In this document: positions 1-64,000 of the stretch, piece by piece
How the letters are laid out: the number at the start of each line of letters is the position of its first letter
Position numbering within the stretch: the first letter of the stretch is position 1
From: a candidate division WOR-1 bacterium RIFOXYB2_FULL_45_9
GTDB taxonomy: Bacteria; Margulisbacteria; WOR-1; O2-12-FULL-45-9; XYB2-FULL-48-7
Length of the DNA: 64,000 bases
Reading direction: 5' to 3'
Assembly (NCBI GenBank): GCA_001771575.1
Contig: MEUD01000001.1
Coordinates: 1,117,277 to 1,181,276 of the forward strand
Translations under genes and position numbers: made by a program
The notes under the pieces: model-generated
What the model saw: only the letters and a program-made list of their open reading frames with translations
The model's database searches: none
Told to the model about the DNA's origin: nothing

Positions 1-741
1 GCTTACACCGACGAACTGGAACCGGTCGGCTCCAAGAACTGTAAAGAAGGAAAGATCTATCTGGAAAGCCAGGCCTGGGCGGTCCTCTCCGGCACCGCCG
101 ACGAGGCACGGGCCAAACAGTGCATGGACTCGGTTAAAAAGAACCTCTCGACCGAACACGGGATCATGGTCATGACCCCCCCCTATTCCAAATTCTACTG
201 GCAGCTCGGTTCGATCGGCGTTTATCCTCCAGGGCTCAAGGAGAACGGAGCGATCTTCTGCCATCCTAACCCGTGGGCAATGATCGCTGAATGTTTGATC
301 GGCCGCGGCGACCAGGCTTTTGCCTATTACCGGGCGATCCTGCCGTCAGCCCGCCTCAAGATCGCCGACCTGCACAAGACCGAACCATACGTTTACTGCC
401 AAATGATCGCCGGCCGCGACCACAAAGACTTCGGCGAAGGAAAGAATTCCTGGCTGACCGGTTCCGCCTGCTGGAACTTTGTCGCCATGTCGCAATATAT
501 CATCGGGATCCGCGCCGACTATAAAGGATTGACGATCGATCCTTGTATTCCTAAAGCCTGGAAAGGTTTTACCGCCCGCCGGCAGTTTCGCGGCGCCACC
601 TACAATATTTCGGTAAAGAACCCCAGCGGGGTCAGCAAAGGGGTTAAACAAGTTACATTGGACGGCAAGGAATTGAAATCCAATATTCTGCCGGTCGGCA
701 AAGCGGGGGAAGAGTACAACGTCGATGTTGTAATGGGATAG
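1..741 (+). CDS. GH94 family sugar phosphorylase, C-terminal part (5' end outside window)
   Basis: The reading frame is open from base 1, so the gene starts upstream of the window. Visible motifs are those of the (alpha/alpha)6 barrel end and C-terminal beta domain of glycoside hydrolase family 94 (cellobiose/chitobiose phosphorylases): GKIYLESQAWAVLSG, TPPYSKFYWQLGSIGVYPPG, ENGAIFCHPNPW, EPYVYCQMIAG, WLTGSACW, IDPCIPKAWKGF and FRGATYNI. Family members split a beta-linked disaccharide with phosphate, usually in the cytoplasm. The exact substrate cannot be told from this fragment. The stop is TAG at 739-741, and the next gene converges from the other strand 8 bases on, leaving no room for a separate terminator. 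Confidence 0.9.
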   Translation, partial: AYTDELEPVGSKNCKEGKIYLESQAWAVLSGTADEARAKQCMDSVKKNLSTEHGIMVMTPPYSKFYWQLGSIGVYPPGLKENGAIFCHPNPWAMIAECLIGRGDQAFAYYRAILPSARLKIADLHKTEPYVYCQMIAGRDHKDFGEGKNSWLTGSACWNFVAMSQYIIGIRADYKGLTIDPCIPKAWKGFTARRQFRGATYNISVKNPSGVSKGVKQVTLDGKELKSNILPVGKAGEEYNVDVVMG

Positions 742-749
742 CCCGCGAC

Positions 750-1301
750 TTATCGCAATGCGATTACTTTTGTTTTAGCGATCGTGCGGCCGTCTATTAC
801 TATCCGAACAAAATAGACCCCGTTGTCTACGCTTTCGCCAAAGACCGATCTGCCGTCCCAGACAACCCGACTATAGCCGTCACTCCCGCGATTGGCGCTG
901 GTATCAGAAATCAGCTTAATAAGTCCTCCGGAAATATCAAAAACATATGCCTTCACTTGAGCGTCTACGGCATACTTATACGCGATGGTCACCGGCTGGC
1001 TAACCGGTACGAACGGATTTGGATAAACTATGGCCTCTCCTTCGCCGCTCGGGATTATCGCGACCGCTCCTCCCGCTTGAGGGAATAGGGGCGTATAGAT
1101 CATTGAAGCCAAGCCAACGCTCCCTCCATAGCCACCACCATAGATCAATCCGGCGACGCTTTCACCCGCCACTCCATAATTAATATAATTTGTTCCGGTA
1201 GAAATGGCCGGGGTCATAGTTAACGCTTCCGGAGTGGTGCTATAAGCAAACCCGGGGGATAAAAACAAAACCAGTGAAACAATGATCAGGAGCAACTTCA
1301 T
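750..1301 (-). CDS. Secreted protein with FlgD-like/T9SS-like C-terminal domain
   Basis: A protein of 183 residues. Residues 1-20 form a clear signal peptide (short basic start, hydrophobic core, cleavage near FAYS). A Gly-rich middle is followed by a C-terminal Ig-like module of about 85 residues with the VYPNPF signature, the PVTIAYKY and VFDISGGLI strands and the final NGVYFVRI...KVIALR, as in FlgD Ig-like and type-A sorting-like domains. Such modules sit at the end of many exported proteins in environmental phyla. The function of the rest is unknown. It is probably the only gene of its unit, with a leaderless-type promoter directly upstream of the ATG. Confidence 0.75.
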   Translation of the reverse strand: MKLLLIIVSLVLFLSPGFAYSTTPEALTMTPAISTGTNYINYGVAGESVAGLIYGGGYGGSVGLASMIYTPLFPQAGGAVAIIPSGEGEAIVYPNPFVPVSQPVTIAYKYAVDAQVKAYVFDISGGLIKLISDTSANRGSDGYSRVVWDGRSVFGESVDNGVYFVRIVIDGRTIAKTKVIALR

Positions 1302-1307
1302 ATTTAA

Positions 1308-1336
1308 ATCCTATAGTTTTTCACCCGGGGTGTCAA
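1308..1336 (-). promoter_or_regulatory. Promoter, leaderless type, for the 750-1301 gene
   Basis: On the minus strand TTGACA (1336-1331), a 17-base spacer and TAGGAT (1313-1308) are followed by six bases and the ATG at 1301. The predicted transcription start falls on the A of the ATG. An AGGA stretch overlaps the -10 box, so it would not be in the transcript. Confidence 0.6.
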
Positions 1337-1340
1337 GAAA

Positions 1341-1349
1341 TGCTATAAT
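1341..1349 (+). promoter_or_regulatory. Extended -10 promoter for the 1371 gene
   Basis: TGCTATAAT gives an extended -10 box. The start codon is 22 bases further on and is preceded by a good ribosome binding site (GAGGTGG), so this gene has a normal leader. There is no convincing -35 box at the right distance. The promoter lies back to back with that of the divergent neighbour. Confidence 0.6.
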
Positions 1350-1370
1350 TATCAAGCAAGAGGTGGCTTT

Positions 1371-2285
1371 ATGAAAACGATTAATTGCGCGGTTAAGTTC
1401 AAAGCACAACAGCTGACAGCCATGCTATTGTTTCTATGCTTGGCCGCTCCCGCTCTGGCCGTCCCATCTTATCTCAATTATCAAGGGGTCCTGCGCGACG
1501 ACCAGGGGCGCCTGGTGACCGGAACCAAAGAATTGACCTTTAAGCTCTATGACGTCGCAACCGCCGGGACTGCTCTTTGGACCATGGCTTCTCCTGAAGT
1601 TGTCGTGAGCAACGGCCTCTACAATGTCCAGCTCGGCCCGCTCGGTTATACCGAGCTCGCCTCCGGCCGCCGCTGGCTCGAAATTACCATTGGGACAGAA
1701 ACTCTCTCTCCCCGACTCGAGATCCTCTCCGTCGCCTACGCGGTAACAGCGGGCCAGGCCGAATCAGCGACCACTCTTGGGGGATATTCACCGGCCGCGA
1801 CCGGCAGTGGCAGCTTTATTCCAGTCACCACCAGCGGAAAACTTGACGCGTCGGTCATTCCAGTCTCCAGCGGCGGGAACGCCGATACGGTCGACAGCTT
1901 TCACGCCAACTCAACCGCGACCGCCGGACAAATCCTCCCACTTGACGACAATAAACAGTTTAAAGGGATGTCGGTTTCAGCGGAGGCGAGCGGGAACAAC
2001 TACGCTTTATTCGTTAATGGGGGGAAACTTGGGGTTAAAACAGGGTCGAATATGATTGCTGGAACAGGGACGATTACTTCTGGCGTTACGTTTACTGATA
2101 TCGCAAATACCTCTGTAACGTCAAACAGCATTATTTTGCTTTCTATCGGCAACAACGCTTCCGCAAACACAAATGGCGGAATCCGGGTTTCACTGGTTAG
2201 CAATGGCGTCGCTTTTCGGGTCGCGACATTGGATGGAAATAACGCGTCTGCCAATATCCCCTTTTCGTATTTTATTATCAATTAA
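1371..2285 (+). CDS. Secreted protein with tail-fibre/surface-repeat-like architecture
   Basis: A protein of 304 residues. The N-terminal 31 residues contain a signal peptide (hydrophobic core MLLFLCLAAPALA, cut before VPSYL). The mature start YLNYQGVLRDDQG, then LTFKLYDVATAGTALW and NGLYNVQLG, is a pattern I know from exported surface proteins of environmental bacteria. It is followed by a low-complexity Ser/Thr/Asn/Gly-rich half (LGGYSPAATGSGSF, DSFHANSTATAGQILPL) like phage-fibre and adhesin stalks. No enzyme motif is seen. The start is supported by GAGGTGG nine bases upstream. Its stop overlaps the stop of the convergent gene by three bases. Confidence 0.65.
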   Translation: MKTINCAVKFKAQQLTAMLLFLCLAAPALAVPSYLNYQGVLRDDQGRLVTGTKELTFKLYDVATAGTALWTMASPEVVVSNGLYNVQLGPLGYTELASGRRWLEITIGTETLSPRLEILSVAYAVTAGQAESATTLGGYSPAATGSGSFIPVTTSGKLDASVIPVSSGGNADTVDSFHANSTATAGQILPLDDNKQFKGMSVSAEASGNNYALFVNGGKLGVKTGSNMIAGTGTITSGVTFTDIANTSVTSNSIILLSIGNNASANTNGGIRVSLVSNGVAFRVATLDGNNASANIPFSYFIIN

Positions 2286-3250
2286 TACGCGCAGAAATTT
2301 AAAGTATAATCGTTGAATTGAGGGGTAGCGGCTCCGGTTGTACTAAAAATAAATTTGGCATGCAGAAAGCGATTCGGTTGATTAACTATCGTATTGCCCG
2401 GTCCCAGCGGCAGGTACCCAGACCAATTTGACGCCCCATCTCCAGATTCAGTCTCAACTATTAATGAGGTTCCGCTTGGAGTATCCGCGTTCCAGTTCAA
2501 AGTCGCTCCATCATTAAAATTATTAAACGGGGTCCCCGTATCAATAGTCACGATATATGAGCCGGAAGTAACACTTAAGCCTAAGATGATCGAGCCAGGA
2601 ATGGTCGTAATATCCAAACTGTTTTGAGGATCGATCGTCCCCTGCCAGTTTTCAGTTTCCGTAAAATTTTGGGTGGAGCAAACCGGCCCATCGGCTACGT
2701 CCGCCTCTGCCTCAGCTTCAAGAACATCCTGAATCACATCTTCGGTAATATCCGGGATAATATCCTGCGCGATATCTTCTATCACATCAGGAATAATATC
2801 CGGCTTAACGTCTTCAGCAACATCCTGGACCACATCTTCGGTAATGTCCGGGATAACATCAAGTATCGTGTCCAAAGGAGTATCGTGTTCCACATCAGGG
2901 ATCACATCCGGGATTACATCAGGGGTGTCCTGGTTCACGTCAATAATAGTATCCAGCGCGACATCGGCTAAGGCGTCGGCTTCTTTCCCCCCGTCTAAGA
3001 TATCTTCAACCGTATCGTTTAAAACATCTTTCCCGTCGACATCGGTCAAAGAGGCATCGTTTACTGCTTGTACCTTCTCCGGAGCCAGCATCTCCGCCGC
3101 GAAAGAACAGCCGATCGTCAGATGGGCGGCGGTAATCATCGCCGCCAAACCGGTCGACTGGCCAAGCCTGGTGGCCCGTACGTTTGGTATTGGTGTTGGT
3201 AGCGCTGTTTGCGGACGAACCCTGGATATCATTCCCATTCTATTGATCAT
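2282..3250 (-). CDS. Asp/Val-repeat protein, last gene of a kinase operon
   Basis: A protein of 322 residues from the chosen ATG at 3250. That start has GGAGG five bases upstream and overlaps the kinase stop (ATGATCAATAG), so the two genes are translationally coupled. A longer frame to 3298 lacks a site. A weak hydrophobic stretch near residues 35-52 (GLAAMITAAHLTIGCSFAA) could be an anchor or signal. Residues of about 65-185 are a degenerate repeat of acidic heptad-like units (D-V/I-I-P-D-V/I, E-D-V/I-x-Q-D-V), giving a very acidic, possibly calcium-binding stalk. The final about 130 residues form a predicted beta-sandwich with two Cys (VCSTQNF and NFCAY). I do not recognise the family. Confidence 0.65.
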   Translation of the reverse strand: MINRMGMISRVRPQTALPTPIPNVRATRLGQSTGLAAMITAAHLTIGCSFAAEMLAPEKVQAVNDASLTDVDGKDVLNDTVEDILDGGKEADALADVALDTIIDVNQDTPDVIPDVIPDVEHDTPLDTILDVIPDITEDVVQDVAEDVKPDIIPDVIEDIAQDIIPDITEDVIQDVLEAEAEADVADGPVCSTQNFTETENWQGTIDPQNSLDITTIPGSIILGLSVTSGSYIVTIDTGTPFNNFNDGATLNWNADTPSGTSLIVETESGDGASNWSGYLPLGPGNTIVNQPNRFLHAKFIFSTTGAATPQFNDYTLNFCAY

Positions 3251-4556
3251 TTTGTCCTCCAATATTGACCATCGAAAGAGAAAAGTTGGTTTGGCCAAAT
3301 TGCAATAAGTGGTTCCGCCGGATCTGCTTCAGCTCGTCAACAAAGACCCGCGCCGAAGGGTGTCGGTTTTCGGCTCGTTTCTGGAATGCCTTGGCGAAAA
3401 AGTCCCCCAGCGGTTCGCCTAAAAAGCTAAAATCCGGGAGTGGGATATTTTCGTCCGTAACCCGCCTGCCATAAGCGGAAGCGTCGTCGGTCGGTTTGAT
3501 TGGATAGGGGGCTCGTCCAGTGATCAATTCAAAGATAATGACCGACAGGGCGTAATAATCGGCCCGCCAGTCAGCTTCTTCCCCCTTCCAGACTTCAGGA
3601 GACATATAAAGAGGGGTGCCGAAGACCCCCTGTTTATACGCTTGAGTAAGTTTGAGCGATTTTTTCCCCAGCTCCCGGCGGATATATTTAGCCAATCCCC
3701 AGTCGCCGATCTTAAAGCGGTCCCTGTCTTCCCCTTCGGGGCGATAGATAAAGATGTTGTCCGGCTTCAGGTCGCGGTGGACGATCCCTTCGCGATGGAC
3801 CGCCAGCAAAGTTTCGCCAATGGCGATCCCCAGGTCAAGGACGTAATCCACGGGGAAATAATTGATCCCTTCCTGTTGTTGTTTTTTTTCAACAATATTC
3901 TCCAACGTCCCCGAGGGCATATATTCCATGGTGATGTACGGGATCGAACCATTGTAGCCCTGCAAAGGCCGACCGGTCAGCATTTCAAAAGTTTTCGCGC
4001 TCAAGCGGCCCAGGTCGTACAGGTGGACCACTCCTTCGATCACCAGGCGGGCCTGATTCCTGGCTTCCGCGCTTTCAAACCGGGCGATCGTCGCCGGATC
4101 ATTGAGCGATCCTTCCAAAGGGATCTTTAAAACAACTTCCAGGTCAAGTCTCCGGTCATAAACCAACAATGTTGACGCCATCCCTCCCTGTCCCAGCGGC
4201 CGCTTGACCTCGTAGCGCTCCAAAAAGGTCTGGTGAAGATAATCCTCTTTCATCGATTGAAGAGCGGCAAGCTCTCCTTGTTTCCTTTCAATTTCCATGG
4301 CTCGGCCAGAGATCGTTAACCGATCTGCGACCAAAACTTTATGCGCGCCATAGCCTAAAACCGCGCTCGCCAGGGCCGCGACTAAATGCGACCACGGCTT
4401 ATAGAGAGGGTCGTTAAATGAGGCTTTGACACTCCCGTATCCCCCACCGGCCGCGCAAGCGGCGATCAACCCCGCTTTGGCGACGCCGGAAGCAATGGGG
4501 TGTCGATTCGCGAAGCGATCCACACCGGCGATTCTTTTACTAATCGAGCTAGCCAT
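3240..4556 (-). CDS. Membrane-associated Ser/Thr protein kinase (Hanks type)
   Basis: A protein of 438 residues. Two hydrophobic segments lie near residues 24-42 and 56-76, then a charged helix, then a kinase domain from about residue 114. Motifs: glycine loop GQGGMAS (122-128), ATP lysine in VVLKIP (K144), catalytic loop HRDLKPDN (260-267), DWG (285-287) in place of DFG but with the metal aspartate kept, GTPLYMSPE in the activation segment, and FELITGRAPYP. All catalytic residues are present, so it should be active. Unusually the membrane part is N-terminal and the kinase C-terminal, the reverse of PknB-type sensors. Its ATG overlaps the upstream stop (TAATG). Confidence 0.92.
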   Translation of the reverse strand: MASSISKRIAGVDRFANRHPIASGVAKAGLIAACAAGGGYGSVKASFNDPLYKPWSHLVAALASAVLGYGAHKVLVADRLTISGRAMEIERKQGELAALQSMKEDYLHQTFLERYEVKRPLGQGGMASTLLVYDRRLDLEVVLKIPLEGSLNDPATIARFESAEARNQARLVIEGVVHLYDLGRLSAKTFEMLTGRPLQGYNGSIPYITMEYMPSGTLENIVEKKQQQEGINYFPVDYVLDLGIAIGETLLAVHREGIVHRDLKPDNIFIYRPEGEDRDRFKIGDWGLAKYIRRELGKKSLKLTQAYKQGVFGTPLYMSPEVWKGEEADWRADYYALSVIIFELITGRAPYPIKPTDDASAYGRRVTDENIPLPDFSFLGEPLGDFFAKAFQKRAENRHPSARVFVDELKQIRRNHLLQFGQTNFSLSMVNIGGQNDQ

Positions 4557-6088
4557 TAAAAAGCCCCCCGCGGCGAATCTATGGATAACGGATTAAGCGG
4601 CAAGGTCGCCGGCTGAAGAGCGCCGTAACCAACCATGATCATCGCGGAAACCGGACTGATCGCGCCGGCTTCGTCACTGATCTTTCCGCCGGCAACTTCT
4701 GACTGAATATATATCCGGCCAAATCTGATCCGGCCTTGAGCGCCGGCTCTTATTTGCTGATAGTTATCCCTGTTAATTAATGTAAAGCTCGGCCCGCCGG
4801 CCAAATCGCCGCCAAAAAAGGCAACAGCGCGCAATTGAGCCCCTCTGCAAGAGTCAAAGTCAAACCGCGCGGCGGCGTCAAGCCTTTCGCTAAGCCAGGC
4901 CCCTCCGCCATAGCCGCCTACGCCTGTTCCACCAAGCTGGCGGTCGCCCCCAAATATCCCTCCCGCGAAAACATTAAGCGGCTCGCTGATCCTTAATGAA
5001 ATTCCCGCCGCGCCAAAAATAACCGTTTGCGGCTCGTCATTTCTTCGGCCGATAAAAAGAGCGTCCTCAATGGTTAGGCCAAACTTTTTCGATAATTGAA
5101 AATTGAACCGTCCATTTTGGCTAAAACCAAATGTGTTTGGAACAAGCCGCGCGGCATCCGCGTCAAGAGTTGTCGTTCTGGTCCGCTCTCCCCCAATTTG
5201 GATATGGGCGTTCATTCCCTCTGTTCTCCACTCCGCTGTTCCGGTCAACGTGTCCGCTCCCGACCGGGATTCGCCGATATTTGGGGCCAGCGCTAACGCG
5301 CCGCGGTAATCAACTTGTCCCCGGAAGGTTGCGCTTCTAAATATTTGCCAGGAGGCTCCTCCTAAACCAACGATCCCTCCCGCTTCACCTGTCGCGTATC
5401 CTCCCCCCAATACCAATCGATACCTCTCGCCGGCGGGGGACTCGGCAACAGGAGCCAACTTTTTAGTCGGCGCGAGACGATTGGCCCGTAGTTCCGCAGG
5501 CTTACTGATGTCGCCGCAAATAGTTCCAATTTTGGCATTGATCGCTTCCAGGGTGATTGCCGTTTGATCAAGTTTACTGCCTGACGGCAAACGACCGTTA
5601 AGCTGGAGGACCAGGTCACGGAGCGAGGGAAGATAAGTTAACGACAAGCCTCTTAGTCGATTGCTGTCACGAGAGAGAACAAACTCAAGGTTTTGGGTCG
5701 CCTGCGACAATTGTCCGCGCAATGCCTGATATTCTTGCCTGGCTGTCTGGATCTTGCCGATGGCTAATTGTAAGTTGTCGACGTCCTCTTTCAGGACGGT
5801 CAGTTTGTTCCTTCTGGTCAATTCCGCGACCATGTCATTTAAGATCCTAAGGCGTTTTTCAAAAGGATCGGTTTCCGTCGTCGAGCGGGCCAGATCGATA
5901 AATATTCGGCTCGTTTCATCGGTAAAGACCAATCCGCCGATCGCGCCGTTTAATTCCTCGATCACCTGGGCCATGGTTTGAACGGCTTTCATCTCCGACA
6001 AAATATTTAACGCGTCGGCATTATCTTGCGCCTTGGCCGGATCGATCACCCGTCCTCTTTCTACTGTGCAGATCGCGTTTATTTCCAT
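4556..6088 (-). CDS. Helical plus beta-barrel-like protein in the kinase operon
   Basis: A protein of 510 residues from ATG 6088, chosen because GAGGAGAG lies just upstream. The longer frame to 6130 has no site and overlaps the preceding gene. Residues 1-215 are helical and coiled-coil rich (for example KEDVDNLQLAIGKIQ). From about 225 on, alternating hydrophobic strands with Gly and aromatic turns (RYRLVLGGGYATGEAGG, INVFAGG-like and GGGAWLSERLDAAARFD patterns) resemble an outer-membrane beta-barrel. No signal peptide is visible, which is odd for an exported barrel, so the location is uncertain. It lies 10 bases after the lipoprotein-like gene and overlaps the kinase start, so it is part of the same operon. 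Confidence 0.6.
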   Translation of the reverse strand: MEINAICTVERGRVIDPAKAQDNADALNILSEMKAVQTMAQVIEELNGAIGGLVFTDETSRIFIDLARSTTETDPFEKRLRILNDMVAELTRRNKLTVLKEDVDNLQLAIGKIQTARQEYQALRGQLSQATQNLEFVLSRDSNRLRGLSLTYLPSLRDLVLQLNGRLPSGSKLDQTAITLEAINAKIGTICGDISKPAELRANRLAPTKKLAPVAESPAGERYRLVLGGGYATGEAGGIVGLGGASWQIFRSATFRGQVDYRGALALAPNIGESRSGADTLTGTAEWRTEGMNAHIQIGGERTRTTTLDADAARLVPNTFGFSQNGRFNFQLSKKFGLTIEDALFIGRRNDEPQTVIFGAAGISLRISEPLNVFAGGIFGGDRQLGGTGVGGYGGGAWLSERLDAAARFDFDSCRGAQLRAVAFFGGDLAGGPSFTLINRDNYQQIRAGAQGRIRFGRIYIQSEVAGGKISDEAGAISPVSAMIMVGYGALQPATLPLNPLSIDSPRGAF

Positions 6089-6098
6089 GATTCTCTCC

Positions 6099-6641
6099 TC
6101 AATTGTCCTTGCACTGGCCGCCGACCACAATCTGGCCCAATGGGCATCGGATCTCTTTCGCCGGCGGTCGACTGCCGGTTGAGGCCGGAATTGATCTTAC
6201 CGGGGGGGGAATAATCGACGGCGCTGAACTGGCTGGCGGCGGGGGAACAAGGCTGGCGCTTGGAGGAGCGAGTGTCGGAAGGGCCGGCAATATCGACGCG
6301 GGCGCGGCAATTGGCGGACAAGCCGGCAAACTGGCCGCGTCGAGCACTATTACGCCGGTTAACTCTTGAATTCCGCCGGCCCAGACCCCTGACAGTCTGT
6401 TTTCCCTTTGCCTCAAGTCAAGGACCGTCTTAATCCCGCTCGCTTCCAGCGCATGTCGCATCGGGATCGCCTGGTCATCGTTGGGGTGTCCGCAGATGTT
6501 GCGGACCACATAATAACTGACGTGATCGAGCGTTGAAGCTTGATCAAGCGGGATTGAGTGCCTTTCTTTTGAAATTCCGCAGGCCGCCGCGGCGGTTAGC
6601 GCTATGGCGGGAAAAATGTGGCGTATTCTCGAAATTCTCAT
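6099..6641 (-). CDS. Lipoprotein-like protein with phosphatase-like fragment and Pro-rich tail
   Basis: A protein of 180 residues. The start has a basic N-terminus, a hydrophobic run (IFPAIALTAAAAC) and a Cys at about 21 that could be lipidated, although the lipobox is poor. Residues 30-100 include SYYVVRNICGHPND and GIKTVLDLRQREN, similar to the opening strands of dual-specificity/tyrosine phosphatase folds, but no CX5R active-site loop follows. The C-terminal 80 residues are Pro/Ala/Ser-rich and end with CPLGQIVVGGQCKDN. It is the first gene of the kinase operon. The phosphatase-like reading is tentative. Confidence 0.55.
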   Translation of the reverse strand: MRISRIRHIFPAIALTAAAACGISKERHSIPLDQASTLDHVSYYVVRNICGHPNDDQAIPMRHALEASGIKTVLDLRQRENRLSGVWAGGIQELTGVIVLDAASLPACPPIAAPASILPALPTLAPPSASLVPPPPASSAPSIIPPPVRSIPASTGSRPPAKEIRCPLGQIVVGGQCKDN

Positions 6642-6711
6642 ATACCTGCTTTTCGGTGAGATCTTACGAGAATTTCACTCCAAAAGAAATAACTTAGACG
6701 AGGCTAAAAAG

Positions 6712-7548
6712 CTATTTTGTGCCGAACTTGGTCAAATAGACCGCTCCAAGGCCGCAAAGAGCGGCAAAAAACTTCACGAAAAACCCAATTATCGGGATCA
6801 AGCCGACCAGAAAAAGGAGGGTGACACCGGTTAGGGTCTCGACCATCATCGGCTTATTGTAGACCTTGAACGCGTTTAAGGTTTTCTTCCCCAAAAGATG
6901 GGCCGCGCCAAAATAGCCAAAGAAAGCGGCAAGGCCAACCAACAACACCCACAAAGGAATGATCATAACCCCGATCAAACTTATCATCAAGATAAAGATG
7001 ACCGGCAGAAAAAGGAGAAAAGCGAGCGTCCCGATCAGGAATGTCCGCATTAAATTGGTTTCGATCGAGCCCGAAACCTTGCCGAGAGGGTCCATAAAAA
7101 GGACCACCATGATCATAGCCAAGACGATAAATCCAATGAAGGTCAGTAGTTTAAAGAAAAACAACCCTTTGACCATCCCGCCGCTGGTAAAGAAGACCAT
7201 CGCTGGTCCAACTCCCGGCGCGGTCACTTCCACGACGCTCCCTTTCACCACCGCTCCCGGTTCCTTAACAAGCATGCCGCCAACCGCGACCGCGTCCCCT
7301 TGGACTTTCGCGCTCTCCTTCAGCACAACATTCCCGCCGACGGAGACCGCTGAACCGGTAACTTTGCCAAAAACGGTGACGTTGCCGCCGATTGAAACCG
7401 CGTCTTTAACCTCCGCGCCGATCGGCACGATCACTCCATCCCCAACTTTAACAAGCGAGGAATCGGCAGTCACGAGTTCTTTAATAACGGCAAAAGCGGA
7501 AGTGGAAATTAGAACAACAGCCAGCAGAGCCAAAATCCTCTTTTTCAT
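6712..7548 (-). CDS. Bactofilin-like (polymer-forming) membrane protein
   Basis: A protein of 278 residues from ATG 7548, preceded by GGAGG with seven bases spacing and overlapping the stop of the small frame upstream. Residues 1-20 are a signal peptide (LALLAVVLISTSAFA). Residues 30-105 carry short repeated hydrophobic turns (VSIGGNVTVFGKVTGSAVSV, VAVGGMLVKEPGAVVKG), the beta-helix pattern of bactofilin/polymer-forming cytoskeletal domains. Residues 125-275 hold about four membrane helices. The sequence fits the class of bactofilin-repeat membrane proteins whose role is not settled. It is tentatively exported, with the repeats outside the cytoplasm. Confidence 0.7.
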   Translation of the reverse strand: MKKRILALLAVVLISTSAFAVIKELVTADSSLVKVGDGVIVPIGAEVKDAVSIGGNVTVFGKVTGSAVSVGGNVVLKESAKVQGDAVAVGGMLVKEPGAVVKGSVVEVTAPGVGPAMVFFTSGGMVKGLFFFKLLTFIGFIVLAMIMVVLFMDPLGKVSGSIETNLMRTFLIGTLAFLLFLPVIFILMISLIGVMIIPLWVLLVGLAAFFGYFGAAHLLGKKTLNAFKVYNKPMMVETLTGVTLLFLVGLIPIIGFFVKFFAALCGLGAVYLTKFGTK

Positions 7549-7762
7549 CAAAGACCCTCCTTGGGTAAACTGGGATTTTCCGGGTCAATTATAGGCTCGG
7601 TATCCTCAAAAGTCAACCGCGCCTTCTTTTTGGCTGACAGGGGGAATATTTGATAATTCTCTCCCGGAGCCACGACCAGCGTAGCCAGATCTTTAGCTCC
7701 TTGCCGCTCATTTTTATCTCTCTGACCTGATTGACCGGCAACTGATAAACTACTTTATACAT
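7548..7762 (-). pseudogene. Small gene broken by a one-base frameshift
   Basis: ATG 7762 has an AGGAAGG site and opens a frame (MYKVVYQLPVNQVREIKMSG...) that stops at 7613 after 49 codons with a strange basic tail. Shifting frame by one base near the AAA at about 7690 gives a smooth product of about 71 residues, continuing KELKDLATLVVAPGENYQI and ending DPENPSLPKEGL. Its TGA (7550-7548) overlaps the next ATG, as in a coupled operon. The simplest reading is a single lost A, either a real mutation or an assembly error. The family is not recognised. Confidence 0.5.
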
Positions 7763-7796
7763 AAACTTTTCCTTCCTGCAACATTAGTACCACTTA

Positions 7797-9326
7797 CTAC
7801 TTATAACTTTTTCTATCAAGCGCCCGATACTGGGTCGCTTCCGCCACGTGCGGAGCGGCAATATCGTTGTCCCCCTCAAGGTCGGCAATGGTCCTGGAAA
7901 CTTTGAGTACCCGGTCGTAAGAGCGGGCGCTTAATCCCAGGTGAACTACCGCCGACTTCAGCAGGTTTTCGGCTTCTTTTCCGAGCCGGCAATGCTCCCG
8001 GAGCTGTTTTGAGGTCATCCTGGAATTACAGAATGTTTTGCTTCCTTTAAAGCGCTCTTTCTGCCTCTTCCTGGCGGCAACAACCCTCTCCCTGATCCTT
8101 GCCGACCCTTCGCCGTCCGGCTGGGCGGTCAACTCATCGCGGCTTAACCTGGGGAGCTCAACTTGCAGATCGATCCTGTCCAGCAGGGGGCCGGAAAGCT
8201 TGGCCCAATAATTCTGCGCTTTAAGCGGCGAGCAAACGCACGGTTTGACCGGGTCCAAATAATTGCCGCAGGCACAAGGGTTCATCGCCGCCACCAACAT
8301 AAATTCCGCCGGGTAGGTCAGGGTCGCCTGGGCCCGGGAGATCGTCACCTGACCGTCTTCCATCGGCTGGCGCAGGACCTCTAAAACCCGACGGTCAAAT
8401 TCCGGGAATTCGTCAAGAAAAAGGACCCCCAAATGCGAAAGTGAGACCTCTCCCGGCTTGGGGACCCGCCCGCCGCCGATTATCCCGACGTCCGAGGTCG
8501 TGTGATGGGGAGAGCGAAACGGGCGCCGTTTCACCAGCGGCGTTTTACTCCCCAGCAAACCGGCCACCGAATAGAGAGTGGCAACCTCAAGCGCTTCTTC
8601 AATGGAAAGAGGGGGAAGGATCCCGGGGAGGCGCCTGGCCAGCATGGTTTTGCCGGAACCGGGAGAACCGACCAATAGGATGTTGTGCCCGCCGGCCGCC
8701 GCAACCTCCAGGGCTCTTTTGCCGTACCCCTGCCCTTTGATGTCAAAAAAGTCGAGCTCGCTTTCTATCTCACCTTCAAGCAGTTTTTTGACGTCGACAT
8801 GATGAGGCGCCAGGCGATTCTCATCGTTAATGTGTTCGATCGCCTGGCGCAGGTTCACAACCCCAAAGACAGCTATTCCCTCAACCAGCGAAGCTTCATC
8901 GGCGTTCTCCAAAGAGACCATGATCTTTTTCCAGCCCGCTCTTCTCGCCGCCAGACAGATCGGTAAAATGCCGTTTATCCGGCGAACGGTCCCATCCAAA
9001 GAGAGCTCGCCTAAGACGATCAGCTCCTGAAACTCGTTTTTTATCGTCCCGGCCAGGGCGAGTATCCCCAACGCGATCGGCAGGTCATACATCGGCCCTT
9101 CTTTCCTGATATCGGCCGGCGCCAGGTTGATCGTAAAATATCCCGGCGGGAACTCATAACCGGAATTTAAGATCGCCGAACGGACCCGATCGCGCGACTC
9201 GCGCACCGAGGCATCGGGCAAACCGACGATCGTTTGTCCGGGAAGACCTTTTTGTGAATTTATCTCGACCTCAACGAAGATCGCTTCCAATCCGTTAACC
9301 GCGGCAGAAATTACTTTGGTCAGCAT
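7797..9326 (-). CDS. comM: YifB/ComM-type Mg-chelatase-like AAA+ ATPase
   Basis: A protein of 509 residues, the normal family length. The N-terminal ChlI-like Lon-fold domain (GLPGQTIVGLPDASVRES) is followed by the AAA+ core with Walker A GSPGSGKT near residue 215, Walker B LFLDEFPEF, sensor AAMNPCACG and the four-Cys insert CACGNY...KPCVCSP, then the C-terminal Mg_chelatase_C domain (ARSYDRVLKVSRTIADL). Homologues are hexameric helicases that help integrate DNA in natural transformation. The start ATG has GAGGTGACAGG in front, inside the end of the upstream yraN-like gene. That neighbour is a nuclease-fold protein often found next to comM. Confidence 0.93.
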   Translation of the reverse strand: MLTKVISAAVNGLEAIFVEVEINSQKGLPGQTIVGLPDASVRESRDRVRSAILNSGYEFPPGYFTINLAPADIRKEGPMYDLPIALGILALAGTIKNEFQELIVLGELSLDGTVRRINGILPICLAARRAGWKKIMVSLENADEASLVEGIAVFGVVNLRQAIEHINDENRLAPHHVDVKKLLEGEIESELDFFDIKGQGYGKRALEVAAAGGHNILLVGSPGSGKTMLARRLPGILPPLSIEEALEVATLYSVAGLLGSKTPLVKRRPFRSPHHTTSDVGIIGGGRVPKPGEVSLSHLGVLFLDEFPEFDRRVLEVLRQPMEDGQVTISRAQATLTYPAEFMLVAAMNPCACGNYLDPVKPCVCSPLKAQNYWAKLSGPLLDRIDLQVELPRLSRDELTAQPDGEGSARIRERVVAARKRQKERFKGSKTFCNSRMTSKQLREHCRLGKEAENLLKSAVVHLGLSARSYDRVLKVSRTIADLEGDNDIAAPHVAEATQYRALDRKSYK

Positions 9327-9694
9327 CCTGTCACCTCAAACGCGTTCTCGATCCGTTCAATGATCGGGTCATTCCCCAGGTGGCGAGTTATCGTCAAAAC
9401 GTCGAAACGGCAATTAGTCTCTTTGATCTTATTCTTATAAAGATAATATCGGGCGGCATGGACTATGTTTTCTTTTTTACTTTTGCGGATCGCCGCCGCT
9501 GGAGGACAAAAGTTTCGGTAGGAATAGTTTTTTACTTCGATAAAGACGAGAAGAGAACCAAGGCTCGCGACCAGATCTATCTCACCCTGATGCGAGCGGA
9601 AATTTTTCGCCAGGACCTTGTAACCCAGGCTTAAGTAGTGCTTTTCCGCGATCGATTCGCCGCTTACGCCAAGCAAATAACTGTTCATTGCCAT
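9320..9694 (-). CDS. yraN: YraN/UPF0102 family nuclease-fold protein
   Basis: A protein of 124 residues, the usual size. The core motif runs from GEIDLVA to VFIEVKNYS, the D...E-x-K arrangement of the restriction-endonuclease-like (PD-(D/E)XK) fold, with N-terminal AEKHYLSLGYKVLAKNFR typical of the family. The cellular role is not firmly known, although linkage to rnhB and comM suggests DNA processing. The start ATG 9694 lacks a strong ribosome site. The last codons overlap comM. No gene follows upstream before the HU terminator. Confidence 0.88.
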   Translation of the reverse strand: MAMNSYLLGVSGESIAEKHYLSLGYKVLAKNFRSHQGEIDLVASLGSLLVFIEVKNYSYRNFCPPAAAIRKSKKENIVHAARYYLYKNKIKETNCRFDVLTITRHLGNDPIIERIENAFEVTGC

Positions 9695-9720
9695 GCGGCA
9701 TAACCAGCAATCTTATTGCC

Positions 9721-9760
9721 AAAAAAAATCCCCCCATCTTCCGGTCTGGATGATGAGGGG
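9721..9760 (-). terminator. Rho-independent terminator after the HU gene
   Basis: On the minus strand CCCCTCATC (9760-9752) pairs with GATGGGGGG (9738-9730, one G-T wobble), and is followed by eight T. It starts six bases beyond the HU stop. Confidence 0.85.
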
Positions 9761-9766
9761 AATTGT

Positions 9767-10039
9767 TTAGTTTACGGCATCGTAAAGATGCTGGCCCATG
9801 GAGAATCGGATGACGTTGCGAGCCGGGATGGTCAGTTTCTTCCCGGTTTGCGGGTTCCGTCCGGGGCGAGCTTTGCGGCGAAGCTTCTTCCAGGTTCCAA
9901 AGCCGACGAGACGAACATTCTGCCCCTTTTTCAGCGACCCTTCGATCGCGTTAAAGGTAGTGTCTAAAATGTTCATTATCTTGGCTTTTGGCATTTTAGT
10001 TTGTTTGGAAACGAAAGCGCAGAGATCTTGTTTGTTCAT
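9767..10039 (-). CDS. hup: HU-family DNA-binding protein
   Basis: A protein of 90 residues. It shows the full HU/IHF pattern: helical dimerisation half (MNKQDLCAFVSKQTKMPKAK), VRLVGFGTWKKL, and the DNA-binding arm with RKARPGRNPQTGKKLTIPA followed by VIRFSMGQHL. It bends and packs DNA as a homodimer. It is a single-gene unit: a promoter lies inside the end of rnhB, GAGGTGAAG precedes the ATG, and a strong terminator follows. Confidence 0.96.
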   Translation of the reverse strand: MNKQDLCAFVSKQTKMPKAKIMNILDTTFNAIEGSLKKGQNVRLVGFGTWKKLRRKARPGRNPQTGKKLTIPARNVIRFSMGQHLYDAVN

Positions 10040-10073
10040 TCACTTCACCTCCTCTCTTCGTTGATTGACACGG

Positions 10074-10103
10074 ATTATATCAACGTCCTTGTTTGTATGT
10101 CAA
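10074..10103 (-). promoter_or_regulatory. Promoter of the HU gene
   Basis: TTGACA (10103-10098), 18 bases, TATAAT (10079-10074), with TGA just upstream of the -10 box making it extended. It overlaps the last codon of rnhB. The predicted leader is about 28 bases and includes GGAGGTGA. Confidence 0.8.
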
Positions 10104-10714
10104 GCGGAACGGAGGGTTCTGGCGACCGGGCCAAAAGATCGCCGGTGGATCGGGCAAGAGCCGTGCTTTTTAATGAGGGAAAGATGCTCTTTTGTCCCGT
10201 AGCCTTTGTGGGCCAAGAAATTATACAGCGGATATTTCTCGTGATATTTTTCCATCAAGCAGTCGCGGGTCACCTTGGCAATGATCGAAGCGGCGGCGAT
10301 CGACGGCGAGATCGCATCTCCTCCATTTATCCCCCGCATTGGAATGCTGACCTTTAAACGATAACGTCCGCCATCGATCAACAAATAATCGGGTTGGATC
10401 TTAAGGGCGGCAATCGCTTTTTCCATCGCCAGGTAATTGGCCTGGCCGACATTGATCCGATCAATGACGGTATGGCTAACGGCGGCAAAACCGACCGCCA
10501 GGGCGATATTCCTAATCTGATCGAAAAGTATTTCCCGCCGACGGGCGGAGAGTTGCTTGGAGTCGTTTAGTCCCGGCAAATCATAGTTGATAGGGAGAAT
10601 AACCGCGGCGGCGACCAGCGGACCGGCCAGAGGGCCTCGGCCAGCCTCATCAACGCCCGCAACCAGCTTGAAGCCCTGGCGGGCAAGGCGATTTTCGTAA
10701 ACGGCGGAAAGCAT
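10100..10714 (-). CDS. rnhB: Ribonuclease HII
   Basis: A protein of 204 residues. The signature VAGVDEAGRGPLAGP carries the first two acidic metal ligands (D and E). Further family blocks are LNDSKQLSARRRE, LIDGGRYRL and SIIAKVTRDCLM. The enzyme cuts RNA of RNA-DNA hybrids and single ribonucleotides embedded in DNA. It lies three bases after lepB at the end of the rpsP operon, a common gene order (rplS-lepB-rnhB). Confidence 0.95.
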   Translation of the reverse strand: MLSAVYENRLARQGFKLVAGVDEAGRGPLAGPLVAAAVILPINYDLPGLNDSKQLSARRREILFDQIRNIALAVGFAAVSHTVIDRINVGQANYLAMEKAIAALKIQPDYLLIDGGRYRLKVSIPMRGINGGDAISPSIAAASIIAKVTRDCLMEKYHEKYPLYNFLAHKGYGTKEHLSLIKKHGSCPIHRRSFGPVARTLRSA

Positions 10715-10717
10715 TAA

Positions 10718-11263
10718 TTATGGTATTAAGCCGATCCTGTTCAAGGGCCAGATCATTAGCATTGCCTGGCCGATCAAGTTCTTCATCGGCAGGAATTTTA
10801 AGGTCCCGGAAGAATCCCTCCAGTAGCGGCTGTCAAACGAAGCCCCCCGATTGTCACCCATCACAAAGCAGTATCCCTGGGGTATATTAATCGGTCCGAA
10901 ATCGCCGAAGTCGTCGTTCTTGGGGTGCGCGCCTATAACCTGCTGATCGTTAATGTAGATAATCCCTTTTCTAATCTGCAGTTTTTCTCCCGGCAAGCCG
11001 ACCAACCTCTTGATCAAGTCCTTTTTCCCCGGCCCGACCTCCGGGGTCTGGCGGAAAACAACGACTTCAAAACGGCGAGGCTGGCGAAAGTGGTAAATAA
11101 CCTTATTGACGACGATCCGATCCCCGATGTCAAGACTGGGGACCATCGACTCGGAAGGGATCCAAAACACCTGCAGGAAAAAGGCTCTAATGACCAGCGC
11201 TAACAGAAGGGCGACAACGATCGTTTCCAGCCAGTCAAAGATCCAGTGATTAAGCCTGGGCAC
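10718..11263 (-). CDS. lepB: Signal peptidase I
   Basis: About 181 residues. One N-terminal membrane helix (IVVALLLALVIRAFFLQVFW) precedes the catalytic serine in SESMVPSL, the lysine general base in KRLVGLPGE, and the conserved box MGDNRGASFDSR. It removes signal peptides at the outer face of the inner membrane. No ATG is available. GTG 11263 with GGAG nine bases upstream is preferred, and TTG 11284 would add seven residues. Either start lies within the end of rplS, so translation is coupled. Confidence 0.93.
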   Translation of the reverse strand: MPRLNHWIFDWLETIVVALLLALVIRAFFLQVFWIPSESMVPSLDIGDRIVVNKVIYHFRQPRRFEVVVFRQTPEVGPGKKDLIKRLVGLPGEKLQIRKGIIYINDQQVIGAHPKNDDFGDFGPINIPQGYCFVMGDNRGASFDSRYWRDSSGTLKFLPMKNLIGQAMLMIWPLNRIGLIP

Positions 11264-11609
11264 TTTCCGCGACTCCTTCTTCAACCCTTATGGCGCGGCT
11301 CCCAATCCTTTTCCTTAAATAATAAAGCTTCGCCCGGCGGGTCTTGCCGCTGCGCAGCAGGTCAACGTGGTCGATCTTCGGTGAGTTCATCGGGAAGGTC
11401 CTTTCCACTCCGACCCCCTGGACAATCTTGCGAACGGTAAAGTTTTTCCGGGCGCCCACACCTGAAAGCTTGAGGACGATCCCTTCAAACCCCTGGACCC
11501 TTTCTTTCCCGCCTTCGATGATCTTGGAAAAGACCTTAACTGTATCTCCTACTTTGAAATTCTGGATTTTCCTTTTTGTGCTATTTTCGATTTCCTGGAT
11601 CACTGACAT
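11250..11609 (-). CDS. rplS: 50S ribosomal protein L19
   Basis: A protein of 119 residues with the family blocks FKVGDTVKVFSKIIEGGKER, VQGFEGIVL, FTVRKIVQGVGVERTFP and RRAKLYYLRKRIG. It is part of the large subunit near the interface to the small subunit. The start ATG has AGGAG upstream. It follows the RNA methyltransferase in the rpsP-trmD operon. Confidence 0.97.
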   Translation of the reverse strand: MSVIQEIENSTKRKIQNFKVGDTVKVFSKIIEGGKERVQGFEGIVLKLSGVGARKNFTVRKIVQGVGVERTFPMNSPKIDHVDLLRSGKTRRAKLYYLRKRIGSRAIRVEEGVAESAQA

Positions 11610-11639
11610 GATATCGCTCCTTTTTTCTCCGACCGCCGG

Positions 11640-12194
11640 CTAATTGCCAAGCAGTCTGTCTAATATTATAGCAACCGCCGACCGAACTGACAAATGATTG
11701 TATTCCGTCGGTCCAACGATTGGGTCAAGTACTCCGTCCACTCCTTCAAAAGCCTCGTCGGCCATCCCCCACCCGGTCCCGAACAACAGCAGGTAAGCTC
11801 CGTCTTTTTCTTTCAACTCTTGCCGAAGGGATTCAAATTTGATCGTCCCTCTCGGCTTGGCCGATGTAGCGATCACCTTCGGCCTTTGGCCTTCAACCTC
11901 GGTTATTTCGGCAATGACCGACTCCAGTGTATCGGTTATTCTGATCAATTGAAAGGCTTCAGCCCGGGTCCAGTTGAACTCCCGGCTCCCCTCGTCCATC
12001 CAAAACTCAAATATTCTCTGGGCAAAACTTCTTTGCGTCGGCAAAGGATTGACCACAAAATATTTTTTTATCCCGAACGTCACGGCCGATCTGGCGATAT
12101 CGTGCAGGTCAAACCCGGTAATGCAGGTCGTCACGACCTCTTTTCTCTTGTTATAGACCGGATGATGAAGTAAGGCCAGGTACAGTTTGCTCAT
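11640..12194 (-). CDS. SAM-dependent RNA methyltransferase (PF09936-type, SPOUT)
   Basis: A protein of 184 residues. The opening LYLALLHHPVYNKRKEVVTT and the SAM-binding end LLFGTGWGMADE...PIVGPTEYNHLSVRSA match the family found between trmD and rplS in several deep-branching bacteria. It probably methylates rRNA or tRNA, with the target unknown. ATG 12194 overlaps the trmD stop (TGATG), arguing against the TTG one codon earlier. Confidence 0.85.
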   Translation of the reverse strand: MSKLYLALLHHPVYNKRKEVVTTCITGFDLHDIARSAVTFGIKKYFVVNPLPTQRSFAQRIFEFWMDEGSREFNWTRAEAFQLIRITDTLESVIAEITEVEGQRPKVIATSAKPRGTIKFESLRQELKEKDGAYLLLFGTGWGMADEAFEGVDGVLDPIVGPTEYNHLSVRSAVAIILDRLLGN

Positions 12195-12922
12195 CAATTC
12201 GGTTCTCCGATTATTTCTGTCAAAAGAGCTCTCTCGTCATTATTAAATTCAACCTCGGCCAACAGATCCGGTCTGCGCAAAAAAGTCGACCGCAGAGCGG
12301 CCTTTTTGCGCCAACGATCGATTTGCGCGTGGTGTCCGGAAAGCAAGACCTCCGGGACCCGAACCCCTTCAAAGTTTTCCGGCTTCGTATAACATGGCCA
12401 GTCAAGCCGTCCGGCAAAGAACGAATCCCCTTCAACTGAAGCGGTTTCTTTGACCACCCCTGGGATCCGTCTGGCGACCGCGTCTATCACGATCATCGCC
12501 GGAAGCTCCCCCCCGGTCAAGACAAAGTCGCCGACCGAGATTTTTTCGTCGATCAACGGGACGATCCGATCGTCGATCCCTTCATAATGGCCGCAAACAA
12601 AAACTAATTGCTCATAACCAGCAAGCTGGTTTACCTTGGCCTGGGTAAGAGGCTCACCCGTCGGACAAAGTAAAATAACTCTTTTGTTCTTTTCCATTGT
12701 CAAGGATCTTACGGCCTTTGCCGCAATGTCAGCCTTCATGACCATCCCCGGCCCGCCGCCGTAGGGAGTATCGTCGGCTGTTTTGTGCTTATCGAGGGCA
12801 AAGTCGCGGATGTTAACGACCCGTAAATTCAAAAGGCCCTTTTCCCGGGCCTTTTGGATCAGACTTTCGCTCATCGGTCCCTGAAACATTTCAGGGAAAA
12901 GGGTTAGTACGTCGACGCGCAT
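12194..12922 (-). CDS. trmD: tRNA (guanine37-N1)-methyltransferase
   Basis: A protein of 242 residues. SPOUT knot motifs are complete: VDVLTLFPEMF at the start, TPYGGGPGMVMK, VCGHYEGIDDR and SVGDFVLTGGELPAM, which form the SAM pocket and the catalytic Asp site. It makes m1G37 next to the anticodon and prevents +1 frameshifting. The ATG follows the ylqD stop with no gap (TAAATG). RimM, which normally sits just before TrmD, is absent from this operon. Confidence 0.97.
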   Translation of the reverse strand: MRVDVLTLFPEMFQGPMSESLIQKAREKGLLNLRVVNIRDFALDKHKTADDTPYGGGPGMVMKADIAAKAVRSLTMEKNKRVILLCPTGEPLTQAKVNQLAGYEQLVFVCGHYEGIDDRIVPLIDEKISVGDFVLTGGELPAMIVIDAVARRIPGVVKETASVEGDSFFAGRLDWPCYTKPENFEGVRVPEVLLSGHHAQIDRWRKKAALRSTFLRRPDLLAEVEFNNDERALLTEIIGEPN

Positions 12923-13342
12923 TTAAGCGCCGCGGATCTCCTGGACTATCCCATCTTTTACAAGGATTTCGGCGCCGCCGACCTTCTTGTACAAATTATC
13001 GCCGATATTGACCGAAACCGGCCCTTCCAGGGGGCCTTGCACAAATTCCGAGCCGATCTGCAACCGCTTGGCTTCTTCGATCTTCATCATCAGATCCGAT
13101 TTTGAGGCCGCCTGCCGGTTGCGTTCTTCGTCAAGCTGGTGCTTGAACGCGGCCGCTTTTTGCATTAATCCTTTTTTCTTCAAGTCTTCCAGGTAATTTT
13201 TACTCTGGTTTTCCATTTGTCCCAACTGGCCTTCCAGGTTGGCGATAGCTCTTTCCAGTTCTTTGATCAGGTTTTGCTTAAAAGCTTCGGTCACGATCGC
13301 TTTAACCATAACAACCCTTTTTAATTCTATCCCTTCCGCCAT
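12923..13342 (-). CDS. ylqD: YlqD family protein
   Basis: A protein of 139 residues. A short beta start (ELKRVVMVKAIVTEAFK) leads into a long charged coiled coil (LIKELERAIANLEGQLGQMENQ to about residue 95) and a beta-rich end (GPVSVNIGDNLYKKVGGAEI). This matches YlqD, which lies between khpA (ylqC) and rimM-trmD in Bacillus. The function is unknown, and the location suggests a role in ribosome or tRNA maturation. GGAGG lies seven bases before the ATG. Confidence 0.85.
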   Translation of the reverse strand: MAEGIELKRVVMVKAIVTEAFKQNLIKELERAIANLEGQLGQMENQSKNYLEDLKKKGLMQKAAAFKHQLDEERNRQAASKSDLMMKIEEAKRLQIGSEFVQGPLEGPVSVNIGDNLYKKVGGAEILVKDGIVQEIRGA

Positions 13343-13343
13343 G

Positions 13344-13598
13344 TTAAACTCCTCCCTGTTGCTTGTCTTCGGTAATAATCTCGACGTTGACCTTTTTTTG
13401 CTGTTTGGCGGCCGCCGCTTTGACGATCGTTCTGATCGCGTTGGCGATCCGTCCCTCTCGGCCGATCACTTTGCCGGAGTCTTCCGGCGCGGTCTTGACT
13501 TCGATCACGTTGAGCGAGTCGCCGTCGATTTCTTTGACGTCGACCTGCTCCGGCTTATCGACAAGATATTTCGCGATATATTCGACCAGCTCTTTCAT
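13344..13598 (-). CDS. khpA: KhpA, KH-domain RNA-binding protein
   Basis: A protein of 84 residues. A single KH domain with the GxxG loop in VIGREGRIANAIRTI, and the N-terminus MKELVEYIAKYLVDKPE typical of KhpA/YlqC. It binds RNA, usually with KhpB, in cell-division and RNA-stability control. It has a GGAGG site, and the next gene begins one base after its stop. Confidence 0.94.
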   Translation of the reverse strand: MKELVEYIAKYLVDKPEQVDVKEIDGDSLNVIEVKTAPEDSGKVIGREGRIANAIRTIVKAAAAKQQKKVNVEIITEDKQQGGV

Positions 13599-13602
13599 TT
13601 TG

Positions 13603-13947
13603 CTAGCCTCCCTGGGCTTTTTCTTCGGCCGCTTTTGCCTCGGCGGGAGCGGCTGGAACTTCCTTTTTGGATTTGCGTTTTGGCAGGCTGGCCAGGTCGA
13701 TGGGTGACATTATCCCGGCTTTGCCAAGCAGGATCCTGACTTTTTCAGTCGGTTGGGCTCCTTTTTTCAGCCATTCCTTGATCTGTTCATCCTTTAAATT
13801 AAAAAGCGGGGTTTCGATCCCGGGCTGGTAATTACCCAGCACATTAATTACCGCGCTCGATGGGGAGCGGCTTTCATCCTGCACGACCAACCGGTATACC
13901 GGCCTGTTTTTCGTTCCGACTCTTTGCAACTTGATTTTTGCTGCCAT
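13603..13947 (-). CDS. rpsP: 30S ribosomal protein S16
   Basis: A protein of 114 residues. The core IKLQRVGTKNRPVYRLVV and VLGNYQPG, LNLKDE-like and GAQPTEKVRILL blocks are standard for S16. A charged Ala/Glu/Lys tail of about 25 residues extends the usual 80-90. It is the first gene of the operon running to rnhB. The usual upstream partner ffh is not here, as aroC lies upstream. Confidence 0.97.
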   Translation of the reverse strand: MAAKIKLQRVGTKNRPVYRLVVQDESRSPSSAVINVLGNYQPGIETPLFNLKDEQIKEWLKKGAQPTEKVRILLGKAGIMSPIDLASLPKRKSKKEVPAAPAEAKAAEEKAQGG

Positions 13948-14002
13948 GTTTTAACCTCGTTCTAAAAATATAACTCTGCTTGTCTGACGCAAAGCCTTTG
14001 TT

Positions 14003-14031
14003 ATTATAGCATAGAGAGGCGTTTTTGATAA
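14003..14031 (-). promoter_or_regulatory. Promoter of the rpsP operon
   Basis: TTATCA (14031-14026), 17 bases, TATAAT (14008-14003) with TGC before it, an extended -10. The -10 box overlaps the aroC stop codon. The predicted leader is about 50 bases and holds GAGGT before the rpsP ATG. Confidence 0.7.
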
Positions 14032-15044
14032 GAGGAAAAGTTATCCTTGATCTCTTCCAGGCTGTCTCCGCCAAATTTTTCCAGGAAAGCATTGGCGATT
14101 TCCAGCGCGACGACCGCTTCGCCCACTATCCCCGCCGCTTCTACCGCGCTGACATCTGAGCGCTCAACATGAGCTTTGGCCGGCATTTTTGTGCCTAAAT
14201 CAACTGAATTTAGTGGATTTAAAAGGGTTGAGATCGGTTTCATTGCGGCTCTTAAGACCAACTCTTCACCGTTGGTCACCCCCCCCTCCAAACCACCGGC
14301 ATGATTGGTTTTATGATAAAAACCACGGTTGGGATCGTGGAACACCTCATCATGAACCTTTGATCCCAATAGGGCAGCGGCAGAAAAACCAAGTCCAATC
14401 TCCACCCCTTTTATGGCCGGAATGGCCATAAGCGCCTGGGCCAATTTACCGTCTAAGCGACGGTCCCATTGCGTGTAACTTCCTAAGCCAACAGGAACCC
14501 CGGAGACAACAACCTCAAAAACACCCCCTAAGGTGTCCCCCTTCTCTCTCGCCTTGGCGATCGCCGCGATGATCTCCGCCCCCTCTACTCCCCCCTCCTG
14601 AACTACCCGACTGGCAACCTTTATCGAAAATTCAGCCAATAATTTCTTGGCAACCGCTCCTGCCGCCACCCGTCCCGCCGTTTCCCGGGCAGAGGCCCTC
14701 TCTAAAATATTGCGAATATCTTTTTGGTTGTACTTGATCGCGCCGGCCAGATCGGCATGACCCGGACGGATCCTGGTAATTGGTTGATCGAAAAACTCGG
14801 TGCTTTTGTTCTTTATCAGCAATGAAATTGGGCTCCCGAGCGTCAAGCCATTTCTTACACCGGATATTATTTCCGCGGTATCCTTCTCTATTTTCATTCT
14901 GGCGCCTCGGCCGGCCCCCTCTTGCCGGCGACCCAGGTCAAGCGCCAGATCTTCTCCCGATATTGATAGATTTGCCGGACAGCCGTCCAAAATAACGGCC
15001 AGCGCCGGCCCGTGTGACTCTCCAGCGGTTAAATAGCGAAGCAT
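14004..15044 (-). CDS. aroC: Chorismate synthase
   Basis: A protein of 346 residues. Motifs [67 protein letters not shown] and [14 protein letters not shown] are the flavin- and EPSP-binding signature blocks. It makes chorismate, the last shikimate step, and aroA is encoded at 39.6 kb. The start at 15044 is chosen because family members begin MLRY(L/F)TAGESHG. There is no ribosome site, and a -10 box ends six bases upstream. Confidence 0.96.
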
Positions 15045-15050
15045 GGGGGG

Positions 15051-15079
15051 ATTATACCACGCCCTATTGCAATTGAAAA
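15051..15079 (-). promoter_or_regulatory. Leaderless-type promoter of aroC
   Basis: TTTTCA (15079-15074), 17 bases, TGG just before TATAAT (15056-15051), then exactly six C before the ATG. The predicted transcript starts at the A of the start codon. Confidence 0.6.
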
Positions 15080-15101
15080 TAATCAATTGGTGTAGTAAGA
15101 T
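15073..15101 (+). promoter_or_regulatory. Promoter of the PAS-protein unit
   Basis: TTGAAA (15073-15078), 17 bases, TAAGAT (15096-15101). It overlaps the aroC promoter on the other strand, so both divergent genes share about 80 bases. AAGGGG precedes the ATG at 15129. Confidence 0.5.
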
Positions 15102-15128
15102 TCGCCTGAAGAGACAAGGGGTGCTTCA

Positions 15129-16640
15129 ATGAACAAAAAATATGTATCCTCGGCTCTGCACATTACTTTTATCTACGCGGCTTTTGGCCTTGCCTGGATC
15201 ATCGTGACCGATCTAATAATCGCGAAGCTTGCCGTTTCACCTCACCAAATAACGGCCATGCAAACCTATAAAGGGATAGTTTTCGTCCTCTTCAGCACGC
15301 TAATAATCTTCCTGGTCGCCTACCGGGAAATCGTCATGAAACTTAAGGCCGAGGAACTTCAACAAAAAGCGGAAAAACATTTTAAAGCTTTATTTGAAAA
15401 ATCCGCTACCCCGTCGGTAATATTAAAAGACGGTAAGTTTGCCGAAGCCAACAAGTCCGCTCTGGTCCTCTTCGGCCTTAGCGGATTTGGCGGATTGGCC
15501 AATAACAGTTTCTCCTCGATCTCTCCGGAAAAACAGCCGGACGGACTGCCGTCTAAAGAGAAGGAAAGAAATGAAGTTGATGACGCTATAGCGAAAGGCT
15601 CCAGCCGGTTTGAATGGCTCTTTGCCCGAAAAGACGGATCTCTCTTTTTGACCGAGATCATCATGACTTTGATCGGCTCCCCCGAAGGGCCTGTTTTTTA
15701 CGCCACCTTAAGCGATATTTCTGAACGAAAAAAACGCGAAGACCAGCTTAAAAACAGCGAACAAGCTTATCGCACTCTGGCGGAAAACCTGCCGGGGCTT
15801 GTTTTCCGCTGTCATTTGACCAATGGCCATCAAATGGAGCTTTTTAATAACATGCTCGGTCCATTGACCGGTTACACCCGCGACGAATTGAAAAAGGGGG
15901 ACTTCTGCTCTTTCGACTCGATCATTCATCCAGAAGACAAACAGTATGTTTCCGACACGATCAAAGAAGTGACGCTGAACAATAAGCCATACCGCATTGA
16001 ATTCCGCCTTGTTCATAAGACCGGCGAAATAAAACATGTTATCCAGCGCGGTCGACCGGTCTATGATGAATCAGGAAAAGTCGCCTACATCGACGGGGTC
16101 TTTTTCGATCTAACCGAAAGCAAGCAGGCCGAAACAGCCCTGGCCGAGAGCCAAAAAAAGTTCGAAACCCTATTTGAGGTCTCCCCCAGCCCGATCTTTG
16201 TCGAATCTATAGACGGAAAGGTCCTTGATTGCAACAGCGCCGCCGCCGAACTATTTGGTTACGAAAAAGAAGATTTTTTAAGATTGACCACCGCCGACCT
16301 GGTCCCTCCGGAAGTGGCCGCCACCTTTCCTGCGTTGGTCAAAACCGTGCTGGAAAAAGGAGATTTTCAGGTAGAGGCGCTCAATAAAAAGAAAAACGGG
16401 TCTTATTTTCCGGCTGATGTCCGGATAAAACCGATCAAGATCAACAACCAAAAATGCGTCCTGGTCTCCATTCTTGATCTTACGGAGCGAAAGTCTAGCG
16501 AAAAGAAGACCAAAGAAGAAATGAGCGCGCTAGCCCTGATCAACGAAGCCGCCACCGGACGAGAATTAAAAATGATCAACCTTGAAAAAGAGGTCAACGC
16601 CCTACTTAAAGAACTTGGGCGCGACCCAAAATATAACTAA
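15129..16640 (+). CDS. Membrane PAS-domain sensor without an output domain
   Basis: A protein of 503 residues. Two membrane helices (near 12-33 and 50-68) are followed by three PAS domains: about 80-200 (ALFEKSATPSVILKDGKF), 210-335 (AYRTLAENLPGLVFRC, PAC block ending DGVFFDLTESK) and 340-460 (LFEVSPSPIFVESIDGKVLD, PAC block ending LVSILDLTERK). A short coiled coil (GRELKMINLEKEVNALLKEL) then ends the protein. That coil normally links PAS to a histidine kinase, but no HisKA or ATPase domain follows. It is either an adaptor that signals through a partner or a natural truncation. It heads a unit that may run into ilvD. Confidence 0.85.
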   Translation: MNKKYVSSALHITFIYAAFGLAWIIVTDLIIAKLAVSPHQITAMQTYKGIVFVLFSTLIIFLVAYREIVMKLKAEELQQKAEKHFKALFEKSATPSVILKDGKFAEANKSALVLFGLSGFGGLANNSFSSISPEKQPDGLPSKEKERNEVDDAIAKGSSRFEWLFARKDGSLFLTEIIMTLIGSPEGPVFYATLSDISERKKREDQLKNSEQAYRTLAENLPGLVFRCHLTNGHQMELFNNMLGPLTGYTRDELKKGDFCSFDSIIHPEDKQYVSDTIKEVTLNNKPYRIEFRLVHKTGEIKHVIQRGRPVYDESGKVAYIDGVFFDLTESKQAETALAESQKKFETLFEVSPSPIFVESIDGKVLDCNSAAAELFGYEKEDFLRLTTADLVPPEVAATFPALVKTVLEKGDFQVEALNKKKNGSYFPADVRIKPIKINNQKCVLVSILDLTERKSSEKKTKEEMSALALINEAATGRELKMINLEKEVNALLKELGRDPKYN

Positions 16641-16650
16641 GGAATGCTCC

Positions 16651-16983
16651 ATGACAAAGATCACCGAACTCTTGGAAGGAATTGACGTTCTGGATAAAAA
16701 ATTCATCGGGACCATCGCTTTTCGCGATGAAGAACTGACCCTCCCCGACGGCAGTAAAGTCGCACTTGGCCTTGACGACGGGCATTGGGTCCTGGTCTAC
16801 CAGGAAAAGGCCGGAGCATCGTTTGAAATCTTTGACTACTCCGCGCACGACCGGAAATTGTTCGTCGATAAAAAACCGGGCGGGACCGGGGACCTGGTCC
16901 GTTTTAAAAAGATCGTTCACTATTTTCTGGCCCACGGCCAAACAACCGACCTGATCACCATTCTCCCTCCGGAGGTCGCTTGA
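16651..16983 (+). CDS. Hypothetical protein, 110 residues
   Basis: The start MTKITELLEGIDVLDKKFIG is preceded by a weak GGAA site ten bases after the PAS gene. The protein looks soluble, with alternating beta strands (LTLPDGSKVALGLDDGHWVL, VYQEKAGASFEIFDY) and no known motif. The stop overlaps the next ATG (TGATG). Its place between a PAS sensor and ilvD may mean it belongs to the sensor's output. The family is not recognised. Confidence 0.6.
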   Translation: MTKITELLEGIDVLDKKFIGTIAFRDEELTLPDGSKVALGLDDGHWVLVYQEKAGASFEIFDYSAHDRKLFVDKKPGGTGDLVRFKKIVHYFLAHGQTTDLITILPPEVA

Positions 16984-17207
16984 TGGGCGGGGTTTACGGG
17001 CTCGGCTCGCCGGGTGGCGTTCCGCACGCCAGCGACGAGGCGATCAAACAAGCGAAATATTCGGACATCAAAAGCCAGGCCGGACGGATCGCCTATCACT
17101 GCGCCGCCGGAGCAAGGGCAGGAAAACCGACGATCGAAGAAGGAATTAAGCCGGCCAAAGGGGCCTTAAAATGGATCGCCAAATTACTTGAGGAGGAAAA
17201 TCAATGA
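16983..17207 (+). CDS. Hypothetical protein, 74 residues
   Basis: A small protein with a Gly-rich start ([20 protein letters not shown]) and a helical rest ([20 protein letters not shown]). It is coupled on both sides: its ATG overlaps the upstream stop and its own TGA overlaps the ilvD ATG. GGAGG of the upstream gene's end serves as its site. No known domain is seen. Confidence 0.6.
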
Positions 17208-18850
17208 GAAGCGACGCCCTAAAAAAACGAGCCCCCATCCGCTCCCTGATCCACGCCACCGGAGTTTCGGCCAAAGAGATGAAAAAACCATTTATCGGAC
17301 TGGCCTCCAGCTTTACCGACCTGGTGCCGGGACACGTTGACATGCGCTCACTGGAAAGGGCGATCGAAAAAGGGATCCATGCCGGCGGAGGGGTCGCCTT
17401 CACCTTTGGCCTCCCCGCTATTTGCGACGGGATCGCCATGGGACACAAAGGGATGCACTACTCGCTCCCCTCTCGCGAACTCATTGCCGATACTATTGAA
17501 TCGGTCGCCGAAGCTCACCAGCTGGACGGACTGGTCCTCTTGACCGCGTGCGACAAGATCACTCCCGGCATGTTGATGGCGGCGGCCAGGCTTGATATCC
17601 CGACCATATTAGTCACCGCCGGACCAATGCTCGCCGGCTGTTATAAAATGACCCGGCTTGATCTGGTCCACGACACTTTTGAGGCTGAAGCTGCTTACAA
17701 ACAGGGAAAGATCGGCAAAGCGGACCTTGATAATTTAACTCTGAACGCTTGTCCGGGCGCCGGCTCCTGCTCGGGCATGTTTACCGCCAATACCATGGCC
17801 TGTGCCGGAGAAGCGCTGGGAATGTCGCTCCCGTATTGCGGCACGTCGCTCGCGGTTTCCTCCAAGAAAAAAATGATCGCCTACGAAAGCGGCCAAAAAA
17901 TTGTCGAGCTGGTCGAAAAACATGTTACTCCCCGCAAGATCATGAATATGAGGGCTTTTACCAACGCCATCCGGATCGACATGGCACTCGGCGGGTCGAC
18001 CAACGCCGTTCTCCACCTGACCGCCATCGCCCGGGAAGCGGGGATCAAACTGCCGGTCGAACTTTTTGACGAGATCAGCAAAGCAACCCCGCATATCACC
18101 AGTCTCCGCCCGGGGGGGGACCATTTTATGGAAGATTTTGAGCACGCCGGCGGGGTCCCGGCCGCGATGCGCGTCCTGCAAAAAATGCTCCTGGACAACC
18201 CGACCGTTTCCGGCCTGACCATTAAACAGATCGCCGCCGCCGGCGAAGTTTTTGACAAAGAGATCATCCGCTCAACCGCCAACCCGTATCACAAGGAGGG
18301 GAGTTTGGCGGTCCTAAAAGGAAACATCGCTCCGGAAGGCGGGGTCGTCAAACAGACCGCGGTTTCTGCCAAGATGATGAAGTTTGCCGGCAGGGCAAAG
18401 GTGTTCGATTCCGAAGATGCCGCCCAAAAAGCGATCCTCGGCGGAAAGGTCAAGTCGGGAGATGTCGTTGTCATTCGCTATGAGGGGCCAAAGGGGGGAC
18501 CGGGGATGAGGGAAATGCTCTACCCCACATCGGCGATCGCCGGCATGGGGTTGTCCGACTCTGTCGCCCTGATCACCGACGGCCGGTTTTCCGGCGGGTC
18601 GCGCGGCCCCTGCATCGGCCACGTCTCTCCGGAAGCGGCGGCCGGCGGGCCAATCGCCATTCTTAAAGACGGAGATATAATTGAGATCGACATTCCTAAC
18701 CGGAAATTAAACGTGAAGTTGAGCGACACGGAGATCAATCTCCGCTTGCGGCAATGGAAAGAACCGAAACCGAAATTCGAGTCCGGCTGGCTGGCTAGAT
18801 ACCAGAAGATGGTCACTTCCGCCAGTACGGGAGCGGTCTTGAAGGCTTAA
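17204..18850 (+). CDS. ilvD: Dihydroxy-acid dehydratase
   Basis: A protein of 548 residues, full length. Motifs [40 protein letters not shown] (a cluster Cys), [18 protein letters not shown] (a cluster Cys) and [17 protein letters not shown] are present. It is an Fe-S enzyme of valine/isoleucine synthesis making 2-keto acids. The start ATG overlaps the previous stop (ATGA) with GAGGAG upstream. The last 17 codons are echoed by a diverged copy at 19490-19543, implying a past rearrangement just downstream. Confidence 0.97.
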
Positions 18851-19371
18851 TCGACAATAAATCCGATTTTGCCTTTGGGCTTTTCAGGCGGGATCATAAG
18901 TTGGCGAATTGCATTAAAGACAAGTTGAATCTCAGCATCGTGCTTCTTAAGATGCTTTCCAAATTTCTGTTCCAATAAAGTCAACTTAAGTTCCAAATCC
19001 TTGTGAGTCAACAGTATTTGTTTAAGCCGCGTAAATGTTCGCATGATTTCAATATTAACAAGAACCGCTCTACGGCTGCGCAAAACAGATGAAAGCATTG
19101 CGATCCCTTGTTCTGTAAAAACTCGAGGCAACTTTCGTGTCCCACCCCAACTTGATGTTCCAAATTGGAACTTCAAGTTTGCAAATTCTTCTCTGGACAA
19201 CTGGAACATAAAATCGGCGGGAAAACGAAACAAATTTCTAGCGACAGCTTTATTCAGAGCTTTGGTCGCTACCTCATAAAGTCCGGCCAGGTCTTTGTCC
19301 AACATCACTTTCTGCCCGCGAATCAGATAAATCTTGTTCTCAATCCTCTCGACCGGGATTAACTCCTTCAC
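18847..19371 (-). CDS. ORF6N-domain protein
   Basis: A protein of 174 residues. The N-terminal half is the ORF6N domain ([55 protein letters not shown]), which occurs in phages and as wandering single genes in many bacteria and is thought to bind DNA. The C-terminal half is a helical coil ([20 protein letters not shown]). It starts at GTG 19371 with GAGGTGG six bases upstream. It overlaps ilvD tail to tail by four bases and lies between the two copies of the ilvD end, so it is accessory DNA. Confidence 0.9.
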
Positions 19372-19489
19372 TCAAACCACCTCTGCGAAAATAACAGCAA
19401 TTATATTGCCAGATATTTTTTTTGGATGTTATGTTATAAGGTGGATATATATTCGGGCATAGTAGCTTATTGGCGGCGAAATTACGTCG
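19372..19489. other. Short gap upstream of the ORF6N gene
   Basis: On the minus strand it contains TATAAT about 38 bases before the GTG start, a likely -10 box for the ORF6N gene. Nothing else is recognised. Confidence 0.35.
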
Positions 19490-19543
19490 CGTTATCAGCG
19501 ACTGGTCACCTCGGCCAGTACCGGCGCGGTGTTGAAGGCTTAA
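19490..19543 (+). pseudogene. Remnant of a second ilvD 3' end
   Basis: These 18 codons read [17 protein letters not shown]-stop and match the end of intact ilvD ([17 protein letters not shown]-stop, 18797-18850) at 15 of 17 residues. By my count 42 of 54 bases are identical, and most differences are synonymous. The frame has a stop shortly upstream, so no gene is left. The pattern means it diverged while still coding, and points to an ilvD homologue replaced or recombined at this spot. Confidence 0.75.
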
Positions 19544-19562
19544 AACTGATCTTGCTTAGTAA

Positions 19563-19590
19563 AAAGCTATGGCCTTACGGTCATAGCTTT
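19563..19590. terminator. Hairpin downstream of the ilvD remnant
   Basis: AAAGCTATGGCC, loop TTAC, GGTCATAGCTTT: a 12-pair stem with one G-T wobble. On the minus strand five T follow, so it could stop transcription coming from the 20142 gene. On the plus strand there is no T run. Confidence 0.5.
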
Positions 19591-19636
19591 GACACAAAAA
19601 ACCAATTTAAGCTTCGCTTGTCCACTGTTAATCGTT

Positions 19637-19669
19637 CCTGAAGGGGGCCGGAACGATGCCCCCTTCAGG
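19637..19669. terminator. Perfect 12-bp hairpin after the secreted orphan
   Basis: CCTGAAGGGGGC, nine-base loop, GCCCCCTTCAGG. It sits eight bases beyond the stop of the minus-strand gene. The plus-strand side is followed by T-rich sequence. The T run is weak either way, so the terminator role is likely but not certain. Confidence 0.6.
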
Positions 19670-19677
19670 ATGATTTT

Positions 19678-20142
19678 CTATTTTCCTTCCTGTGCCGGCT
19701 TAAACTCGTCCGCGTAGCTTTGTTCAAGACCTCCACTTTCAAAATCATCTAATGCCAAACCAATCGCGGTGCTAGACCAAAAATTGGGCATGGTTTTGGA
19801 TCCTTGAATGCCGGTCCCAGTAATCACTGTACTAGAAGACGCTGCTTCATGAGCAAATATTCCATAATTTTTTCCAGAACTAAGGTTAAATTTTGCTCTA
19901 CCATCCGAAGCCCATTTGGTTATGCCAGTTCCTGAAATAGCATTTTCTCCAGAATCAATTTCTATAACACTTACTTGTGCAGCAATCCTTTTATTCTTAT
20001 AGAAACAGGATACGTCCAAGTATCTTATCGTTGTCACAGAAATATTACTTGCTGCTGGGCTCACAGTAGGCAAAGCAAAACTGGAAGAACAGCTAAACAA
20101 AACCATCAAACATGTAATTAGCCCGCTTATCTTTTTTATCAT
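19678..20142 (-). CDS. Secreted orphan protein
   Basis: A protein of 154 residues. It has a signal peptide (LITCLMVLFSCSSSFALP), possibly a lipoprotein signal because of the early Cys. The mature part is Ser/Thr/Gly-rich with short strands (VTTIRYLDVSCFYKNKRIA, ISGTGITKWASDGRAKFNL, SSTVITGTGIQGSK) and an acidic end. There is no known domain. AAGGAG precedes the ATG. It lies in the accessory insertion between ilvD and ilvB and is flanked by strong hairpins. Confidence 0.6.
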   Translation of the reverse strand: MIKKISGLITCLMVLFSCSSSFALPTVSPAASNISVTTIRYLDVSCFYKNKRIAAQVSVIEIDSGENAISGTGITKWASDGRAKFNLSSGKNYGIFAHEAASSSTVITGTGIQGSKTMPNFWSSTAIGLALDDFESGGLEQSYADEFKPAQEGK

Positions 20143-20241
20143 CGTAATTTTCTCCTTTTATTCATTTTATAAAACTCGTCACTATTCATTCTCATCCCAA
20201 CCATCCGATCGACCAAAGGGAAAATCCCAACGGACAAGGAA

Positions 20242-20268
20242 ATTATACCCCCCCCCATAAATATGCAA
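20242..20268 (-). promoter_or_regulatory. Promoter with a G9 tract in its spacer
   Basis: On the minus strand TTGCAT (20268-20263), 15 bases ending in nine G, then TATAAT (20247-20242). It would drive the 19678-20142 gene with a leader of about 93 bases. A homopolymer between -35 and -10 is an arrangement known from phase-variable promoters. Confidence 0.4.
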
Positions 20269-20269
20269 G

Positions 20270-20433
20270 AATAATTTCCCCCAAACCCCATTGGAAGCAT
20301 CATTTTGTTTAAAAATAATTTCTTGCAGATCCGCCCCTGGCGGAAACGTCGCGGTTCCAAGTTTTTTAGTTCGATCACTTAGGAAGCCTTAAGGTTACCC
20401 GTCCGCCTAGGCGGTCAAGCGGTCGGCTTAACT
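20270..20433. other. Intergenic segment with small palindromes
   Basis: The region between the secreted orphan's promoter and the HEPN promoter holds CCGCC-CCT-GGCGG at about 20335 and the 12-base palindrome CCGCCTAGGCGG at 20403-20414. There is no T-box consensus or attenuator-like terminator, and no coding frame I trust. Confidence 0.3.
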
Positions 20434-20461
20434 TTGAAATGGTTCGGTTTTATGGTAAAAT
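20434..20461 (+). promoter_or_regulatory. Leaderless-type promoter of the HEPN-MNT-ilvB operon
   Basis: TTGAAA (20434-20439), 16 bases, TGG directly before TAAAAT (20456-20461), then six bases to the ATG at 20468. No ribosome site is present. Because the following codons copy the ilvB start, this may be the former ilvB promoter. Confidence 0.6.
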
Positions 20462-20467
20462 TAGCGT

Positions 20468-20494
20468 ATGGAAATCTCCGGCGCGCAAGCCTTG
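20468..20494 (+). repeat. Diverged copy of the ilvB 5' end
   Basis: Codons 1-9 (MEISGAQAL) match codons 1-9 of ilvB at 21180-21206 at 24 of 27 bases, all three differences being synonymous third positions. Similarity ends abruptly at codon 10. Confidence 0.85.
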
Positions 20495-20863
20495 AATAAG
20501 TGGTTCAAACAAGCCGATCATGACCTGCAAATGGCTAAAAGTATCATTGAAGATGGCGGCTATGATACTTGCGCTTTCCTTTGCCAGCAAGCGGTTGAAA
20601 AATACCTCAAGGCGCTTTATATCTTTAAAGAACGGAAAAATCCGCCAAAGACTCATCACTTGGACGAATTGGCCAAAGGACTGGCCTGTCCTGATTCTAT
20701 TTTGGATATTGCGCGTGAGCTTTCATCTGATTACATGATATCTCGGTATCCCGATGCGGCGACTTTAGCTCCTTATGAAGAATATACGGTATCTGACGCT
20801 CAAAGCAAGCTCGCCAAAGCCGAAAAAGCAATCGAATGGATTAAATCTCAAATAAAACCATGA
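20468..20863 (+). CDS. HEPN-domain protein (partner of MNT) with an ilvB-derived start
   Basis: A protein of 131 residues. The HEPN fold of the COG2250 type is seen in WFKQADHDLQMAKSIIEDGG, CAFLCQQAVEKYLKALYIF, THHLDELAKGL and the SRYPDA block. Such proteins pair with a minimal nucleotidyltransferase, often as toxin (HEPN) and antitoxin. The first nine residues are the acetolactate synthase start, so the gene is a chimera using the ilvB promoter and initiation region. Its stop overlaps the MNT start (ATGA). Whether this HEPN is an active RNase is open: no clear RX4-6H motif is seen. Confidence 0.88.
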   Translation: MEISGAQALNKWFKQADHDLQMAKSIIEDGGYDTCAFLCQQAVEKYLKALYIFKERKNPPKTHHLDELAKGLACPDSILDIARELSSDYMISRYPDAATLAPYEEYTVSDAQSKLAKAEKAIEWIKSQIKP

Positions 20864-21180
20864 AAAAAGACAAATATATTTCCAAATTCGTAAAACAGCA
20901 TCTGGAAACGATAAGAAGCACTTATAATCCAAAAGGGTTATGGTTTTTTGGCTCAAGAATTACCGGGAAACCGAGCGAAGAAAGTGATATAGATATGGTT
21001 TTGGTATCGGACAAATTCAAGGGAACAAAGTTTATTTACAGAATGAGTGATTTTCTTAAAAAATTTGATTTTCCCAAACATATTGACGCGCTCTGTTACA
21101 CCTTGGAAGAATTTGAGCAAAAAAAGAATGAAATTGGCATAATCAACGAAGCAATCGAAAAAGGAGAAAGAGTTATCTAA
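20860..21180 (+). CDS. MNT-type minimal nucleotidyltransferase
   Basis: A protein of 106 residues. The signature GSRITGKPSEESDIDMVLV provides the GS loop and the paired aspartates (DID) that bind metal, and a further acid lies in HIDALCYT. In characterised HEPN-MNT pairs the MNT protein adenylylates the HEPN toxin to silence it. The stop overlaps the ilvB ATG (TAATG), so ilvB is now translated behind this module. Confidence 0.9.
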   Translation: MKKDKYISKFVKQHLETIRSTYNPKGLWFFGSRITGKPSEESDIDMVLVSDKFKGTKFIYRMSDFLKKFDFPKHIDALCYTLEEFEQKKNEIGIINEAIEKGERVI

Positions 21181-22856
21181 TGGAAATCTCCGGCGCTCAA
21201 GCTTTATTGGAGTCGCTAAAACACGAAGGTGTTGACGTGATCTTCGGTTACCCTGGTGGGGTCGTCCTGCCACTTTACGACGCCATGTACTCATATAAAG
21301 ACGTTAAACATATTCTCGTCCGCCATGAACAAGGGGCGGCTCACGCGGCCGACGGCTACGCCCGGGCGACCGGGAAAGTTGGTGTCTGTCTCGCTACCTC
21401 CGGCCCAGGCGCCACCAACCTGATCACCGGAATTGCCACCGCCTATATGGACTCGATCCCCATGGTCGCGATTACCGGACAGGTCGCGACCCCCTTATTG
21501 GGGCGCGATTCCTTCCAGGAAGCCGACCTGACCGGCATTACCATGCCGATCACCAAACATAACTACCTGGTTAAAAAGACCGAGGATCTCCCGCGGATAA
21601 TCAAAGAAGCCTTTTATATCGCCAGGACCGGCCGTCCCGGCCCGGTCTTGATCGACATCCCAAAAGACGTTTTCGTAAATAAAATTCAATACAAATATCC
21701 GGATAAGGTTGATTTGGAAAGCTACAAGCCAACATACGAAGGGCACCCCAAGCAAATTACCATGGCAATAAAAGCGATCCAGACGGGGCAAAAAGCGGTC
21801 ATCTACGCCGGGGGCGGCGTCATCGCTTCTGACGCGGCCAAAGAGCTTATTGAGCTAGCGGAAAAATGCCACATCCCGGTTACGACCACCATGATGGGTA
21901 TCGGCGGATTTCCTGGAACGCACGAACTCTGTCTGGGGATGCTTGGAATGCATGGCACCGCTTACGCCAATTACGCGGTGACCGAATGCGACCTGCTGAT
22001 CGCTATCGGCGCCCGCTTTGACGACCGGGTCACCGGGCATATCGCCCGTTTTGCTCCCAAAGCCAAGATCATTCACATCGACATCGATCCGGCCGAGATC
22101 GGCAAGAACGTCCGGGTTGATGTACCGATCGTTGGTGACGTAAAAATGGTCCTGCGGGCGATCCTGGCCAAGCTTCCGGCCAAAGAAAAAAACCAGGCCT
22201 GGCTCGACCAGATCAGCGAGTGGAAGAATAAATTTCCTCTCTCCTACAGGCGAGATGGGGGACTCAAGCCGCAATTTATTATTGAAGAGCTTTACGCCCT
22301 GACCAAAGACCGGGAGACGATCATCGTCACCGAGGTCGGTCAGCACCAAATGTGGGCCGGTATGTTCTATAAATATGATAAACCCAGGAATTGGATCTCG
22401 TCCGGCGGTCTGGGGACAATGGGCTATGGCCTGCCAGCCGCGAACGGCGCGCAGTTTGGCCGCCCTAACGCGCTGGTAATCGACATTGCCGGCGACGGGT
22501 CGATCCAGATGAACATTCAGGAGTTGACCACCGCGGTCAACAACCGCCTGCCGATCAAAATATTTGTCCTGGACAATTGCTTTCTCGGAATGGTCCGTCA
22601 GTGGCAGGAGCTGATCTACGACCGGCACTATTCCCATACCCAGTTGTGCAACAATCCCGACCTGGTAAAGATCGCCGAGGCCTACGGGGCGGTCGGCCTG
22701 CGAGTCACCAAAGAGGAAGAAGTCCGGCCGGCCATGGAAAAAGCTTTTGCCATCAACGATCGACCGGTCCTGGTCGACTTTATTACCGCCAAAGAGGAGA
22801 ATGTTTTCCCCTTTGTGCCGCCCGGACAGGCGATCAACGAAATGATCATCGATTAG
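21180..22856 (+). CDS. ilvB: Acetolactate synthase, large subunit
   Basis: A protein of 558 residues, full length. ThDP enzyme motifs: catalytic Glu in RHEQGAAHAADGYARA, ATSGPGATNLITGIA, GARFDDRVTG for the FAD domain, and the diphosphate site GDGSIQMNIQEL...DN near residue 440. It joins two pyruvates (or pyruvate and 2-ketobutyrate) in branched-chain amino acid synthesis. It has no obvious ribosome site of its own apart from the coupled TAATG with the MNT gene. ilvN and ilvC follow. Confidence 0.97.
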   Translation: MEISGAQALLESLKHEGVDVIFGYPGGVVLPLYDAMYSYKDVKHILVRHEQGAAHAADGYARATGKVGVCLATSGPGATNLITGIATAYMDSIPMVAITGQVATPLLGRDSFQEADLTGITMPITKHNYLVKKTEDLPRIIKEAFYIARTGRPGPVLIDIPKDVFVNKIQYKYPDKVDLESYKPTYEGHPKQITMAIKAIQTGQKAVIYAGGGVIASDAAKELIELAEKCHIPVTTTMMGIGGFPGTHELCLGMLGMHGTAYANYAVTECDLLIAIGARFDDRVTGHIARFAPKAKIIHIDIDPAEIGKNVRVDVPIVGDVKMVLRAILAKLPAKEKNQAWLDQISEWKNKFPLSYRRDGGLKPQFIIEELYALTKDRETIIVTEVGQHQMWAGMFYKYDKPRNWISSGGLGTMGYGLPAANGAQFGRPNALVIDIAGDGSIQMNIQELTTAVNNRLPIKIFVLDNCFLGMVRQWQELIYDRHYSHTQLCNNPDLVKIAEAYGAVGLRVTKEEEVRPAMEKAFAINDRPVLVDFITAKEENVFPFVPPGQAINEMIID

Positions 22857-22867
22857 AGGTAAGAAGA

Positions 22868-23350
22868 ATGAGACATATTATTTCGGTAGTAGTTGAAAAC
22901 AAACCAGGGGTCCTGACCCGGGTCGCGGGGCTTTTCGCCCGCCGGGGCTTTAATATTGAAAGTTTGGCGGTCGGCACGACTGAAACCCCGGATATTTCCA
23001 GGATGACGATCGTCGCTGAAGGGGACGAGCAGGACCTGGAACAGATCATTAAACAGCTCTATAAGCTGATCGATACCTTAAAGGTCTTTGATCTGCCGGC
23101 CGATAAAGCGATCGAACGCGAACTGGTCTTGATCAAGGTCGCCGCCAGCGACAAGACCAGGCAGGAAATCAATCAAATAGTCGACATCTTTCGCGGGAAA
23201 ATCGTCGACGTAGCGGAAACATCCATGACCATTGAGATAGTCGGTGATGAGAATAAAGTCCAGGGCGCGGAAAAACTTCTCGCTAAATTCGGCATCCGCG
23301 AACTGGTCAGGACCGGAGTGATCGGCCTCTTGCGAGGCAGTTCCGAGTAA
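22868..23350 (+). CDS. ilvN: Acetolactate synthase, regulatory small subunit
   Basis: A protein of 160 residues. The N-terminal ACT domain ([31 protein letters not shown]) binds the feedback inhibitor valine. The C-terminal domain ([31 protein letters not shown]) completes the subunit. It activates ilvB and makes it feedback sensitive. The start has a weak GAGG at ten bases, 11 bases after ilvB. Confidence 0.97.
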
Positions 23351-23376
23351 TTTTTTTACAAAAGGGAGAGATTCAC

Positions 23377-24372
23377 ATGGCAAAAGTTTACTATGACCAG
23401 GATGCGGACCTTAACGTATTAAAGGGGAAGACGATCGCGGTTGTCGGCTACGGTTCGCAGGGACGGGGACAATCCCTTAACCTTAAGGACAGCGGACTGA
23501 ATGTCGTTATTGCTCTGCGCAACGACTCGGCCAGCCGGGAAAGGGCCAAATCGGACGGCCACAAGGTCGTTTCTATTTCTGAAGCGGCCAAAACAGCCGA
23601 CATCCTGCAGATCCTGATCCCGGATGAGCTCCAGGGAGATGTTTACAAAGAAGAGATCGCCCCACACATGAAAGCGGGGAAGACCCTGATGTTCTCCCAC
23701 GGCTTCAATATCCATTTCGGCCAAATAGTTCCGCCTAAAGAAATTGACGTCGTCATGGTCGCACCCAAAGGGCCGGGCCCAATGGTCCGGATCATGTACG
23801 AACAGGGAGCCGGCGTTCCTTCATTGATCGCCATCCACCAGGACGCTTCCGGCAAAGCCAAGCAGACCGCGCTCGCTTACGCCAAAGGGATTGGCGGGAC
23901 CCGGGCCGGCGTCTTTGAAACTACCTTTAAAGAAGAGACCGAGACCGACCTTTTCGGCGAACAAACGGTCCTTTGCGGCGGGACCTCGGCCCTGGTCAAA
24001 GCCGGGTTCGAAACCCTGGTCGAAGCCGGGTACCAGCCGGAAATGGCTTACTTTGAATGCCTGCACGAACTGAAACTGATCGTCGACCTGATGAATTCCA
24101 AGGGGATCTGGGGGATGCGCGAAGCGATCAGCAACACCGCCAAATGGGGGGATGTCACCGTCGGGCCAAAGATCATCGACGCCGGCGTCAAAGCCCGGAT
24201 GAAAGAAGCGCTGACAAATATTCAAAACGGAACCTTCGCCAAAGAGTGGCTGGCGGAGAGCAAGTCCGGCCAAAAGAACTTCAAAGCTCTGCTTGAGAAA
24301 GATAAGGGACACCTAATCGAAAAAGTCGGAGGAGAACTCCGCAAAATGATGAACTGGTTGAGCAAGAAGTAG
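23377..24372 (+). CDS. ilvC: Ketol-acid reductoisomerase
   Basis: A protein of 331 residues, the class I length. The Rossmann NAD(P)H site is [15 protein letters not shown], followed by [13 protein letters not shown], the metal-binding helix [12 protein letters not shown] with its Asp/Glu ligands, and [13 protein letters not shown]. It converts acetolactate to dihydroxyisovalerate. GGGAGAG precedes the ATG. The gene ends three bases before the convergent histidine kinase, so there is no separate terminator. Confidence 0.98.
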
Positions 24373-24375
24373 CTT

Positions 24376-25674
24376 TTAATTCGTTGTCAGTGGAATAAAG
24401 ACCGTGAACGTGGTTCCCCGACCGAGCTTGGTCGTGACCTTGATCGTTCCGCCAAGTTCCTCAACCAATTTTCTAACTATATATAAGCCCAATCCAGTCC
24501 CATCCTTTTCTGATTTTGTCGTATAAAACGGCTTAAAGATGTGGGAGATATTTTCTTCGGCTATGCCGATCCCATTATCGTCGACTACCAGACTAACCCC
24601 ATCCCCTGTTTTCCTGGTCATTACGATAACCTTGCCTCCATCGGCAACGGCATGACAGGCATTCTTTATCAGATTCAAAACTATCTGCATTAATTGCTGT
24701 TTTTTACCGAACAACATCGGGTTGTCTTCATCCAAAGCCATTTCCATGCTTATTGATTTCCGCTTCAAGTCAGCCGCGCTTAAGGTTTTAACCCCCTGAA
24801 CCACCTCATTGACGGAATAAAGGGAATCAACGGCATTCCCCCGACCCAAGTCCTGGATTGTCTGAATGATCGTTTTGATATGCTCCAGGTTTGCTAACAC
24901 TCCATTTATATATTTCTTGGCATTCTGAATGCTTGGCAGAACCGCCCCTTCCCGATTAATGATCTCATCTACCAAGTAAAACGCGCCATACAGTCCGGCC
25001 AGTTGATTGTTAACTTCGTGAGCGACTGCCGCCGCTCCTAAGCCAATATCCGCCAGACGGGCTTGCTGGGCGGCAATCTCTCTCGCTTTATTTCTTTCGA
25101 ACTCGATCTGCTGCTGGCTTAATAATAATTCAATCAGGAAAGGGAGACCTTTCTCCGCTTCATTTTTTTCCAAATAACAATCGACATTTTGACTGGCTTT
25201 AACGTTTATCGCACCCCCGGCCTCAACCGGATCATATTCGGTTAAAATAACGATCTTGGCGTTGGGGGCCTGGCGTTTGACGCGTTCGACTATTCTGTCG
25301 GCCAATTCCATTTCACTGACATCTATGATTGCCAGATTTGTTTGAGCGGTATGGCTCAACAATAGGGTTTCATTGTTCGGCGGCAAGAAATAATATTCGT
25401 GACCAAGGCTGGTTATCAACCCCTCCATTTTTTTGATCAGACTATCGTCGCCACTAACCAACAAGACCCTGGCCTTTCCGTAGATCGGACCATCGGAACC
25501 ATGTCCAATTCTCGCGCCATGTGAAAAAGAGAGCGTGTAGGTACCGGACTCTGAACGTGAAGCAGTCGCATGAATCGCTACCGTCCGCGGTCTTATGCCG
25601 GCCATAAATGGTGTGAACCCGGAAATATACATTACAATATGTTTTCGCTTTGTCGTCGTAATAATTTCAGGCAT
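24376..25674 (-). CDS. Histidine kinase with N-terminal receiver-like domain
   Basis: A protein of 432 residues. Residues 1-65 are unassigned. Residues 68-190 look like a receiver domain (VLLVSGDD, acceptor Asp in LAIIDVSE, KIVILTEYD, lysine in YLEKNE). A linker coil follows, then the HisKA region with the H-box AAVAHEVNNQLAGLYGAF and the ATPase domain: N-box NLIKNACHAV, VVDDNGIGIAEE, FYTTKSEKDGTGLGLYIV. No membrane helix is present, so it is cytoplasmic. A run of nine C lies in its leader. No response regulator lies next to it. Confidence 0.9.
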   Translation of the reverse strand: MPEIITTTKRKHIVMYISGFTPFMAGIRPRTVAIHATASRSESGTYTLSFSHGARIGHGSDGPIYGKARVLLVSGDDSLIKKMEGLITSLGHEYYFLPPNNETLLLSHTAQTNLAIIDVSEMELADRIVERVKRQAPNAKIVILTEYDPVEAGGAINVKASQNVDCYLEKNEAEKGLPFLIELLLSQQQIEFERNKAREIAAQQARLADIGLGAAAVAHEVNNQLAGLYGAFYLVDEIINREGAVLPSIQNAKKYINGVLANLEHIKTIIQTIQDLGRGNAVDSLYSVNEVVQGVKTLSAADLKRKSISMEMALDEDNPMLFGKKQQLMQIVLNLIKNACHAVADGGKVIVMTRKTGDGVSLVVDDNGIGIAEENISHIFKPFYTTKSEKDGTGLGLYIVRKLVEELGGTIKVTTKLGRGTTFTVFIPLTTN

Positions 25675-25707
25675 TTTTTTGTACCTGATGGGGGGGGGTA
25701 ATAAAAG

Positions 25708-26388
25708 CTATAAATCGAGCTTCAATCCGTGGTTTTTCAGCCATTTTCGCCGTTCTTTATAATCTGGAATAATTGACGCGACCTTTTCCCAGAACAGCTT
25801 AGAATGATTAAGATGATGGAGGTGGCTTAGTTCATGGACGACGACATAATCGACTATCTCGATCGGGGCCATCACCAGCTTCCAATTAAAGTTTAGGTTC
25901 CCCTTCCGGGAACAGCTCCCCCATTGCCGGCGATGTTCTTTAACCGCGACCCGCCTCGGATTAACGGCCAGGCTTGATGAGTAGAAAGCGATCCGTTCAG
26001 CCAATATTTTCCCGGCGGACGCACAATACCAGGCGCGTATCAACTTCCTAATTGAACGGGGGTCGTTCCTTGTCCCGGGACTAACGACAACCTGTTCTGC
26101 TTGTAAATATACCCCTTTAGCCAGCTCGCGATCGTGTCGCAGTTGGTATTCCCGGCCTAAAAACATGAGCCGTTCTCCTTCTTGAAAAGTTTTTTCTTTC
26201 TGAGCCGGCTGCGAAGCAAGGAGGGCAAGTTTTTCTTCGATCCACGCTTGTTTGTCCTTCAACACTTGATTGATCTCACCCTGGCTGGCCCAAAACGGAA
26301 CGGCAACAATTACGCCGCGTCGCGGATCGATTGTAATCCCGACGCTCCGGCGGCGCCGGCTTCTCTTTAATTGATAATTAAAAACCAT
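25708..26388 (-). CDS. YgjP-type (SprT/WLM-like) zinc metallopeptidase
   Basis: A protein of 226 residues. The zinc site is VVHELSHLHHLNHSKLFW with HExxH, and the block RRQWGSCSRKGNLNFNW precedes it as in the M48-related YgjP/DUF45 family. The N-terminus is basic (KRSRRRRSVGITIDPRRG). The role in cells is unknown. Its ATG is six bases from a TATACT box, and it shares a 28-base divergent promoter region with the cyclophilin gene. Confidence 0.9.
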   Translation of the reverse strand: MVFNYQLKRSRRRRSVGITIDPRRGVIVAVPFWASQGEINQVLKDKQAWIEEKLALLASQPAQKEKTFQEGERLMFLGREYQLRHDRELAKGVYLQAEQVVVSPGTRNDPRSIRKLIRAWYCASAGKILAERIAFYSSSLAVNPRRVAVKEHRRQWGSCSRKGNLNFNWKLVMAPIEIVDYVVVHELSHLHHLNHSKLFWEKVASIIPDYKERRKWLKNHGLKLDL

Positions 26389-26394
26389 AACGTT

Positions 26395-26400
26395 AGTATA
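26395..26400 (-). promoter_or_regulatory. -10 box, leaderless type, for the metallopeptidase
   Basis: TATACT ends exactly six bases before the ATG at 26388. No ribosome binding site fits between. Confidence 0.55.
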
Positions 26401-26409
26401 TGATATAAT
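26401..26409 (+). promoter_or_regulatory. Extended -10 box, leaderless type, for the cyclophilin
   Basis: TGATATAAT ends seven bases before the ATG at 26417. The two divergent -10 boxes are three bases apart, so only one RNA polymerase can bind at a time. Confidence 0.6.
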
Positions 26410-26416
26410 TCCTTAC

Positions 26417-27013
26417 ATGAAAAACAAAATATTATTGGTCGTCGTTTTAATGATCTTCGCGGCTACTTTGTCCGCGGCAGGAAGGAAAAAAACAATGGAT
26501 AAAACATACGCGATCCTGGAAACATCAATGGGAAAGATTGTCTGCGAACTGCTCGATAAGGAGGCGCCGCAAACAGTCAAGAACTTTGTCGGCCTGGCCA
26601 AAGGAGAGATCGGCTGGATGGACCCTAAGACCGGAGAGATCGAAAAGAAGCCTCTTTATAATGGGACGATCTTTCATCGGGTGATCCCCGAGTTCATGGT
26701 TCAGGGGGGGGATCCTTTAGGGAACGGGAGGGGGGGGCCGGGTTATCGGTTTGACGACGAGGCCCCGCAAGAGACGAAATTCGATCTCCCCGGCCGCCTG
26801 GCTATGGCCAACTCGGGCCCGAATACCAACGGGAGCCAGTTTTTTATTACGGTTGCCGCAACATCATGGCTTGACGGCAAACATACGATCTTTGGCAACG
26901 TGATCAAAGGATACGATGTTGTTGAGAAGATCTCTCAAGTCGACCGTGACGAGAGCGACCGGCCGGCCAGGGAAGTCGTTCTAAAAAAAGTGACCATCAC
27001 TAATAAACCATGA
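26417..27013 (+). CDS. Peptidyl-prolyl cis-trans isomerase, cyclophilin type, exported
   Basis: A protein of 198 residues. Residues 1-20 form a signal peptide (ILLVVVLMIFAATLSAAG). The cyclophilin core follows: NGTIFHRVIPEFMVQGGDP, PGRLAMANSGPNTNGSQFFI and LDGKHTIFGNVIKGYDVV hold the active-site Arg, Phe, Gln and His residues. It speeds proline isomerisation during folding outside the cytoplasm. Translation from the inner ATG (MDKTYAILET) would give a cytoplasmic form. It overlaps the next gene by four bases (ATGA). Confidence 0.95.
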   Translation: MKNKILLVVVLMIFAATLSAAGRKKTMDKTYAILETSMGKIVCELLDKEAPQTVKNFVGLAKGEIGWMDPKTGEIEKKPLYNGTIFHRVIPEFMVQGGDPLGNGRGGPGYRFDDEAPQETKFDLPGRLAMANSGPNTNGSQFFITVAATSWLDGKHTIFGNVIKGYDVVEKISQVDRDESDRPAREVVLKKVTITNKP

Positions 27014-27462
27014 ACGAGCTAATCGTTCTTGGCCTCGCGGCGGTCCCGGTTTTTGAGGTCAGAGGGGCCGTTCCGCTGGGGATAGCCGTATATAAGATTG
27101 CCCCAGCCACCGCGATTCTGCTTAGCGTTGTCGGAAGCGTTTTGCCGATCTTCCCTCTGCTTTGGTTTTTAGAAAATGTTACCGAACACCTGCGAAAGGT
27201 CCCCGCATTCAATAATTTTATCGAATGGCTTTTTGCCCGGACCCGCTCAAAAAGCGGATTGATCAAAGAGATGGAACTGATCGGGCTAACTTTGTTCATC
27301 GCCATCCCTTTTCCCGGGACCGGTGTTTGGACCGGAACGATCGCCGCCTATCTTTTTGGCCTGCGCTGGTGGCCGACCTTTTTTGCCGGGCTAATAGGAA
27401 CGACCATCGCCTCCGTTCTGGTTGCCGCTGCTACCCTGGGCGTGATAAACTTTATCCTATGA
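27010..27462 (+). CDS. COG2426/PF06695 small membrane exporter-family protein
   Basis: A protein of 150 residues with four or five hydrophobic segments. It matches the 'small multidrug export' family by FEVRGAVPLGIAVYK at the start, FIAIPFPGTGVWTGTIAAYL and FFAGLIGTTIASVLVA. The transport substrate is unproven for the family. The ATG overlaps the cyclophilin stop, and its own TGA overlaps the dxr ATG. Confidence 0.88.
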   Translation: MNELIVLGLAAVPVFEVRGAVPLGIAVYKIAPATAILLSVVGSVLPIFPLLWFLENVTEHLRKVPAFNNFIEWLFARTRSKSGLIKEMELIGLTLFIAIPFPGTGVWTGTIAAYLFGLRWWPTFFAGLIGTTIASVLVAAATLGVINFIL

Positions 27463-28592
27463 AAAAAGGGATCTCTATCCTCGGCTCTACCGGCTCGATC
27501 GGCAAGCAAGCGCTGGAGATAGTTTCCATCTACCCCAGCCGCCTGAATGTCGTCGCCTTGGCCGCCAGGAACGACATCCCAATTTTGGTCGAGCAGATCA
27601 AGAAATTCCAACCCCAGCTCGTCGCCCTGGCAACCGAAGAAGGGAAACAAAAGCTCCTCGCCGCCCTCCCCGGGATCAAAGCGGAAATTATTGTTGGGCC
27701 GGAAGGGCTCATTAAGGCGGCCACCATCCCGACCGCTAAAATGGTCGTGGTCGCGATCCCCGGCGCCGCCCCCCTCTCGGCCGCTCTAGCCGCAGTCCAG
27801 GCCAAAAAAGAGATCGCTCTGGCGACCAAAGAGGTACTGGTTGCCGCCGGCGAGCTGTTCATGAAAGAGGTCGCGGCTAATAAAGTAAAAGTTTTCCCGA
27901 TCGACAGCGAGCATAGCGCCATCACTCAATGCTTGAGGGGTGAAGACCGCAAAACGATCAAAAAACTTATTATCACCGCGTCCGGCGGTCCCTTTTTAAA
28001 AACGCCGGTCGAAAAATTCGCGACATTGACCGCCAAGGAAGCGCTGAAACACCCAACCTGGAAGATGGGGCCTAAAGTCACCATTGACTCCGCGACCTTA
28101 ATGAACAAAGGGTTGGAAGTTATTGAGGCGCACCACCTCTTTGGGCTGGATTACTCCCAGATCGAGGTTGTCATCCACCCGGAAAGCACCATCCACTCCA
28201 TGGTCGAGTTCATTGACGGATCGATCCTTGCCCAGTTAGGCGCCCCTGACATGCGGATCCCGATCCAGTACGCGCTTCTAGAAGAAGAGCGCCAGCAGAA
28301 CATGTGGGGACGTCTCGATTTTACCAAAGTCGCTCAATTGACCTTCCAAAGGCCTGACCTTAACAAGTTCCCCTGCCTGCAATACGCCTACGAAGCCGGC
28401 CAAAAAGGAGGAACAACGACCGCCGTCCTTAATGCCGCGAGCGAAGTTGCCGTCCGCCAGTTCCTGGACGGAAAGATCAACTTCGCCGAAATCCCCCAAC
28501 GGGTTAAAGCGGTCCTTGATAAACACGAGAGCCAGCCGATCGCCTCGCTTGATAACGTCCTGGCCGCCGACGCCTGGGCAAGGACCGCCTAA
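27459..28592 (+). CDS. dxr: 1-deoxy-D-xylulose 5-phosphate reductoisomerase
   Basis: A protein of 377 residues. The NADPH site GSTGSIGKQALEIV opens the protein. Other blocks are ALATKEVLVAAGELF, the metal/active-site region PIDSEHSAITQCL, TASGGPFLKTP, HPTWKMGPKVTIDSATLMNKGLE (which I cite as a continuous family block) and HPESTIHSMVEF. It is the second step of the MEP isoprenoid route. The start at 27459 matches the family N-terminus and overlaps the previous stop. The longer frame to 27225 is a shadow. Confidence 0.97.
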   Translation: MKKGISILGSTGSIGKQALEIVSIYPSRLNVVALAARNDIPILVEQIKKFQPQLVALATEEGKQKLLAALPGIKAEIIVGPEGLIKAATIPTAKMVVVAIPGAAPLSAALAAVQAKKEIALATKEVLVAAGELFMKEVAANKVKVFPIDSEHSAITQCLRGEDRKTIKKLIITASGGPFLKTPVEKFATLTAKEALKHPTWKMGPKVTIDSATLMNKGLEVIEAHHLFGLDYSQIEVVIHPESTIHSMVEFIDGSILAQLGAPDMRIPIQYALLEEERQQNMWGRLDFTKVAQLTFQRPDLNKFPCLQYAYEAGQKGGTTTAVLNAASEVAVRQFLDGKINFAEIPQRVKAVLDKHESQPIASLDNVLAADAWARTA

Positions 28593-28631
28593 CAACCTGA
28601 AATTCCCGCCGATAGTTGACGACGTTTTTTT

Positions 28632-29519
28632 ATGATACCAAAAGTAAAGTTTTACGATCTCACTGCCGCCGGACGGCGGATCCTCAACGAGAACGAGGTC
28701 TGCACCTTTTATTTCGACCGGGATAATTTAAGGGCTCGGGGAGGAATGTCGCATATCCATGAACAAACCCTGCTCTGCGGCAAGAAGGTCGCCACCAAGG
28801 GGCTCCCCGCCGATAAACCGATCAACCCCGAAAACGTGTTCTATCTCGCCAATGAAGCCAGGGCTCTGGCCACCCTTCTTCAAGATAAGCCGCACCCAAA
28901 TATTATTGATTATTTCGGTCTCGTCCGCATCGGCGAACGCCCATTTATTATAATGGAACTGCTGGACGAGGAGCAGGACCAATCGAGTCGCTCGCTCGGC
29001 TTCCCCCTCCCAGTGGATGAAGTTTTAACGATCGGGCTGGGGATTGCGAAAGGATTACACCATGTTCACAGGCACGGCTTGACCCACCGGGACGTAAAAC
29101 CAAGCAATTTTGTCGGCACGAAACTGATCGATTTTGCGTTTTGCTGGAAACACGGCCTCCCCATCGTCATTGACGGTCACCAGCACAGCAGCGGCACATC
29201 GAGTTACTTTTCCCCGGCGATCGTTAGCGGCTCCGAACCGACCATTCAAGATGATATATATTCCCTTGGCGTGTCTCTCTTTGAAATGCTCTCCGGCAAA
29301 TCAGCCCTCCCCCCCGGGACAGACCCCCATATTTCCAGGAATCTCCTGGGGAGCAGGATCGCCGATCTTGCTATTTGCCGGGGCTTAACCCCGGGAATTG
29401 CCGAGCTTTTATTTGCCGCGACAAAAACTACGCCCGAAGTCGGGGTTATGAGGGAAAGCGGTTTTTCCAGTTGCCGCGACGTCATCCGCTTTATTAAATC
29501 CCTTATTAACGTCGATTGA
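28632..29519 (+). CDS. Ser/Thr protein kinase-like protein with DFA motif
   Basis: A protein of 295 residues, kinase domain only. Lys 56 in KKVATKG is the ATP lysine. The catalytic loop HRDVKPSN lies at 152-159. DFA (167-169) replaces DFG and SPA replaces APE (SYFSPA). The glycine loop is degenerate. YSLGVSLFEMLSGKSALPP follows. It is possibly active, but the changes allow a pseudokinase. No membrane segment is seen. The start lacks a ribosome site, and no clear promoter sits at the right distance, so ATG 28632 is provisional. Confidence 0.85.
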   Translation: MIPKVKFYDLTAAGRRILNENEVCTFYFDRDNLRARGGMSHIHEQTLLCGKKVATKGLPADKPINPENVFYLANEARALATLLQDKPHPNIIDYFGLVRIGERPFIIMELLDEEQDQSSRSLGFPLPVDEVLTIGLGIAKGLHHVHRHGLTHRDVKPSNFVGTKLIDFAFCWKHGLPIVIDGHQHSSGTSSYFSPAIVSGSEPTIQDDIYSLGVSLFEMLSGKSALPPGTDPHISRNLLGSRIADLAICRGLTPGIAELLFAATKTTPEVGVMRESGFSSCRDVIRFIKSLINVD

Positions 29520-29542
29520 TCGTGAAAGCCCCGTCTTTTTTA

Positions 29543-29551
29543 TGATATAAT
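29543..29551 (+). promoter_or_regulatory. Leaderless-type extended -10 promoter of thrS
   Basis: TGATATAAT followed by six bases and the ATG at 29558. No T-box leader or ribosome binding site is present. Confidence 0.65.
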
Positions 29552-29557
29552 TATTAA

Positions 29558-31276
29558 ATGAGTAAATTCGATTTGGAAACCCTGCGTCACTCAACCTCCC
29601 ATATCCTCGCCCAGGCGGTTATGGAGATCTTTCCGGGGGTAAAACTAGGGATCGGTCCGTCGACCGACGATGGATTTTACTACGACTTCGACCTGCCGCA
29701 AGCAATCACCCCGGAAGACCTTCCCAAGATCGAAAAAGCAATGAAAGATATCTGTAAAAAGAACCAGAAGTTTGAGCGCCAGGAAGTGAGCAAAGAAGAA
29801 GCGATCCGCTTATTTGAAGAAAAAGGGGAAAAATATAAAGTAGAAATTCTTAATGAGATAGACTCTGACAAGGTCAGCCTCTATCGGAACGGCGACTTTG
29901 TCGATCTTTGCCGCGGCCCCCACGTTGATTTTACCGGCCGGATCAAAGCTTTCAAGCTCCTCTCCATTGCCGGCGCCTACTGGCGCGGAATAGAGACCAA
30001 TCCGATGATGCAGAGGATCTATGGGGCCGCCTTCCCAACCAAAGACGAGCTGGAAGCTTACTTAACGAACCTGGAAGAGGCAAAAAAACGCGATCATCGT
30101 AAACTGGGAAAAGAGCTCGATCTCTTCTCCCTACACGAAGAGGCGGGTGCCGGGCTGGTCTATTATCATCCAAAAGGGGCGATGCTTCGCAGTTTGATCG
30201 AAGATTTCATGAAAAAAGAAAACCTTAAACGAGGGTATGAACAGGTATATATTCCTCATATCGCCAAAATCGACCTTTGGAACACCTCCGGTCATACCAA
30301 TTATTATCGCGAAAACATGTATTTTATGAAGATCGATGAACAAGAGTATGTCGTTAAGCCAATGAACTGCCCCGGCCATATCCTGATCTATGGCCGAAAG
30401 ACCAGAAGTTACCGTGACCTGCCGATCCGCTATTTTGAATTCGGCACTGTCTATCGCTACGAAAAATCTGGCGTCCTTCATGGCCTGCTTCGGGTTCGGG
30501 GCTTTACCCAGGACGACGCTCACATCTTCTGCCGCGAGGACCAGCTTGAGGGAGAGATCATCCAAACCCTGGATTTTATCGCTTTTGTCATGAAAACCTT
30601 TGGTTTTGATTTCAAGATCAATCTTTCCACCCGCCCCGAGAGTTTTGCCGGAACAGCCGATAATTGGGATAAAGCGATCGCTATCCTGGAAAAAGCGCTT
30701 CAGGATCGGGGCTTGCCATTCGAGATCGATCCGGGGGCCGGGGTTTTCTACGGACCCAAGATCGATGTTAAGCTCAAAGATTCCCTTGGCCGGGCCTGGC
30801 AGGGGCCAACTGTTCAGGTAGATTTCAACCTCCCCCAGCGCTTTAACCTTAATTATATCGGCGAAGATGGGAAGCAAAAGACTCCGGTAATGGTCCATCG
30901 CGCTATTTTGGGCAGTTTGGAGCGATTTATTGGGGCTTTGATCGAGCATTATGGTGGGGCCTTCCCCTTCTGGCTTGCCCCGACGCAAGTATCAATCCTG
31001 CCGGTTTCCGATCGTCATAACGATTACGCTGAAAAGGTCTCCGCCCAGCTCAAAGAAGCTGGGATCCGGGTCGAAGTTGACAGCCGCCGGGAAACAATTG
31101 GCGCCAAGATCCGGAACGCCCAAATGCAGAAGGTCCCTTATATGCTGATCGTTGGCGATAAAGAGGAACAAGCCGGCACGGTCGCGATCCGCTCCCGGGA
31201 AAAGGGAGAGATCGGTGTTAAGTCGATCCAGGATTTTTCCTTTGACCTCCGCCCTGAAATGCGCTATAATAGTTAA
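29558..31276 (+). CDS. thrS: Threonyl-tRNA synthetase lacking the TGS domain
   Basis: A protein of 572 residues against about 640 for the common form. It begins directly with the editing/SAD domain (LRHSTSHILAQAVMEIFPG; zinc-binding H and C residues in HSTSH and LCRGPHVDF), so the N-terminal TGS domain is missing. Class II core: motif 2 RVRGFTQDDAHIF, the zinc ligand in MNCPGHILIY, motif 3 MVHRAILGSLERF. The anticodon domain follows from about 475. It charges tRNA-Thr in the cytoplasm. The start is fixed by the leaderless promoter. Confidence 0.97.
   Translation: MSKFDLETLRHSTSHILAQAVMEIFPGVKLGIGPSTDDGFYYDFDLPQAITPEDLPKIEKAMKDICKKNQKFERQEVSKEEAIRLFEEKGEKYKVEILNEIDSDKVSLYRNGDFVDLCRGPHVDFTGRIKAFKLLSIAGAYWRGIETNPMMQRIYGAAFPTKDELEAYLTNLEEAKKRDHRKLGKELDLFSLHEEAGAGLVYYHPKGAMLRSLIEDFMKKENLKRGYEQVYIPHIAKIDLWNTSGHTNYYRENMYFMKIDEQEYVVKPMNCPGHILIYGRKTRSYRDLPIRYFEFGTVYRYEKSGVLHGLLRVRGFTQDDAHIFCREDQLEGEIIQTLDFIAFVMKTFGFDFKINLSTRPESFAGTADNWDKAIAILEKALQDRGLPFEIDPGAGVFYGPKIDVKLKDSLGRAWQGPTVQVDFNLPQRFNLNYIGEDGKQKTPVMVHRAILGSLERFIGALIEHYGGAFPFWLAPTQVSILPVSDRHNDYAEKVSAQLKEAGIRVEVDSRRETIGAKIRNAQMQKVPYMLIVGDKEEQAGTVAIRSREKGEIGVKSIQDFSFDLRPEMRYNS
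31242..31270 (+). promoter_or_regulatory. Promoter of infC-rpmI-rplT inside thrS
   Basis: TTGACC (31242-31247), 17 bases, TATAAT (31265-31270), a near-consensus pair within the last codons of thrS. The predicted leader of about 21 bases carries GGGGG before the infC AUU. Confidence 0.75.
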
Positions 31277-31297
31277 GTCGTATGGGGGTTAAGAACT

Positions 31298-31807
31298 ATT
31301 AAACAGTATCAGGTTAATGAGCGCATTTGGGCCAAAGAAGTCAGACTGATTGACGAAAACGGACAACAGCTTGGCAACCGCCCAACCCCCGAAGCCCTTC
31401 GTTTGGCTCGTGAGCGTGGCTACGATCTGATCTTGATCGCGCCGACCGCCGTGCCACCAGTCGCCAAGATCGGCGATTTTGGGAAGCTAAAATACGAGCT
31501 TTCAAAGAAGGAAAAGGAAGCGCGCAAGTCTTCCAAATCCGGGGTCATTAAAGAGGTAAAACTCTCCCCCAAGATCGCCCAGCACGATTTTGACGTGCGG
31601 GTTGAAAAGACCAAAGAATTCCTCGCGAAGGGTTATAAGGTCAAGATCAACATTTTCTTTCGGGGGCGGGAAATGGCTCATAAAGAACTGGGACATCGGG
31701 TCCTGGGAAGAATGATCGAAGCGATTACGGAGGCGGGCAAGCCAGAGGCTCCTCCAAAGATGGAAGGCAAAAACCTAAATTTAATGCTTGCGCCGATGAA
31801 ACACTAA
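31298..31807 (+). CDS. infC: Translation initiation factor IF-3 with an AUU start
   Basis: A protein of 169 residues. IF-3 blocks: QYQVNERIWAKEVRLIDENG, GNRPTPEALRLARERGYDLI, PPVAKIGDFGKLKYE, KISPKI-like LSPKIAQHDFDVR, FRGREMAHKELG. Between the thrS stop (31276, same frame) and this region there is no ATG, GTG or TTG codon, so the start must be ATT at 31298, which gives the normal N-terminus. AUU starts on infC let IF-3 limit its own synthesis, as established in E. coli. It heads the unit with rpmI and rplT. Confidence 0.95.
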   Translation: MKQYQVNERIWAKEVRLIDENGQQLGNRPTPEALRLARERGYDLILIAPTAVPPVAKIGDFGKLKYELSKKEKEARKSSKSGVIKEVKLSPKIAQHDFDVRVEKTKEFLAKGYKVKINIFFRGREMAHKELGHRVLGRMIEAITEAGKPEAPPKMEGKNLNLMLAPMKH

Positions 31808-31998
31808 TGCAAAAAACAAGAAAAGCGGCCGCGAAAAGGTTTGAAATTAAAAAGTCGGGAAAGATCTTAAGACGATCTTCCGGATTGCGCCACCTTTTGG
31901 AATGGAAGTCCGCTTCCAAAAGACGGCGTCTGAAGGCAAAAAAAGAAGTATCGCCCTCGGATGTCAGGCGGATCCACGATATGCTCCCAGGAGGCTAA
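31807..31998 (+). CDS. rpmI: 50S ribosomal protein L35
   Basis: A protein of 63 residues, very basic. KTRKAAAKRFEIKKSGKI, RRSSGLRHLLEWKSASKRRR and the C-terminal DVRRIHDMLPG match L35, although the start is MQKTRKAA rather than the usual PKxKTxK. The ATG overlaps the infC stop (TAATG). Confidence 0.95.
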   Translation: MQKTRKAAAKRFEIKKSGKILRRSSGLRHLLEWKSASKRRRLKAKKEVSPSDVRRIHDMLPGG

Positions 31999-32001
31999 GA
32001 A

Positions 32002-32352
32002 ATGGTTAGGGTTAAAAGAGGTTTTGTCGCTCGTCGCCGCAGAAAAAAGGTTTTCACCCGGGCCAAGGGTTTCCGGCGTACGGTTAGGACGCAGTTTAGG
32101 CGGGCAAAGACCGCCGTATTTAAGGCTCTCACTCACGCGACCAGGGGCCGCCGTCAGAAAAAACGGGACATGCGCTCTCTCTGGATCGGACGGATCAACG
32201 CCGCTGCCGTTGCCGCCGGTTTAAAATACAATACTTTTATTTCCGGCCTGAAAAAAGCCGGGGTTCTGCTTGATCGAAAAACCCTGGCCGACCTGGCTAT
32301 GAACGATCCGCAGGTCTTCGCCCAGATCGCTGAAGTCGCCCGCAAATCATGA
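32002..32352 (+). CDS. rplT: 50S ribosomal protein L20
   Basis: A protein of 116 residues. VKRGFVARRRRKKVFTRAKG, the central QKKRDMRSLWIGRINAAA and YNTFISGLKKAGVLLDRK are diagnostic. It is needed for early large-subunit assembly and is often the translational repressor of this operon. AGGAGG stands before the ATG, overlapping the end of rpmI. Its stop overlaps the next gene by four bases. Confidence 0.97.
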   Translation: MVRVKRGFVARRRRKKVFTRAKGFRRTVRTQFRRAKTAVFKALTHATRGRRQKKRDMRSLWIGRINAAAVAAGLKYNTFISGLKKAGVLLDRKTLADLAMNDPQVFAQIAEVARKS

Positions 32353-32840
32353 TCGAGATGATTGTCGGCGGGTTGGGATTTGACCCGCGCAATCTTTCCC
32401 CCCTGGTCCTTCTCCGCGACCAGGACGAATTGAATTTTCTCCCCATCTGGATCGGCGTCTTCGAGGCGGCCGCGGTCGCCATGGAACTTCAGGGGGTCAA
32501 ACCACCCCGCCCCATGACCCACGATCTCCTGCAAAGCACGATAGAGGCGCTCGGAGGGAAGATCAAACAGGTCGCGATCAACGATGTTAAAGACGGGACA
32601 TTTTTTGCGGTCATCAACGTGGAAAACAAGGAAGGAAAGGTCCTGGGGATCGATTCCCGGCCGTCCGACGCGATCGCGCTGGCGGTCCGCTGTCACGTCC
32701 CGATCTTTGTTTCGGAAATGGTCATGATGCAGGCTAAACTGGTCAACTCTGAAAAAGACGCTGAGGAGACCAAAAAGTTCAATGATTTCGTCCAGAACAT
32801 CCGCCCGGAAGATTTCACCAAGTATTACAACAAAGACTAG
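32349..32840 (+). CDS. Bifunctional nuclease (BFN/DUF151) family protein
   Basis: A protein of 163 residues. LPIWIGVFEAAAVAMELQG, RPMTHDLLQSTIEALGG, DGTFFAVINV and IDSRPSDAIALAVRCHVPIFVS are the family blocks. The family is named for plant proteins with DNase/RNase activity, and the bacterial role is not settled. It is the last gene of the infC unit, starting with ATGA overlap. It meets the minus-strand transporter gene tail to tail. Confidence 0.93.
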   Translation: MIEMIVGGLGFDPRNLSPLVLLRDQDELNFLPIWIGVFEAAAVAMELQGVKPPRPMTHDLLQSTIEALGGKIKQVAINDVKDGTFFAVINVENKEGKVLGIDSRPSDAIALAVRCHVPIFVSEMVMMQAKLVNSEKDAEETKKFNDFVQNIRPEDFTKYYNKD

Positions 32841-33196
32841 CTTCGGGAGATCAAGACCACGCCGGCCACGATAACCGCTATGCCGATCCAACGGACCAAA
32901 GAGACCGGCTCCCGAAAAAAGAGCATCGAAGCCAACGCGACCAGAACGTACGCGACGCTAACCATCGGATAGACCAGGCTAAGCGGGAGACGGGAAAGAA
33001 CGACCAGCCAAAAGATCGAAGAGAGCCCGAAACAGACAAAGCCAAAAAAGACCCAGGGGTTCATGAAGATCGGGATCAATTTCACCAAAAGCTGATTGAA
33101 CGGAAAAGCGCCAAACACGACCATCCCTTTTTTCATCATTAACTGTCCGGTAACCGCCAGCAGGACCGACACGATTAAGATCAGGTAGTTTGACAT
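32837..33196 (-). CDS. Small DMT-superfamily (EmrE/ArnE-like) membrane protein
   Basis: A protein of 119 residues with four helices: ILIVSVLLAVTGQLMMKKG, WVFFGFVCFGLSSIFWLVVL, PLSLVYPMVSVAYVLVALA and WIGIAVIVAGVVLI. It resembles SMR-like halves of drug/metabolite or undecaprenyl-sugar flippases, likely a homodimer. It is the last gene of the pseudopilin operon with a three-base gap to the preceding stop, so it is co-transcribed by chance or function. The substrate is unknown. Confidence 0.85.
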   Translation of the reverse strand: MSNYLILIVSVLLAVTGQLMMKKGMVVFGAFPFNQLLVKLIPIFMNPWVFFGFVCFGLSSIFWLVVLSRLPLSLVYPMVSVAYVLVALASMLFFREPVSLVRWIGIAVIVAGVVLISRS

Positions 33197-33198
33197 TT

Positions 33199-33603
33199 TT
33201 ATATTTCCTTTCGGTTCTTGATGGAACCGTCAACGATCTCTCCGGACAAAAACACTTTTCCACTTAGGCGACTGCCGACCGTGTAAACCATTCGGCCTTC
33301 CCGCTCCCTGACAATTTTTACCGTCCCCTCACCTATTGCTACCTCGTCCCCGATCGCGGCTCCGGCCAGCCAATTTTTAACGTTCCCTGACAATGGGAGA
33401 TCGGTGAACCAGGCGGGATTTTTTTCAAGATTAACTTCCGCCATTTCCATCCCACCGGCCGCCAGCCAATAGGCCTGCTCTTTTTGCAGAATTGCTTTTG
33501 ACGTCCACACGGTATTATAAACTATTCTCGCGGTAATTACACCCAAGGTCAGCAGTGTTCCGCCGATAATTATCGCGAGCAACAGGGCGACCCCTCGTTT
33601 CAT
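33199..33603 (-). CDS. PilX/GspK-like minor pilus protein
   Basis: A protein of 134 residues. The N-terminus MKRGVALLLAIIIGGTLLTLG is a short basic leader and one long hydrophobic helix, as in PilX/GspK-like minor pseudopilins, and the WLAAGGMEMAE block is typical of that group. The rest is a small beta domain. It overlaps the end of the upstream prepilin gene by four bases. Confidence 0.75.
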   Translation of the reverse strand: MKRGVALLLAIIIGGTLLTLGVITARIVYNTVWTSKAILQKEQAYWLAAGGMEMAEVNLEKNPAWFTDLPLSGNVKNWLAGAAIGDEVAIGEGTVKIVREREGRMVYTVGSRLSGKVFLSGEIVDGSIKNRKEI

Positions 33604-34001
33604 TTTTTTCGCACCAAGATTTCCCTTTGATTAATTATGACTGAAAGCTTTCCGCCGGGGAGAGTTTCGCAAATAAACCTGTTAATCTCTCCCGGATTGG
33701 TCAGCGGCTGTTTGACGGCGGTCTTTCTTTTGACGATCCCCTCTTCATACACATAACCGCATCCTTCATCAAGCGCTATCTCAATTGACGAAACAACTGT
33801 CTGGCTCGCCGCGGAACGTAAATCCCTGGTCACTCTGGCGATCAGGATCGTCTCCGCCTGCCTCTTCAGGCTGATGCCGATGATCTTCTCCGCGCTCCTC
33901 ATCCCCGCCGACAACAGCATATAAATTGTCGGGATGATCGCCGCCAGCAGACCGATCGCCAGCATCATCTCGATCAACGTAAATCCTCTCCGGCCGGTCA
34001 T
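33600..34001 (-). CDS. Prepilin-type protein (GspJ/PilW-like)
   Basis: A protein of 133 residues from ATG 34001, which overlaps the previous stop (ATGA) and has AAGGAAA upstream. The prepilin peptidase site GRRGFTLIEMMLAIGLLAAI has the cut after the first Gly and E at +5. The globular part is beta rich. It is a minor pseudopilin of a type IV pilus or type II secretion-like machine. Confidence 0.85.
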   Translation of the reverse strand: MTGRRGFTLIEMMLAIGLLAAIIPTIYMLLSAGMRSAEKIIGISLKRQAETILIARVTRDLRSAASQTVVSSIEIALDEGCGYVYEEGIVKRKTAVKQPLTNPGEINRFICETLPGGKLSVIINQREILVRKK

Positions 34002-34294
34002 TTGCTTTTCCTTATGGTAGAAAAAACAAAGGGTGACCGTCCGGGTCCGCATTCTATCGCCAGCTCAATCTTTACCAGGCCTGCCGAATACGGCACAACG
34101 CGCAAATCGCCGCCTGGCTCGCCAATTTCTATCTCGGCCAATGTTTTTTGGGCCGCCTGGACCGCTCTGGCAATAGGTCGTTCCTGAGCGCTCAACATTC
34201 TCGCTTGCTTAAAAATAGCCAGAGAAGCCTGGGAAAAAAGAAAAAGCAACGCGGCGGCAACCAGGACTTCCACCAAGGTAAACCCTTTATTCAC
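33998..34294 (-). CDS. Prepilin-type protein (GspI/PilV-like)
   Basis: A protein of 98 residues. The site NKGFTLVEVLVAAALLFLFS shows a clear prepilin signal, with the cut after Gly and Glu at +5. The small domain contains ARAVQAAQKTLAEIEIGEPGG. It is coupled to both neighbours by overlapping codons. Confidence 0.87.
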   Translation of the reverse strand: MNKGFTLVEVLVAAALLFLFSQASLAIFKQARMLSAQERPIARAVQAAQKTLAEIEIGEPGGDLRVVPYSAGLVKIELAIECGPGRSPFVFSTIRKSK

Positions 34295-34652
34295 TCCTGA
34301 CCCTCCCGGCGGAAGAAACGATCACTTTTCTATTTCTCCCTGACCTCGCGCTTAAGATCAATGTTCCGGAACCGGACGGCAAGGCAAAGCCATCTGCGGA
34401 AAAAATAAATGATTTCGCGGGGCAAGCGATCACTCCGGGTAAAATACGGCCGCTTGTTTTGCATTCCGCGCGGGTGGAGGTTAAAAGCGCCAGCGCCTGC
34501 CCTCGTCTGACGCTTGAAACGGTCAGACTGGCGGCTGTTTTAAGAAAAAGCCGGTCTTTCAAGCCACCGACCGACGGCAAGATTGATGCCGTCAATAAGC
34601 CAAAGATCGCCAAAACCGCTAATAATTCGATCAGCGTAAACCCTCGCCTCAT
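34287..34652 (-). CDS. GspH/FimT-like pseudopilin
   Basis: A protein of 121 residues. RRGFTLIELLAVLAIFGLLT is the prepilin site, followed by the GspH-type helix (AASLTVSSVRRGQALAL) and a beta domain with a Cys pair (AECKTS and VIACPA). It is the first of four linked minor pilins. GGAGG precedes the start. It begins 16 bases after panC. No pilus motor or secretin genes are in the window. Confidence 0.87.
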   Translation of the reverse strand: MRRGFTLIELLAVLAIFGLLTASILPSVGGLKDRLFLKTAASLTVSSVRRGQALALLTSTRAECKTSGRILPGVIACPAKSFIFSADGFALPSGSGTLILSARSGRNRKVIVSSAGRVRSE

Positions 34653-34668
34653 CCCCCATCCTCCCCGC

Positions 34669-35514
34669 CTACTTTTTCTCGATCACCATATTATCGATCA
34701 ACCTGGTTTTCCCTACGAATACCGCCGCCGCGACCAAGACTTTTTTATGGCCGTCCGTCGCTTCCGTCAATGTTTCCGGATCGACCAGCTCAAGATAGTC
34801 GATTTTCGCCAGCGGCTCGTTTTCAATAAACACCTTAAGCCGCCGCTTCATTTCCCACGGTGATTTTTCCTTAAACTCTTCCCGGGCTAACTGGAGGGCT
34901 TTAAATATAACTCCAGCCGCCCGCCTTTCTTCCGGCCTAAGGTAAGCGTTGCGCGAGCTCATGGCCAGCCCATCTTGCTCTCTGATAGTCGGCAGAGTAA
35001 CAATCTCTACCGGGAAATTCAAATCCACCGTCATTTTTTTTATTATCAGTTGCTGTTGGTAATCCTTCGCCCCAAAAAAGGCAATGTCAGGCTGGGCCAA
35101 ATTGAACAATTTGGCAACAACTGTCGCCACTCCGGCAAAATGACCAGGGCGGCTTTTGCCGCAAAGAGCTTCGGAGATCCCGCCATCAACTTCAACGTTC
35201 GAGGAAAATCCAGACGGAAACATAACCGCCGGCTCCGGGGTAAAAACCACGTCAACGCCATGGGGAAGGATCAGGTCCAGGTCCTTTTTAAGGTCCCGAG
35301 GGTAGGCATTGTAGTCTTCAGCTGGGCCAAATTGTTTTGGGTTCACAAAAATAGAGACGACCAAAAAATCGCAGTTGATTTTTGCCGCCCTGATCAGCGA
35401 TGCGTGCCCTTCGTGAAGAGCCCCCATTGTTGGAACAAGTCCAACCTTCAGGCCGCCGCGCTTGGCCGCAAGGATTATTTCCCGCAGCTCCGGCGTACCG
35501 GCAAGGACCTTCAT
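34669..35514 (-). CDS. panC: Pantothenate synthetase
   Basis: A protein of 281 residues from ATG 35514, the normal length. PTMGALHEGHASLIRAAK carries the HxGH nucleotide-binding site. VSIFVNPKQFGP, DIAFFGAKDYQQQLIIKK (an 18-residue stretch) and MSSRNAYL follow. It joins pantoate and beta-alanine using ATP. Its ATG overlaps the stop of the tiny membrane-peptide gene. panB and panD are not here. Confidence 0.96.
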   Translation of the reverse strand: MKVLAGTPELREIILAAKRGGLKVGLVPTMGALHEGHASLIRAAKINCDFLVVSIFVNPKQFGPAEDYNAYPRDLKKDLDLILPHGVDVVFTPEPAVMFPSGFSSNVEVDGGISEALCGKSRPGHFAGVATVVAKLFNLAQPDIAFFGAKDYQQQLIIKKMTVDLNFPVEIVTLPTIREQDGLAMSSRNAYLRPEERRAAGVIFKALQLAREEFKEKSPWEMKRRLKVFIENEPLAKIDYLELVDPETLTEATDGHKKVLVAAAVFVGKTRLIDNMVIEKK

Positions 35515-35612
35515 TTTACCGCCCAAAACCTCGCGATCGACCAAAGGATGACCGCCAGGACCAGGGCCAGGAGTTTCAATCCGGTATTCTTGGTAAAAAA
35601 CTCCTTAAGCAT
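35511..35612 (-). CDS. 33-residue YbbR-like membrane peptide
   Basis: A tiny gene, ATG 35612 to TGA 35511. It reads MLKEFFTKNTGLKLLALVLA and then VILWSIARFWAVK. This is the amphipathic plus one-helix N-terminus of YbbR/CdaR proteins without any YbbR repeat. Its ATG lies inside the topA end and its TGA overlaps the panC ATG, so it is coupled on both sides. The site for translation would be the topA tail (AAAGAG). Function is unknown: a single-pass peptide or a relic of a ybbR gene. Confidence 0.65.
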   Translation of the reverse strand: MLKEFFTKNTGLKLLALVLAVILWSIARFWAVK

Positions 35613-37782
35613 TCTCTTTTCCCACTTCTTCCTTGTTTTCCGCCGTGGGGCGCTGCCAGGCGGCGTAATCACATTTGGGATAATTACTGCAACAGTAAAA
35701 GAACCGGCCTTTGCGGGTCTTTTTCATCACAACATCCCCACCGTCCTTGGGACATTTGACCCCGATCTTGCGGAGCAGAGGCTTGGTGGTTTTGCAGGTG
35801 GGGTAATCCGAGCAGGCCAGGAATGACCCAAAGCGACCGTGTTTAACGACCATCGGCTTGCCGCAGTTTGGACATTTTTCTTCAACCGCCGGAGCTCCGC
35901 CCTCTCCTTCCGGTTTTTCAACGTCTTTAGTGTAAGTGCATTTTGGATAATCCGAGCAAGCGTAAAAATCCCCATATCTCCCCTGGCGAATAACCAGTTT
36001 ATTGCCGCACTTCGGGCAAAGCTCATCGGTCATGATCTCTTTTTTGACCTTTTCCATCTTGATCTCCGCCTCGGCCAGCGCCGCGCTGAACGGTTTATAA
36101 AACTTCTTCAGCACGTCGACCCACTCGATCTTATTGTCGATAATGTCGTCCAGCTGGTCCTCCATGTCGGCGGTAAAAGTAATGTCCATGATCTCTGGAA
36201 AATGCTTTACCAAAAGACCGTTGGTTACCATTCCGATCTCGGTCGGCTTGAGCGCTCTTCCTTCCTTTTCCACGTAGCCGCGGTCCTGGATCGTGGAGAG
36301 GATCGGCGCGTAAGTCGACGGCCGGCCTATCCCCTTGTGCTCCAGCTCCTTGACCAGAGAGGCCTCTGTGTAACGGGGTGGGGGCTGGGTAAAATGCTGT
36401 TCCGGATGGACTTCCCGCTTTATTAGCGTTGCTTTCTCGGTTAACGCGGGGAGACGGCCATCCTTTTCTTCTTCTTCGTCAAAGCTTTCTTCATAAAGCT
36501 TTAGGAAACCGTCGAATTTTATGACCGACCCGGTCGACCTAAAGATATATTCTCCGGCCGCGATATCAACGGAGGTCTGGTCAAAAACCGCACTCTCCAT
36601 CTGACAAGCGACAAAGCGCTTCCAGATAAGCTCGTAAAGCCGGAACTCGTCCGGCGGCAGGCTTTCTTTGAGCTTCTCCGGCGTTCTGGCGATTGCCGTT
36701 GGACGGATCGCTTCGTGAGCATCCTGCGCTGACTTCTTTGTTTTATAATGATTGGCTTCTTTAGGCAGGTATTTACCGCCGAACGCTTCTTCAACGTAAA
36801 GCCGAACTTCTTTCAACGCTTCGTCCGCTATCCGGACCGAATCGGTACGCATGTAAGTGATTAGACCGATCCGGCCTTCCCCTTCAACCTCTTCACCTTC
36901 GTAGAGTTTTTGCGCCAGGAGCATTGTTTTCTTGGGAGAATAGCCGAGTTTTCTGGCCGCCTCCTGTTGAAGAGAGCTGGTAATAAAGGGAGGGGCGGGG
37001 TGTCTGTTCTGTTCTTTTTTGCGGACTTCTTTAACAACGTAAGAGGCATTCTCCAGCTCTTTTAAGATCTGGTCGATAATTTCCTTTGAAGGGATAATGT
37101 TGTCTTTCTTTTCCGGTGACGATGGGCGCCCGCCAAGCGGACTTGCACCTCTGGCGACTAAACGAGCGGAAAACTCTTCTTCCTTGTCGGTCGCCAGCAA
37201 GGCGATAATATCCCAGTATTCCAACGCCTGAAATTTCTTGATCTCTTCTTCCCGTTCGCAAATCAGCCGGACCGCGACCGATTGCACTCGGCCGGCGGAC
37301 AGGCCTTTGCGGACCTTTTTCCACAGAAGGGGACTAAGCTTGTAGCCGACCAACCGATCGAGCACCCGCCTCGCCTGCTGGGCGTTCACCCTCGCCTCGT
37401 CTATTTCCCGGGGGGACTTGATCGCCCTGGCAACCGCGTCCTTGGTAATTTCGTGAAACTCGATCCGTTTGGTCTTCTTCGCGGTGTCCAGGATGGCATT
37501 AAGATGCCAGGCGATTGCCTCTCCTTCACGGTCCGGATCAGGGGCCAGGTAGATCATTTTGGCTTTTGCCGCTTCTTTTTTTAACTCCTTGACGATGTTC
37601 TCTTTCCCTTTGATTATCTTGTAGTTTGGCTCAAAATCATGGTCAACTTTTACCCCAAGAGATTTTGGCGGAAGGTCGCGAATATGACCTCCGCTGGCCT
37701 TGACCTCATATTCTTTGCCTAAAAATTTTCCCAAAGTCCTGGCCTTTGCCGGTGACTCGACAATAACTAAGTTCTTCGCCAT
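35605..37782 (-). CDS. topA: DNA topoisomerase I
   Basis: A protein of 725 residues from ATG 37782, preceded by AGGAG. The TOPRIM domain (LVIVESPAKARTLGKFLG, PDPDREGEAIAWHL), the active-site tyrosine in TYMRTDSVRI, and VQSVAVRLICEREEEI are present. Three C-terminal four-Cys zinc ribbons follow (CPKCGNKL...CSDYPKC, CPNCGKPM...CSDYPTC, CPKDGG...CCSNYPKC; the third has CPKD instead of CPKC). It relaxes negative supercoils. An in-frame ATG at 37803 lies inside the promoter and is rejected. Confidence 0.97.
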   Translation of the reverse strand: MAKNLVIVESPAKARTLGKFLGKEYEVKASGGHIRDLPPKSLGVKVDHDFEPNYKIIKGKENIVKELKKEAAKAKMIYLAPDPDREGEAIAWHLNAILDTAKKTKRIEFHEITKDAVARAIKSPREIDEARVNAQQARRVLDRLVGYKLSPLLWKKVRKGLSAGRVQSVAVRLICEREEEIKKFQALEYWDIIALLATDKEEEFSARLVARGASPLGGRPSSPEKKDNIIPSKEIIDQILKELENASYVVKEVRKKEQNRHPAPPFITSSLQQEAARKLGYSPKKTMLLAQKLYEGEEVEGEGRIGLITYMRTDSVRIADEALKEVRLYVEEAFGGKYLPKEANHYKTKKSAQDAHEAIRPTAIARTPEKLKESLPPDEFRLYELIWKRFVACQMESAVFDQTSVDIAAGEYIFRSTGSVIKFDGFLKLYEESFDEEEEKDGRLPALTEKATLIKREVHPEQHFTQPPPRYTEASLVKELEHKGIGRPSTYAPILSTIQDRGYVEKEGRALKPTEIGMVTNGLLVKHFPEIMDITFTADMEDQLDDIIDNKIEWVDVLKKFYKPFSAALAEAEIKMEKVKKEIMTDELCPKCGNKLVIRQGRYGDFYACSDYPKCTYTKDVEKPEGEGGAPAVEEKCPNCGKPMVVKHGRFGSFLACSDYPTCKTTKPLLRKIGVKCPKDGGDVVMKKTRKGRFFYCCSNYPKCDYAAWQRPTAENKEEVGKENA

Positions 37783-37801
37783 TTGAATCTCCTTTTGAGC
37801 C

Positions 37802-37831
37802 ATGTTAACAGACCTTCACCCTTACTGTCAA
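37802..37831 (-). promoter_or_regulatory. Promoter of topA
   Basis: TTGACA (37831-37826), 18 bases, TAACAT (37807-37802) with TGT in front. The leader would be about 13 bases with the AGGAG site. Confidence 0.7.
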
Positions 37832-37866
37832 ACAAAGCAACTTTATTGCCAGTTGGCGCGCCTACC

Positions 37867-37881
37867 ATATCATTATGATAT
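37867..37881. promoter_or_regulatory. Palindrome upstream of topA
   Basis: ATATCAT-T-ATGATAT, a perfect 7-1-7 inverted repeat about 36 bases upstream of the topA -35 box in the 142-base gap after mutL. It could be an operator. No known consensus is recognised. Confidence 0.35.
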
Positions 37882-37945
37882 CGATGATCATTTTAAATAA
37901 TTTCGCTCGATATCAACAACAGCGTTTTTTGGCTAATTTTGGTGG

Positions 37946-39571
37946 TTAACGGTGGAATTTCTTCTCAATTTCAGCCGCTGTAATTGAAAAGATCAGCGGA
38001 CGTCCATGCGGACAGGTTGTTGGGTTCTCGGTTCGAAAAAGGTCTCGGATCAGTGTTGTCATTTCGACAGTCGTCATTCCCTCGCCCGCTTTGATCGCGC
38101 TATGGCAGGCGACCGACTTCCTTAAATTCTCTTTTTTAACCGCTAACTGATCGCTTTTTCCATTCTCCCGGAGATCATTGGCCAGGTCAACAAAGAGCTC
38201 CGCTCCGCTCGTTTTGCCGCAAATTGCCGGCACTCCTCTGATGATAAAGCTGTTTTGCCCAAACTCTTCAACTTCAAAGCCCATTTCCTGAATTAAGCCA
38301 AGGTGCTCCCTGATGGCGGAGGCGGCAGAGAGGTCCAATTCAACCGTTTCCGGGATCAGCATAGCCTGAACACTTTTTATTTCCTCTTGCCTGGTTAACC
38401 GATCATAAATTATCCGCTCATGCGCCGCGTGCTGGTCAATGACCGATAAGCCTGAACCATCGGTCGCTACTATATAGGCATTTTTTAATTGATAAAGCGG
38501 GGCCAGAGGGAGTTCGTCGCTGATCGCCACTGCTGATCGCTCCGGCATGGTAGGGGGGATTTCTTCCGGAAAAAAAACATCGGTCATTGGCGCCTGCCAT
38601 TCTCCCTGGGGAAGCGCGAAAGAGTTACTGGTTTGGTTTCCGGATGAGATGGGCGATATGTTTGTCAACCCTTCCACAACCGCGGAACGGACCGCCGCCA
38701 TCACTTCCTGATTCTTCATGAATTTTACTTCGATCTTAGTCGGATGGACATTAACGTCGACCTCCCTCGGATCGATCGCGACCGAAAGGACCGCGATCGG
38801 GTAACGGTTGCCGGGGATATACGTCCGATAGGTTTCCTCAAGAGCGCGATTCAACAGAAAGTTTCTCACGTAACGTGAATTGACGAAAAAGTTCTCGTAT
38901 CCCTTGTCGACGCGCGAGATCGTCGGGCGGCTGATCAGCCCGGCGATATTTCCGGAAGCAAAGCTTTTATTTACCGGCAGGAGCTCCTTGGCGATCGCGG
39001 CGCCATAAACGGCCGCGACCGCCCCCAAAAGATCGCCGCCGCCGCTGGAAAAAAGGAGGGTCTTTGAATCAGAAACAAATTTAAACGAGATCCCCGGGAA
39101 AGCCAGGACATATTTGGCGATGATATCGCCGCAGCGACCGATCTCGGTCGCGTTTGATTTTAAGAATTTTTTGCGGACCGGGGTGTTGTAAAATAGGTCC
39201 TTCGCTTCAATGGTCAAGCCCGAGGACTGATTCCGCTCGATCTTGAGCTGGGAAATGCTGGCGATCGACGGCAAGGCTTCTCCGCGAAAGCCAAGCGTCC
39301 TAATGTTAAAAAGATCGTCAACCGACCTAATCTTTGACGTTGAATGCCGCTCCAGGGCGAGCCGAATCTCCGTTTCGGTCATCCCTCGTCCGTTATCCGA
39401 GACCCGGATCAGCTTTTTTCCTCCATCTTCGATCTCAACGACAATCCTGTCGGCGCCGGCATCGATCGAGTTTTCCACCAGCTCCTTGACGACAGACGCA
39501 GGACGTTCAACCACCTCGCCGGCGGCAATCTTGTTGATCAGGTCTTCGGATAATAGCTTGATCTCTGACAT
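37946..39571 (-). CDS. mutL: DNA mismatch repair protein MutL
   Basis: A protein of 541 residues. GHKL ATPase motifs: AAGEVVERPASVVKELVENS, DNGRGM, STSKI, TLGFRGEALPSI. The C-terminal part has the endonuclease metal motif DQHAAHERIIYD (last acid D instead of E), ACHSAIKAGE and CPHGRP, so it is the nicking type of MutL. MutS is not nearby. It lies six bases after aroA with no clear ribosome site, probably read through from it. Confidence 0.96.
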   Translation of the reverse strand: MSEIKLLSEDLINKIAAGEVVERPASVVKELVENSIDAGADRIVVEIEDGGKKLIRVSDNGRGMTETEIRLALERHSTSKIRSVDDLFNIRTLGFRGEALPSIASISQLKIERNQSSGLTIEAKDLFYNTPVRKKFLKSNATEIGRCGDIIAKYVLAFPGISFKFVSDSKTLLFSSGGGDLLGAVAAVYGAAIAKELLPVNKSFASGNIAGLISRPTISRVDKGYENFFVNSRYVRNFLLNRALEETYRTYIPGNRYPIAVLSVAIDPREVDVNVHPTKIEVKFMKNQEVMAAVRSAVVEGLTNISPISSGNQTSNSFALPQGEWQAPMTDVFFPEEIPPTMPERSAVAISDELPLAPLYQLKNAYIVATDGSGLSVIDQHAAHERIIYDRLTRQEEIKSVQAMLIPETVELDLSAASAIREHLGLIQEMGFEVEEFGQNSFIIRGVPAICGKTSGAELFVDLANDLRENGKSDQLAVKKENLRKSVACHSAIKAGEGMTTVEMTTLIRDLFRTENPTTCPHGRPLIFSITAAEIEKKFHR

Positions 39572-39577
39572 TGGTAT

Positions 39578-40879
39578 TTAAATAAAAGGCTGAAGCCGGT
39601 CGATAAAGCCAGGAAAAGAGGTTTCAACGCAATCGGCATCGTTAATTACGGTTGGGCCGGTCGCGACAAGTCCGGCGATCGCCATCGCCATGGCGATCCG
39701 GTGGTCCCCGCGGCTTTCAATTGCTCCACCCTTAAGCTTGGCCGGGCCTAATATGCGCAAGCCATCCTCAAGCTCTTCGATCGTCACACCAAACTTCCCC
39801 AGCTCGGCCGCGATCGTTTTGATCCGGTCGCTCTCCTTTACCCTTAACTCTCGCGCGTCTCGGATCTCGGTAAACCCCTCGGCTTGAGAGGCAAGGACGG
39901 CGATTATCGGGATCTCGTCAATTATTCTTGGGATGATAGCGCCATCGATCTTGATCCCCCGAAGCTGTGCCGATCTGACGACAATGTCACCCCGAGGTTC
40001 GCCCGACCCAATAACTTCATTTTCGACCTCGACCGCCCCCCCCATTCGATGGAGGATATCCAGGATCCCGGTCCTGGTCGGATTAAGACCAACGTTCCTG
40101 ATCCTGACCTCTGAACCAGGGATCAGAGTCGCCGCCGCCATAAAAAAAGCGGCCGAAGAGATATCCCCGGGGACATCAACTTCATTGGCGGACAGCTCCT
40201 TCGCCGGCGTCAGCCTGACCGTCTCTCCTTGTTTGGCGATCGGTGCGCCAAAATGCTCGAGCATTCTTTCGGTATGGTCCCGCGAATAGTTTTTCTCTAT
40301 CACCGTCGTCTCGCCGTTCGCGTACAGCCCCGCCAGCAAAATAGCCGATTTAACTTGAGCGGACGCGACCGGGAGTTCATAGCTGATCCCGTTTAATTTG
40401 CCGCCGGTAATTTTTAAGGGAGGAAAAAGCTCTCCCGGCTTATCCCGTTCCTTCCGCCCCTGGATCTCCCCTCCCATCAAGCGAAGCGGCTTCGCGATCC
40501 GACCCATCGGCCGCCGCTGGATCGATTCGTCGCCACTGATTTCCGAGATAAAATCCTGACCGGCCAAAATCCCCGAGAGCAAGCGAATGGTCGTTCCGGA
40601 GTTTCCAACGTAAAGCCTCTGCCCAGGCTTTTCTAACCCTCTTAACCCTTTTCCCTTAACGATAACATGGTTGCTATCATCGGTTTGGATCGCAATCCCC
40701 ATCTTCCGAAAACAATCGATCGTCGCCAGGCAATCAGCGCTGGCCAAAAACCCGGACACGTTCGTTTCTCCTTTGGCGATCGATCCGATCATGATCGCCC
40801 GGTGGGAGATCGACTTATCCCCTGGTATTTTGATCTCGCCCTTGATGGCTTTCGCTTGCCGGACATGGAGTTGGCTCAT
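39578..40879 (-). CDS. aroA: EPSP synthase (3-phosphoshikimate 1-carboxyvinyltransferase)
   Basis: A protein of 433 residues. IPGDKSISHRAIMIG, GNSGTTIRLLSG, the QRRPMGRI block, SAQVKSAILLAG and the C-terminal KESDRI and DHRIAMAMAIAG are the conserved substrate-binding blocks. It makes EPSP for aroC. A TATACT box with TGG before it ends nine bases before the ATG, giving a leader of only two or three bases. Confidence 0.97.
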   Translation of the reverse strand: MSQLHVRQAKAIKGEIKIPGDKSISHRAIMIGSIAKGETNVSGFLASADCLATIDCFRKMGIAIQTDDSNHVIVKGKGLRGLEKPGQRLYVGNSGTTIRLLSGILAGQDFISEISGDESIQRRPMGRIAKPLRLMGGEIQGRKERDKPGELFPPLKITGGKLNGISYELPVASAQVKSAILLAGLYANGETTVIEKNYSRDHTERMLEHFGAPIAKQGETVRLTPAKELSANEVDVPGDISSAAFFMAAATLIPGSEVRIRNVGLNPTRTGILDILHRMGGAVEVENEVIGSGEPRGDIVVRSAQLRGIKIDGAIIPRIIDEIPIIAVLASQAEGFTEIRDARELRVKESDRIKTIAAELGKFGVTIEELEDGLRILGPAKLKGGAIESRGDHRIAMAMAIAGLVATGPTVINDADCVETSFPGFIDRLQPFI

Positions 40880-40888
40880 GACGCTACA

Positions 40889-40897
40889 AGTATACCA
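40889..40897 (-). promoter_or_regulatory. Near-leaderless extended -10 promoter of aroA
   Basis: TGGTATACT, then nine bases to ATG 40879. No ribosome binding site fits. Confidence 0.5.
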
Positions 40898-40902
40898 AAC
40901 TA

Positions 40903-40931
40903 TTGGCGACTTTCACACAATGTGCTACGAT
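40903..40931 (+). promoter_or_regulatory. Leaderless-type promoter of the PHP gene
   Basis: TTGGCG (40903-40908), 17 bases, TGC just before TACGAT (40926-40931), then six bases to ATG 40938. It is divergent from the aroA promoter. Confidence 0.6.
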
Positions 40932-40937
40932 AGCTTT

Positions 40938-41618
40938 ATGGACGATTTAGGAACACGGATCGAGTTCCATTCCCACTCCATCTTCAGCGATGGCTCTCTT
41001 CTCCCGGCGGCCCTGGTCAGGGAAGCCGAAATCAAAGGTCACGCGGCCCTGGCGATCACCGATCATGTTGACGAATCAAACCTTGAAGCGGTCGTTAAAG
41101 CTTTGACTCATTTTGAGCGGGAGACCAAGGGAAATTTGCCGCTAAAATTTATCCCCGGCGTTGAGCTTAGCTATATTCAACCCGGATCGATCCAGCGCTA
41201 CGCGAAAAAAGCCAGAAAGCTTGGCGCCCGCCTGATCATTGTCCACGGCGAATCGCCGGTCGAGGCGGTCTATCCCGGGACCAATAAAGCAGCGGTCGCC
41301 GCCAGGGGGGTCGTCGACATCCTGGCCCATCCCGGCCGGATCACTGCTGAAGAGGCGTCGCTGGCGGCCAAGCACGGGGTCTTCTTAGAATTAACGGCAA
41401 AACCCGGTCACAACCAGACCAACCGCCATGTCGCCGCGCAGGCTAAACTGGCTGGGGCAAAATTGATCGTTGATACCGATTGTCACGATGAAAAAGGGTT
41501 GATCACCCAGAAGGAAGCCTGGCAAATCTGCAAAGAGGCCGGCTTAAACGACGACGAGGCGCGGATCGTGGTGCGGGACAACGCGCTGGAACTGCTTAAG
41601 AGAAGCGAACGTCCATAG
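40938..41618 (+). CDS. PHP-domain metal-dependent phosphoesterase
   Basis: A protein of 226 residues. Metal ligands of the PHP fold are in EFHSHSIFSDGSLLP, ITDHVDE, GVELSYI, IVHGESP, LAHPGRIT and DTDCHDEKG. It is related to histidinol phosphatase-like PHP proteins. Next to hisD this may be the histidinol-phosphatase step, but it is shorter than HisK and the substrate is unproven. The start at 40938 is fixed by the -10 box six bases upstream. The longer frame from 40671 runs through the aroA gene. The 3' end overlaps hisD by 23 bases. Confidence 0.9.
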   Translation: MDDLGTRIEFHSHSIFSDGSLLPAALVREAEIKGHAALAITDHVDESNLEAVVKALTHFERETKGNLPLKFIPGVELSYIQPGSIQRYAKKARKLGARLIIVHGESPVEAVYPGTNKAAVAARGVVDILAHPGRITAEEASLAAKHGVFLELTAKPGHNQTNRHVAAQAKLAGAKLIVDTDCHDEKGLITQKEAWQICKEAGLNDDEARIVVRDNALELLKRSERP

Positions 41619-42864
41619 AATGGCCATGGCCGTCAAGCCCTTCGATCTCGCTTAAAAACTTCACGTCCTTCCAAACATTTTTTAACGCCGGCTTGGTGTA
41701 GCCGATAATGCTTTGGTGTTTAATAAAATCGTAAACTCCCAGCGGCGATGAAAAGCGCGCCGTCCCGCCGGTCGGCAAAACATGGTTCGGCCCGGCGATA
41801 TAATCGCCGACCGCCACCGGCGAGTGCGGCCCCAGAAATACCGCGCCGGCGTTCTTGACTTTCTCCAGGACCCGTTGCGGCGACCCGATCTCCAGCCCTA
41901 AATGCTCGGGGGCGATCCTGTTGGAAAGCTCAACAGCTTTGCCTAAGCTTTCCACGTGGAACAAATAGATGTCCGCTTTTTCAATTATTTCCTGGCGCTT
42001 CAATTTTGTTTTTTGCGAGGCCAGCTCTTTTTGGACCCCGTCGATCATCCCCTTCGAAGTTGTGATCAAGATCGCCACCGACCCCGGGCCATGTTCCGCC
42101 TGGGCCAAAAGATCGGCCGCGATGAATTCCGGAAAAGCGTCGTCATCGGCAATGATCAACACGTCGGAGGGACCGGCCAAGCTCTCGATCCCGACCACGC
42201 CAAAGAGCTGTTTCTTGGCCAGCATCACGTATATATTGCCCGGTCCGACTATTTTATCCACCTGGGGAACGCTCTCCGTCCCGTAAGCCATCGCGGCGAT
42301 CGCCTGCGCTCCGCCAACCTGGTAAATGGCGTTGACCCCGACCTCTTTGGCGGCGACCAAAACGTAAGGGCTGATCGGCGGAGGCGAAGCTAAGATGATC
42401 TCTTTGACCCCCGCCACTTTAGCGGGAACAACGTTCATCACAACGGATGACGGGTATGTCGCGCGGCCGCCGGGAACGTAAACTCCCACTCGCTCCAAGG
42501 GGACAAGGCGCTGGCCTAAAACAACATCCAGGGGAAGGGTCTCAAACCACTCATCGTTCTTTTGCTTTTTATGAAAAGCGGTAATGTTCTGGATCGCTTT
42601 AGTTAAAGCGTCGAGAAAACCGAGCTTGACCTTGTCGTAGGCCGCTTTGATCGCGTCTTCGGTGATCCTGATCGTTCCCGGAAGGACTTCCACACCGTCG
42701 AATTTTCTGGAATACTCGATCAGCGCGGCGTCCCCTTCCTTTCTGACCCTGCCAATGATCTCTTTAACAACCTTTTCTTCCGGAAATTCTCCGCTCAAGC
42801 TTTTTTGCTCGATCAGTTTCTTTACCTCAACGTCAACGTCCGCTCCCGTCGCGATCTTAAGCAT
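41596..42864 (-). CDS. hisD: Histidinol dehydrogenase
   Basis: A protein of 422 residues. GQRLVPLERVGVYVPGGRA, YPSSVVMNVVPAKVAGV, AGPSDVLIIAD, ADLLAQAEHGPGS, NRIAPEHLGLEIG and the zinc-site His of the C-terminus are present. It oxidises histidinol to histidine in two steps. The start overlaps the end of the nucleotidyltransferase gene. No other his gene is next to it. Confidence 0.97.
   Translation of the reverse strand: MLKIATGADVDVEVKKLIEQKSLSGEFPEEKVVKEIIGRVRKEGDAALIEYSRKFDGVEVLPGTIRITEDAIKAAYDKVKLGFLDALTKAIQNITAFHKKQKNDEWFETLPLDVVLGQRLVPLERVGVYVPGGRATYPSSVVMNVVPAKVAGVKEIILASPPPISPYVLVAAKEVGVNAIYQVGGAQAIAAMAYGTESVPQVDKIVGPGNIYVMLAKKQLFGVVGIESLAGPSDVLIIADDDAFPEFIAADLLAQAEHGPGSVAILITTSKGMIDGVQKELASQKTKLKRQEIIEKADIYLFHVESLGKAVELSNRIAPEHLGLEIGSPQRVLEKVKNAGAVFLGPHSPVAVGDYIAGPNHVLPTGGTARFSSPLGVYDFIKHQSIIGYTKPALKNVWKDVKFLSEIEGLDGHGHSMDVRFS
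41949..41962. promoter_or_regulatory. parS-like palindrome inside hisD
   Basis: TTTCCACGTGGAAC, with a perfect 12-base palindrome TTCCACGTGGAA. It differs at one base from the site at 63697-63710. Bacterial parS consensus is TGTTTCACGTGAAACA. Confidence 0.45.
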
Positions 42865-43942
42865 TTATGATCGAACCCCTCTCGATGACCGAGTTGTCGG
42901 CCAGAATAACCCCTTCGCCGATCTTAACGTCATCCTTGATCACGCAATTAAACCCAACGATACAGCCGCTCAACGCGACGTGATTGCCGATTTGACAGCC
43001 ATGCCAGACGATCGCCCTCTCCAGCAGAGCTTCAGCGCCGACTTTCACGTCATGGCCCAGGATGGAATGGCCGTTAATTTTTGTTTCCTGACCAACGCTC
43101 GTCCGGTCGCCGATCAAGACCGGCCCGCTTATCCTGGCTGTTTTGTCGATTTTCGTTCCTTCCCCCAGCCAAATATTCGGGCCGACTTTGCTCCCGAGAA
43201 TTTTAATTTCTACTTCCGATCTTAAGATCGCTTCATGAGCCTGGCGGTATTGCGCCGGCTTGCCGATATCTATCCAGAAACGGTCGGAAAAATAGGCGAA
43301 CACCGGCTCGCCGCTCTCCAGCAATGATGGAAAGAGCTGGCGCTCAAATGAATGTTCAACTCCTTTGGCGATCCCCCTGAAAACAGCCGGATCGATAATA
43401 TAAAACCCGGCGTTTATCCTGTCGGTCGCTCCATGGGGCGCGTAAAGAGAAAGCTTTTCCCAGCTTGGTTTCTCGACAAAATGAGTGACCCTCCCCTCAT
43501 GGTCGGCGATGATCAGCCCATATGAGGTCGGATCTTCAACTTTTGTCAATGAAAGGGTCACCTTAGCTTTTTTCTTTTTGTGCAAAGCGATCATCTCGGT
43601 AAGATCAATATCGGTCAGAATATCTCCGTTAACCACCACCAGCGCCTCATCGTCAAAGAACTCCTCGGCGTTTTTAACCGCGCCGGCCGTCCCCAGCGGA
43701 TATTTCTCGATCGAGTAGTGGATCTTTACCCCAAGTTTTTTCCCGTCGTCTAAGATCTCCTGGATGCTTCCCATTAAATAATGAAGGTTAAGAACCACTT
43801 CCTTAATGCCGTGCCGCCGGAGCAGTTCGATCTGATGGATGACAAACGGCCGATTTGCGACCGGGACAATCGGTTTTGGAGTGTTGTAGGTTAAAGGACG
43901 GAGCCGGGTCCCATATCCACCGGCGATTATTACCGCCTTCAT
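42857..43942 (-). CDS. Nucleotide-sugar pyrophosphorylase with left-handed beta-helix
   Basis: A protein of 361 residues. The nucleotidyltransferase domain (VIIAGGYGTRLRPLTYNTPK, VVNGDILTDIDL, HFVEKPSW, INAGFYI) is followed from about residue 245 by hexapeptide repeats (IGDRTSVGQETKING, VGPNIWLG). It is of the mannose-1-phosphate guanylyltransferase/glucose-1-phosphate type. Next to a phosphoglucose/phosphomannose isomerase, GDP-mannose supply is the best guess. Its ATG overlaps the isomerase stop. Confidence 0.93.
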   Translation of the reverse strand: MKAVIIAGGYGTRLRPLTYNTPKPIVPVANRPFVIHQIELLRRHGIKEVVLNLHYLMGSIQEILDDGKKLGVKIHYSIEKYPLGTAGAVKNAEEFFDDEALVVVNGDILTDIDLTEMIALHKKKKAKVTLSLTKVEDPTSYGLIIADHEGRVTHFVEKPSWEKLSLYAPHGATDRINAGFYIIDPAVFRGIAKGVEHSFERQLFPSLLESGEPVFAYFSDRFWIDIGKPAQYRQAHEAILRSEVEIKILGSKVGPNIWLGEGTKIDKTARISGPVLIGDRTSVGQETKINGHSILGHDVKVGAEALLERAIVWHGCQIGNHVALSGCIVGFNCVIKDDVKIGEGVILADNSVIERGSIINA

Positions 43943-45000
43943 CTGGACATTTCCCTTTTCAGCCTGGTGATCGCCTCGATCGCCGTCGGGTCGACCCCCT
44001 GAATGATGGCGGCGTAGACGCTGGCAAAATCGGCCAAAAGAATAAGCGACGCGAGCCGGGCGAAGCGGGATTTTCCCTGGGAAGCGAATTCGCTTATTCC
44101 GCCAAACTGCTGGCTCAAGAGTGATTTAGTTATCTCGATCCGTTTTTTTATTCTTTCGTTATCGGCTTCGTCCCTTAATATTATCAAAGCAAAGTTGTAT
44201 TTATCCCTCGGCATCGCGAAATAGCTGGCGGTTTCGTTGTGGCTTACTTCCGGAAAAACGCTGGCGCAGGCGGGGAGTTTCGAGTTTTCGTTGAATTGAT
44301 TCTTAAACCGGGTCGCGATCGCGCCGGTCGTACCGGACGAGCCGATTATCACCGGGATCCTCCCCGCGACTTTTTTAGCCAGTTGCTTGGCTTGATTGCC
44401 GCGAACCGGGCATGCCGGCGCGTACTCGTCGCGCAGTTTCTTTAATAACGGCAAACTTTTAACGATCTCCGCTTCCTGTGCTTCGATCACGCCCAGCTTG
44501 GAGAGGACCTGGAGCAACGGGATAAAAAGGTACATCAGCGCCGCTCGCGGCTGAAACCCGGTTGGGATAAGGACCAGCGGCCAGTTGTTCTTCGAGGCAA
44601 GCTCTTTTAACTTTCCCCCGGAGGTTACGCAGATTATTTTCGCGCCGCGGGCTTCCGCCTGCCGGACAACGGAAAGGGTCTCTTCGGTCTCGCCTGAATA
44701 TGAAACGGCGACAACTTTCGTTTCTTCCGTGACATAATCGGGAAGAGAATACTTCTTGGCAACGATCACCGGGCAAGCAAGGGGAAAAGCATCGGCCAGT
44801 ATTTCTCCGGAAATGCCCGATCCTCCCATCCCGGCGATCACGACCAGTTTGGTTTTGTCGCCCTGGTCAAGACTGCCGATCAAAGGGAACCTTAATGCGG
44901 TCTCGATCATTTCCGGAGTTTGAAGGACGGCGGAAAGCATTTTCCCTTTGTCGCCGTCGGCAATTTTTTCCACGGAATCCAACAGCTCGAGCTCAGCCAT
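43939..45000 (-). CDS. Bifunctional phosphoglucose/phosphomannose isomerase
   Basis: A protein of 353 residues. Two SIS domains: VIAGMGGSGISGEILAD and VVAVSYSGETEETLSVV in the first, VIIGSSGTTGAIATRFKNQ and ASVFPEVSHNE in the second. HNE carries the catalytic His/Glu of the PGI/PMI family. It interconverts fructose-6-phosphate with glucose- or mannose-6-phosphate. The ATG overlaps the protease stop (TAATG). Confidence 0.93.
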   Translation of the reverse strand: MAELELLDSVEKIADGDKGKMLSAVLQTPEMIETALRFPLIGSLDQGDKTKLVVIAGMGGSGISGEILADAFPLACPVIVAKKYSLPDYVTEETKVVAVSYSGETEETLSVVRQAEARGAKIICVTSGGKLKELASKNNWPLVLIPTGFQPRAALMYLFIPLLQVLSKLGVIEAQEAEIVKSLPLLKKLRDEYAPACPVRGNQAKQLAKKVAGRIPVIIGSSGTTGAIATRFKNQFNENSKLPACASVFPEVSHNETASYFAMPRDKYNFALIILRDEADNERIKKRIEITKSLLSQQFGGISEFASQGKSRFARLASLILLADFASVYAAIIQGVDPTAIEAITRLKREMSR

Positions 45001-46193
45001 TATTCTTCAGCTTTGGCGATCTTTCCTTTCAAAACCTCTATCGCCTTTTTTAATTGCGCGTCAATAAAACTTTTTTTGCCGTTTATCTCTGCCTCGGCCG
45101 CTGCCTCAGCTTCGATCGTCGGCAGGCTGACGACCACTTCCGCGGAGATCCCTTTCTTGTTAATATCTTCCCCGTCGGGCGTTTGATATTTCGCGATCGT
45201 CAAAAGCAGGGCGGAGCCATCCTGCAGCTGCCGCACGTTCTGAACGGACGCTTTGCCAAAGGTATGCTCTCCAACTAAAGTCGCGACTTTGTGGTCGCGC
45301 AGGGCTCCGGCCAGGATCTCCGAAGCGGATGCCGACGCTTCGTTGATCAGCATCACCACCGGTTTTTTCCAGATCACCCGTCCGGTAGATTCCAGAAGCT
45401 CGCGTTTTCCCTCCCGATCGACCGTCTGGACGATCGTTCCGTTCGGCACAAACATGCTTCCGATCTCGATCGCCATTTGCAGAAGACCTCCGCCGTTACC
45501 CCGGACGTCAATTATCAGCCCGTCGGCGTCGCGGTTCTCCCGCAAGGCTTTCTCAAATTCTCTCGCCGCGTTCATATTCTCGAACGTGTTCAGTTTAATG
45601 TAGATGATGTTGGGTTCAAAATTTTTAACGACCACGCTCTTGATCACGATCTTCTCGCGGCTTAAAACATAATCCTTGGTTTCCTTCCATCCTTTGCGCC
45701 AAATCGCCAGCTTTACCTTACTGCCGCGGGGGCCGCGGATCATGCTGACCGCCTCATCCAGAGCCATGTGCTTCGTCTCTTTTTCTTCTATTTTAATGAT
45801 CTTGTCGCCTGGTCGCAGGCCCGCTTTTTCGGCGGGCGTTCCGTCGATCGGAGAGATGACCGCCAGCTGGTTATCTTTCATGCCGATGTAGATGCCGATG
45901 CCGAAATATTGGCCGGTCATCCTGATCTTCATTTCTTTGTAAGGCTGCGGCTCCAAAAAGCGAGTGTATGGATCATCAAGCGATTCAAGCATTCCCCTGA
46001 TCGAGCCATAGACCATTTTCTGGCTGTCGACTTTCTTGTCGACATAATCGTTTCTGACCAGATCAAGCGCCTGCAGGTAAACTTCAAATTTTCTTTCGAA
46101 TTCGCCTTGCGCGACCCCTTTACCGATAAAAAAAGCGGTCACCGAGATCATTACAATCGCAATCCCAACCTGAAATTTCCTTTTATTGATCAT
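45000..46193 (-). CDS. C-terminal processing protease (S41 family)
   Basis: A protein of 397 residues from ATG 46193, which has GGAGG seven bases upstream. It has an N-terminal membrane anchor or signal (VGIAIVMISVTAFFIGKG), a PDZ domain (TGQYFGIGIYIG, GTPAEKAGLRPGDKIIKI) and the protease core with catalytic Ser in NEASASASEILAG and Lys in HTFGKASVQ. It acts outside the inner membrane, on cell-wall enzymes or other exported proteins. It is co-transcribed with the EnvC-like peptidase before it, a common pair. Confidence 0.95.
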   Translation of the reverse strand: MINKRKFQVGIAIVMISVTAFFIGKGVAQGEFERKFEVYLQALDLVRNDYVDKKVDSQKMVYGSIRGMLESLDDPYTRFLEPQPYKEMKIRMTGQYFGIGIYIGMKDNQLAVISPIDGTPAEKAGLRPGDKIIKIEEKETKHMALDEAVSMIRGPRGSKVKLAIWRKGWKETKDYVLSREKIVIKSVVVKNFEPNIIYIKLNTFENMNAAREFEKALRENRDADGLIIDVRGNGGGLLQMAIEIGSMFVPNGTIVQTVDREGKRELLESTGRVIWKKPVVMLINEASASASEILAGALRDHKVATLVGEHTFGKASVQNVRQLQDGSALLLTIAKYQTPDGEDINKKGISAEVVVSLPTIEAEAAAEAEINGKKSFIDAQLKKAIEVLKGKIAKAEE

Positions 46194-46203
46194 TTTTAGC
46201 CTC

Positions 46204-47328
46204 CTACATCTTTGGCAAATATTTCGTCGGATTGACCGGTGTCCCTTTTTTGCGGATCTCAAAATGCAAATGCGGCCCCGTTGAATATCCGGTGCTCCCC
46301 TCAAGGCCGATCGTCTGTCCTTTCAATATCTTTGACCCAACGGTCGCGTAGATCCGGGAAAGATGCGCGTAAACCGTCGACATCCCTCGCCCATGATCGA
46401 TAACTACCGCTTTGCCGTATCCGTCCCACCAGCCGGCAAAGATGATCTCGCCTGAGTCGGCCGCCAGGATCGGCGCTCCATACCTATCGGCGATATCGAT
46501 CCCGGTATGCCGCCCCTGGATCCGGTGCCGCACCCCGTAACGCAAAGTGATTCGTCCTTTAAGCGGCCAGATATACGTTCCCGTGCTATGAACAGCGGCT
46601 CCGGTCCGCTCCGCGGTCTTCTTTTGGATCAAGACCTCAAGCTCTCTGGAGCTTTGTTCCAGCTCCCGGACTTTTTTTTCGTATCCCTTTTCCCGCTCCT
46701 GCAACTCGCTGGCCAGCGTCTTTTTTTCTTCAAGCTGCTGCGCGATCTTTTCCTTTTCTCCCGCCACCACCACAACCAGGGTTTTTATCTCTTTGGTCCG
46801 GTCCTGGAGGATCGAACGCTTTGCCTTGGAGGCGGAAAGATAGCTTTTTGTCTTATTGATCAGCGCGGCGTCGCTTTCAATCACCCGCTGAAAAAAATAG
46901 AACCGGTTCAGAAAATCGGACATTGATCTCGAACCAAGAAAAAGGTCCAGGTAATTTATCCTGCCGTTAACATACGCTTCCCTGACCCTTTTCCTAAGCA
47001 GATCGGCTGATTTATTGATCTCCGTCTCCGCTTTTCGGAGTTCGACCGATAACACGCCGATCTCCATTTCGTTGGTCTGGATCTTCTCCTTGGCCATGCT
47101 GATCTTACGGTTGGCGCTTTTAAGCTGTCTGGTAACCACGACCAGCTTACCCAGCGCGGCCTGCCGCTGCTCCCGGGTCTGCTTTAGCTTTTCCTTGTTC
47201 TCTTCCAGGGCCTGGCGAATGGTTTCCAGCTTTGCCTGCTCATCGGCCGGGACCGGCTCTTCCGCTATCGCCTGACACGCCAACCCAGTAATGAACAGGA
47301 TAATAATTATCCTGACCAGAAGCTTCAT
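46204..47328 (-). CDS. EnvC-like murein hydrolase activator (M23/LytM)
   Basis: A protein of 374 residues. It has a signal peptide (IIIILFITGLACQAIA), coiled coils at about 28-115 and 165-240, and a LytM domain from 265: HTGIDIADRYGAP, VVIDHGRGMSTVYAHL and PHLHFEI. All zinc residues (HxxxD, HxH) are present, so it could be an active endopeptidase rather than an activator only. It is the first gene of a unit running through the protease and sugar genes to hisD. It has a near-leaderless promoter. Confidence 0.93.
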   Translation of the reverse strand: MKLLVRIIIILFITGLACQAIAEEPVPADEQAKLETIRQALEENKEKLKQTREQRQAALGKLVVVTRQLKSANRKISMAKEKIQTNEMEIGVLSVELRKAETEINKSADLLRKRVREAYVNGRINYLDLFLGSRSMSDFLNRFYFFQRVIESDAALINKTKSYLSASKAKRSILQDRTKEIKTLVVVVAGEKEKIAQQLEEKKTLASELQEREKGYEKKVRELEQSSRELEVLIQKKTAERTGAAVHSTGTYIWPLKGRITLRYGVRHRIQGRHTGIDIADRYGAPILAADSGEIIFAGWWDGYGKAVVIDHGRGMSTVYAHLSRIYATVGSKILKGQTIGLEGSTGYSTGPHLHFEIRKKGTPVNPTKYLPKM

Positions 47329-47337
47329 GAATTATAA

Positions 47338-47366
47338 ATACTATCACAATTAAACATCTCTCTCAA
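47338..47366 (-). promoter_or_regulatory. Promoter of the EnvC-like gene
   Basis: TTGAGA (47366-47361), 17 bases, TGA before TAGTAT (47343-47338), then nine bases to ATG 47328. The leader would be two or three bases. Confidence 0.55.
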
Positions 47367-47368
47367 GA

Positions 47369-48631
47369 TTAACGAAAAAGCGCCCGGCCTCTCTTTAACC
47401 GATGGTAACCTACGGCAAATCGATGGGCTTCGTCGCGGACCCTTTGCAGGAGCTGGAGGGCGGCCGACGCACGGCCCAATTCGATCGGGCTGGTTCGGCC
47501 CGGCACGAATATTAGTTCTTCCTTTTTAGCCAAACCGATCATCGGGATCCCTTCGGCCAGGGTCCTTTTGACCCCGTCAAGCGCCGCGTTCAACTGCGGG
47601 ACGCCTCCATCTATCAAGATCAGGTCAGGCAGGGGAAGCTTTTTCGCTAAACCCCCTCCGTATCGTCTATTAACCACTTCGTTCATCGAGCGAACATCGT
47701 TCGGCTCTCCCTTGACCGAGCGGATCTTAAACCTCCGGTAATGCGCTTTAAGCGGCAAGCCTTCGAAAAAAACGACCATGGAGGCGACGATATTCTCCCC
47801 CCCCGTGTTGGAAATATCAAAAGCCTCGATCCTGGACGGCAAGGCGGGTAAGCCCAGCGCGTCTCGTAGTTTAATTAACGCCTTTGGGTTCTCCGATTCA
47901 TCGCCGCCCGGCCTCTCCTTTTCCTCAATGATCTTTTCCAGGTAATTGATCCTGTCGCGCAAATTTGCCGCTTTTTCGTATTCTTTTTCATTGGATGATC
48001 GCTCCATTTCCAGCCGGAGTTTTTTCATCGTCTCTTTCAATTCCCCTTTTAGCAGTCCTTTGATCCCATTAACGACCAAACGATATTCCGCCGGCTCGAT
48101 CAAGCCGGCGCAAGGCGAGGGGCATACACCGATCCTATGATATAAGCACGGCTGATCTCGGCGTTTTAGGGGTGATTCTTTACACCAGCGAAACGGAAAT
48201 ATATTTTTTATCAGCCTGACCAATTCTTTGGCCATACTGCCGGTATACGGGCCAAAATAAATTGACCCGTCCCTTTCTTTTCGGCGAACGATCACAAGCC
48301 GGGGCCACTCTTCCTTGACGGTCAGCTTAAGATATGGGTAGGTTTTGTCGTCTTTCAAGCTGATGTTGTAGCGGGGTTTATATTTTTTTATCAGCTGGTC
48401 TTCCAAAAGCAGGGCATCCATCTCCGACCCCGCGAGCTGGTAATCCAGGGCGCGGGCGCGTCTTAGCAAGAGGTTGGTTTTGATGTCGTTTTCGCGGTTA
48501 AAATAAGAGAGGACCCGCCTTTTTAAGGCTTTAGCTTTGCCGACATAAATTATCGCGCCGGTTCGGTCCTTGAATATATACACGCCCGGGGAATTAGGCA
48601 GTTGCGCGGCTTTCTCCCGGAGAGAGGACAT
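47369..48631 (-). CDS. uvrC: Compact UvrC nuclease subunit
   Basis: A protein of 420 residues against about 600 usually. GIY-YIG domain at 10-90 (LPNSPGVYIFKDRTGAIIYV, GKAKALKRRV), Cys pair region CKESPLKRRDQPCLYHRIG, UVR helix pair EKEYEKAANLRDRINYLE, then directly the RNase H-like nuclease domain (RIEAFDISNTGGENIVASMV, LILIDGGVPQLNAAL, VRDEAHRFAVGYHR). The roughly 130-residue segment between UVR and nuclease and the final helix-hairpin-helix pair are missing. No further coding sequence lies downstream. It is the last gene of the rpsF operon. Confidence 0.92.
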   Translation of the reverse strand: MSSLREKAAQLPNSPGVYIFKDRTGAIIYVGKAKALKRRVLSYFNRENDIKTNLLLRRARALDYQLAGSEMDALLLEDQLIKKYKPRYNISLKDDKTYPYLKLTVKEEWPRLVIVRRKERDGSIYFGPYTGSMAKELVRLIKNIFPFRWCKESPLKRRDQPCLYHRIGVCPSPCAGLIEPAEYRLVVNGIKGLLKGELKETMKKLRLEMERSSNEKEYEKAANLRDRINYLEKIIEEKERPGGDESENPKALIKLRDALGLPALPSRIEAFDISNTGGENIVASMVVFFEGLPLKAHYRRFKIRSVKGEPNDVRSMNEVVNRRYGGGLAKKLPLPDLILIDGGVPQLNAALDGVKRTLAEGIPMIGLAKKEELIFVPGRTSPIELGRASAALQLLQRVRDEAHRFAVGYHRLKRGRALFR

Positions 48632-48637
48632 CTCCCG

Positions 48638-49063
48638 TTACTTGGCGACGACGATAACTTTCGGCGCGGCGGCTATTTCATGGAATAGCTTGATCTTTAC
48701 CGGATATTCGCCGACCATCTTGATCGGCGCGGCTATTTCAATCTTCCGCTTGTCGATGTCGTACCCGGATGTCCGCTTGATCTCTTCCGCGATATCGGCG
48801 GTGGTAATGGTGCCGAAAAGCCGGCCTCCTTCTCCCGCGTTAGCGCTCAAGTTGATTTCCAAAGCGGTCAGCTTGGCGGCCAGGGCCTGTAGTTCGGCTT
48901 TTCGTTTGTCAAGCTGGTTTTTTCTCTTTTCTCGTCTTTTTCCAGCCGAGATCACCGCTGCCGGAGTAGCGGCAATAGCCAGCTTGTTGGGAAGCAGAAA
49001 ATTGCGGGCATACCCGTTGGAAACTTCTTCGATCCTGTCATCTTCAACAAATATTACTTTCAT
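48638..49063 (-). CDS. rplI: 50S ribosomal protein L9
   Basis: A protein of 141 residues. The N-domain VIFVEDDRIEEVSNGYARNFLLP is slightly changed from the usual VxxLG pattern but keeps NGYARNFL. A long connecting helix and the C-domain (FGTITTADIAEEIK, KIEIAAPIKMVGEYPVKIKL) follow. It sits in the rpsF-ssb-ssb-rpsR-rplI-uvrC unit. Confidence 0.95.
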   Translation of the reverse strand: MKVIFVEDDRIEEVSNGYARNFLLPNKLAIAATPAAVISAGKRREKRKNQLDKRKAELQALAAKLTALEINLSANAGEGGRLFGTITTADIAEEIKRTSGYDIDKRKIEIAAPIKMVGEYPVKIKLFHEIAAAPKVIVVAK

Positions 49064-49065
49064 AA

Positions 49066-49320
49066 TTAATCCACCATATACGGCACCAGGCCGACCTCTC
49101 TTGATCTTTTTACCGCCGTCGCGACCATCCGCTGATGCAGGGCGCAGCAGCCGCTGAGCCGCCGCGGGGCGATCTTGCCGCGATCGGTCATAAAACGCCG
49201 GACAAAAGCGACGTCTTTAAAGTCGATCTTTTTGTCGTCTATGCAAAAAATGCACGGCTTGCGTTTCCTTTTTTTAAACTGTGACGATTTTCCCTTCCGT
49301 TCCCTTTCCTTACCTTCCAT
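49066..49320 (-). CDS. rpsR: 30S ribosomal protein S18
   Basis: A protein of 84 residues. KRKPCIFCIDDKKIDFKDV, DRGKIAPRRLSGCCALHQR and AVKRSREVGLVPY match S18. The Cys pairs (CIFC and CC) are those of the zinc-binding version. AGGAG precedes the start. Confidence 0.97.
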   Translation of the reverse strand: MEGKERERKGKSSQFKKRKRKPCIFCIDDKKIDFKDVAFVRRFMTDRGKIAPRRLSGCCALHQRMVATAVKRSREVGLVPYMVD

Positions 49321-49333
49321 TCTTCACCTCTCC

Positions 49334-49747
49334 TTAAAATGGGGCCTCTTCAATTTCGTTCCTTGCCAGGCCGGCTTCACTGGCCGCCGGGGCCTCCCCC
49401 GCGTCGCCTTTTCTGCCTAACATTTGCATATTGTCGGCCACGACCTCCGACATTGTTTTCTTCTGGCCGTCTTTCCCGACGTATCCTCTGATCTGCAAGC
49501 GCCCCTCGATCGCCACCGGGCGCCCCTTCTTAAGAAATTCTCCACAGATCTCCGCCAGCCTTCGCCAGGCGACGATATTAATAAAATCGACGTCCTGCCC
49601 TCCCGAGGCCGCCTCCGCCCCTTCGCCGTCACTTTTTTTAATCCGATTGACCGCGATAGCAAACCTGGCAACCGCTATCCCGCTCGGAGTATAACGAAGC
49701 TCCGGATCTCGGGTCAGGTTGCCGATCAAAAATACTTTGTTATACAT
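49334..49747 (-). CDS. ssb: Single-stranded DNA-binding protein, second copy
   Basis: A protein of 137 residues from ATG 49747, one base after the first ssb stop. OB-fold blocks: YNKVFLIGNLTRDPELRYTP, VARFAIAVNR, FINIVAWRRLAEICGEFLKK, VAIEGRLQIRGY. The tail is short and ends EIEEAPF, close to the acidic DDDIPF-type tip that binds partner proteins. This copy has the classic RDPELR start and is likely the replicative SSB. Confidence 0.95.
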   Translation of the reverse strand: MYNKVFLIGNLTRDPELRYTPSGIAVARFAIAVNRIKKSDGEGAEAASGGQDVDFINIVAWRRLAEICGEFLKKGRPVAIEGRLQIRGYVGKDGQKKTMSEVVADNMQMLGRKGDAGEAPAASEAGLARNEIEEAPF

Positions 49748-49748
49748 G

Positions 49749-50138
49749 TTAAAAGGGCAGGTCCTCCGCCGCTTCCAGCTCGGTCGGCTCCGCCTCGGCG
49801 ACCCTGACAGCCGCTTCCGCATGATGAAGCGGGACAACGCTTCTGGCCACGACCTCCGTTACCCATTGCCGCTGGCCATTTTGTCCGTCAAAAGAACGGT
49901 TTTGGATACGCCCTTCAACTAAAACCAGAGAGCCTTTTTTGATCCGATCTTTGCTCTCTTCCGCTAATTTACGCCAGGCGACAACGTCGATGTAATCAAC
50001 GGCGTTCTCGCCAAACGATCGCTCTACCGCCAACTTAAACTTAGCGACCGGCAGTCCATTGACCGTGATCCGGCTGTCAACTTCCTCAACTAATCGGCCA
50101 ACTAAAATTATTCGATTAAGATTCGCCAACCGCTTCAC
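49749..50138 (-). CDS. ssb: Single-stranded DNA-binding protein, first copy
   Basis: About 129 residues. OB fold: LNRIILVGRLVEEVDSRITV, VAKFKLAVERSF, DVVAWRKLAEESKDRIKK, VEGRIQNRSF. The acidic tip is AAEDLPF. It is more diverged than the second copy in the RDPE-type loop (EEVDSR). The start is GTG 50138 or TTG 50129, the latter with AAAGGG at better spacing. Both overlap the rpsF end. Two tandem ssb genes with C-terminal tips may form mixed tetramers or have separate roles. Confidence 0.93.
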   Translation of the reverse strand: MKRLANLNRIILVGRLVEEVDSRITVNGLPVAKFKLAVERSFGENAVDYIDVVAWRKLAEESKDRIKKGSLVLVEGRIQNRSFDGQNGQRQWVTEVVARSVVPLHHAEAAVRVAEAEPTELEAAEDLPF

Positions 50139-50508
50139 CCTTTATTTCGCCAACATTGACCGGCTCAAGAGGGGTACCGACTATCTCTTTCTTTTCAACC
50201 GGGGCTTCGGTCTGAACAAAAGCGTTCGTCAAAAAGTACCGGGTTACGTTCTCGGTCACTTTTAAGAGCGCCTTGACTTCGGCGGGTAAATTGGCCGGGC
50301 CTTTTAACCTAATTAAAACGTAATAACCATTGGTTTGCCGCTTGGCTTTTTTAAATATTGAATTAAGGCGTCTAACTCCCCATTTTTCAATGCTATCGAT
50401 CTCTCCCTTAACAGAATTAATTTTATCGCTTATTTTATCAATAATAAGGCCTATTTTCTCTTCTCCCAATATCGGGTCCATGATCATGATCAATTCATAT
50501 GCCTTCAA
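50116..50508 (-). CDS. rpsF: 30S ribosomal protein S6
   Basis: A protein of 130 residues. AYELIMIMDPILGEEKI, IEKWGVRRLNSIFKKAKRQ and GYYVLIRLKGP are the S6 blocks. A tail of about 30 residues extends the core. It starts at TTG 50508 with GGAGG eight bases before. No ATG fits. Confidence 0.95.
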   Translation of the reverse strand: MKAYELIMIMDPILGEEKIGLIIDKISDKINSVKGEIDSIEKWGVRRLNSIFKKAKRQTNGYYVLIRLKGPANLPAEVKALLKVTENVTRYFLTNAFVQTEAPVEKKEIVGTPLEPVNVGEIKGEAVGES

Positions 50509-50556
50509 TGAAATAACCTCCGTTTTATAGATAATATTTTCTCTCAGCGAGTAATT

Positions 50557-50585
50557 ATTGTAGCATAAATGAAGGAAATAAGCAA
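50557..50585 (-). promoter_or_regulatory. Promoter of the rpsF operon
   Basis: TTGCTT (50585-50580), 17 bases, TGC before TACAAT (50562-50557). The leader would be about 43 bases with GGAGG. Confidence 0.6.
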
Positions 50586-50589
50586 TCAG

Positions 50590-51681
50590 TTAAACGTTAA
50601 ACCTGATGACAACAATATCCCCATCCTCAACCACGTATTCCTTCCCCTCGGTCCTTAAAAGGCCTTTTTCCTTGGCCTTCGGGTATGAGCCGCAATCGAT
50701 CATTTCGCTGAATCTGATAACTTCGGCCGCGATAAACCCTCTCTCCATGTCTGAATGGATCTTCCCCGCGGCTTGAGGCCCCTTTGTCCCCTTCTGGATC
50801 GTCCAGGCATGGGTCTCTTTTTCTCCAGCCGTGAAAAAAGTGATCAAATTAAGCAATTCATAGCTCGATCTGATCAATTGGGAAAGGGCCGGTTCTTTGA
50901 CCCCCATTCCTTCTAAAAGGCTTTTTGCCTCATCGATCGGCAGTTCGGCGATCTCCGCCTCCAGTTTTGAGCAGATCGTGACAACCCTTGCCCCTTGTTC
51001 TCTGGCGATCTTTTCAATTTCCTTGATCTGTTCCGGGCTCCCGTCCTCATCAACGTTTGCCACGTACAATACAGGCTTTAACGTGATCAAAGAGAACTCC
51101 CTCAATAATTTTAGGTCATCCGAATTCATGGATGAAGCCAGGGTCCTGGCCGGTTGTCCCTTGTCCAGCAGTTCTTTGATCTTTTCAAGCAGGTGGAGGG
51201 TCCTTAAAATGTCCTTGTCCCCGCTTTTAAGCGCTTTTCTGATCGAGTCAAATCTCTTTTCGATCGTCGCCAGGTCAGCCAGGATCAGCTCGGCTTCAAT
51301 TATTTCGATATCGCGGCGCGGATCGACGGCCCCTTCGACGTGGACGACGTCTTCGGCGGTAAAACAGCGGACGACATGGGCGATCGCGTCAACCTCGCGG
51401 ATATGAGCGAGGAATTTATTCCCTAATCCTTCCCCTTTATGAGCTCCTTTGACCAATCCGGCGATATCATAAAATTCGATAATAGCCGGAACGATCTTCT
51501 TTGAGCTAAAAAGCTTGACCAGAGCGTCAATCCTTGGGTCGGGGACTTCCACCACCCCAATATTTGGATCGATGGTGCAAAACGGATAATTCGATGCCTG
51601 CGCTTTTGCCCTGGATAACGCGTTAAACAGCGTTGACTTCCCAACATTGGGAAGCCCAACTATCCCGATCGACAACCCCAT
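50590..51681 (-). CDS. ychF: YchF/OLA1-type P-loop ATPase
   Basis: A protein of 363 residues. GIVGLPNVGKSTLFNAL (G1), DIAGLVKGAHKGEGLGNKFL (G3) and the G4 region YVANVDED, which lacks NKxD as in the ATP-preferring YchF group. The TGS domain lies at the C-terminus (ETHAWTIQKGTKGPQAAGKI, EYVVEDGDIVVIRF). It binds ribosomes and acts in translation and stress. The ATG overlaps the metK stop. Confidence 0.97.
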   Translation of the reverse strand: MGLSIGIVGLPNVGKSTLFNALSRAKAQASNYPFCTIDPNIGVVEVPDPRIDALVKLFSSKKIVPAIIEFYDIAGLVKGAHKGEGLGNKFLAHIREVDAIAHVVRCFTAEDVVHVEGAVDPRRDIEIIEAELILADLATIEKRFDSIRKALKSGDKDILRTLHLLEKIKELLDKGQPARTLASSMNSDDLKLLREFSLITLKPVLYVANVDEDGSPEQIKEIEKIAREQGARVVTICSKLEAEIAELPIDEAKSLLEGMGVKEPALSQLIRSSYELLNLITFFTAGEKETHAWTIQKGTKGPQAAGKIHSDMERGFIAAEVIRFSEMIDCGSYPKAKEKGLLRTEGKEYVVEDGDIVVIRFNV

Positions 51682-52883
51682 TATTTTTTAACCAGAGCAG
51701 AGGCTTTTTTCAGTTCCGCGGCCTTGTTGGTCTTTTCCCATGGCAGATCGAGGTCGTCGCGGCCAAAGTGCCCGTACGCGGCCACTTGCTTGTAAATCGG
51801 CCGGCGCAGATCAAGGTTTTTAATTATCAGTCCCGGCCGCAAATCGAAGACCTCGTCAATTATCTTAGCGATCTGGCTGTCCGGTATTGTTCCGGTGCCG
51901 AAGGTATCTACCATGATCGACAGCGGGTGGGCGATCCCTATCGCGTATGCTAATTGGACCTCACAGCGCTTGGCCAGTCCGGCCGCGACAACGTTCTTGG
52001 CGACCCAGCGGGCGGCATAAGCCCCGGAGCGATCAACCTTGGTCGGATCTTTGCCGCTGAATGCGCCACCCCCATGTCGGGAGTAACCGCCGTACGTGTC
52101 GACAATGATCTTGCGCCCGGTCACGCCTGAATCCCCCTGCGGACCGCCGATAACAAAACGGCCGGTCGGGTTAACGTAATACTTTGTCTCTTTATCCACC
52201 ATATCTTTCGGCAAAACTTTGGCGACGACCTTTTCTAAAACATCTTTTTCCAGCTTTTTCGGATCGACTTCAGGAGAATGCTGCGCGGCGATCAGCACCG
52301 TATGGATCCTGACCGGGCGGTCATTTTCATATTCGATCGTTACCTGTGATTTTCCGTCCGGGCGCAGGTAAGGCATCTCGCCGTTCTTGCGGACTTCGGC
52401 CAATCTTTTACTAAGCTTGTGCGCCAGCACAATTGGCATCGGCATCAGTTCCGGCGTTTCGTCGCAGGCAAACCCGAACATCAAGCCCTGATCGCCGGCG
52501 CCAATCGATTCCAGGTCTTCTTTGACAACTTCTCCGCCGCGGATCTCCAGCGCGGTGTCAACGCCGCGCGCGATATCTTTGCTCTGCTCTTTAAGAGAGA
52601 CCAGAACCCCCGATGTTTCCCAGTCAAAGCCATACTTGGCATCGGTATAACCGATCTCTTTTATGGTCTCCCTAACAATTTGCGGGATCTCGACATAACA
52701 GCCGGTGGTCACTTCTCCGGCGACGACGCATAGCCCGTTGGTCACCAGCGTTTCCACGGCGACGCGGCCGACCGGATCTTTGGCCAGGATCCCGTCCAGG
52801 ATCGCGTCCGAGATCTGGTCGCATATTTTATCAGGATGCCCTTCGGTCACCGATTCTGACGTGAACAAATAATTCTTATTCAT
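51681..52883 (-). CDS. metK: S-adenosylmethionine synthetase
   Basis: A protein of 400 residues from ATG 52883. The ATG five codons earlier overlaps the GGAGG site itself. Motifs: [55 protein letters not shown] and [18 protein letters not shown]. It makes SAM from Met and ATP. There is a short leader and no SAM riboswitch. Confidence 0.98.
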
Positions 52884-52925
52884 AACATAATCCTCCATAA
52901 TTCATTTAAAAACAACTGGAATATC

Positions 52926-52955
52926 AGTCTACAATAATAATAAAAGGACTGTCAA
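52926..52955 (-). promoter_or_regulatory. Promoter of metK-ychF
   Basis: TTGACA (52955-52950), 18 bases, TAGACT (52931-52926). The leader to ATG 52883 is about 37 bases. Confidence 0.7.
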
Positions 52956-52970
52956 GCTCGCTGGAGAGCA

Positions 52971-54161
52971 TTAATTGCCGGCCAGGGCTTTTTCCAACAC
53001 CGTCGCTTCCGATGAGGCAATTTTACCGATCGAATCGATAAAGGCGGTTATCGCCAGTTTGTCGTTTTCCGGTATCCCGCCGCTTTCAGCGGCCAATAAT
53101 ATTTTAGAAATGACCACCGCCGCTTTTTCCGAAAGGCTCTTTAGTTGCGATCTCTCCGCCAGCAGTTTCTCCTGCCATTTATTTCCCGGATCGCCAGGTT
53201 GTACGTACATAATATTCATTGCCTCGTCCGCTTCATCGCGACAGCTTTCAGCGGCCGAGAGGAGGGCTTGGCCAAAACCATTGTCGCTGGCATTGATCAA
53301 TTGCCTCTCTCTGGAAAAGACCTCCGGCCAGACGGCCACGGTCCCCTTTACTGTTTTTTCGGCCCACATCCCCCAACTATAAGCCTCGTAAACGACCCCG
53401 CCCGGGATCAGCAAAGGAGTGGAGAGAAAATCAAGCCCGGCAACCTCCAAAAAAGGACATCCATTGCCGGCCGCGTATTCTTGCGGCGTGCCAAAACCAA
53501 AGATCATTTTCAATGACTCCTCGGTTTGAGCGGCCGCTTTTTTAAGGTCCTGCGGTTCATTTTTCACGCTCCCCTGCCAGACGGTCCCCAGGGTCCGCAG
53601 AACAATCGCCCGCTCCAACCGGCTCGCGATCCACCTCGCCGCCGATCCTTTTGCCTGTTGGCTCCTGGTAATCCCTTCCGGCAATATCTTTGCCGCGTAA
53701 AAGCTTACGGCTTCAGCCCTTTCTTTTTGTCGCGTTGCTCCAGCCAGCAAACAAGTGTATCTAACGACTGGCTTTGCCAGCTCCGGCTTGATCTTCCAGG
53801 CCCCCGCTTCCTCATATTTATTCCATGGCGAATCGTCGCCGACGATAACTTTTTCTTCTCCGGCCGGAGTTGCCTTCCAGCTCGCGAAATCATAAGCCAT
53901 TAAGTTGGCTGTTGCCCGCAGTGGAAACCCCGCCGTCCGAGAGTCGTCTTTTAACTTCCAGAATATTTCAAATTCCTGGTCCGTTCCCATCTCAATAACA
54001 TTTATCGGCGTCATCGGGATGGCAAAGCTGATTTCCACGTCGGTTTCGCTTGGCGAAAGCATCAAAGAACTGATCTCTCCCAGCTTAACGCCGGGCGATA
54101 TCGCCGGCGCCAGGGTCGGCAGGATGGCCAGCAGGAAAAGAATGACGAGGGCTTTTTTCAT
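52971..54161 (-). CDS. Secreted protein of unknown function
   Basis: A protein of 396 residues from ATG 54161 with AAGGGG upstream. It has a signal peptide (ALVILFLLAILPTLAPAIS), then a beta-rich domain (FAIPMTPINVIEMGTDQEFE) and from about 130 a mostly helical region with ARWIASRLERAIVLRTLGTV and many acidic helices. No enzyme motif is seen. It is a single-gene unit between metK and the ferredoxin/hcp genes, divergent from the latter. The family is not recognised. Confidence 0.65.
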   Translation of the reverse strand: MKKALVILFLLAILPTLAPAISPGVKLGEISSLMLSPSETDVEISFAIPMTPINVIEMGTDQEFEIFWKLKDDSRTAGFPLRATANLMAYDFASWKATPAGEEKVIVGDDSPWNKYEEAGAWKIKPELAKPVVRYTCLLAGATRQKERAEAVSFYAAKILPEGITRSQQAKGSAARWIASRLERAIVLRTLGTVWQGSVKNEPQDLKKAAAQTEESLKMIFGFGTPQEYAAGNGCPFLEVAGLDFLSTPLLIPGGVVYEAYSWGMWAEKTVKGTVAVWPEVFSRERQLINASDNGFGQALLSAAESCRDEADEAMNIMYVQPGDPGNKWQEKLLAERSQLKSLSEKAAVVISKILLAAESGGIPENDKLAITAFIDSIGKIASSEATVLEKALAGN

Positions 54162-54182
54162 CGCGTTATACACCCCTTTATA

Positions 54183-54198
54183 TTTGACTCAAGTCAAA
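54183..54198. promoter_or_regulatory. Palindrome in the ferredoxin divergent region
   Basis: TTTGACT-CA-AGTCAAA lies between the divergent starts at 54161 and 54250. It may be an operator for the redox genes. It does not match the FNR/CRP (TTGAT-N4-ATCAA) or NorR-type consensus closely, although it resembles the FNR half sites. Confidence 0.35.
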
Positions 54199-54249
54199 GA
54201 CCGCGGCTCGCGGCCAAGCTATTATATCGGCATCAAGGGAGGAAAACAA

Positions 54250-54981
54250 ATGGTTGTGAGAGAAATTATTGAGATCGATCGCGAGCTGTGCAACGGCTGC
54301 GGCAATTGCACGACCGCCTGCGCCGAAGGGGCGCTGATTCTTGACGCCGATGGAAAAGCGGCGCTGGTCAAGGAAATATATTGTGACGGTCTGGGAGCCT
54401 GCCTTGACGTCTGTCCGACCGGTGCTTTAAAAATCGTTAAAAAGGAGAGCGCCTCATATAACGCCGGGCAAACTTACCAGCATGTTCTTAAAGAAAGGGG
54501 GGGAGAAGCGGCCGCTTCAGTCCATGGCGCTCAAGCGCCGCTTCCCTGCGGTTGCCCTGGAACATTAGCCAAGGAAATACCCAAAGAAGGCCACCCCCAA
54601 ACAACAAACGCCGAAACTTCAGCACTTTCTAATTGGCCGATCCAGCTCCAGCTTGTTTCCCCGCATGCTCCTTACTTTAACGAGTCGGACCTGCTGGTCG
54701 CGGCTGATTGCACCGCTTTTTGTCTGGGGAAATTTCACTCCGAACTCCTAAAAGGAAAAAAGCTGGTCATTGCCTGTCCAAAACTTGACGAGACGAGCGG
54801 CTACGCGGAAAAACTGGCCGATATTTTACGCTACAACAAGATCTATTCATTAACGTTGGTTATTATGGAGGTGCCATGCTGCTCCGGTCTCTTTCGCCTG
54901 CTCCAAAAAGCGGTCGAATTGTCAGGGGAAAAGATCAATATTAAAAAGATCGTAGTCAGGTTAGGCGGTTCAATTAAATAA
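54250..54981 (+). CDS. Ferredoxin-type 4Fe-4S protein paired with hybrid cluster protein
   Basis: A protein of 243 residues from ATG 54250 with GGGAGG in front. The N-terminal ferredoxin domain has two clusters: CNGCGNCTTACAEGA and CDGLGACLDVCPTGA. A middle PCGCPG motif and a C-terminal domain (ADCTAFCLGKFHSELLKGKK, VIACPKLDETSGY, MEVPCCSGL) with more Cys follow. This arrangement is common next to hcp in anaerobes and probably feeds electrons to it. The gap to hcp is 14 bases. The longer upstream frame is a shadow. Confidence 0.9.
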   Translation: MVVREIIEIDRELCNGCGNCTTACAEGALILDADGKAALVKEIYCDGLGACLDVCPTGALKIVKKESASYNAGQTYQHVLKERGGEAAASVHGAQAPLPCGCPGTLAKEIPKEGHPQTTNAETSALSNWPIQLQLVSPHAPYFNESDLLVAADCTAFCLGKFHSELLKGKKLVIACPKLDETSGYAEKLADILRYNKIYSLTLVIMEVPCCSGLFRLLQKAVELSGEKINIKKIVVRLGGSIK

Positions 54982-54995
54982 AAGGGGGAATTATT

Positions 54996-55736
54996 ATGTA
55001 TTGCGATCAGTGTGAACAAAGCGTAAAGGGTGGCTGCCGGGTCCAGGGAGTTTGCGGTAAAAATCCAGAGACCTCTGACCTGCAAGACCAATTATTGCGC
55101 GAGGTCAAAATCTTAGCCTATTATATTGAAAAGGGGGGAAAGTCTGACGAAGAACTTGACCTGTTTATAGTTGAGTCCCTCTTTTCGACCGTCACCAACG
55201 TTAATTTTGAAGACGCCAGGCTAAGAGAACAGATCAATGCCGCTACCAAACACCTGGCCCGGGTAAAGTTCACCCTATCTAAGCCGGTAGCAAACCCGCC
55301 AGATAGCTTAACGGACAACCCAGACATTCACTCGCTCAAACAGCTGTTAACTTTCGGTCTTAAAGGGATGGCCGCCTATCTTGATCACGCGTATCTTCTT
55401 GGGAAAAAAGACCAGGAGGTCTTCATCTTCATTCGACGGGCCCTGGCCGCCATGCTCGAAGAGAAGGGGGTCGACGAGCTGATCGCGCTTAACCTGGAAT
55501 GCGGCAAATTCAATATCCGGGCAATGGAGCTCTTAAACCTGGGGCATATCGAGCGCTTTGGGAGACCGGAGCCGACCAAGGTCTCGACAGGAGCAAAGAA
55601 AGGGCCGGCGATCCTGGTCAGCGGACACGACCTCCTTGATCTGGAAGAAATCCTTATGCAGACTGCCGACAAAGGGATATCCGTCTACACCCACGGAGAG
55701 ATGCTTCCCGCGCATGGCTATCCCGGCCTCAAATAA
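54996..55736 (+). pseudogene. hcp: Hybrid cluster protein (hydroxylamine reductase), N-terminal part before an in-frame stop
   Basis: 246 codons, then TAA at 55734-55736. The N-terminal cluster Cys are present (MYCDQCEQSVKGGCRVQGVC). FGLKGMAAYLDHA, NLECGKFNIRAMELL, SGHDLLDLEEI (His ligand) and YTHGEMLPAHGYPGLK (Glu ligand) follow the family exactly up to the stop. The family reads LKKYKHL here, and this gene reads LK-stop-YKHL. One A-to-T change of an AAA lysine codon explains it. GGGGG precedes the ATG. Confidence 0.9.
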
Positions 55737-56528
55737 TACAAACATTTGGCCGGAAATTACGGCGGAGCCTGGCAGGACCAGCAAAAGGAGTTTGCCGTTT
55801 TCCCGGGAGCAATATTAATGACCACCAACTGTATCCAAAGACCGTCCGAAAAATACCGGGCGAATATTTTTACCACCGGCCTAGTCGCCTTTCCCGGTGT
55901 TAGGCATGTCAAACATGGGAAATACGCCCCGCTGATCGAAAAATCCCTGGAGCTGGGCGGGTTCCCCTCCGATCTTCCCGGCAAAGAGATCCTGGTCGGC
56001 TTTGGCCACGACGCGGTCCTGGACGTAGCCGAAAAAGTCATCAACCTCGTCAAGGCCGGCAAGATCAGGCGCTTCTTTTTGATCGGCGGCTGTGATGGCG
56101 CGAAATCCGGACGGAATTATTACACCGAGTTCGCGGAAAAAGCTCCGGCCGATTCGGTCATCCTGACCCTGGCCTGCGGCAAATACCGGTTCAACAAGCT
56201 CGATTTTGGCGACATTGAAGGGATCCCAAGATTATTGGATATCGGCCAGTGCAACGACGCCTACTCGGCAATCCAAATCGCCGCCGCTCTGGCCAAGGCC
56301 TTCAATGTTGGGTTGAACAACCTGCCCCTTTCGCTAATTCTCTCCTGGTATGAACAAAAAGCGGTCGTGATCCTGCTTTCGCTCCTCTATCTGGGGATCA
56401 AAAATATTCGGCTGGGGCCGACCCTGCCCAACTTCATTACGCCAGGCGTCTTAAAAGTGTTAGTGGACAAATATAATCTAATGCCGATCACCAGCGTGGA
56501 TAACGACCTTAAAGCGATCCTGGCTTAA
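55737..56528 (+). pseudogene. hcp: Hybrid cluster protein, C-terminal part after the in-frame stop
   Basis: The same frame continues with no other defect: [97 protein letters not shown]. All Cys and Glu ligands of the hybrid cluster are kept. The full gene would be 510 residues, and its product reduces hydroxylamine or nitric oxide in anaerobes. A TTG at 55746 could restart translation, but a lone C-terminal part would lack the first cluster and two ligands. Confidence 0.9.
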
Positions 56529-56532
56529 TAAT

Positions 56533-56577
56533 CAAGCCTCTCTCCGGTTTCGCATCGAGCGGTCGGGGAGAGGCTTG
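56533..56577 (+). terminator. Hairpin after hcp
   Basis: CAAGCCTCTCTCCG pairs with CGGGGAGAGGCTTG (one mismatch, at T-G) around a 17-base loop. No T run follows. It overlaps the -35 box of the tRNA promoter. Confidence 0.55.
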
Positions 56578-56604
56578 AACCATTCCCTCGTCATCTGTTA
56601 TAAT
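56575..56604 (+). promoter_or_regulatory. Promoter of tRNA-Glu
   Basis: TTGAAC (56575-56580), 18 bases, TATAAT (56599-56604) with TGT before it. The tRNA begins about 40 bases past the predicted start. Confidence 0.65.
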
Positions 56605-56650
56605 TAACTTATCCACGCTACAAGGCCTTTCCCGTTCGCGGTAAACTTGT

Positions 56651-56722
56651 GGCCCCATCGTCTAGGGGTTAGGACACTAGCTTTTCAAGCTAAGAACCGG
56701 GGTTCGATTCCCCGTGGGGCTA
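56651..56722 (+). tRNA. tRNA-Glu (anticodon UUC)
   Basis: 72 bases with acceptor stem GGCCCCA/TGGGGCT (G1-U72 wobble) and discriminator A at 56722. D-arm TCGTCTAGGGGTTAGGACA, anticodon loop TTTTCAA with TTC, T-arm CCGGGGTTCGATTCCCCG. The first pair of the anticodon stem is C-A. CCA is not encoded. Confidence 0.93.
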
Positions 56723-56785
56723 TTTAACAAGTTTTTCTTGCCCGCTTGTTTCGTCGGCTCTACTAATCATTTGCTATTGTTAATG

Positions 56786-56791
56786 TATAAT
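56786..56791 (+). promoter_or_regulatory. -10 box before the AT-rich orphan
   Basis: TATAAT ends eight bases before ATG 56800. No ribosome site is present. Confidence 0.4.
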
Positions 56792-56799
56792 ATACAAGT

Positions 56800-57387
56800 A
56801 TGTCAACAGCATTATCAACAGTTAGGAACATGTTAAATCAACCTACCCTTAGCTCAAGTGACATTTACAGCTTGATTTCACACATCGGCATCGTGATCGA
56901 AAAAAATAATATAAAAAAAGCATATAAGACACTTATTTTTTATCGTTGTTGGTTCGTTCATGATTCAATAGATAGACAACTAATGTGCGCAGAAATTATC
57001 GAAGGCCTGACTGACATTTTAATTTGTGGGAAGCCTTCCATTAACAGTGATATTTACAAGGTTGTAGGACTTGAGATGCTACGAAGCGATTTAATTAACT
57101 TTTGTAAGCAATTTAGTTTGCCGGATGTTTTATTCTCAAATGATAATAATTGGAAAAAATACTTGTCTAATTTTGTGCAATATATAATAAAAAAGCCTAT
57201 ATCATTTCCGAAAAATAAAAATGGCAATAAAGCTATTAAAAAAATATTCGATTCGTTGCAAAGCAAATCAAACAAAAATATGGTGGTAGAAGATTTTACT
57301 TTCGTCGATATAAACAATATTCTACACTGGCAAATAACAACAACCACTAAAAAAGTAAAGATTATTGGACAGCTTTCAATCCCCTAA
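56800..57387 (+). CDS. AT-rich orphan protein downstream of tRNA-Glu
   Basis: A protein of 195 residues, helical, Lys/Asn/Ile-rich (SNDNNWKKYLSNFVQYIIKK, FPKNKNGNKAIKKIF). Codon use is strongly A/T-ending, unlike every neighbour, and it lies 77 bases after a tRNA gene, both signs of transfer. There is no signal, membrane helix or known motif. It could be a cargo gene of a decayed island. The following 140 bases (57388-57527) hold nothing I recognise. Confidence 0.6.
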   Translation: MSTALSTVRNMLNQPTLSSSDIYSLISHIGIVIEKNNIKKAYKTLIFYRCWFVHDSIDRQLMCAEIIEGLTDILICGKPSINSDIYKVVGLEMLRSDLINFCKQFSLPDVLFSNDNNWKKYLSNFVQYIIKKPISFPKNKNGNKAIKKIFDSLQSKSNKNMVVEDFTFVDINNILHWQITTTTKKVKIIGQLSIP

Positions 57388-57527
57388 TGAAACAAACACT
57401 TGCAGGGGATACTTAAAGTAAATCAATCCTGAAACAAGCAATGAAGCAAATTTGCCTAATTCCCCAAAAAAGATATACTTTTAATCAGTTCCATCAGGGA
57501 GTTCAAAACGCATCCTGTTGGTTCTAT

Positions 57528-58643
57528 TTAATTATTCGTATACTCAATCGTCAACATTGGCGGGTTAGCGCCGTTTTCTTTGCTTAAGATAACGACCATC
57601 CCATTGTCCGCGCCGTCCTGTTTAACAACTAAACCGTAATTAGTCGCCGGGGTCGAGTACCAGCCTTGCGCCGCCGTTAACAGGTCGGGATCGCTAATAT
57701 GGTTGTAATCGCCGGCGGTAAAGTTGCCGGAGACAATAAAGCCGCCGGCGGTCGGTTTGCTCGCCCAGGTCGTTGTCCCGGAAAAAGCGCTCGCCAAATT
57801 ATAAATTTGAAAGGTCGGGGTCGCGGCCGATGTGGGGTATAGCTTTAGCGTTGCCTCTTGAATAGTTATATTGCTGGGAAGCGAGGCAAGCGAATATTTA
57901 AGGTAGGTCTCATATTGCGTCCCCGGCGGGGCTAAATTCCCCGCTTTGAGGGAGGGTTCTCCTTCGTATGTTGTCGTCGTTGCCGAAGAATCAACATAGG
58001 TGTCCGTTTCAACCGTAATATCAACCGAATACCCGCTGGCGGTCACATCGGCATAGCCGACAACTTCTCCAGAAGTACAATTGACCTTTGCCGTCCCTTG
58101 GCTTGTTATTTCCAAGGTCGCGACTGATCCGCTGGAGGTTAGCGTGCCGATCGAACTCCCCGTCAGGCTCCAGACCGGCGAGATGGCGACCGCCTCGCCT
58201 GAAGAGTTTTGTCCCGAGGCCATGAAAACCTGGGTGGTATTTACCCGCAGGGTCGCGGTCGCCGGCGAAACAGCGATTGACGCCAAATCTCCTTCGCTGG
58301 TCGCGGAGATCGTAATGGTCGCGGAGACGCTTTTTTCATTATATGTAGCGGTTATCGTTTCGGTCCCGGAAGCGGTCGCCTTAAAGATCGCCGTATATCC
58401 TGCCGAGGTGACCGTCCCCAGGTTATTGGTCAAGCTCCAGGTCGCCACGACGATCGCCGTTGATCCGTTGGAATAATTCGCGGTAGCGGCAAAGGTCGCG
58501 CTCGCTCCGACATTCAAGGAGGAGCTGGTCGGTGAAATTGATATGTTCGAGAGATCTCCGTCCGTAGTTTCTTCCGGCAGGTCGCCGCAACCCGCGACGA
58601 TCATTGTCCCAACAAGTATTGCCGTGAGGAGGGTGGTTCTCAT
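57528..58643 (-). CDS. Surface lipoprotein with Big_2-like repeats and DNRLRE/CBM96-like domain
   Basis: A protein of 371 residues from ATG 58643. The lipobox VAGC gives lipidation at Cys 18 (AILVGTMIVAGCGD). Two Ig-like Big_2 domains (ISISPTSSSLNVGASATFAA, IAVSPATATLRVNTTQVFMA) follow. From about 200 there is a DNRLRE/CBM96-like beta domain (DTYVDSSATTTTYEGEPSLK, YLKYSLASLP, ATLKLY). It probably sits on the outer surface and binds a carbohydrate. A TATTAT box ends seven bases before the chosen ATG, while the longer frame to 58700 would start upstream of it. Confidence 0.8.
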   Translation of the reverse strand: MRTTLLTAILVGTMIVAGCGDLPEETTDGDLSNISISPTSSSLNVGASATFAATANYSNGSTAIVVATWSLTNNLGTVTSAGYTAIFKATASGTETITATYNEKSVSATITISATSEGDLASIAVSPATATLRVNTTQVFMASGQNSSGEAVAISPVWSLTGSSIGTLTSSGSVATLEITSQGTAKVNCTSGEVVGYADVTASGYSVDITVETDTYVDSSATTTTYEGEPSLKAGNLAPPGTQYETYLKYSLASLPSNITIQEATLKLYPTSAATPTFQIYNLASAFSGTTTWASKPTAGGFIVSGNFTAGDYNHISDPDLLTAAQGWYSTPATNYGLVVKQDGADNGMVVILSKENGANPPMLTIEYTNN

Positions 58644-58650
58644 CTCTAAT

Positions 58651-58659
58651 ATAATATCA
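58651..58659 (-). promoter_or_regulatory. Leaderless-type extended -10 promoter of the lipoprotein
   Basis: TGATATTAT, then seven bases and ATG 58643. It lies just beyond the dnaQ-like stop. Confidence 0.55.
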
Positions 58660-58677
58660 TTTCCCCGGCCATTTTGC

Positions 58678-59322
58678 TTAACTCCGCCAGAATTTCTCAA
58701 CTTCCTGGATCGTCTTTATCCCTTTTTTCTCCAGCAGTTCGACCAGCTTTAACCAGATCTCGCCGGTAATCTCCACATCCGCCCCCGCTCGATGCAGGAT
58801 CGGAGTGGGAATCCGGAAATGTTCGGCAACTTTTGATAATTTATACGAATATAGCCCGGGGATTAGCTTTCGGGCAAGCTTTAACGTGCAGATGAGCGGG
58901 TTCTCAAGCCGCGGCTTAAACATGGTTTGCGCGTGATGGTTGATAAAAGGGATGTCAAATTCAACATTGTGAACTACTAAAGGATCTCCACCCACGAACT
59001 TAAAAAACGCTTCAAGAGCCGCCCCTTTTTCGACGCCGCCGTCATGCAATTCCTGGCTGATCCCGGTCAGGTTAACGATCAAATCGGGAAGCAGTTGGTG
59101 GGTATTGATCAACACGTTCAGGCTCTCGCCAACCTTGCCGTGTTCCAGCCTGGCCGCCGCGATTTCGATGATCTCGCTCGTTTGATATTCGAGCCCGGTG
59201 GTCTCTATGTCGATCACACAACAACGCTGGTCGGCCAAACCAAGCGACTTTTCTTTGGCATGCCGAAGAAAAGGGAATTTTTCGGCCAGCGTTTCAAATT
59301 CACCGCTTCGGTGGTTTTCCAT
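58678..59322 (-). CDS. DnaQ-like 3'-5' exonuclease
   Basis: A protein of 214 residues. DEDDh motifs: Exo I VIDIETTGLEYQTSEIIEIA, Exo II VVHNVEFDIPFIN, Exo III HRAGADVEITGEI. It is a stand-alone exonuclease related to the epsilon subunit of DNA polymerase III. Whether it is the proofreading subunit is unclear. The ATG is eight bases after a TATAAT box on the minus strand, so it is short-leadered. Confidence 0.93.
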   Translation of the reverse strand: MENHRSGEFETLAEKFPFLRHAKEKSLGLADQRCCVIDIETTGLEYQTSEIIEIAAARLEHGKVGESLNVLINTHQLLPDLIVNLTGISQELHDGGVEKGAALEAFFKFVGGDPLVVHNVEFDIPFINHHAQTMFKPRLENPLICTLKLARKLIPGLYSYKLSKVAEHFRIPTPILHRAGADVEITGEIWLKLVELLEKKGIKTIQEVEKFWRS

Positions 59323-59330
59323 TATCCCTT

Positions 59331-59336
59331 ATTATA
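59331..59336 (-). promoter_or_regulatory. -10 box of the dnaQ-like gene
   Basis: TATAAT (minus strand), eight bases before ATG 59322. The bases between contain AAGGG but at too short a distance. Confidence 0.5.
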
Positions 59337-59351
59337 CTATTTAATTGCTAT

Positions 59352-59380
59352 TTGACACCGGTCTCTTTTTCTTTTATCCT
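59352..59380 (+). promoter_or_regulatory. Leaderless-type promoter of the 59389 gene
   Basis: TTGACA (59352-59357), 17 bases, TATCCT (59375-59380), then eight bases to the ATG. No ribosome site is present. Confidence 0.6.
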
Positions 59381-59388
59381 AATTATCA

Positions 59389-60186
59389 ATGAAGAAAATA
59401 TTAGTTCTCGCCCTGCTGGTTTTGCTGGTCTCACCGGCCGTCCTGGCCGAAGTCTTCCTCCCGCCACTGGTTAAACAACCGGAGCCCCTCCCGCTAAAAG
59501 AAAAGCAGTCTCGCCTTGATTTTCTGCGCAAAGAGATCAACCGTCTCTCCGGCCAGGTTCGCCGGGTCAGCCGGAGCAAGCGCCAGCCGATCGTCGATAA
59601 AATGAACGCGTATCAAAACGAGATCGACCAGCTGTTGCGCGTCCCTCCACCTCCGCCCTTTTCCACCGCCGGCAACGCTTCTCCTGCGGAAGAACCTCCG
59701 CCACCACCGCCGCCGCCAAGGATCGAAGCCCTTAAAAAGCTCCGTCGGGAGGTCTTTATGCCACGCAATCCTCAACTGGGACTCGCCTTCGGCCTGCTCG
59801 CCGGGATCCCCGCGGCCAGGGCTGAAGCGACCTTTTTTGAGCCGTTCCATGTCATCTCATCCAGCGGGCGCCTTTTTGCCGCCTACGCTTCAGGGCTCGA
59901 CAGCGAAAACAATTTCAGGAAAAGCCTCTTCCTTGGTCTTGACGGGATCTATCGCTTAAATCAACCATATGAGCCGGGATGGCACCATTATCTTGGAGCC
60001 GGAGCAAACTTTACCTTGCTGACCACCGGCAGAACGCTGGGGTCGCTTGGCGGGGGATTGTTTGTCGGCACGGAGATCGGCTTTTTGGATGGGGCGGTAT
60101 TTCTTGAGGCGGGGCTTGGACTCATTCGGACCGGGTTTGGGCCAAGGCATAGCGGAGGATCGCTGATGGTCGGCTGGCGCGGCTAA
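59389..60186 (+). CDS. Secreted protein with Pro-rich linker and barrel-like end
   Basis: A protein of 265 residues. Signal peptide 1-20 (ILVLALLVLLVSPAVLA). Charged helix at about 35-80 (SRLDFLRKEINRLSGQVRRV). Poly-proline linker (EEPPPPPPPPRIEAL). From 120 on there are Gly/aromatic strands (QLGLAFGLLAGIPA, HYLGAGANFTLLTTGRTLGS, GGSLMVGWRG) ending with the last residue in a strand, as small outer-membrane barrels do. The function is unknown. The end overlaps the helicase gene by four bases, tail to tail. Confidence 0.65.
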   Translation: MKKILVLALLVLLVSPAVLAEVFLPPLVKQPEPLPLKEKQSRLDFLRKEINRLSGQVRRVSRSKRQPIVDKMNAYQNEIDQLLRVPPPPPFSTAGNASPAEEPPPPPPPPRIEALKKLRREVFMPRNPQLGLAFGLLAGIPAARAEATFFEPFHVISSSGRLFAAYASGLDSENNFRKSLFLGLDGIYRLNQPYEPGWHHYLGAGANFTLLTTGRTLGSLGGGLFVGTEIGFLDGAVFLEAGLGLIRTGFGPRHSGGSLMVGWRG

Positions 60187-62306
60187 CCGCCCATCAACTC
60201 GGAAATATCGATCGCCTCAAAATTATCCCGTTTGTCTTGAACCTTGACCTCGCGATAGTCGCTTAAGTCGATAACCTCTTCGTTCTTTTCTTCCCACCCG
60301 CTCCCCGGCCAGCTGGACCGCTTTTCTTCTTCCACCGCCCATTTTTCATAATACCCCTCCGGGATCTCTTCCAGGAACCGGGATTCCTTGAGGATCACTT
60401 CTCCTTCGTAGCCGGAATAAACTAACGGGTAAGTCAGGTAGAGATTGTCCTTAGCCCTGGTCACCGCGACATAGAACAGGCGCCGCTCTTCTTCCATCTC
60501 TTCGTCTTTGTTAAACGAAAGGTACGAGGGGAAACGCCCATCAGCCAGCCAGACTACGAAAACCGTTTTCCATTCCAACCCTTTGGCTTGATGGACGGAA
60601 GAAAGAACGCACGCTTCCTTTTCTACCTCACCGCCGTCAACGATCGTCTCTGATTCGATCCCCGACACCAGCGCCAATGAACTTAATAGGTCCTCCAAAG
60701 ATTTAAATTGGGTAGCATAGCTCCCCAACTGTTCCAGGTCTTCCAGCCTCTCGCGGAAATTAGCGTATTGTCCCTTAATGTACTCGGCATAATTAGAGCC
60801 GGCGATGATCTTGATCATTTCCGCGGGGGAGTCGATCTTGTCCTGCAGGTCGCGCAGGGTTTGCTGAAAGATCTTAAAGTCCCTTTGGGCCGCCGCCGGG
60901 ACCAACCCGACCGACTGCTCGGCGGTGATCGCCGCCACCGCGTCAATCGTCTGGCTGATGTGCTGAAATACTTTTTCCGCGGTCCGGGGGCCAACCTTCG
61001 GCAGAAGCTTCAAGATCCTGGTCCAGGAGATTTCATCCTTGGGATTATGGAAGATCTTTAAAAATGCGAGGACGTCCTTGATATGGGCTTCTTCAAAAAA
61101 GCGGATCCCGGAGCGGACCTCGAACGGGATTCCCCGTTTGGTCAGCTCCATCTGGATCTCCATCGATTGGTAGTGCGATCTGTAGAGGACCGCCATTCCA
61201 TTGAGCGAGTCCCCTTCGTCGCGGAGCTCCAGCATCCTTTGGGCGATAAAAGAAGCCTGAGAAAAAACATTAATTAATGGAACGACGGCCGGCTTCTCGC
61301 CGTTTGGCCGATTGGCCTTAAGCCGCTTGTCAAACTTTTCTTTCGCCAGGCTGATCGAGGCATTGGCGATCATCAGGATCTCGGGGGTTGAGCGGTGGTT
61401 GACTTCCAACATATGGACGACAGCGTCCGGATAGACCTTGGGAAAGTTAATGATATTCTTAAAATGGGCCCCCCGAAAGCTATAGATCGATTGGCTGTCA
61501 TCACCCACCACCATTATATTGCGATGCTCCCTGGCAATAACATCCATGATCTTCGCCTGAAGGTGGTTGGTATCCTGGTATTCGTCTACCAGCAAATGAA
61601 GAAACTTGCCGGCGTATCTTTTGGCGACCTCATCGTGTTCGGCCAGCAATTTCCACCAATTGAAAAGCAGGTCGTCAAAGTCCATGAGGTTGCTTTTTCG
61701 TTTATGCTGGTTGTACATTTTATAAACCTGCTCGATCTCTTCGGTTTGCGGCTCAAACTGGGCATAGTTGCGCGCGATGACATCGGGGACCTGGCGGCCG
61801 GTATTGACGGCGAGGCCGAACAGTCCTGCCAGGCTGTCTCCCTTGGGAAAACGCTTCGCCTTGGTATCAATGCCGCAGTCGGCGACGCAGTTGTCGATCA
61901 GGTCTTTAGCGTCCGCTCGGTCCAGGATCGTAAAGTTTGATTCATAGCCGATCAGTTTGGCGTGGCGGCGCAAGATCATGTTCCCAACGTGATGAAATGT
62001 CCCGCCGCAAAGCTCCCTGATGTCCAGCTTTAAAAGCGACTCAACCCTGGAGACCATCTCCCGGGCCGCTTTGTTGGTAAAGGTGACCAGCATGATCCGA
62101 TCGAGCGGCACCCCTGATTCCACCAGATAGGCGACACGGTAGGTGATGGTCCGGGTCTTCCCCGATCCAGCGCCGGCGATCACCAGCATCGGCCCGCCGG
62201 GGGCGGTGACGATCGGGAGCTGTTCTTCGGTCAGCTCCTTTTGGTAGTTGATCTGGTAGTTCCTGGCCGCGCCAAAATAATTCTTTAATACGTACTTATG
62301 TTCCAT
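60183..62306 (-). CDS. UvrD/PcrA-family superfamily 1 helicase
   Basis: A protein of 707 residues. Motifs: Q-motif ELTEEQLPIV, Walker A VIAGAGSGKTRTITYRVAYL, Ia FTNKAAREM, II LVDEYQDTNHLQA, III VGDDSQSIYSFRGA, IV LEVNHRSTPEIL, V SSVHQAKGLEWKTVFVV and VI EERRLFYVAVTRAKDNLYL. It is a 3'-5' DNA helicase of repair and replication. The start is ATG 62306, because the earlier ATG at 62318 overlaps the -10 box. Its leader would be about four bases. Confidence 0.95.
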   Translation of the reverse strand: MEHKYVLKNYFGAARNYQINYQKELTEEQLPIVTAPGGPMLVIAGAGSGKTRTITYRVAYLVESGVPLDRIMLVTFTNKAAREMVSRVESLLKLDIRELCGGTFHHVGNMILRRHAKLIGYESNFTILDRADAKDLIDNCVADCGIDTKAKRFPKGDSLAGLFGLAVNTGRQVPDVIARNYAQFEPQTEEIEQVYKMYNQHKRKSNLMDFDDLLFNWWKLLAEHDEVAKRYAGKFLHLLVDEYQDTNHLQAKIMDVIAREHRNIMVVGDDSQSIYSFRGAHFKNIINFPKVYPDAVVHMLEVNHRSTPEILMIANASISLAKEKFDKRLKANRPNGEKPAVVPLINVFSQASFIAQRMLELRDEGDSLNGMAVLYRSHYQSMEIQMELTKRGIPFEVRSGIRFFEEAHIKDVLAFLKIFHNPKDEISWTRILKLLPKVGPRTAEKVFQHISQTIDAVAAITAEQSVGLVPAAAQRDFKIFQQTLRDLQDKIDSPAEMIKIIAGSNYAEYIKGQYANFRERLEDLEQLGSYATQFKSLEDLLSSLALVSGIESETIVDGGEVEKEACVLSSVHQAKGLEWKTVFVVWLADGRFPSYLSFNKDEEMEEERRLFYVAVTRAKDNLYLTYPLVYSGYEGEVILKESRFLEEIPEGYYEKWAVEEEKRSSWPGSGWEEKNEEVIDLSDYREVKVQDKRDNFEAIDISELMGG

Positions 62307-62316
62307 GGGAATCGGC

Positions 62317-62345
62317 ATTATAACAAATTGGTTGAAATTTCCCAA
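62317..62345 (-). promoter_or_regulatory. Promoter of the helicase gene
   Basis: TTGGGA (62345-62340), 17 bases, TGT joined to TATAAT (62322-62317), then ten bases to ATG 62306. Confidence 0.6.
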
Positions 62346-62379
62346 ATGGCTGACGGATAACCATCTGGAGGCAAATTAT

Positions 62380-63693
62380 ATGTCAATAGTTGTAGTTAAG
62401 CGGGTCACTGTTAACGGCTGTCAGGTCCGGGCCTTGCCAAGATCGATCGACTTTCGCAATAAAAATATGACCGGCGTCCGCTGTGAAACAAACAGAGGCG
62501 AGGTTAGCCTCCGTCTTAGGGATTTCGACGGTGTCCCCTTGGTGCCATCGCTTGACCCGGGGGCATTCAGCCAAACTTTTGTTTGCGGCCCTGTCCTGGA
62601 GAGGGCTGAAAAAGTGATCTCAAACGTGCCGGCAATCCGGTCGCGGCTTTTTCCAATGCCGTCCGCAAAGATTGATTTTGCCAATCTTCCATTCGGGCTC
62701 AACGCTTCCGACGTTATGTTTGTCGCTCAAATAAAAAAAGGCGGGGAGTGGCGCTCCGTCCCAATCAATTCCTCTCTTTTCCCTTTTCAGGACCTCTCAT
62801 TGAGCCCGGCGGCGCAGGTCATTCATTACGGGCAAACCGGCTTTGAGGGCGGGAAGGCCTATCGCTCATCCAAGGGAAGGATCGTCTCCTTCCGTCTGGA
62901 AGAGAACGCCAAAAGACACGCCAGGACTTCCGCCAGGATCGCACTGACACCGATCCCGGCTGATTATTATCTGGAGGCGATTAAAGCGACTGTCTTGGCC
63001 AACAAACACCTACTCGCCCCTCCGGGATTGGGAGCGGCGCTGTATCTTAGGCCGACCCACTTTGGAAGCGGCCCGCAACTAGGGGTTGCCCCCGCTCCGG
63101 TCGAAACCTTCATGGTTTTTGTCAGCCCGGTCGGGCCGTATTTCAAGGGAGGTTTTACCGGGAAACCAATGCTCGTGGAAGAAAACTACCGGCGATCCGC
63201 CCCCGGCCTGATGGGAGACGTTAAGGTCGGCGGCAATTACGCCGGAAGCCTCCTCCCCGGCACACGGGCCAAAGCGAATGATTTTGCTGAAGTTATTTAT
63301 CTTGACGCAATGACCGGCAAAAATGTTGAAGAAGTCGGGGCCGCCAACGCCTTTTTTGTCGTCAATGGGGTATTATACACGCCAAAACTGACCGGGACGA
63401 TCCTCCCCGGCATTACCCGCGATAGCATTATCACCCTGGCCAGGGATATGGGAATTAAAGTGGTAGACGATCAGCCCTTGCCGCTTAAGTTCGCGCTTAA
63501 GGCGGATGAGGCATTTTGCACCGGCACCGCGGCCGTGGTCACCCCTGTCGGCTCAATTGCCAAAGGGGGGAAGAAAACAACTTTTAATAATGGAGAGGTT
63601 GGCCCGCTGACCCAAACCCTATACGAAACTCTGGTGGGAATTCAAGAAGAGAGGATCCCCGATCCTTATGGCTGGGTATACGTCATCGGCTAA
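62380..63693 (+). CDS. ilvE: Branched-chain amino acid aminotransferase with N-terminal extension
   Basis: A protein of 437 residues against about 330-360 usually. The class IV aminotransferase core starts near residue 95 (KIDFANLPFGLNASDVMFVA) and has QVIHYGQTGFEGGKAYR, LYLRPTHFGSG, the PLP lysine in GDVKVGGNYAGSL, and FCTGTAAVVTPVG. It adds or removes the amino group of Val, Leu and Ile, completing the pathway of ilvB-N-C-D. The first about 90 residues have no known fold. ATG 62380 follows GGAGG, and a frame from 62305 overlaps the promoter. Confidence 0.95.
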   Translation: MSIVVVKRVTVNGCQVRALPRSIDFRNKNMTGVRCETNRGEVSLRLRDFDGVPLVPSLDPGAFSQTFVCGPVLERAEKVISNVPAIRSRLFPMPSAKIDFANLPFGLNASDVMFVAQIKKGGEWRSVPINSSLFPFQDLSLSPAAQVIHYGQTGFEGGKAYRSSKGRIVSFRLEENAKRHARTSARIALTPIPADYYLEAIKATVLANKHLLAPPGLGAALYLRPTHFGSGPQLGVAPAPVETFMVFVSPVGPYFKGGFTGKPMLVEENYRRSAPGLMGDVKVGGNYAGSLLPGTRAKANDFAEVIYLDAMTGKNVEEVGAANAFFVVNGVLYTPKLTGTILPGITRDSIITLARDMGIKVVDDQPLPLKFALKADEAFCTGTAAVVTPVGSIAKGGKKTTFNNGEVGPLTQTLYETLVGIQEERIPDPYGWVYVIG

Positions 63694-63696
63694 AGC

Positions 63697-63710
63697 GTTC
63701 CACGTGGAAC
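63697..63710. promoter_or_regulatory. parS-like perfect palindrome
   Basis: GTTCCACGTGGAAC, between the convergent ilvE and nadC stops. It matches the core of the ParB (Spo0J) binding site at 12 of 14 positions of GTTTCACGTGAAAC, and B. subtilis sites include GTTCCACGTGAAAC. Confidence 0.55.
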
Positions 63711-63717
63711 TATTAGG

Positions 63718-64000
63718 CTAGTCTATCTTGAGGTTGACGTCCAGGGCTTTGGCCGAATGAGTGAGGGCGCCAACGGAGATGTAATCAACGCCTGTTTTGG
63801 CGATCCCTCGAATATTCCGCAGACCTATGCCGCCCGATGCCTCGGTCTCGATCCGCGCCTGCTTACACAACGCCACCGATTTTTTCAACTCCGCCAGGCC
63901 CATGTTGTCCAACAATATCCTGTCGGCCCCGGCCTCTATGGCCCCCCTAACTTCCGTTAGCGACCCGGCCTCGACCTCGACCTTCCTTTTTCCATAAAAT
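63718..64000 (-). CDS. nadC: Quinolinate phosphoribosyltransferase, C-terminal part (5' end outside window)
   Basis: The frame is open to the window edge. Visible motifs: KRKVEVEAGSLTEVRGAI, AGADRILLDNMGLAELKKSV, IETEASGGIGLRNIRGIAKT and VDYISVGALTHSAKALDVNL, which are the phosphate-binding and barrel-end blocks of NadC. It makes nicotinate mononucleotide for NAD. Confidence 0.95.
   Translation of the reverse strand, partial: FYGKRKVEVEAGSLTEVRGAIEAGADRILLDNMGLAELKKSVALCKQARIETEASGGIGLRNIRGIAKTGVDYISVGALTHSAKALDVNLKID

Follow-up and report, generated by a model that had tools for sequence, protein, structure and literature searches.

Restriction–modification (RM) genes are described as inserting into chromosomes with long, variable target duplications on the order of 100 bp (PMC3874152, PMC1643837; Nobusato et al. 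2000 and Furuta et al. 2010, reviewed in PMC3874152), and RM gene insertion of this type is the closest known phenomenon to the one described here. The nearest mechanism is homology-facilitated illegitimate recombination, described for competent bacteria and for conjugation in E. coli (PMC3240628). It is a long-standing question how toxin-antitoxin and solitary defence genes enter chromosomes when no transposon is involved, and a literature search for the same pattern of duplicated gene ends with toxin-antitoxin genes found nothing specific. Here, the window denotes the whole stretch of 64,000 nucleotides that was analysed; its genome is a single 1.67 Mb contig, and the named records with the closest ilvD are labelled Candidatus Saganbacteria, WOR-1 or Margulisiibacteriota. 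In the window, a second, diverged 3' end of ilvD lies beyond an ORF6N-domain gene, and this second tail is probably the scar of an ORF6N insertion at the ilvD 3' end through recombination between related lineages. The pattern as a whole points to a recurrent entry route by which small toxin-antitoxin and defence genes are added while the host gene stays unbroken.

Two duplicated gene ends between ilvD and ilvB

The features of the region are as follows.

17204..18850 (+): complete ilvD; ILVD_EDD_N and ILVD_EDD_C Pfam matches, 94% amino-acid identity to ilvD of the same-genus genome G001
18794-18850 (+): last 19 codons of ilvD, the gene-side copy of the repeat
18847..19371 (−): cargo 1, ORF6N-domain gene antisense to ilvD; PF10543, E 4.9e-33; PADLOC candidate PDC-S05, E 1e-58
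19372..19486 (no strand): AT-rich spacer from the ORF6N start to the stub, free of ilvD homology (sequence, repeat search)
19487..19543 (+): stub, the second, diverged ilvD 3' end, 19 codons including the stop (repeats, tblastn, blastn, codon comparison)
19678..20142 (−): inserted ORF with a signal-peptide-like N-terminus; no Pfam or NCBIfam match, missing from the ilvD–ilvB gap of G001
20434..20467 (+): apparently native ilvB promoter/leader, TATGGTAAAATTAGCGT, now before the HEPN gene; identical to the stretch directly 5' of G001 ilvB
20468..20493 (+): stub, the apparently native ilvB 5' end (MEISGAQA), fused in frame to HEPN (repeat family D1)
20468..20863 (+): cargo 2a, HEPN gene whose start and initial codons are those of ilvB; PF05168, E 8.6e-28
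20860..21180 (+): cargo 2b, MNT nucleotidyltransferase, type VII antitoxin-like; PF01909 (NTP_transf_2), E 2.4e-8, and a weak MntA_antitoxin match below the cut-off
21180..22856 (+): complete ilvB with its own second 5'-end copy; TPP_enzyme N, M and C matches, 93% amino-acid identity to G001

In G001, the only other same-genus genome in the comparison set, ilvD and ilvB are separated by ~35 bp with one promoter, compared with 2.3 kb here. This check of synteny in the closest relative, which the first-pass annotation had called for, indicates that everything between the two genes in the window is inserted.

The ilvD tail match runs in codon register from about 19487/19490 to 19543. Specifically, the repeat finder pairs 18810-18850 with 19503-19543 (88% identical, 41 nt), and codon by codon the stub differs from the ilvD end at 12 of 54 bases. 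The first-pass annotation had described 19490-19543 as repeating the last 18 ilvD codons at 15 of 17 residues plus the stop and at 42 of 54 bases, which is exact, and had placed it about 640 bases past ilvD; the stub begins 639 bp after the ilvD stop. A chance match is ruled out by E-values of 1.4e-6 (tblastn of the ilvD C-terminus against the window), 2.7e-6 (self-blastn of the window) and 5.3e-4 (whole genome). No ilvD body is present upstream of the stub, where homology ends just upstream of the RYQ codons, and the stub thus represents the gene end only. Between the two tails, as that annotation had also said, lies the ORF6N gene, whose stop overlaps the ilvD stop with the TTAA common to both (read from the sequence) and whose protein matches the PADLOC phage-defence candidate PDC-S05. 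Just 3' of the stub, two strong hairpins (window 19563-19590 and 19636-19670) are terminator-like and lack a clear T run.

Additionally, the same gap holds a second, independent gene-end duplication, at 20434-21239. It runs from the apparently native promoter of ilvB and the opening 8-9 codons of that gene, joined in frame to HEPN, through MNT to the complete ilvB start. HEPN-MNT is a recognised toxin-antitoxin type. The ilvB stub, which matches the G001 codons and retains what appears to be the native promoter, differs from the ilvB start by two changes in the 8 codons compared, both synonymous, and the MNT stop and the ilvB start share 1 nt (TAATG). A peptide-end search for further end duplications in the window singles out only ilvD and ilvB. 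The ilvB case, like the many genes affected in relatives, had been missed by the first-pass annotation; such recurrence suggests that cargo insertion is the event and the second gene end its by-product. Elsewhere in the window, degenerate 12-nt repeats occupy 2716-2920, just before and within the start of the ORF at 2844-3308.

Recurrence in relatives and association with defence-like cargo

Around 20 cases in the phylum place a small toxin-antitoxin or defence gene between a true gene end and a diverged second copy of it. The ORFs were called by a simple start-to-stop caller, most of the genomes are metagenome-assembled (MAGs), and the window genome was sampled as 20 stretches of 20 kb, about a quarter of it. 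The targets in relatives include ilvD (twice more), dxr, recR, pyrE, tkt, leuS, queC, idh, scpB, ruvX, coaBC, lnt/metF, a dedA-like gene and nnrE; Pfam matches back the names of ilvD, ilvB, lnt and nnrE only, and the names dxr, dedA-like, leuS, metF, pyrE, recR, tkt, queC, idh, scpB, ruvX and coaBC are presumed from recognition of the protein ends. The cargo comprises PIN, Fic, HEPN-MNT, ORF6N and Bro-N genes plus genes without a family, while a methyltransferase-like gene (L067) is a target of end duplication, not cargo. ORF6N genes occur at many places in genomes of the clade, and the closest homologue of the window protein (83%, in G006) does not lie beside ilvD, so the cargo is not bound to one target.

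Several loci carry more than one unit. In G006 there are two ilvD 3'-end copies, one of them degenerate. A different antisense gene follows each copy, and both have ~120 bp in common upstream of the tail. G004 has the dxr 5' end three times around MNT and RHH-PIN, an insertion partly common to G008 with an identical junction; and G021 has a coaBC gene end three times. Another ilvD 3'-end copy accompanies other antisense cargo in G023, these G006 and G023 stubs being independent cases, and a Nitrospinota genome has an ilvD 3'-end copy around a pair of small genes of no known function. At lnt/metF, a 470-aa gene of no known family sits between the convergent, overlapping lnt and metF (L160, 8510-10196), and the 35-nt overlap is duplicated so that both genes keep their ends. 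This stretch is present twice in G000 and once in G001, an empty site whose copy is identical to one of the two in G000.

To count the association, cargo loci were centred on homologues of the window ORF6N and HEPN proteins and on PIN and NTP_transf_2 members, and the comparison set was 212 randomly chosen genes (330-900 bp) in stretches from the same clade. Direct repeats, 21-104 nt long around defence-like cargo, span the central gene in 27/90 cargo loci and 9/212 random genes (Fisher p = 3e-9), the random genes being drawn from fewer genomes than the cargo loci; inverted repeats do so in 2/90 and 1/212. The strict count of direct repeats is 19/82 cargo loci (p = 4e-6) and leaves out a CRISPR array (L255) and the paralogues at L184 and L219. 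Within the cargo loci themselves, direct outnumber inverted repeats 27 to 2 (p = 2e-6), a contrast independent of how genomes were sampled for random genes. Self-comparison of 0.62 Mb of loci from the phylum yields 25 direct and 1 inverted local repeats, with 15 rows touching a gene end. For other phyla, 1.02 Mb of sequence surrounding ilvD gives 22 direct and 9 inverted repeats, of which 2 touch a gene end; these loci are a biased sample, as most were fetched around ilvD.

The junctions at 5' ends are tight. In 6/7 loci checked (ilvB, dxr in G004 and G008, pyrE, recR and tkt; the exception is nnrE), the final cargo gene ends -4 to 0 nt from the host start, overlapping or abutting it. The upstream stubs are often short leader ORFs (19 codons at dxr in G004 and G008, 32 at recR), and others are fused to the cargo, as in ilvB-HEPN. 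We read the abutting junctions as selection, in that only insertions with the host gene still translated survive. The stubs end abruptly at a different codon at each locus, as non-homologous joints would.

Other repeats were seen in the same genomes. In G006, three cargo genes at L034 3863-5612 have a common promoter-like 5' flank (GAAATTTCACTCTATTTTTGAAAT, + strand); two of the three adjoin ilvD tail copies, and their products lack family matches. At L034 8248-8996, a 353-nt direct repeat (97% identical) lies within one ORF between ilvN and ilvC. In G000, a 69-nt fragment of a 427-aa ORF is repeated 2.5 kb away at 88% (L159, 2267-2335 and 4783-4851); this fragment is internal to the gene and is not a gene-end case. 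One genome encodes giant ORFs of about 5447, 4408 and 3389 aa with internal repeats (L147 313-16656, L153 1096-14322 and L152 4313-14482).

Divergence of the copies and the route of insertion

Over 24 copy pairs, third codon positions hold 88/130 differences (p = 1e-15 against 1/3, and p = 5e-7 against 0.46, our conservative estimate for a drifting stub beside a constrained gene), with p-values that are somewhat optimistic as some copy pairs share ancestry. Of 112 changed codons in these pairs, 76 are synonymous. The 3' stubs, which carry no start codon and have no apparent coding function, hold 53/80 differences at third positions when taken alone (p = 2e-4 against 0.46), and in the ilvD tail of G006 the figure is 14/17, with one amino-acid change. 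This excess indicates that the copies diverged while coding, as the first-pass annotation had supposed for ilvD, and were later joined by recombination between lineages; it also disfavours plain target-site duplication followed by drift. The simplest reading of these codon patterns would be that each end was originally the allele of a separate lineage and that the two were joined later. We leave room for true duplication at some loci: the nnrE copies differ at 4 codons, all nonsynonymous, which looks like drift, and the scpB and tkt copies, among the recent-looking pairs of 95-97% identity, have no amino-acid-coding differences.

The alternative that survives best, if a rather unlikely one overall, is true insertion in which the cargo duplicates a 25-100 bp target, with later drift and gene replacement separating the copies. 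Such duplication is described for RM genes (PMC3874152, PMC1643837); it is consistent with direct repeats of 21-104 nt around defence-like cargo, with empty sites holding one copy, and with the many pairs at 95-97% identity, the recent ones at scpB and tkt being equally compatible with it. However, the third-position bias extends even to the 3' stubs, where non-coding drift should not give it, and to the nearly silent changes of the G006 tail.

Another reading, in which a foreign ilvD arriving with ORF6N displaced the resident gene and left its tail behind, was proposed by the first-pass annotation as allelic or homologous replacement. Recombination between lineages stands from that proposal, and replacement of the whole ilvD is unsupported. 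The two tails do show coding-type divergence, and another genus of the family also has the RL residues of the stub, but the body of ilvD is 94% identical to its same-genus counterpart, sliding codon-window identity against G001 (covering ilvD, ilvB and ilvC) reveals neither breakpoint nor clear step in ilvD, and the stub is a gene end only. Replacement alone would also leave the cargo association and the 5' cases unexplained, and we regard it as improbable. A similarity ranking of the tails is bounded by their few sites, too few to say which tail is native.

Less probable still is a site-specific cassette or island with an integrase at gene ends, or an integron-like cassette array. The arrays of G006 (~120 bp in common), G004 dxr and G021 coaBC (three ends each) look cassette-like, but the inserts read contain no integrase, integron-integrase scores stay below the cut-off across the genomes of the class, and the duplicated sequence is different at each locus, 5' ends included, with no shared recombination core across loci seen so far. 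An assembly artefact, with strain variants joined head to tail in metagenome assemblies, is hardly credible: most genomes are MAGs and the G004 dxr locus has Ns near the repeat, but the window genome is one contig, the G004 insertion recurs in G008 with the same junction, and the repeats go with defence-like cargo and abutting stop/start junctions.

We return to insertion by recombination between related lineages, and propose the following route. Linear DNA from a relative, carrying a gene end and cargo, would pair with the resident housekeeping gene, and a crossover would occur on one side, where the homology is extensive. On the cargo's other flank, the joint could be illegitimate or be formed via the short homology of the gene end. 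The resident gene would stay intact, with a functional end from one lineage; the other lineage's end would be left as a stub past the cargo. Where a 5' end is involved, the native promoter and initial codons would remain as a leader, and an insertion would persist only if the cargo stop abuts or overlaps the true start and thereby leaves the host gene translated. Addictive or protective cargo may then be retained, and a unit of end, cargo and gene, having homology on both sides, could spread by ordinary recombination, which the arrays in G006, G004 and G021 fit. No recombinase or transposase ORF was recognised inside the inserts at the loci read. Genes of the ComEC and DprA families are present, and likewise in most control genomes, so they are no proof of competence. 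Several points are contrary to this route: ilvD lacks a visible breakpoint against G001, so that any donor DNA within ilvD itself would be conjectural, and the copies at ilvD are too short to tell native from donor. All junctions are also placed much alike, which could reflect a mechanism more specific than one-sided homology.

As a possible but rather speculative extension, the units may form a recombinase-free cassette economy in this phylum. Short copies of housekeeping-gene ends would act as portable homology arms; toxin-antitoxin and defence genes would thereby travel between species as gene end, cargo and gene end, stack into arrays, and borrow the host promoter and translation start at 5' ends. 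These scars occur often, codon divergence allows them to be dated, and their targets are named genes; the choice between target duplication and recombination between lineages is therefore testable by counting. Additionally, new defence candidates can be recognised by a simple marker, the position of an uncharacterised gene between duplicate copies of a housekeeping-gene end, such as the cargo without a family in G005, in G006 and beside lnt.

Comparison with known systems

Distinct from insertion sequences and transposons, the inserts contain no transposase ORF between the repeats and no inverted repeats at their ends, and only the 2/90 cargo loci counted above are spanned by inverted repeats. 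Integrative elements (ICE/IME) at gene 3' ends are alike in leaving the host gene whole with a displaced 3' end at the far side of the insert; unlike them, the inserts here hold one to three genes, enter many target genes, use 5' ends too, and show no ORF recognised as an integrase between the repeats at the loci read. Integron cassettes likewise form arrays of small, often toxin-antitoxin cargo between repeats, as at G006 ilvD, G004 dxr and G021 coaBC, whereas the repeats here are pieces of the neighbouring housekeeping gene, and 0/31 genomes of the class exceed the TIGR02249 cut-off for the integron integrase.

RM gene insertion with long target duplication shares with these loci a small addictive or defence cargo without mobility genes, long variable direct repeats of host sequence, and an empty site in a relative: the repeat is single in the uninserted relative at lnt/metF, and the ilvD–ilvB gap is empty in G001. 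Unlike that system, the cargo here consists mostly of toxin-antitoxin and defence candidates rather than an RM system, the repeats lie at gene ends, and the copies are mostly diverged coding alleles rather than identical duplicates; overall, the third-position counts do not fit duplicates of one resident sequence, with which individual recent pairs are compatible. Homology-facilitated illegitimate recombination needs no recombinase and could place non-homologous cargo beside a homologous anchor, with part of a gene end left over, and it differs in that one-sided homology at these loci is our inference.
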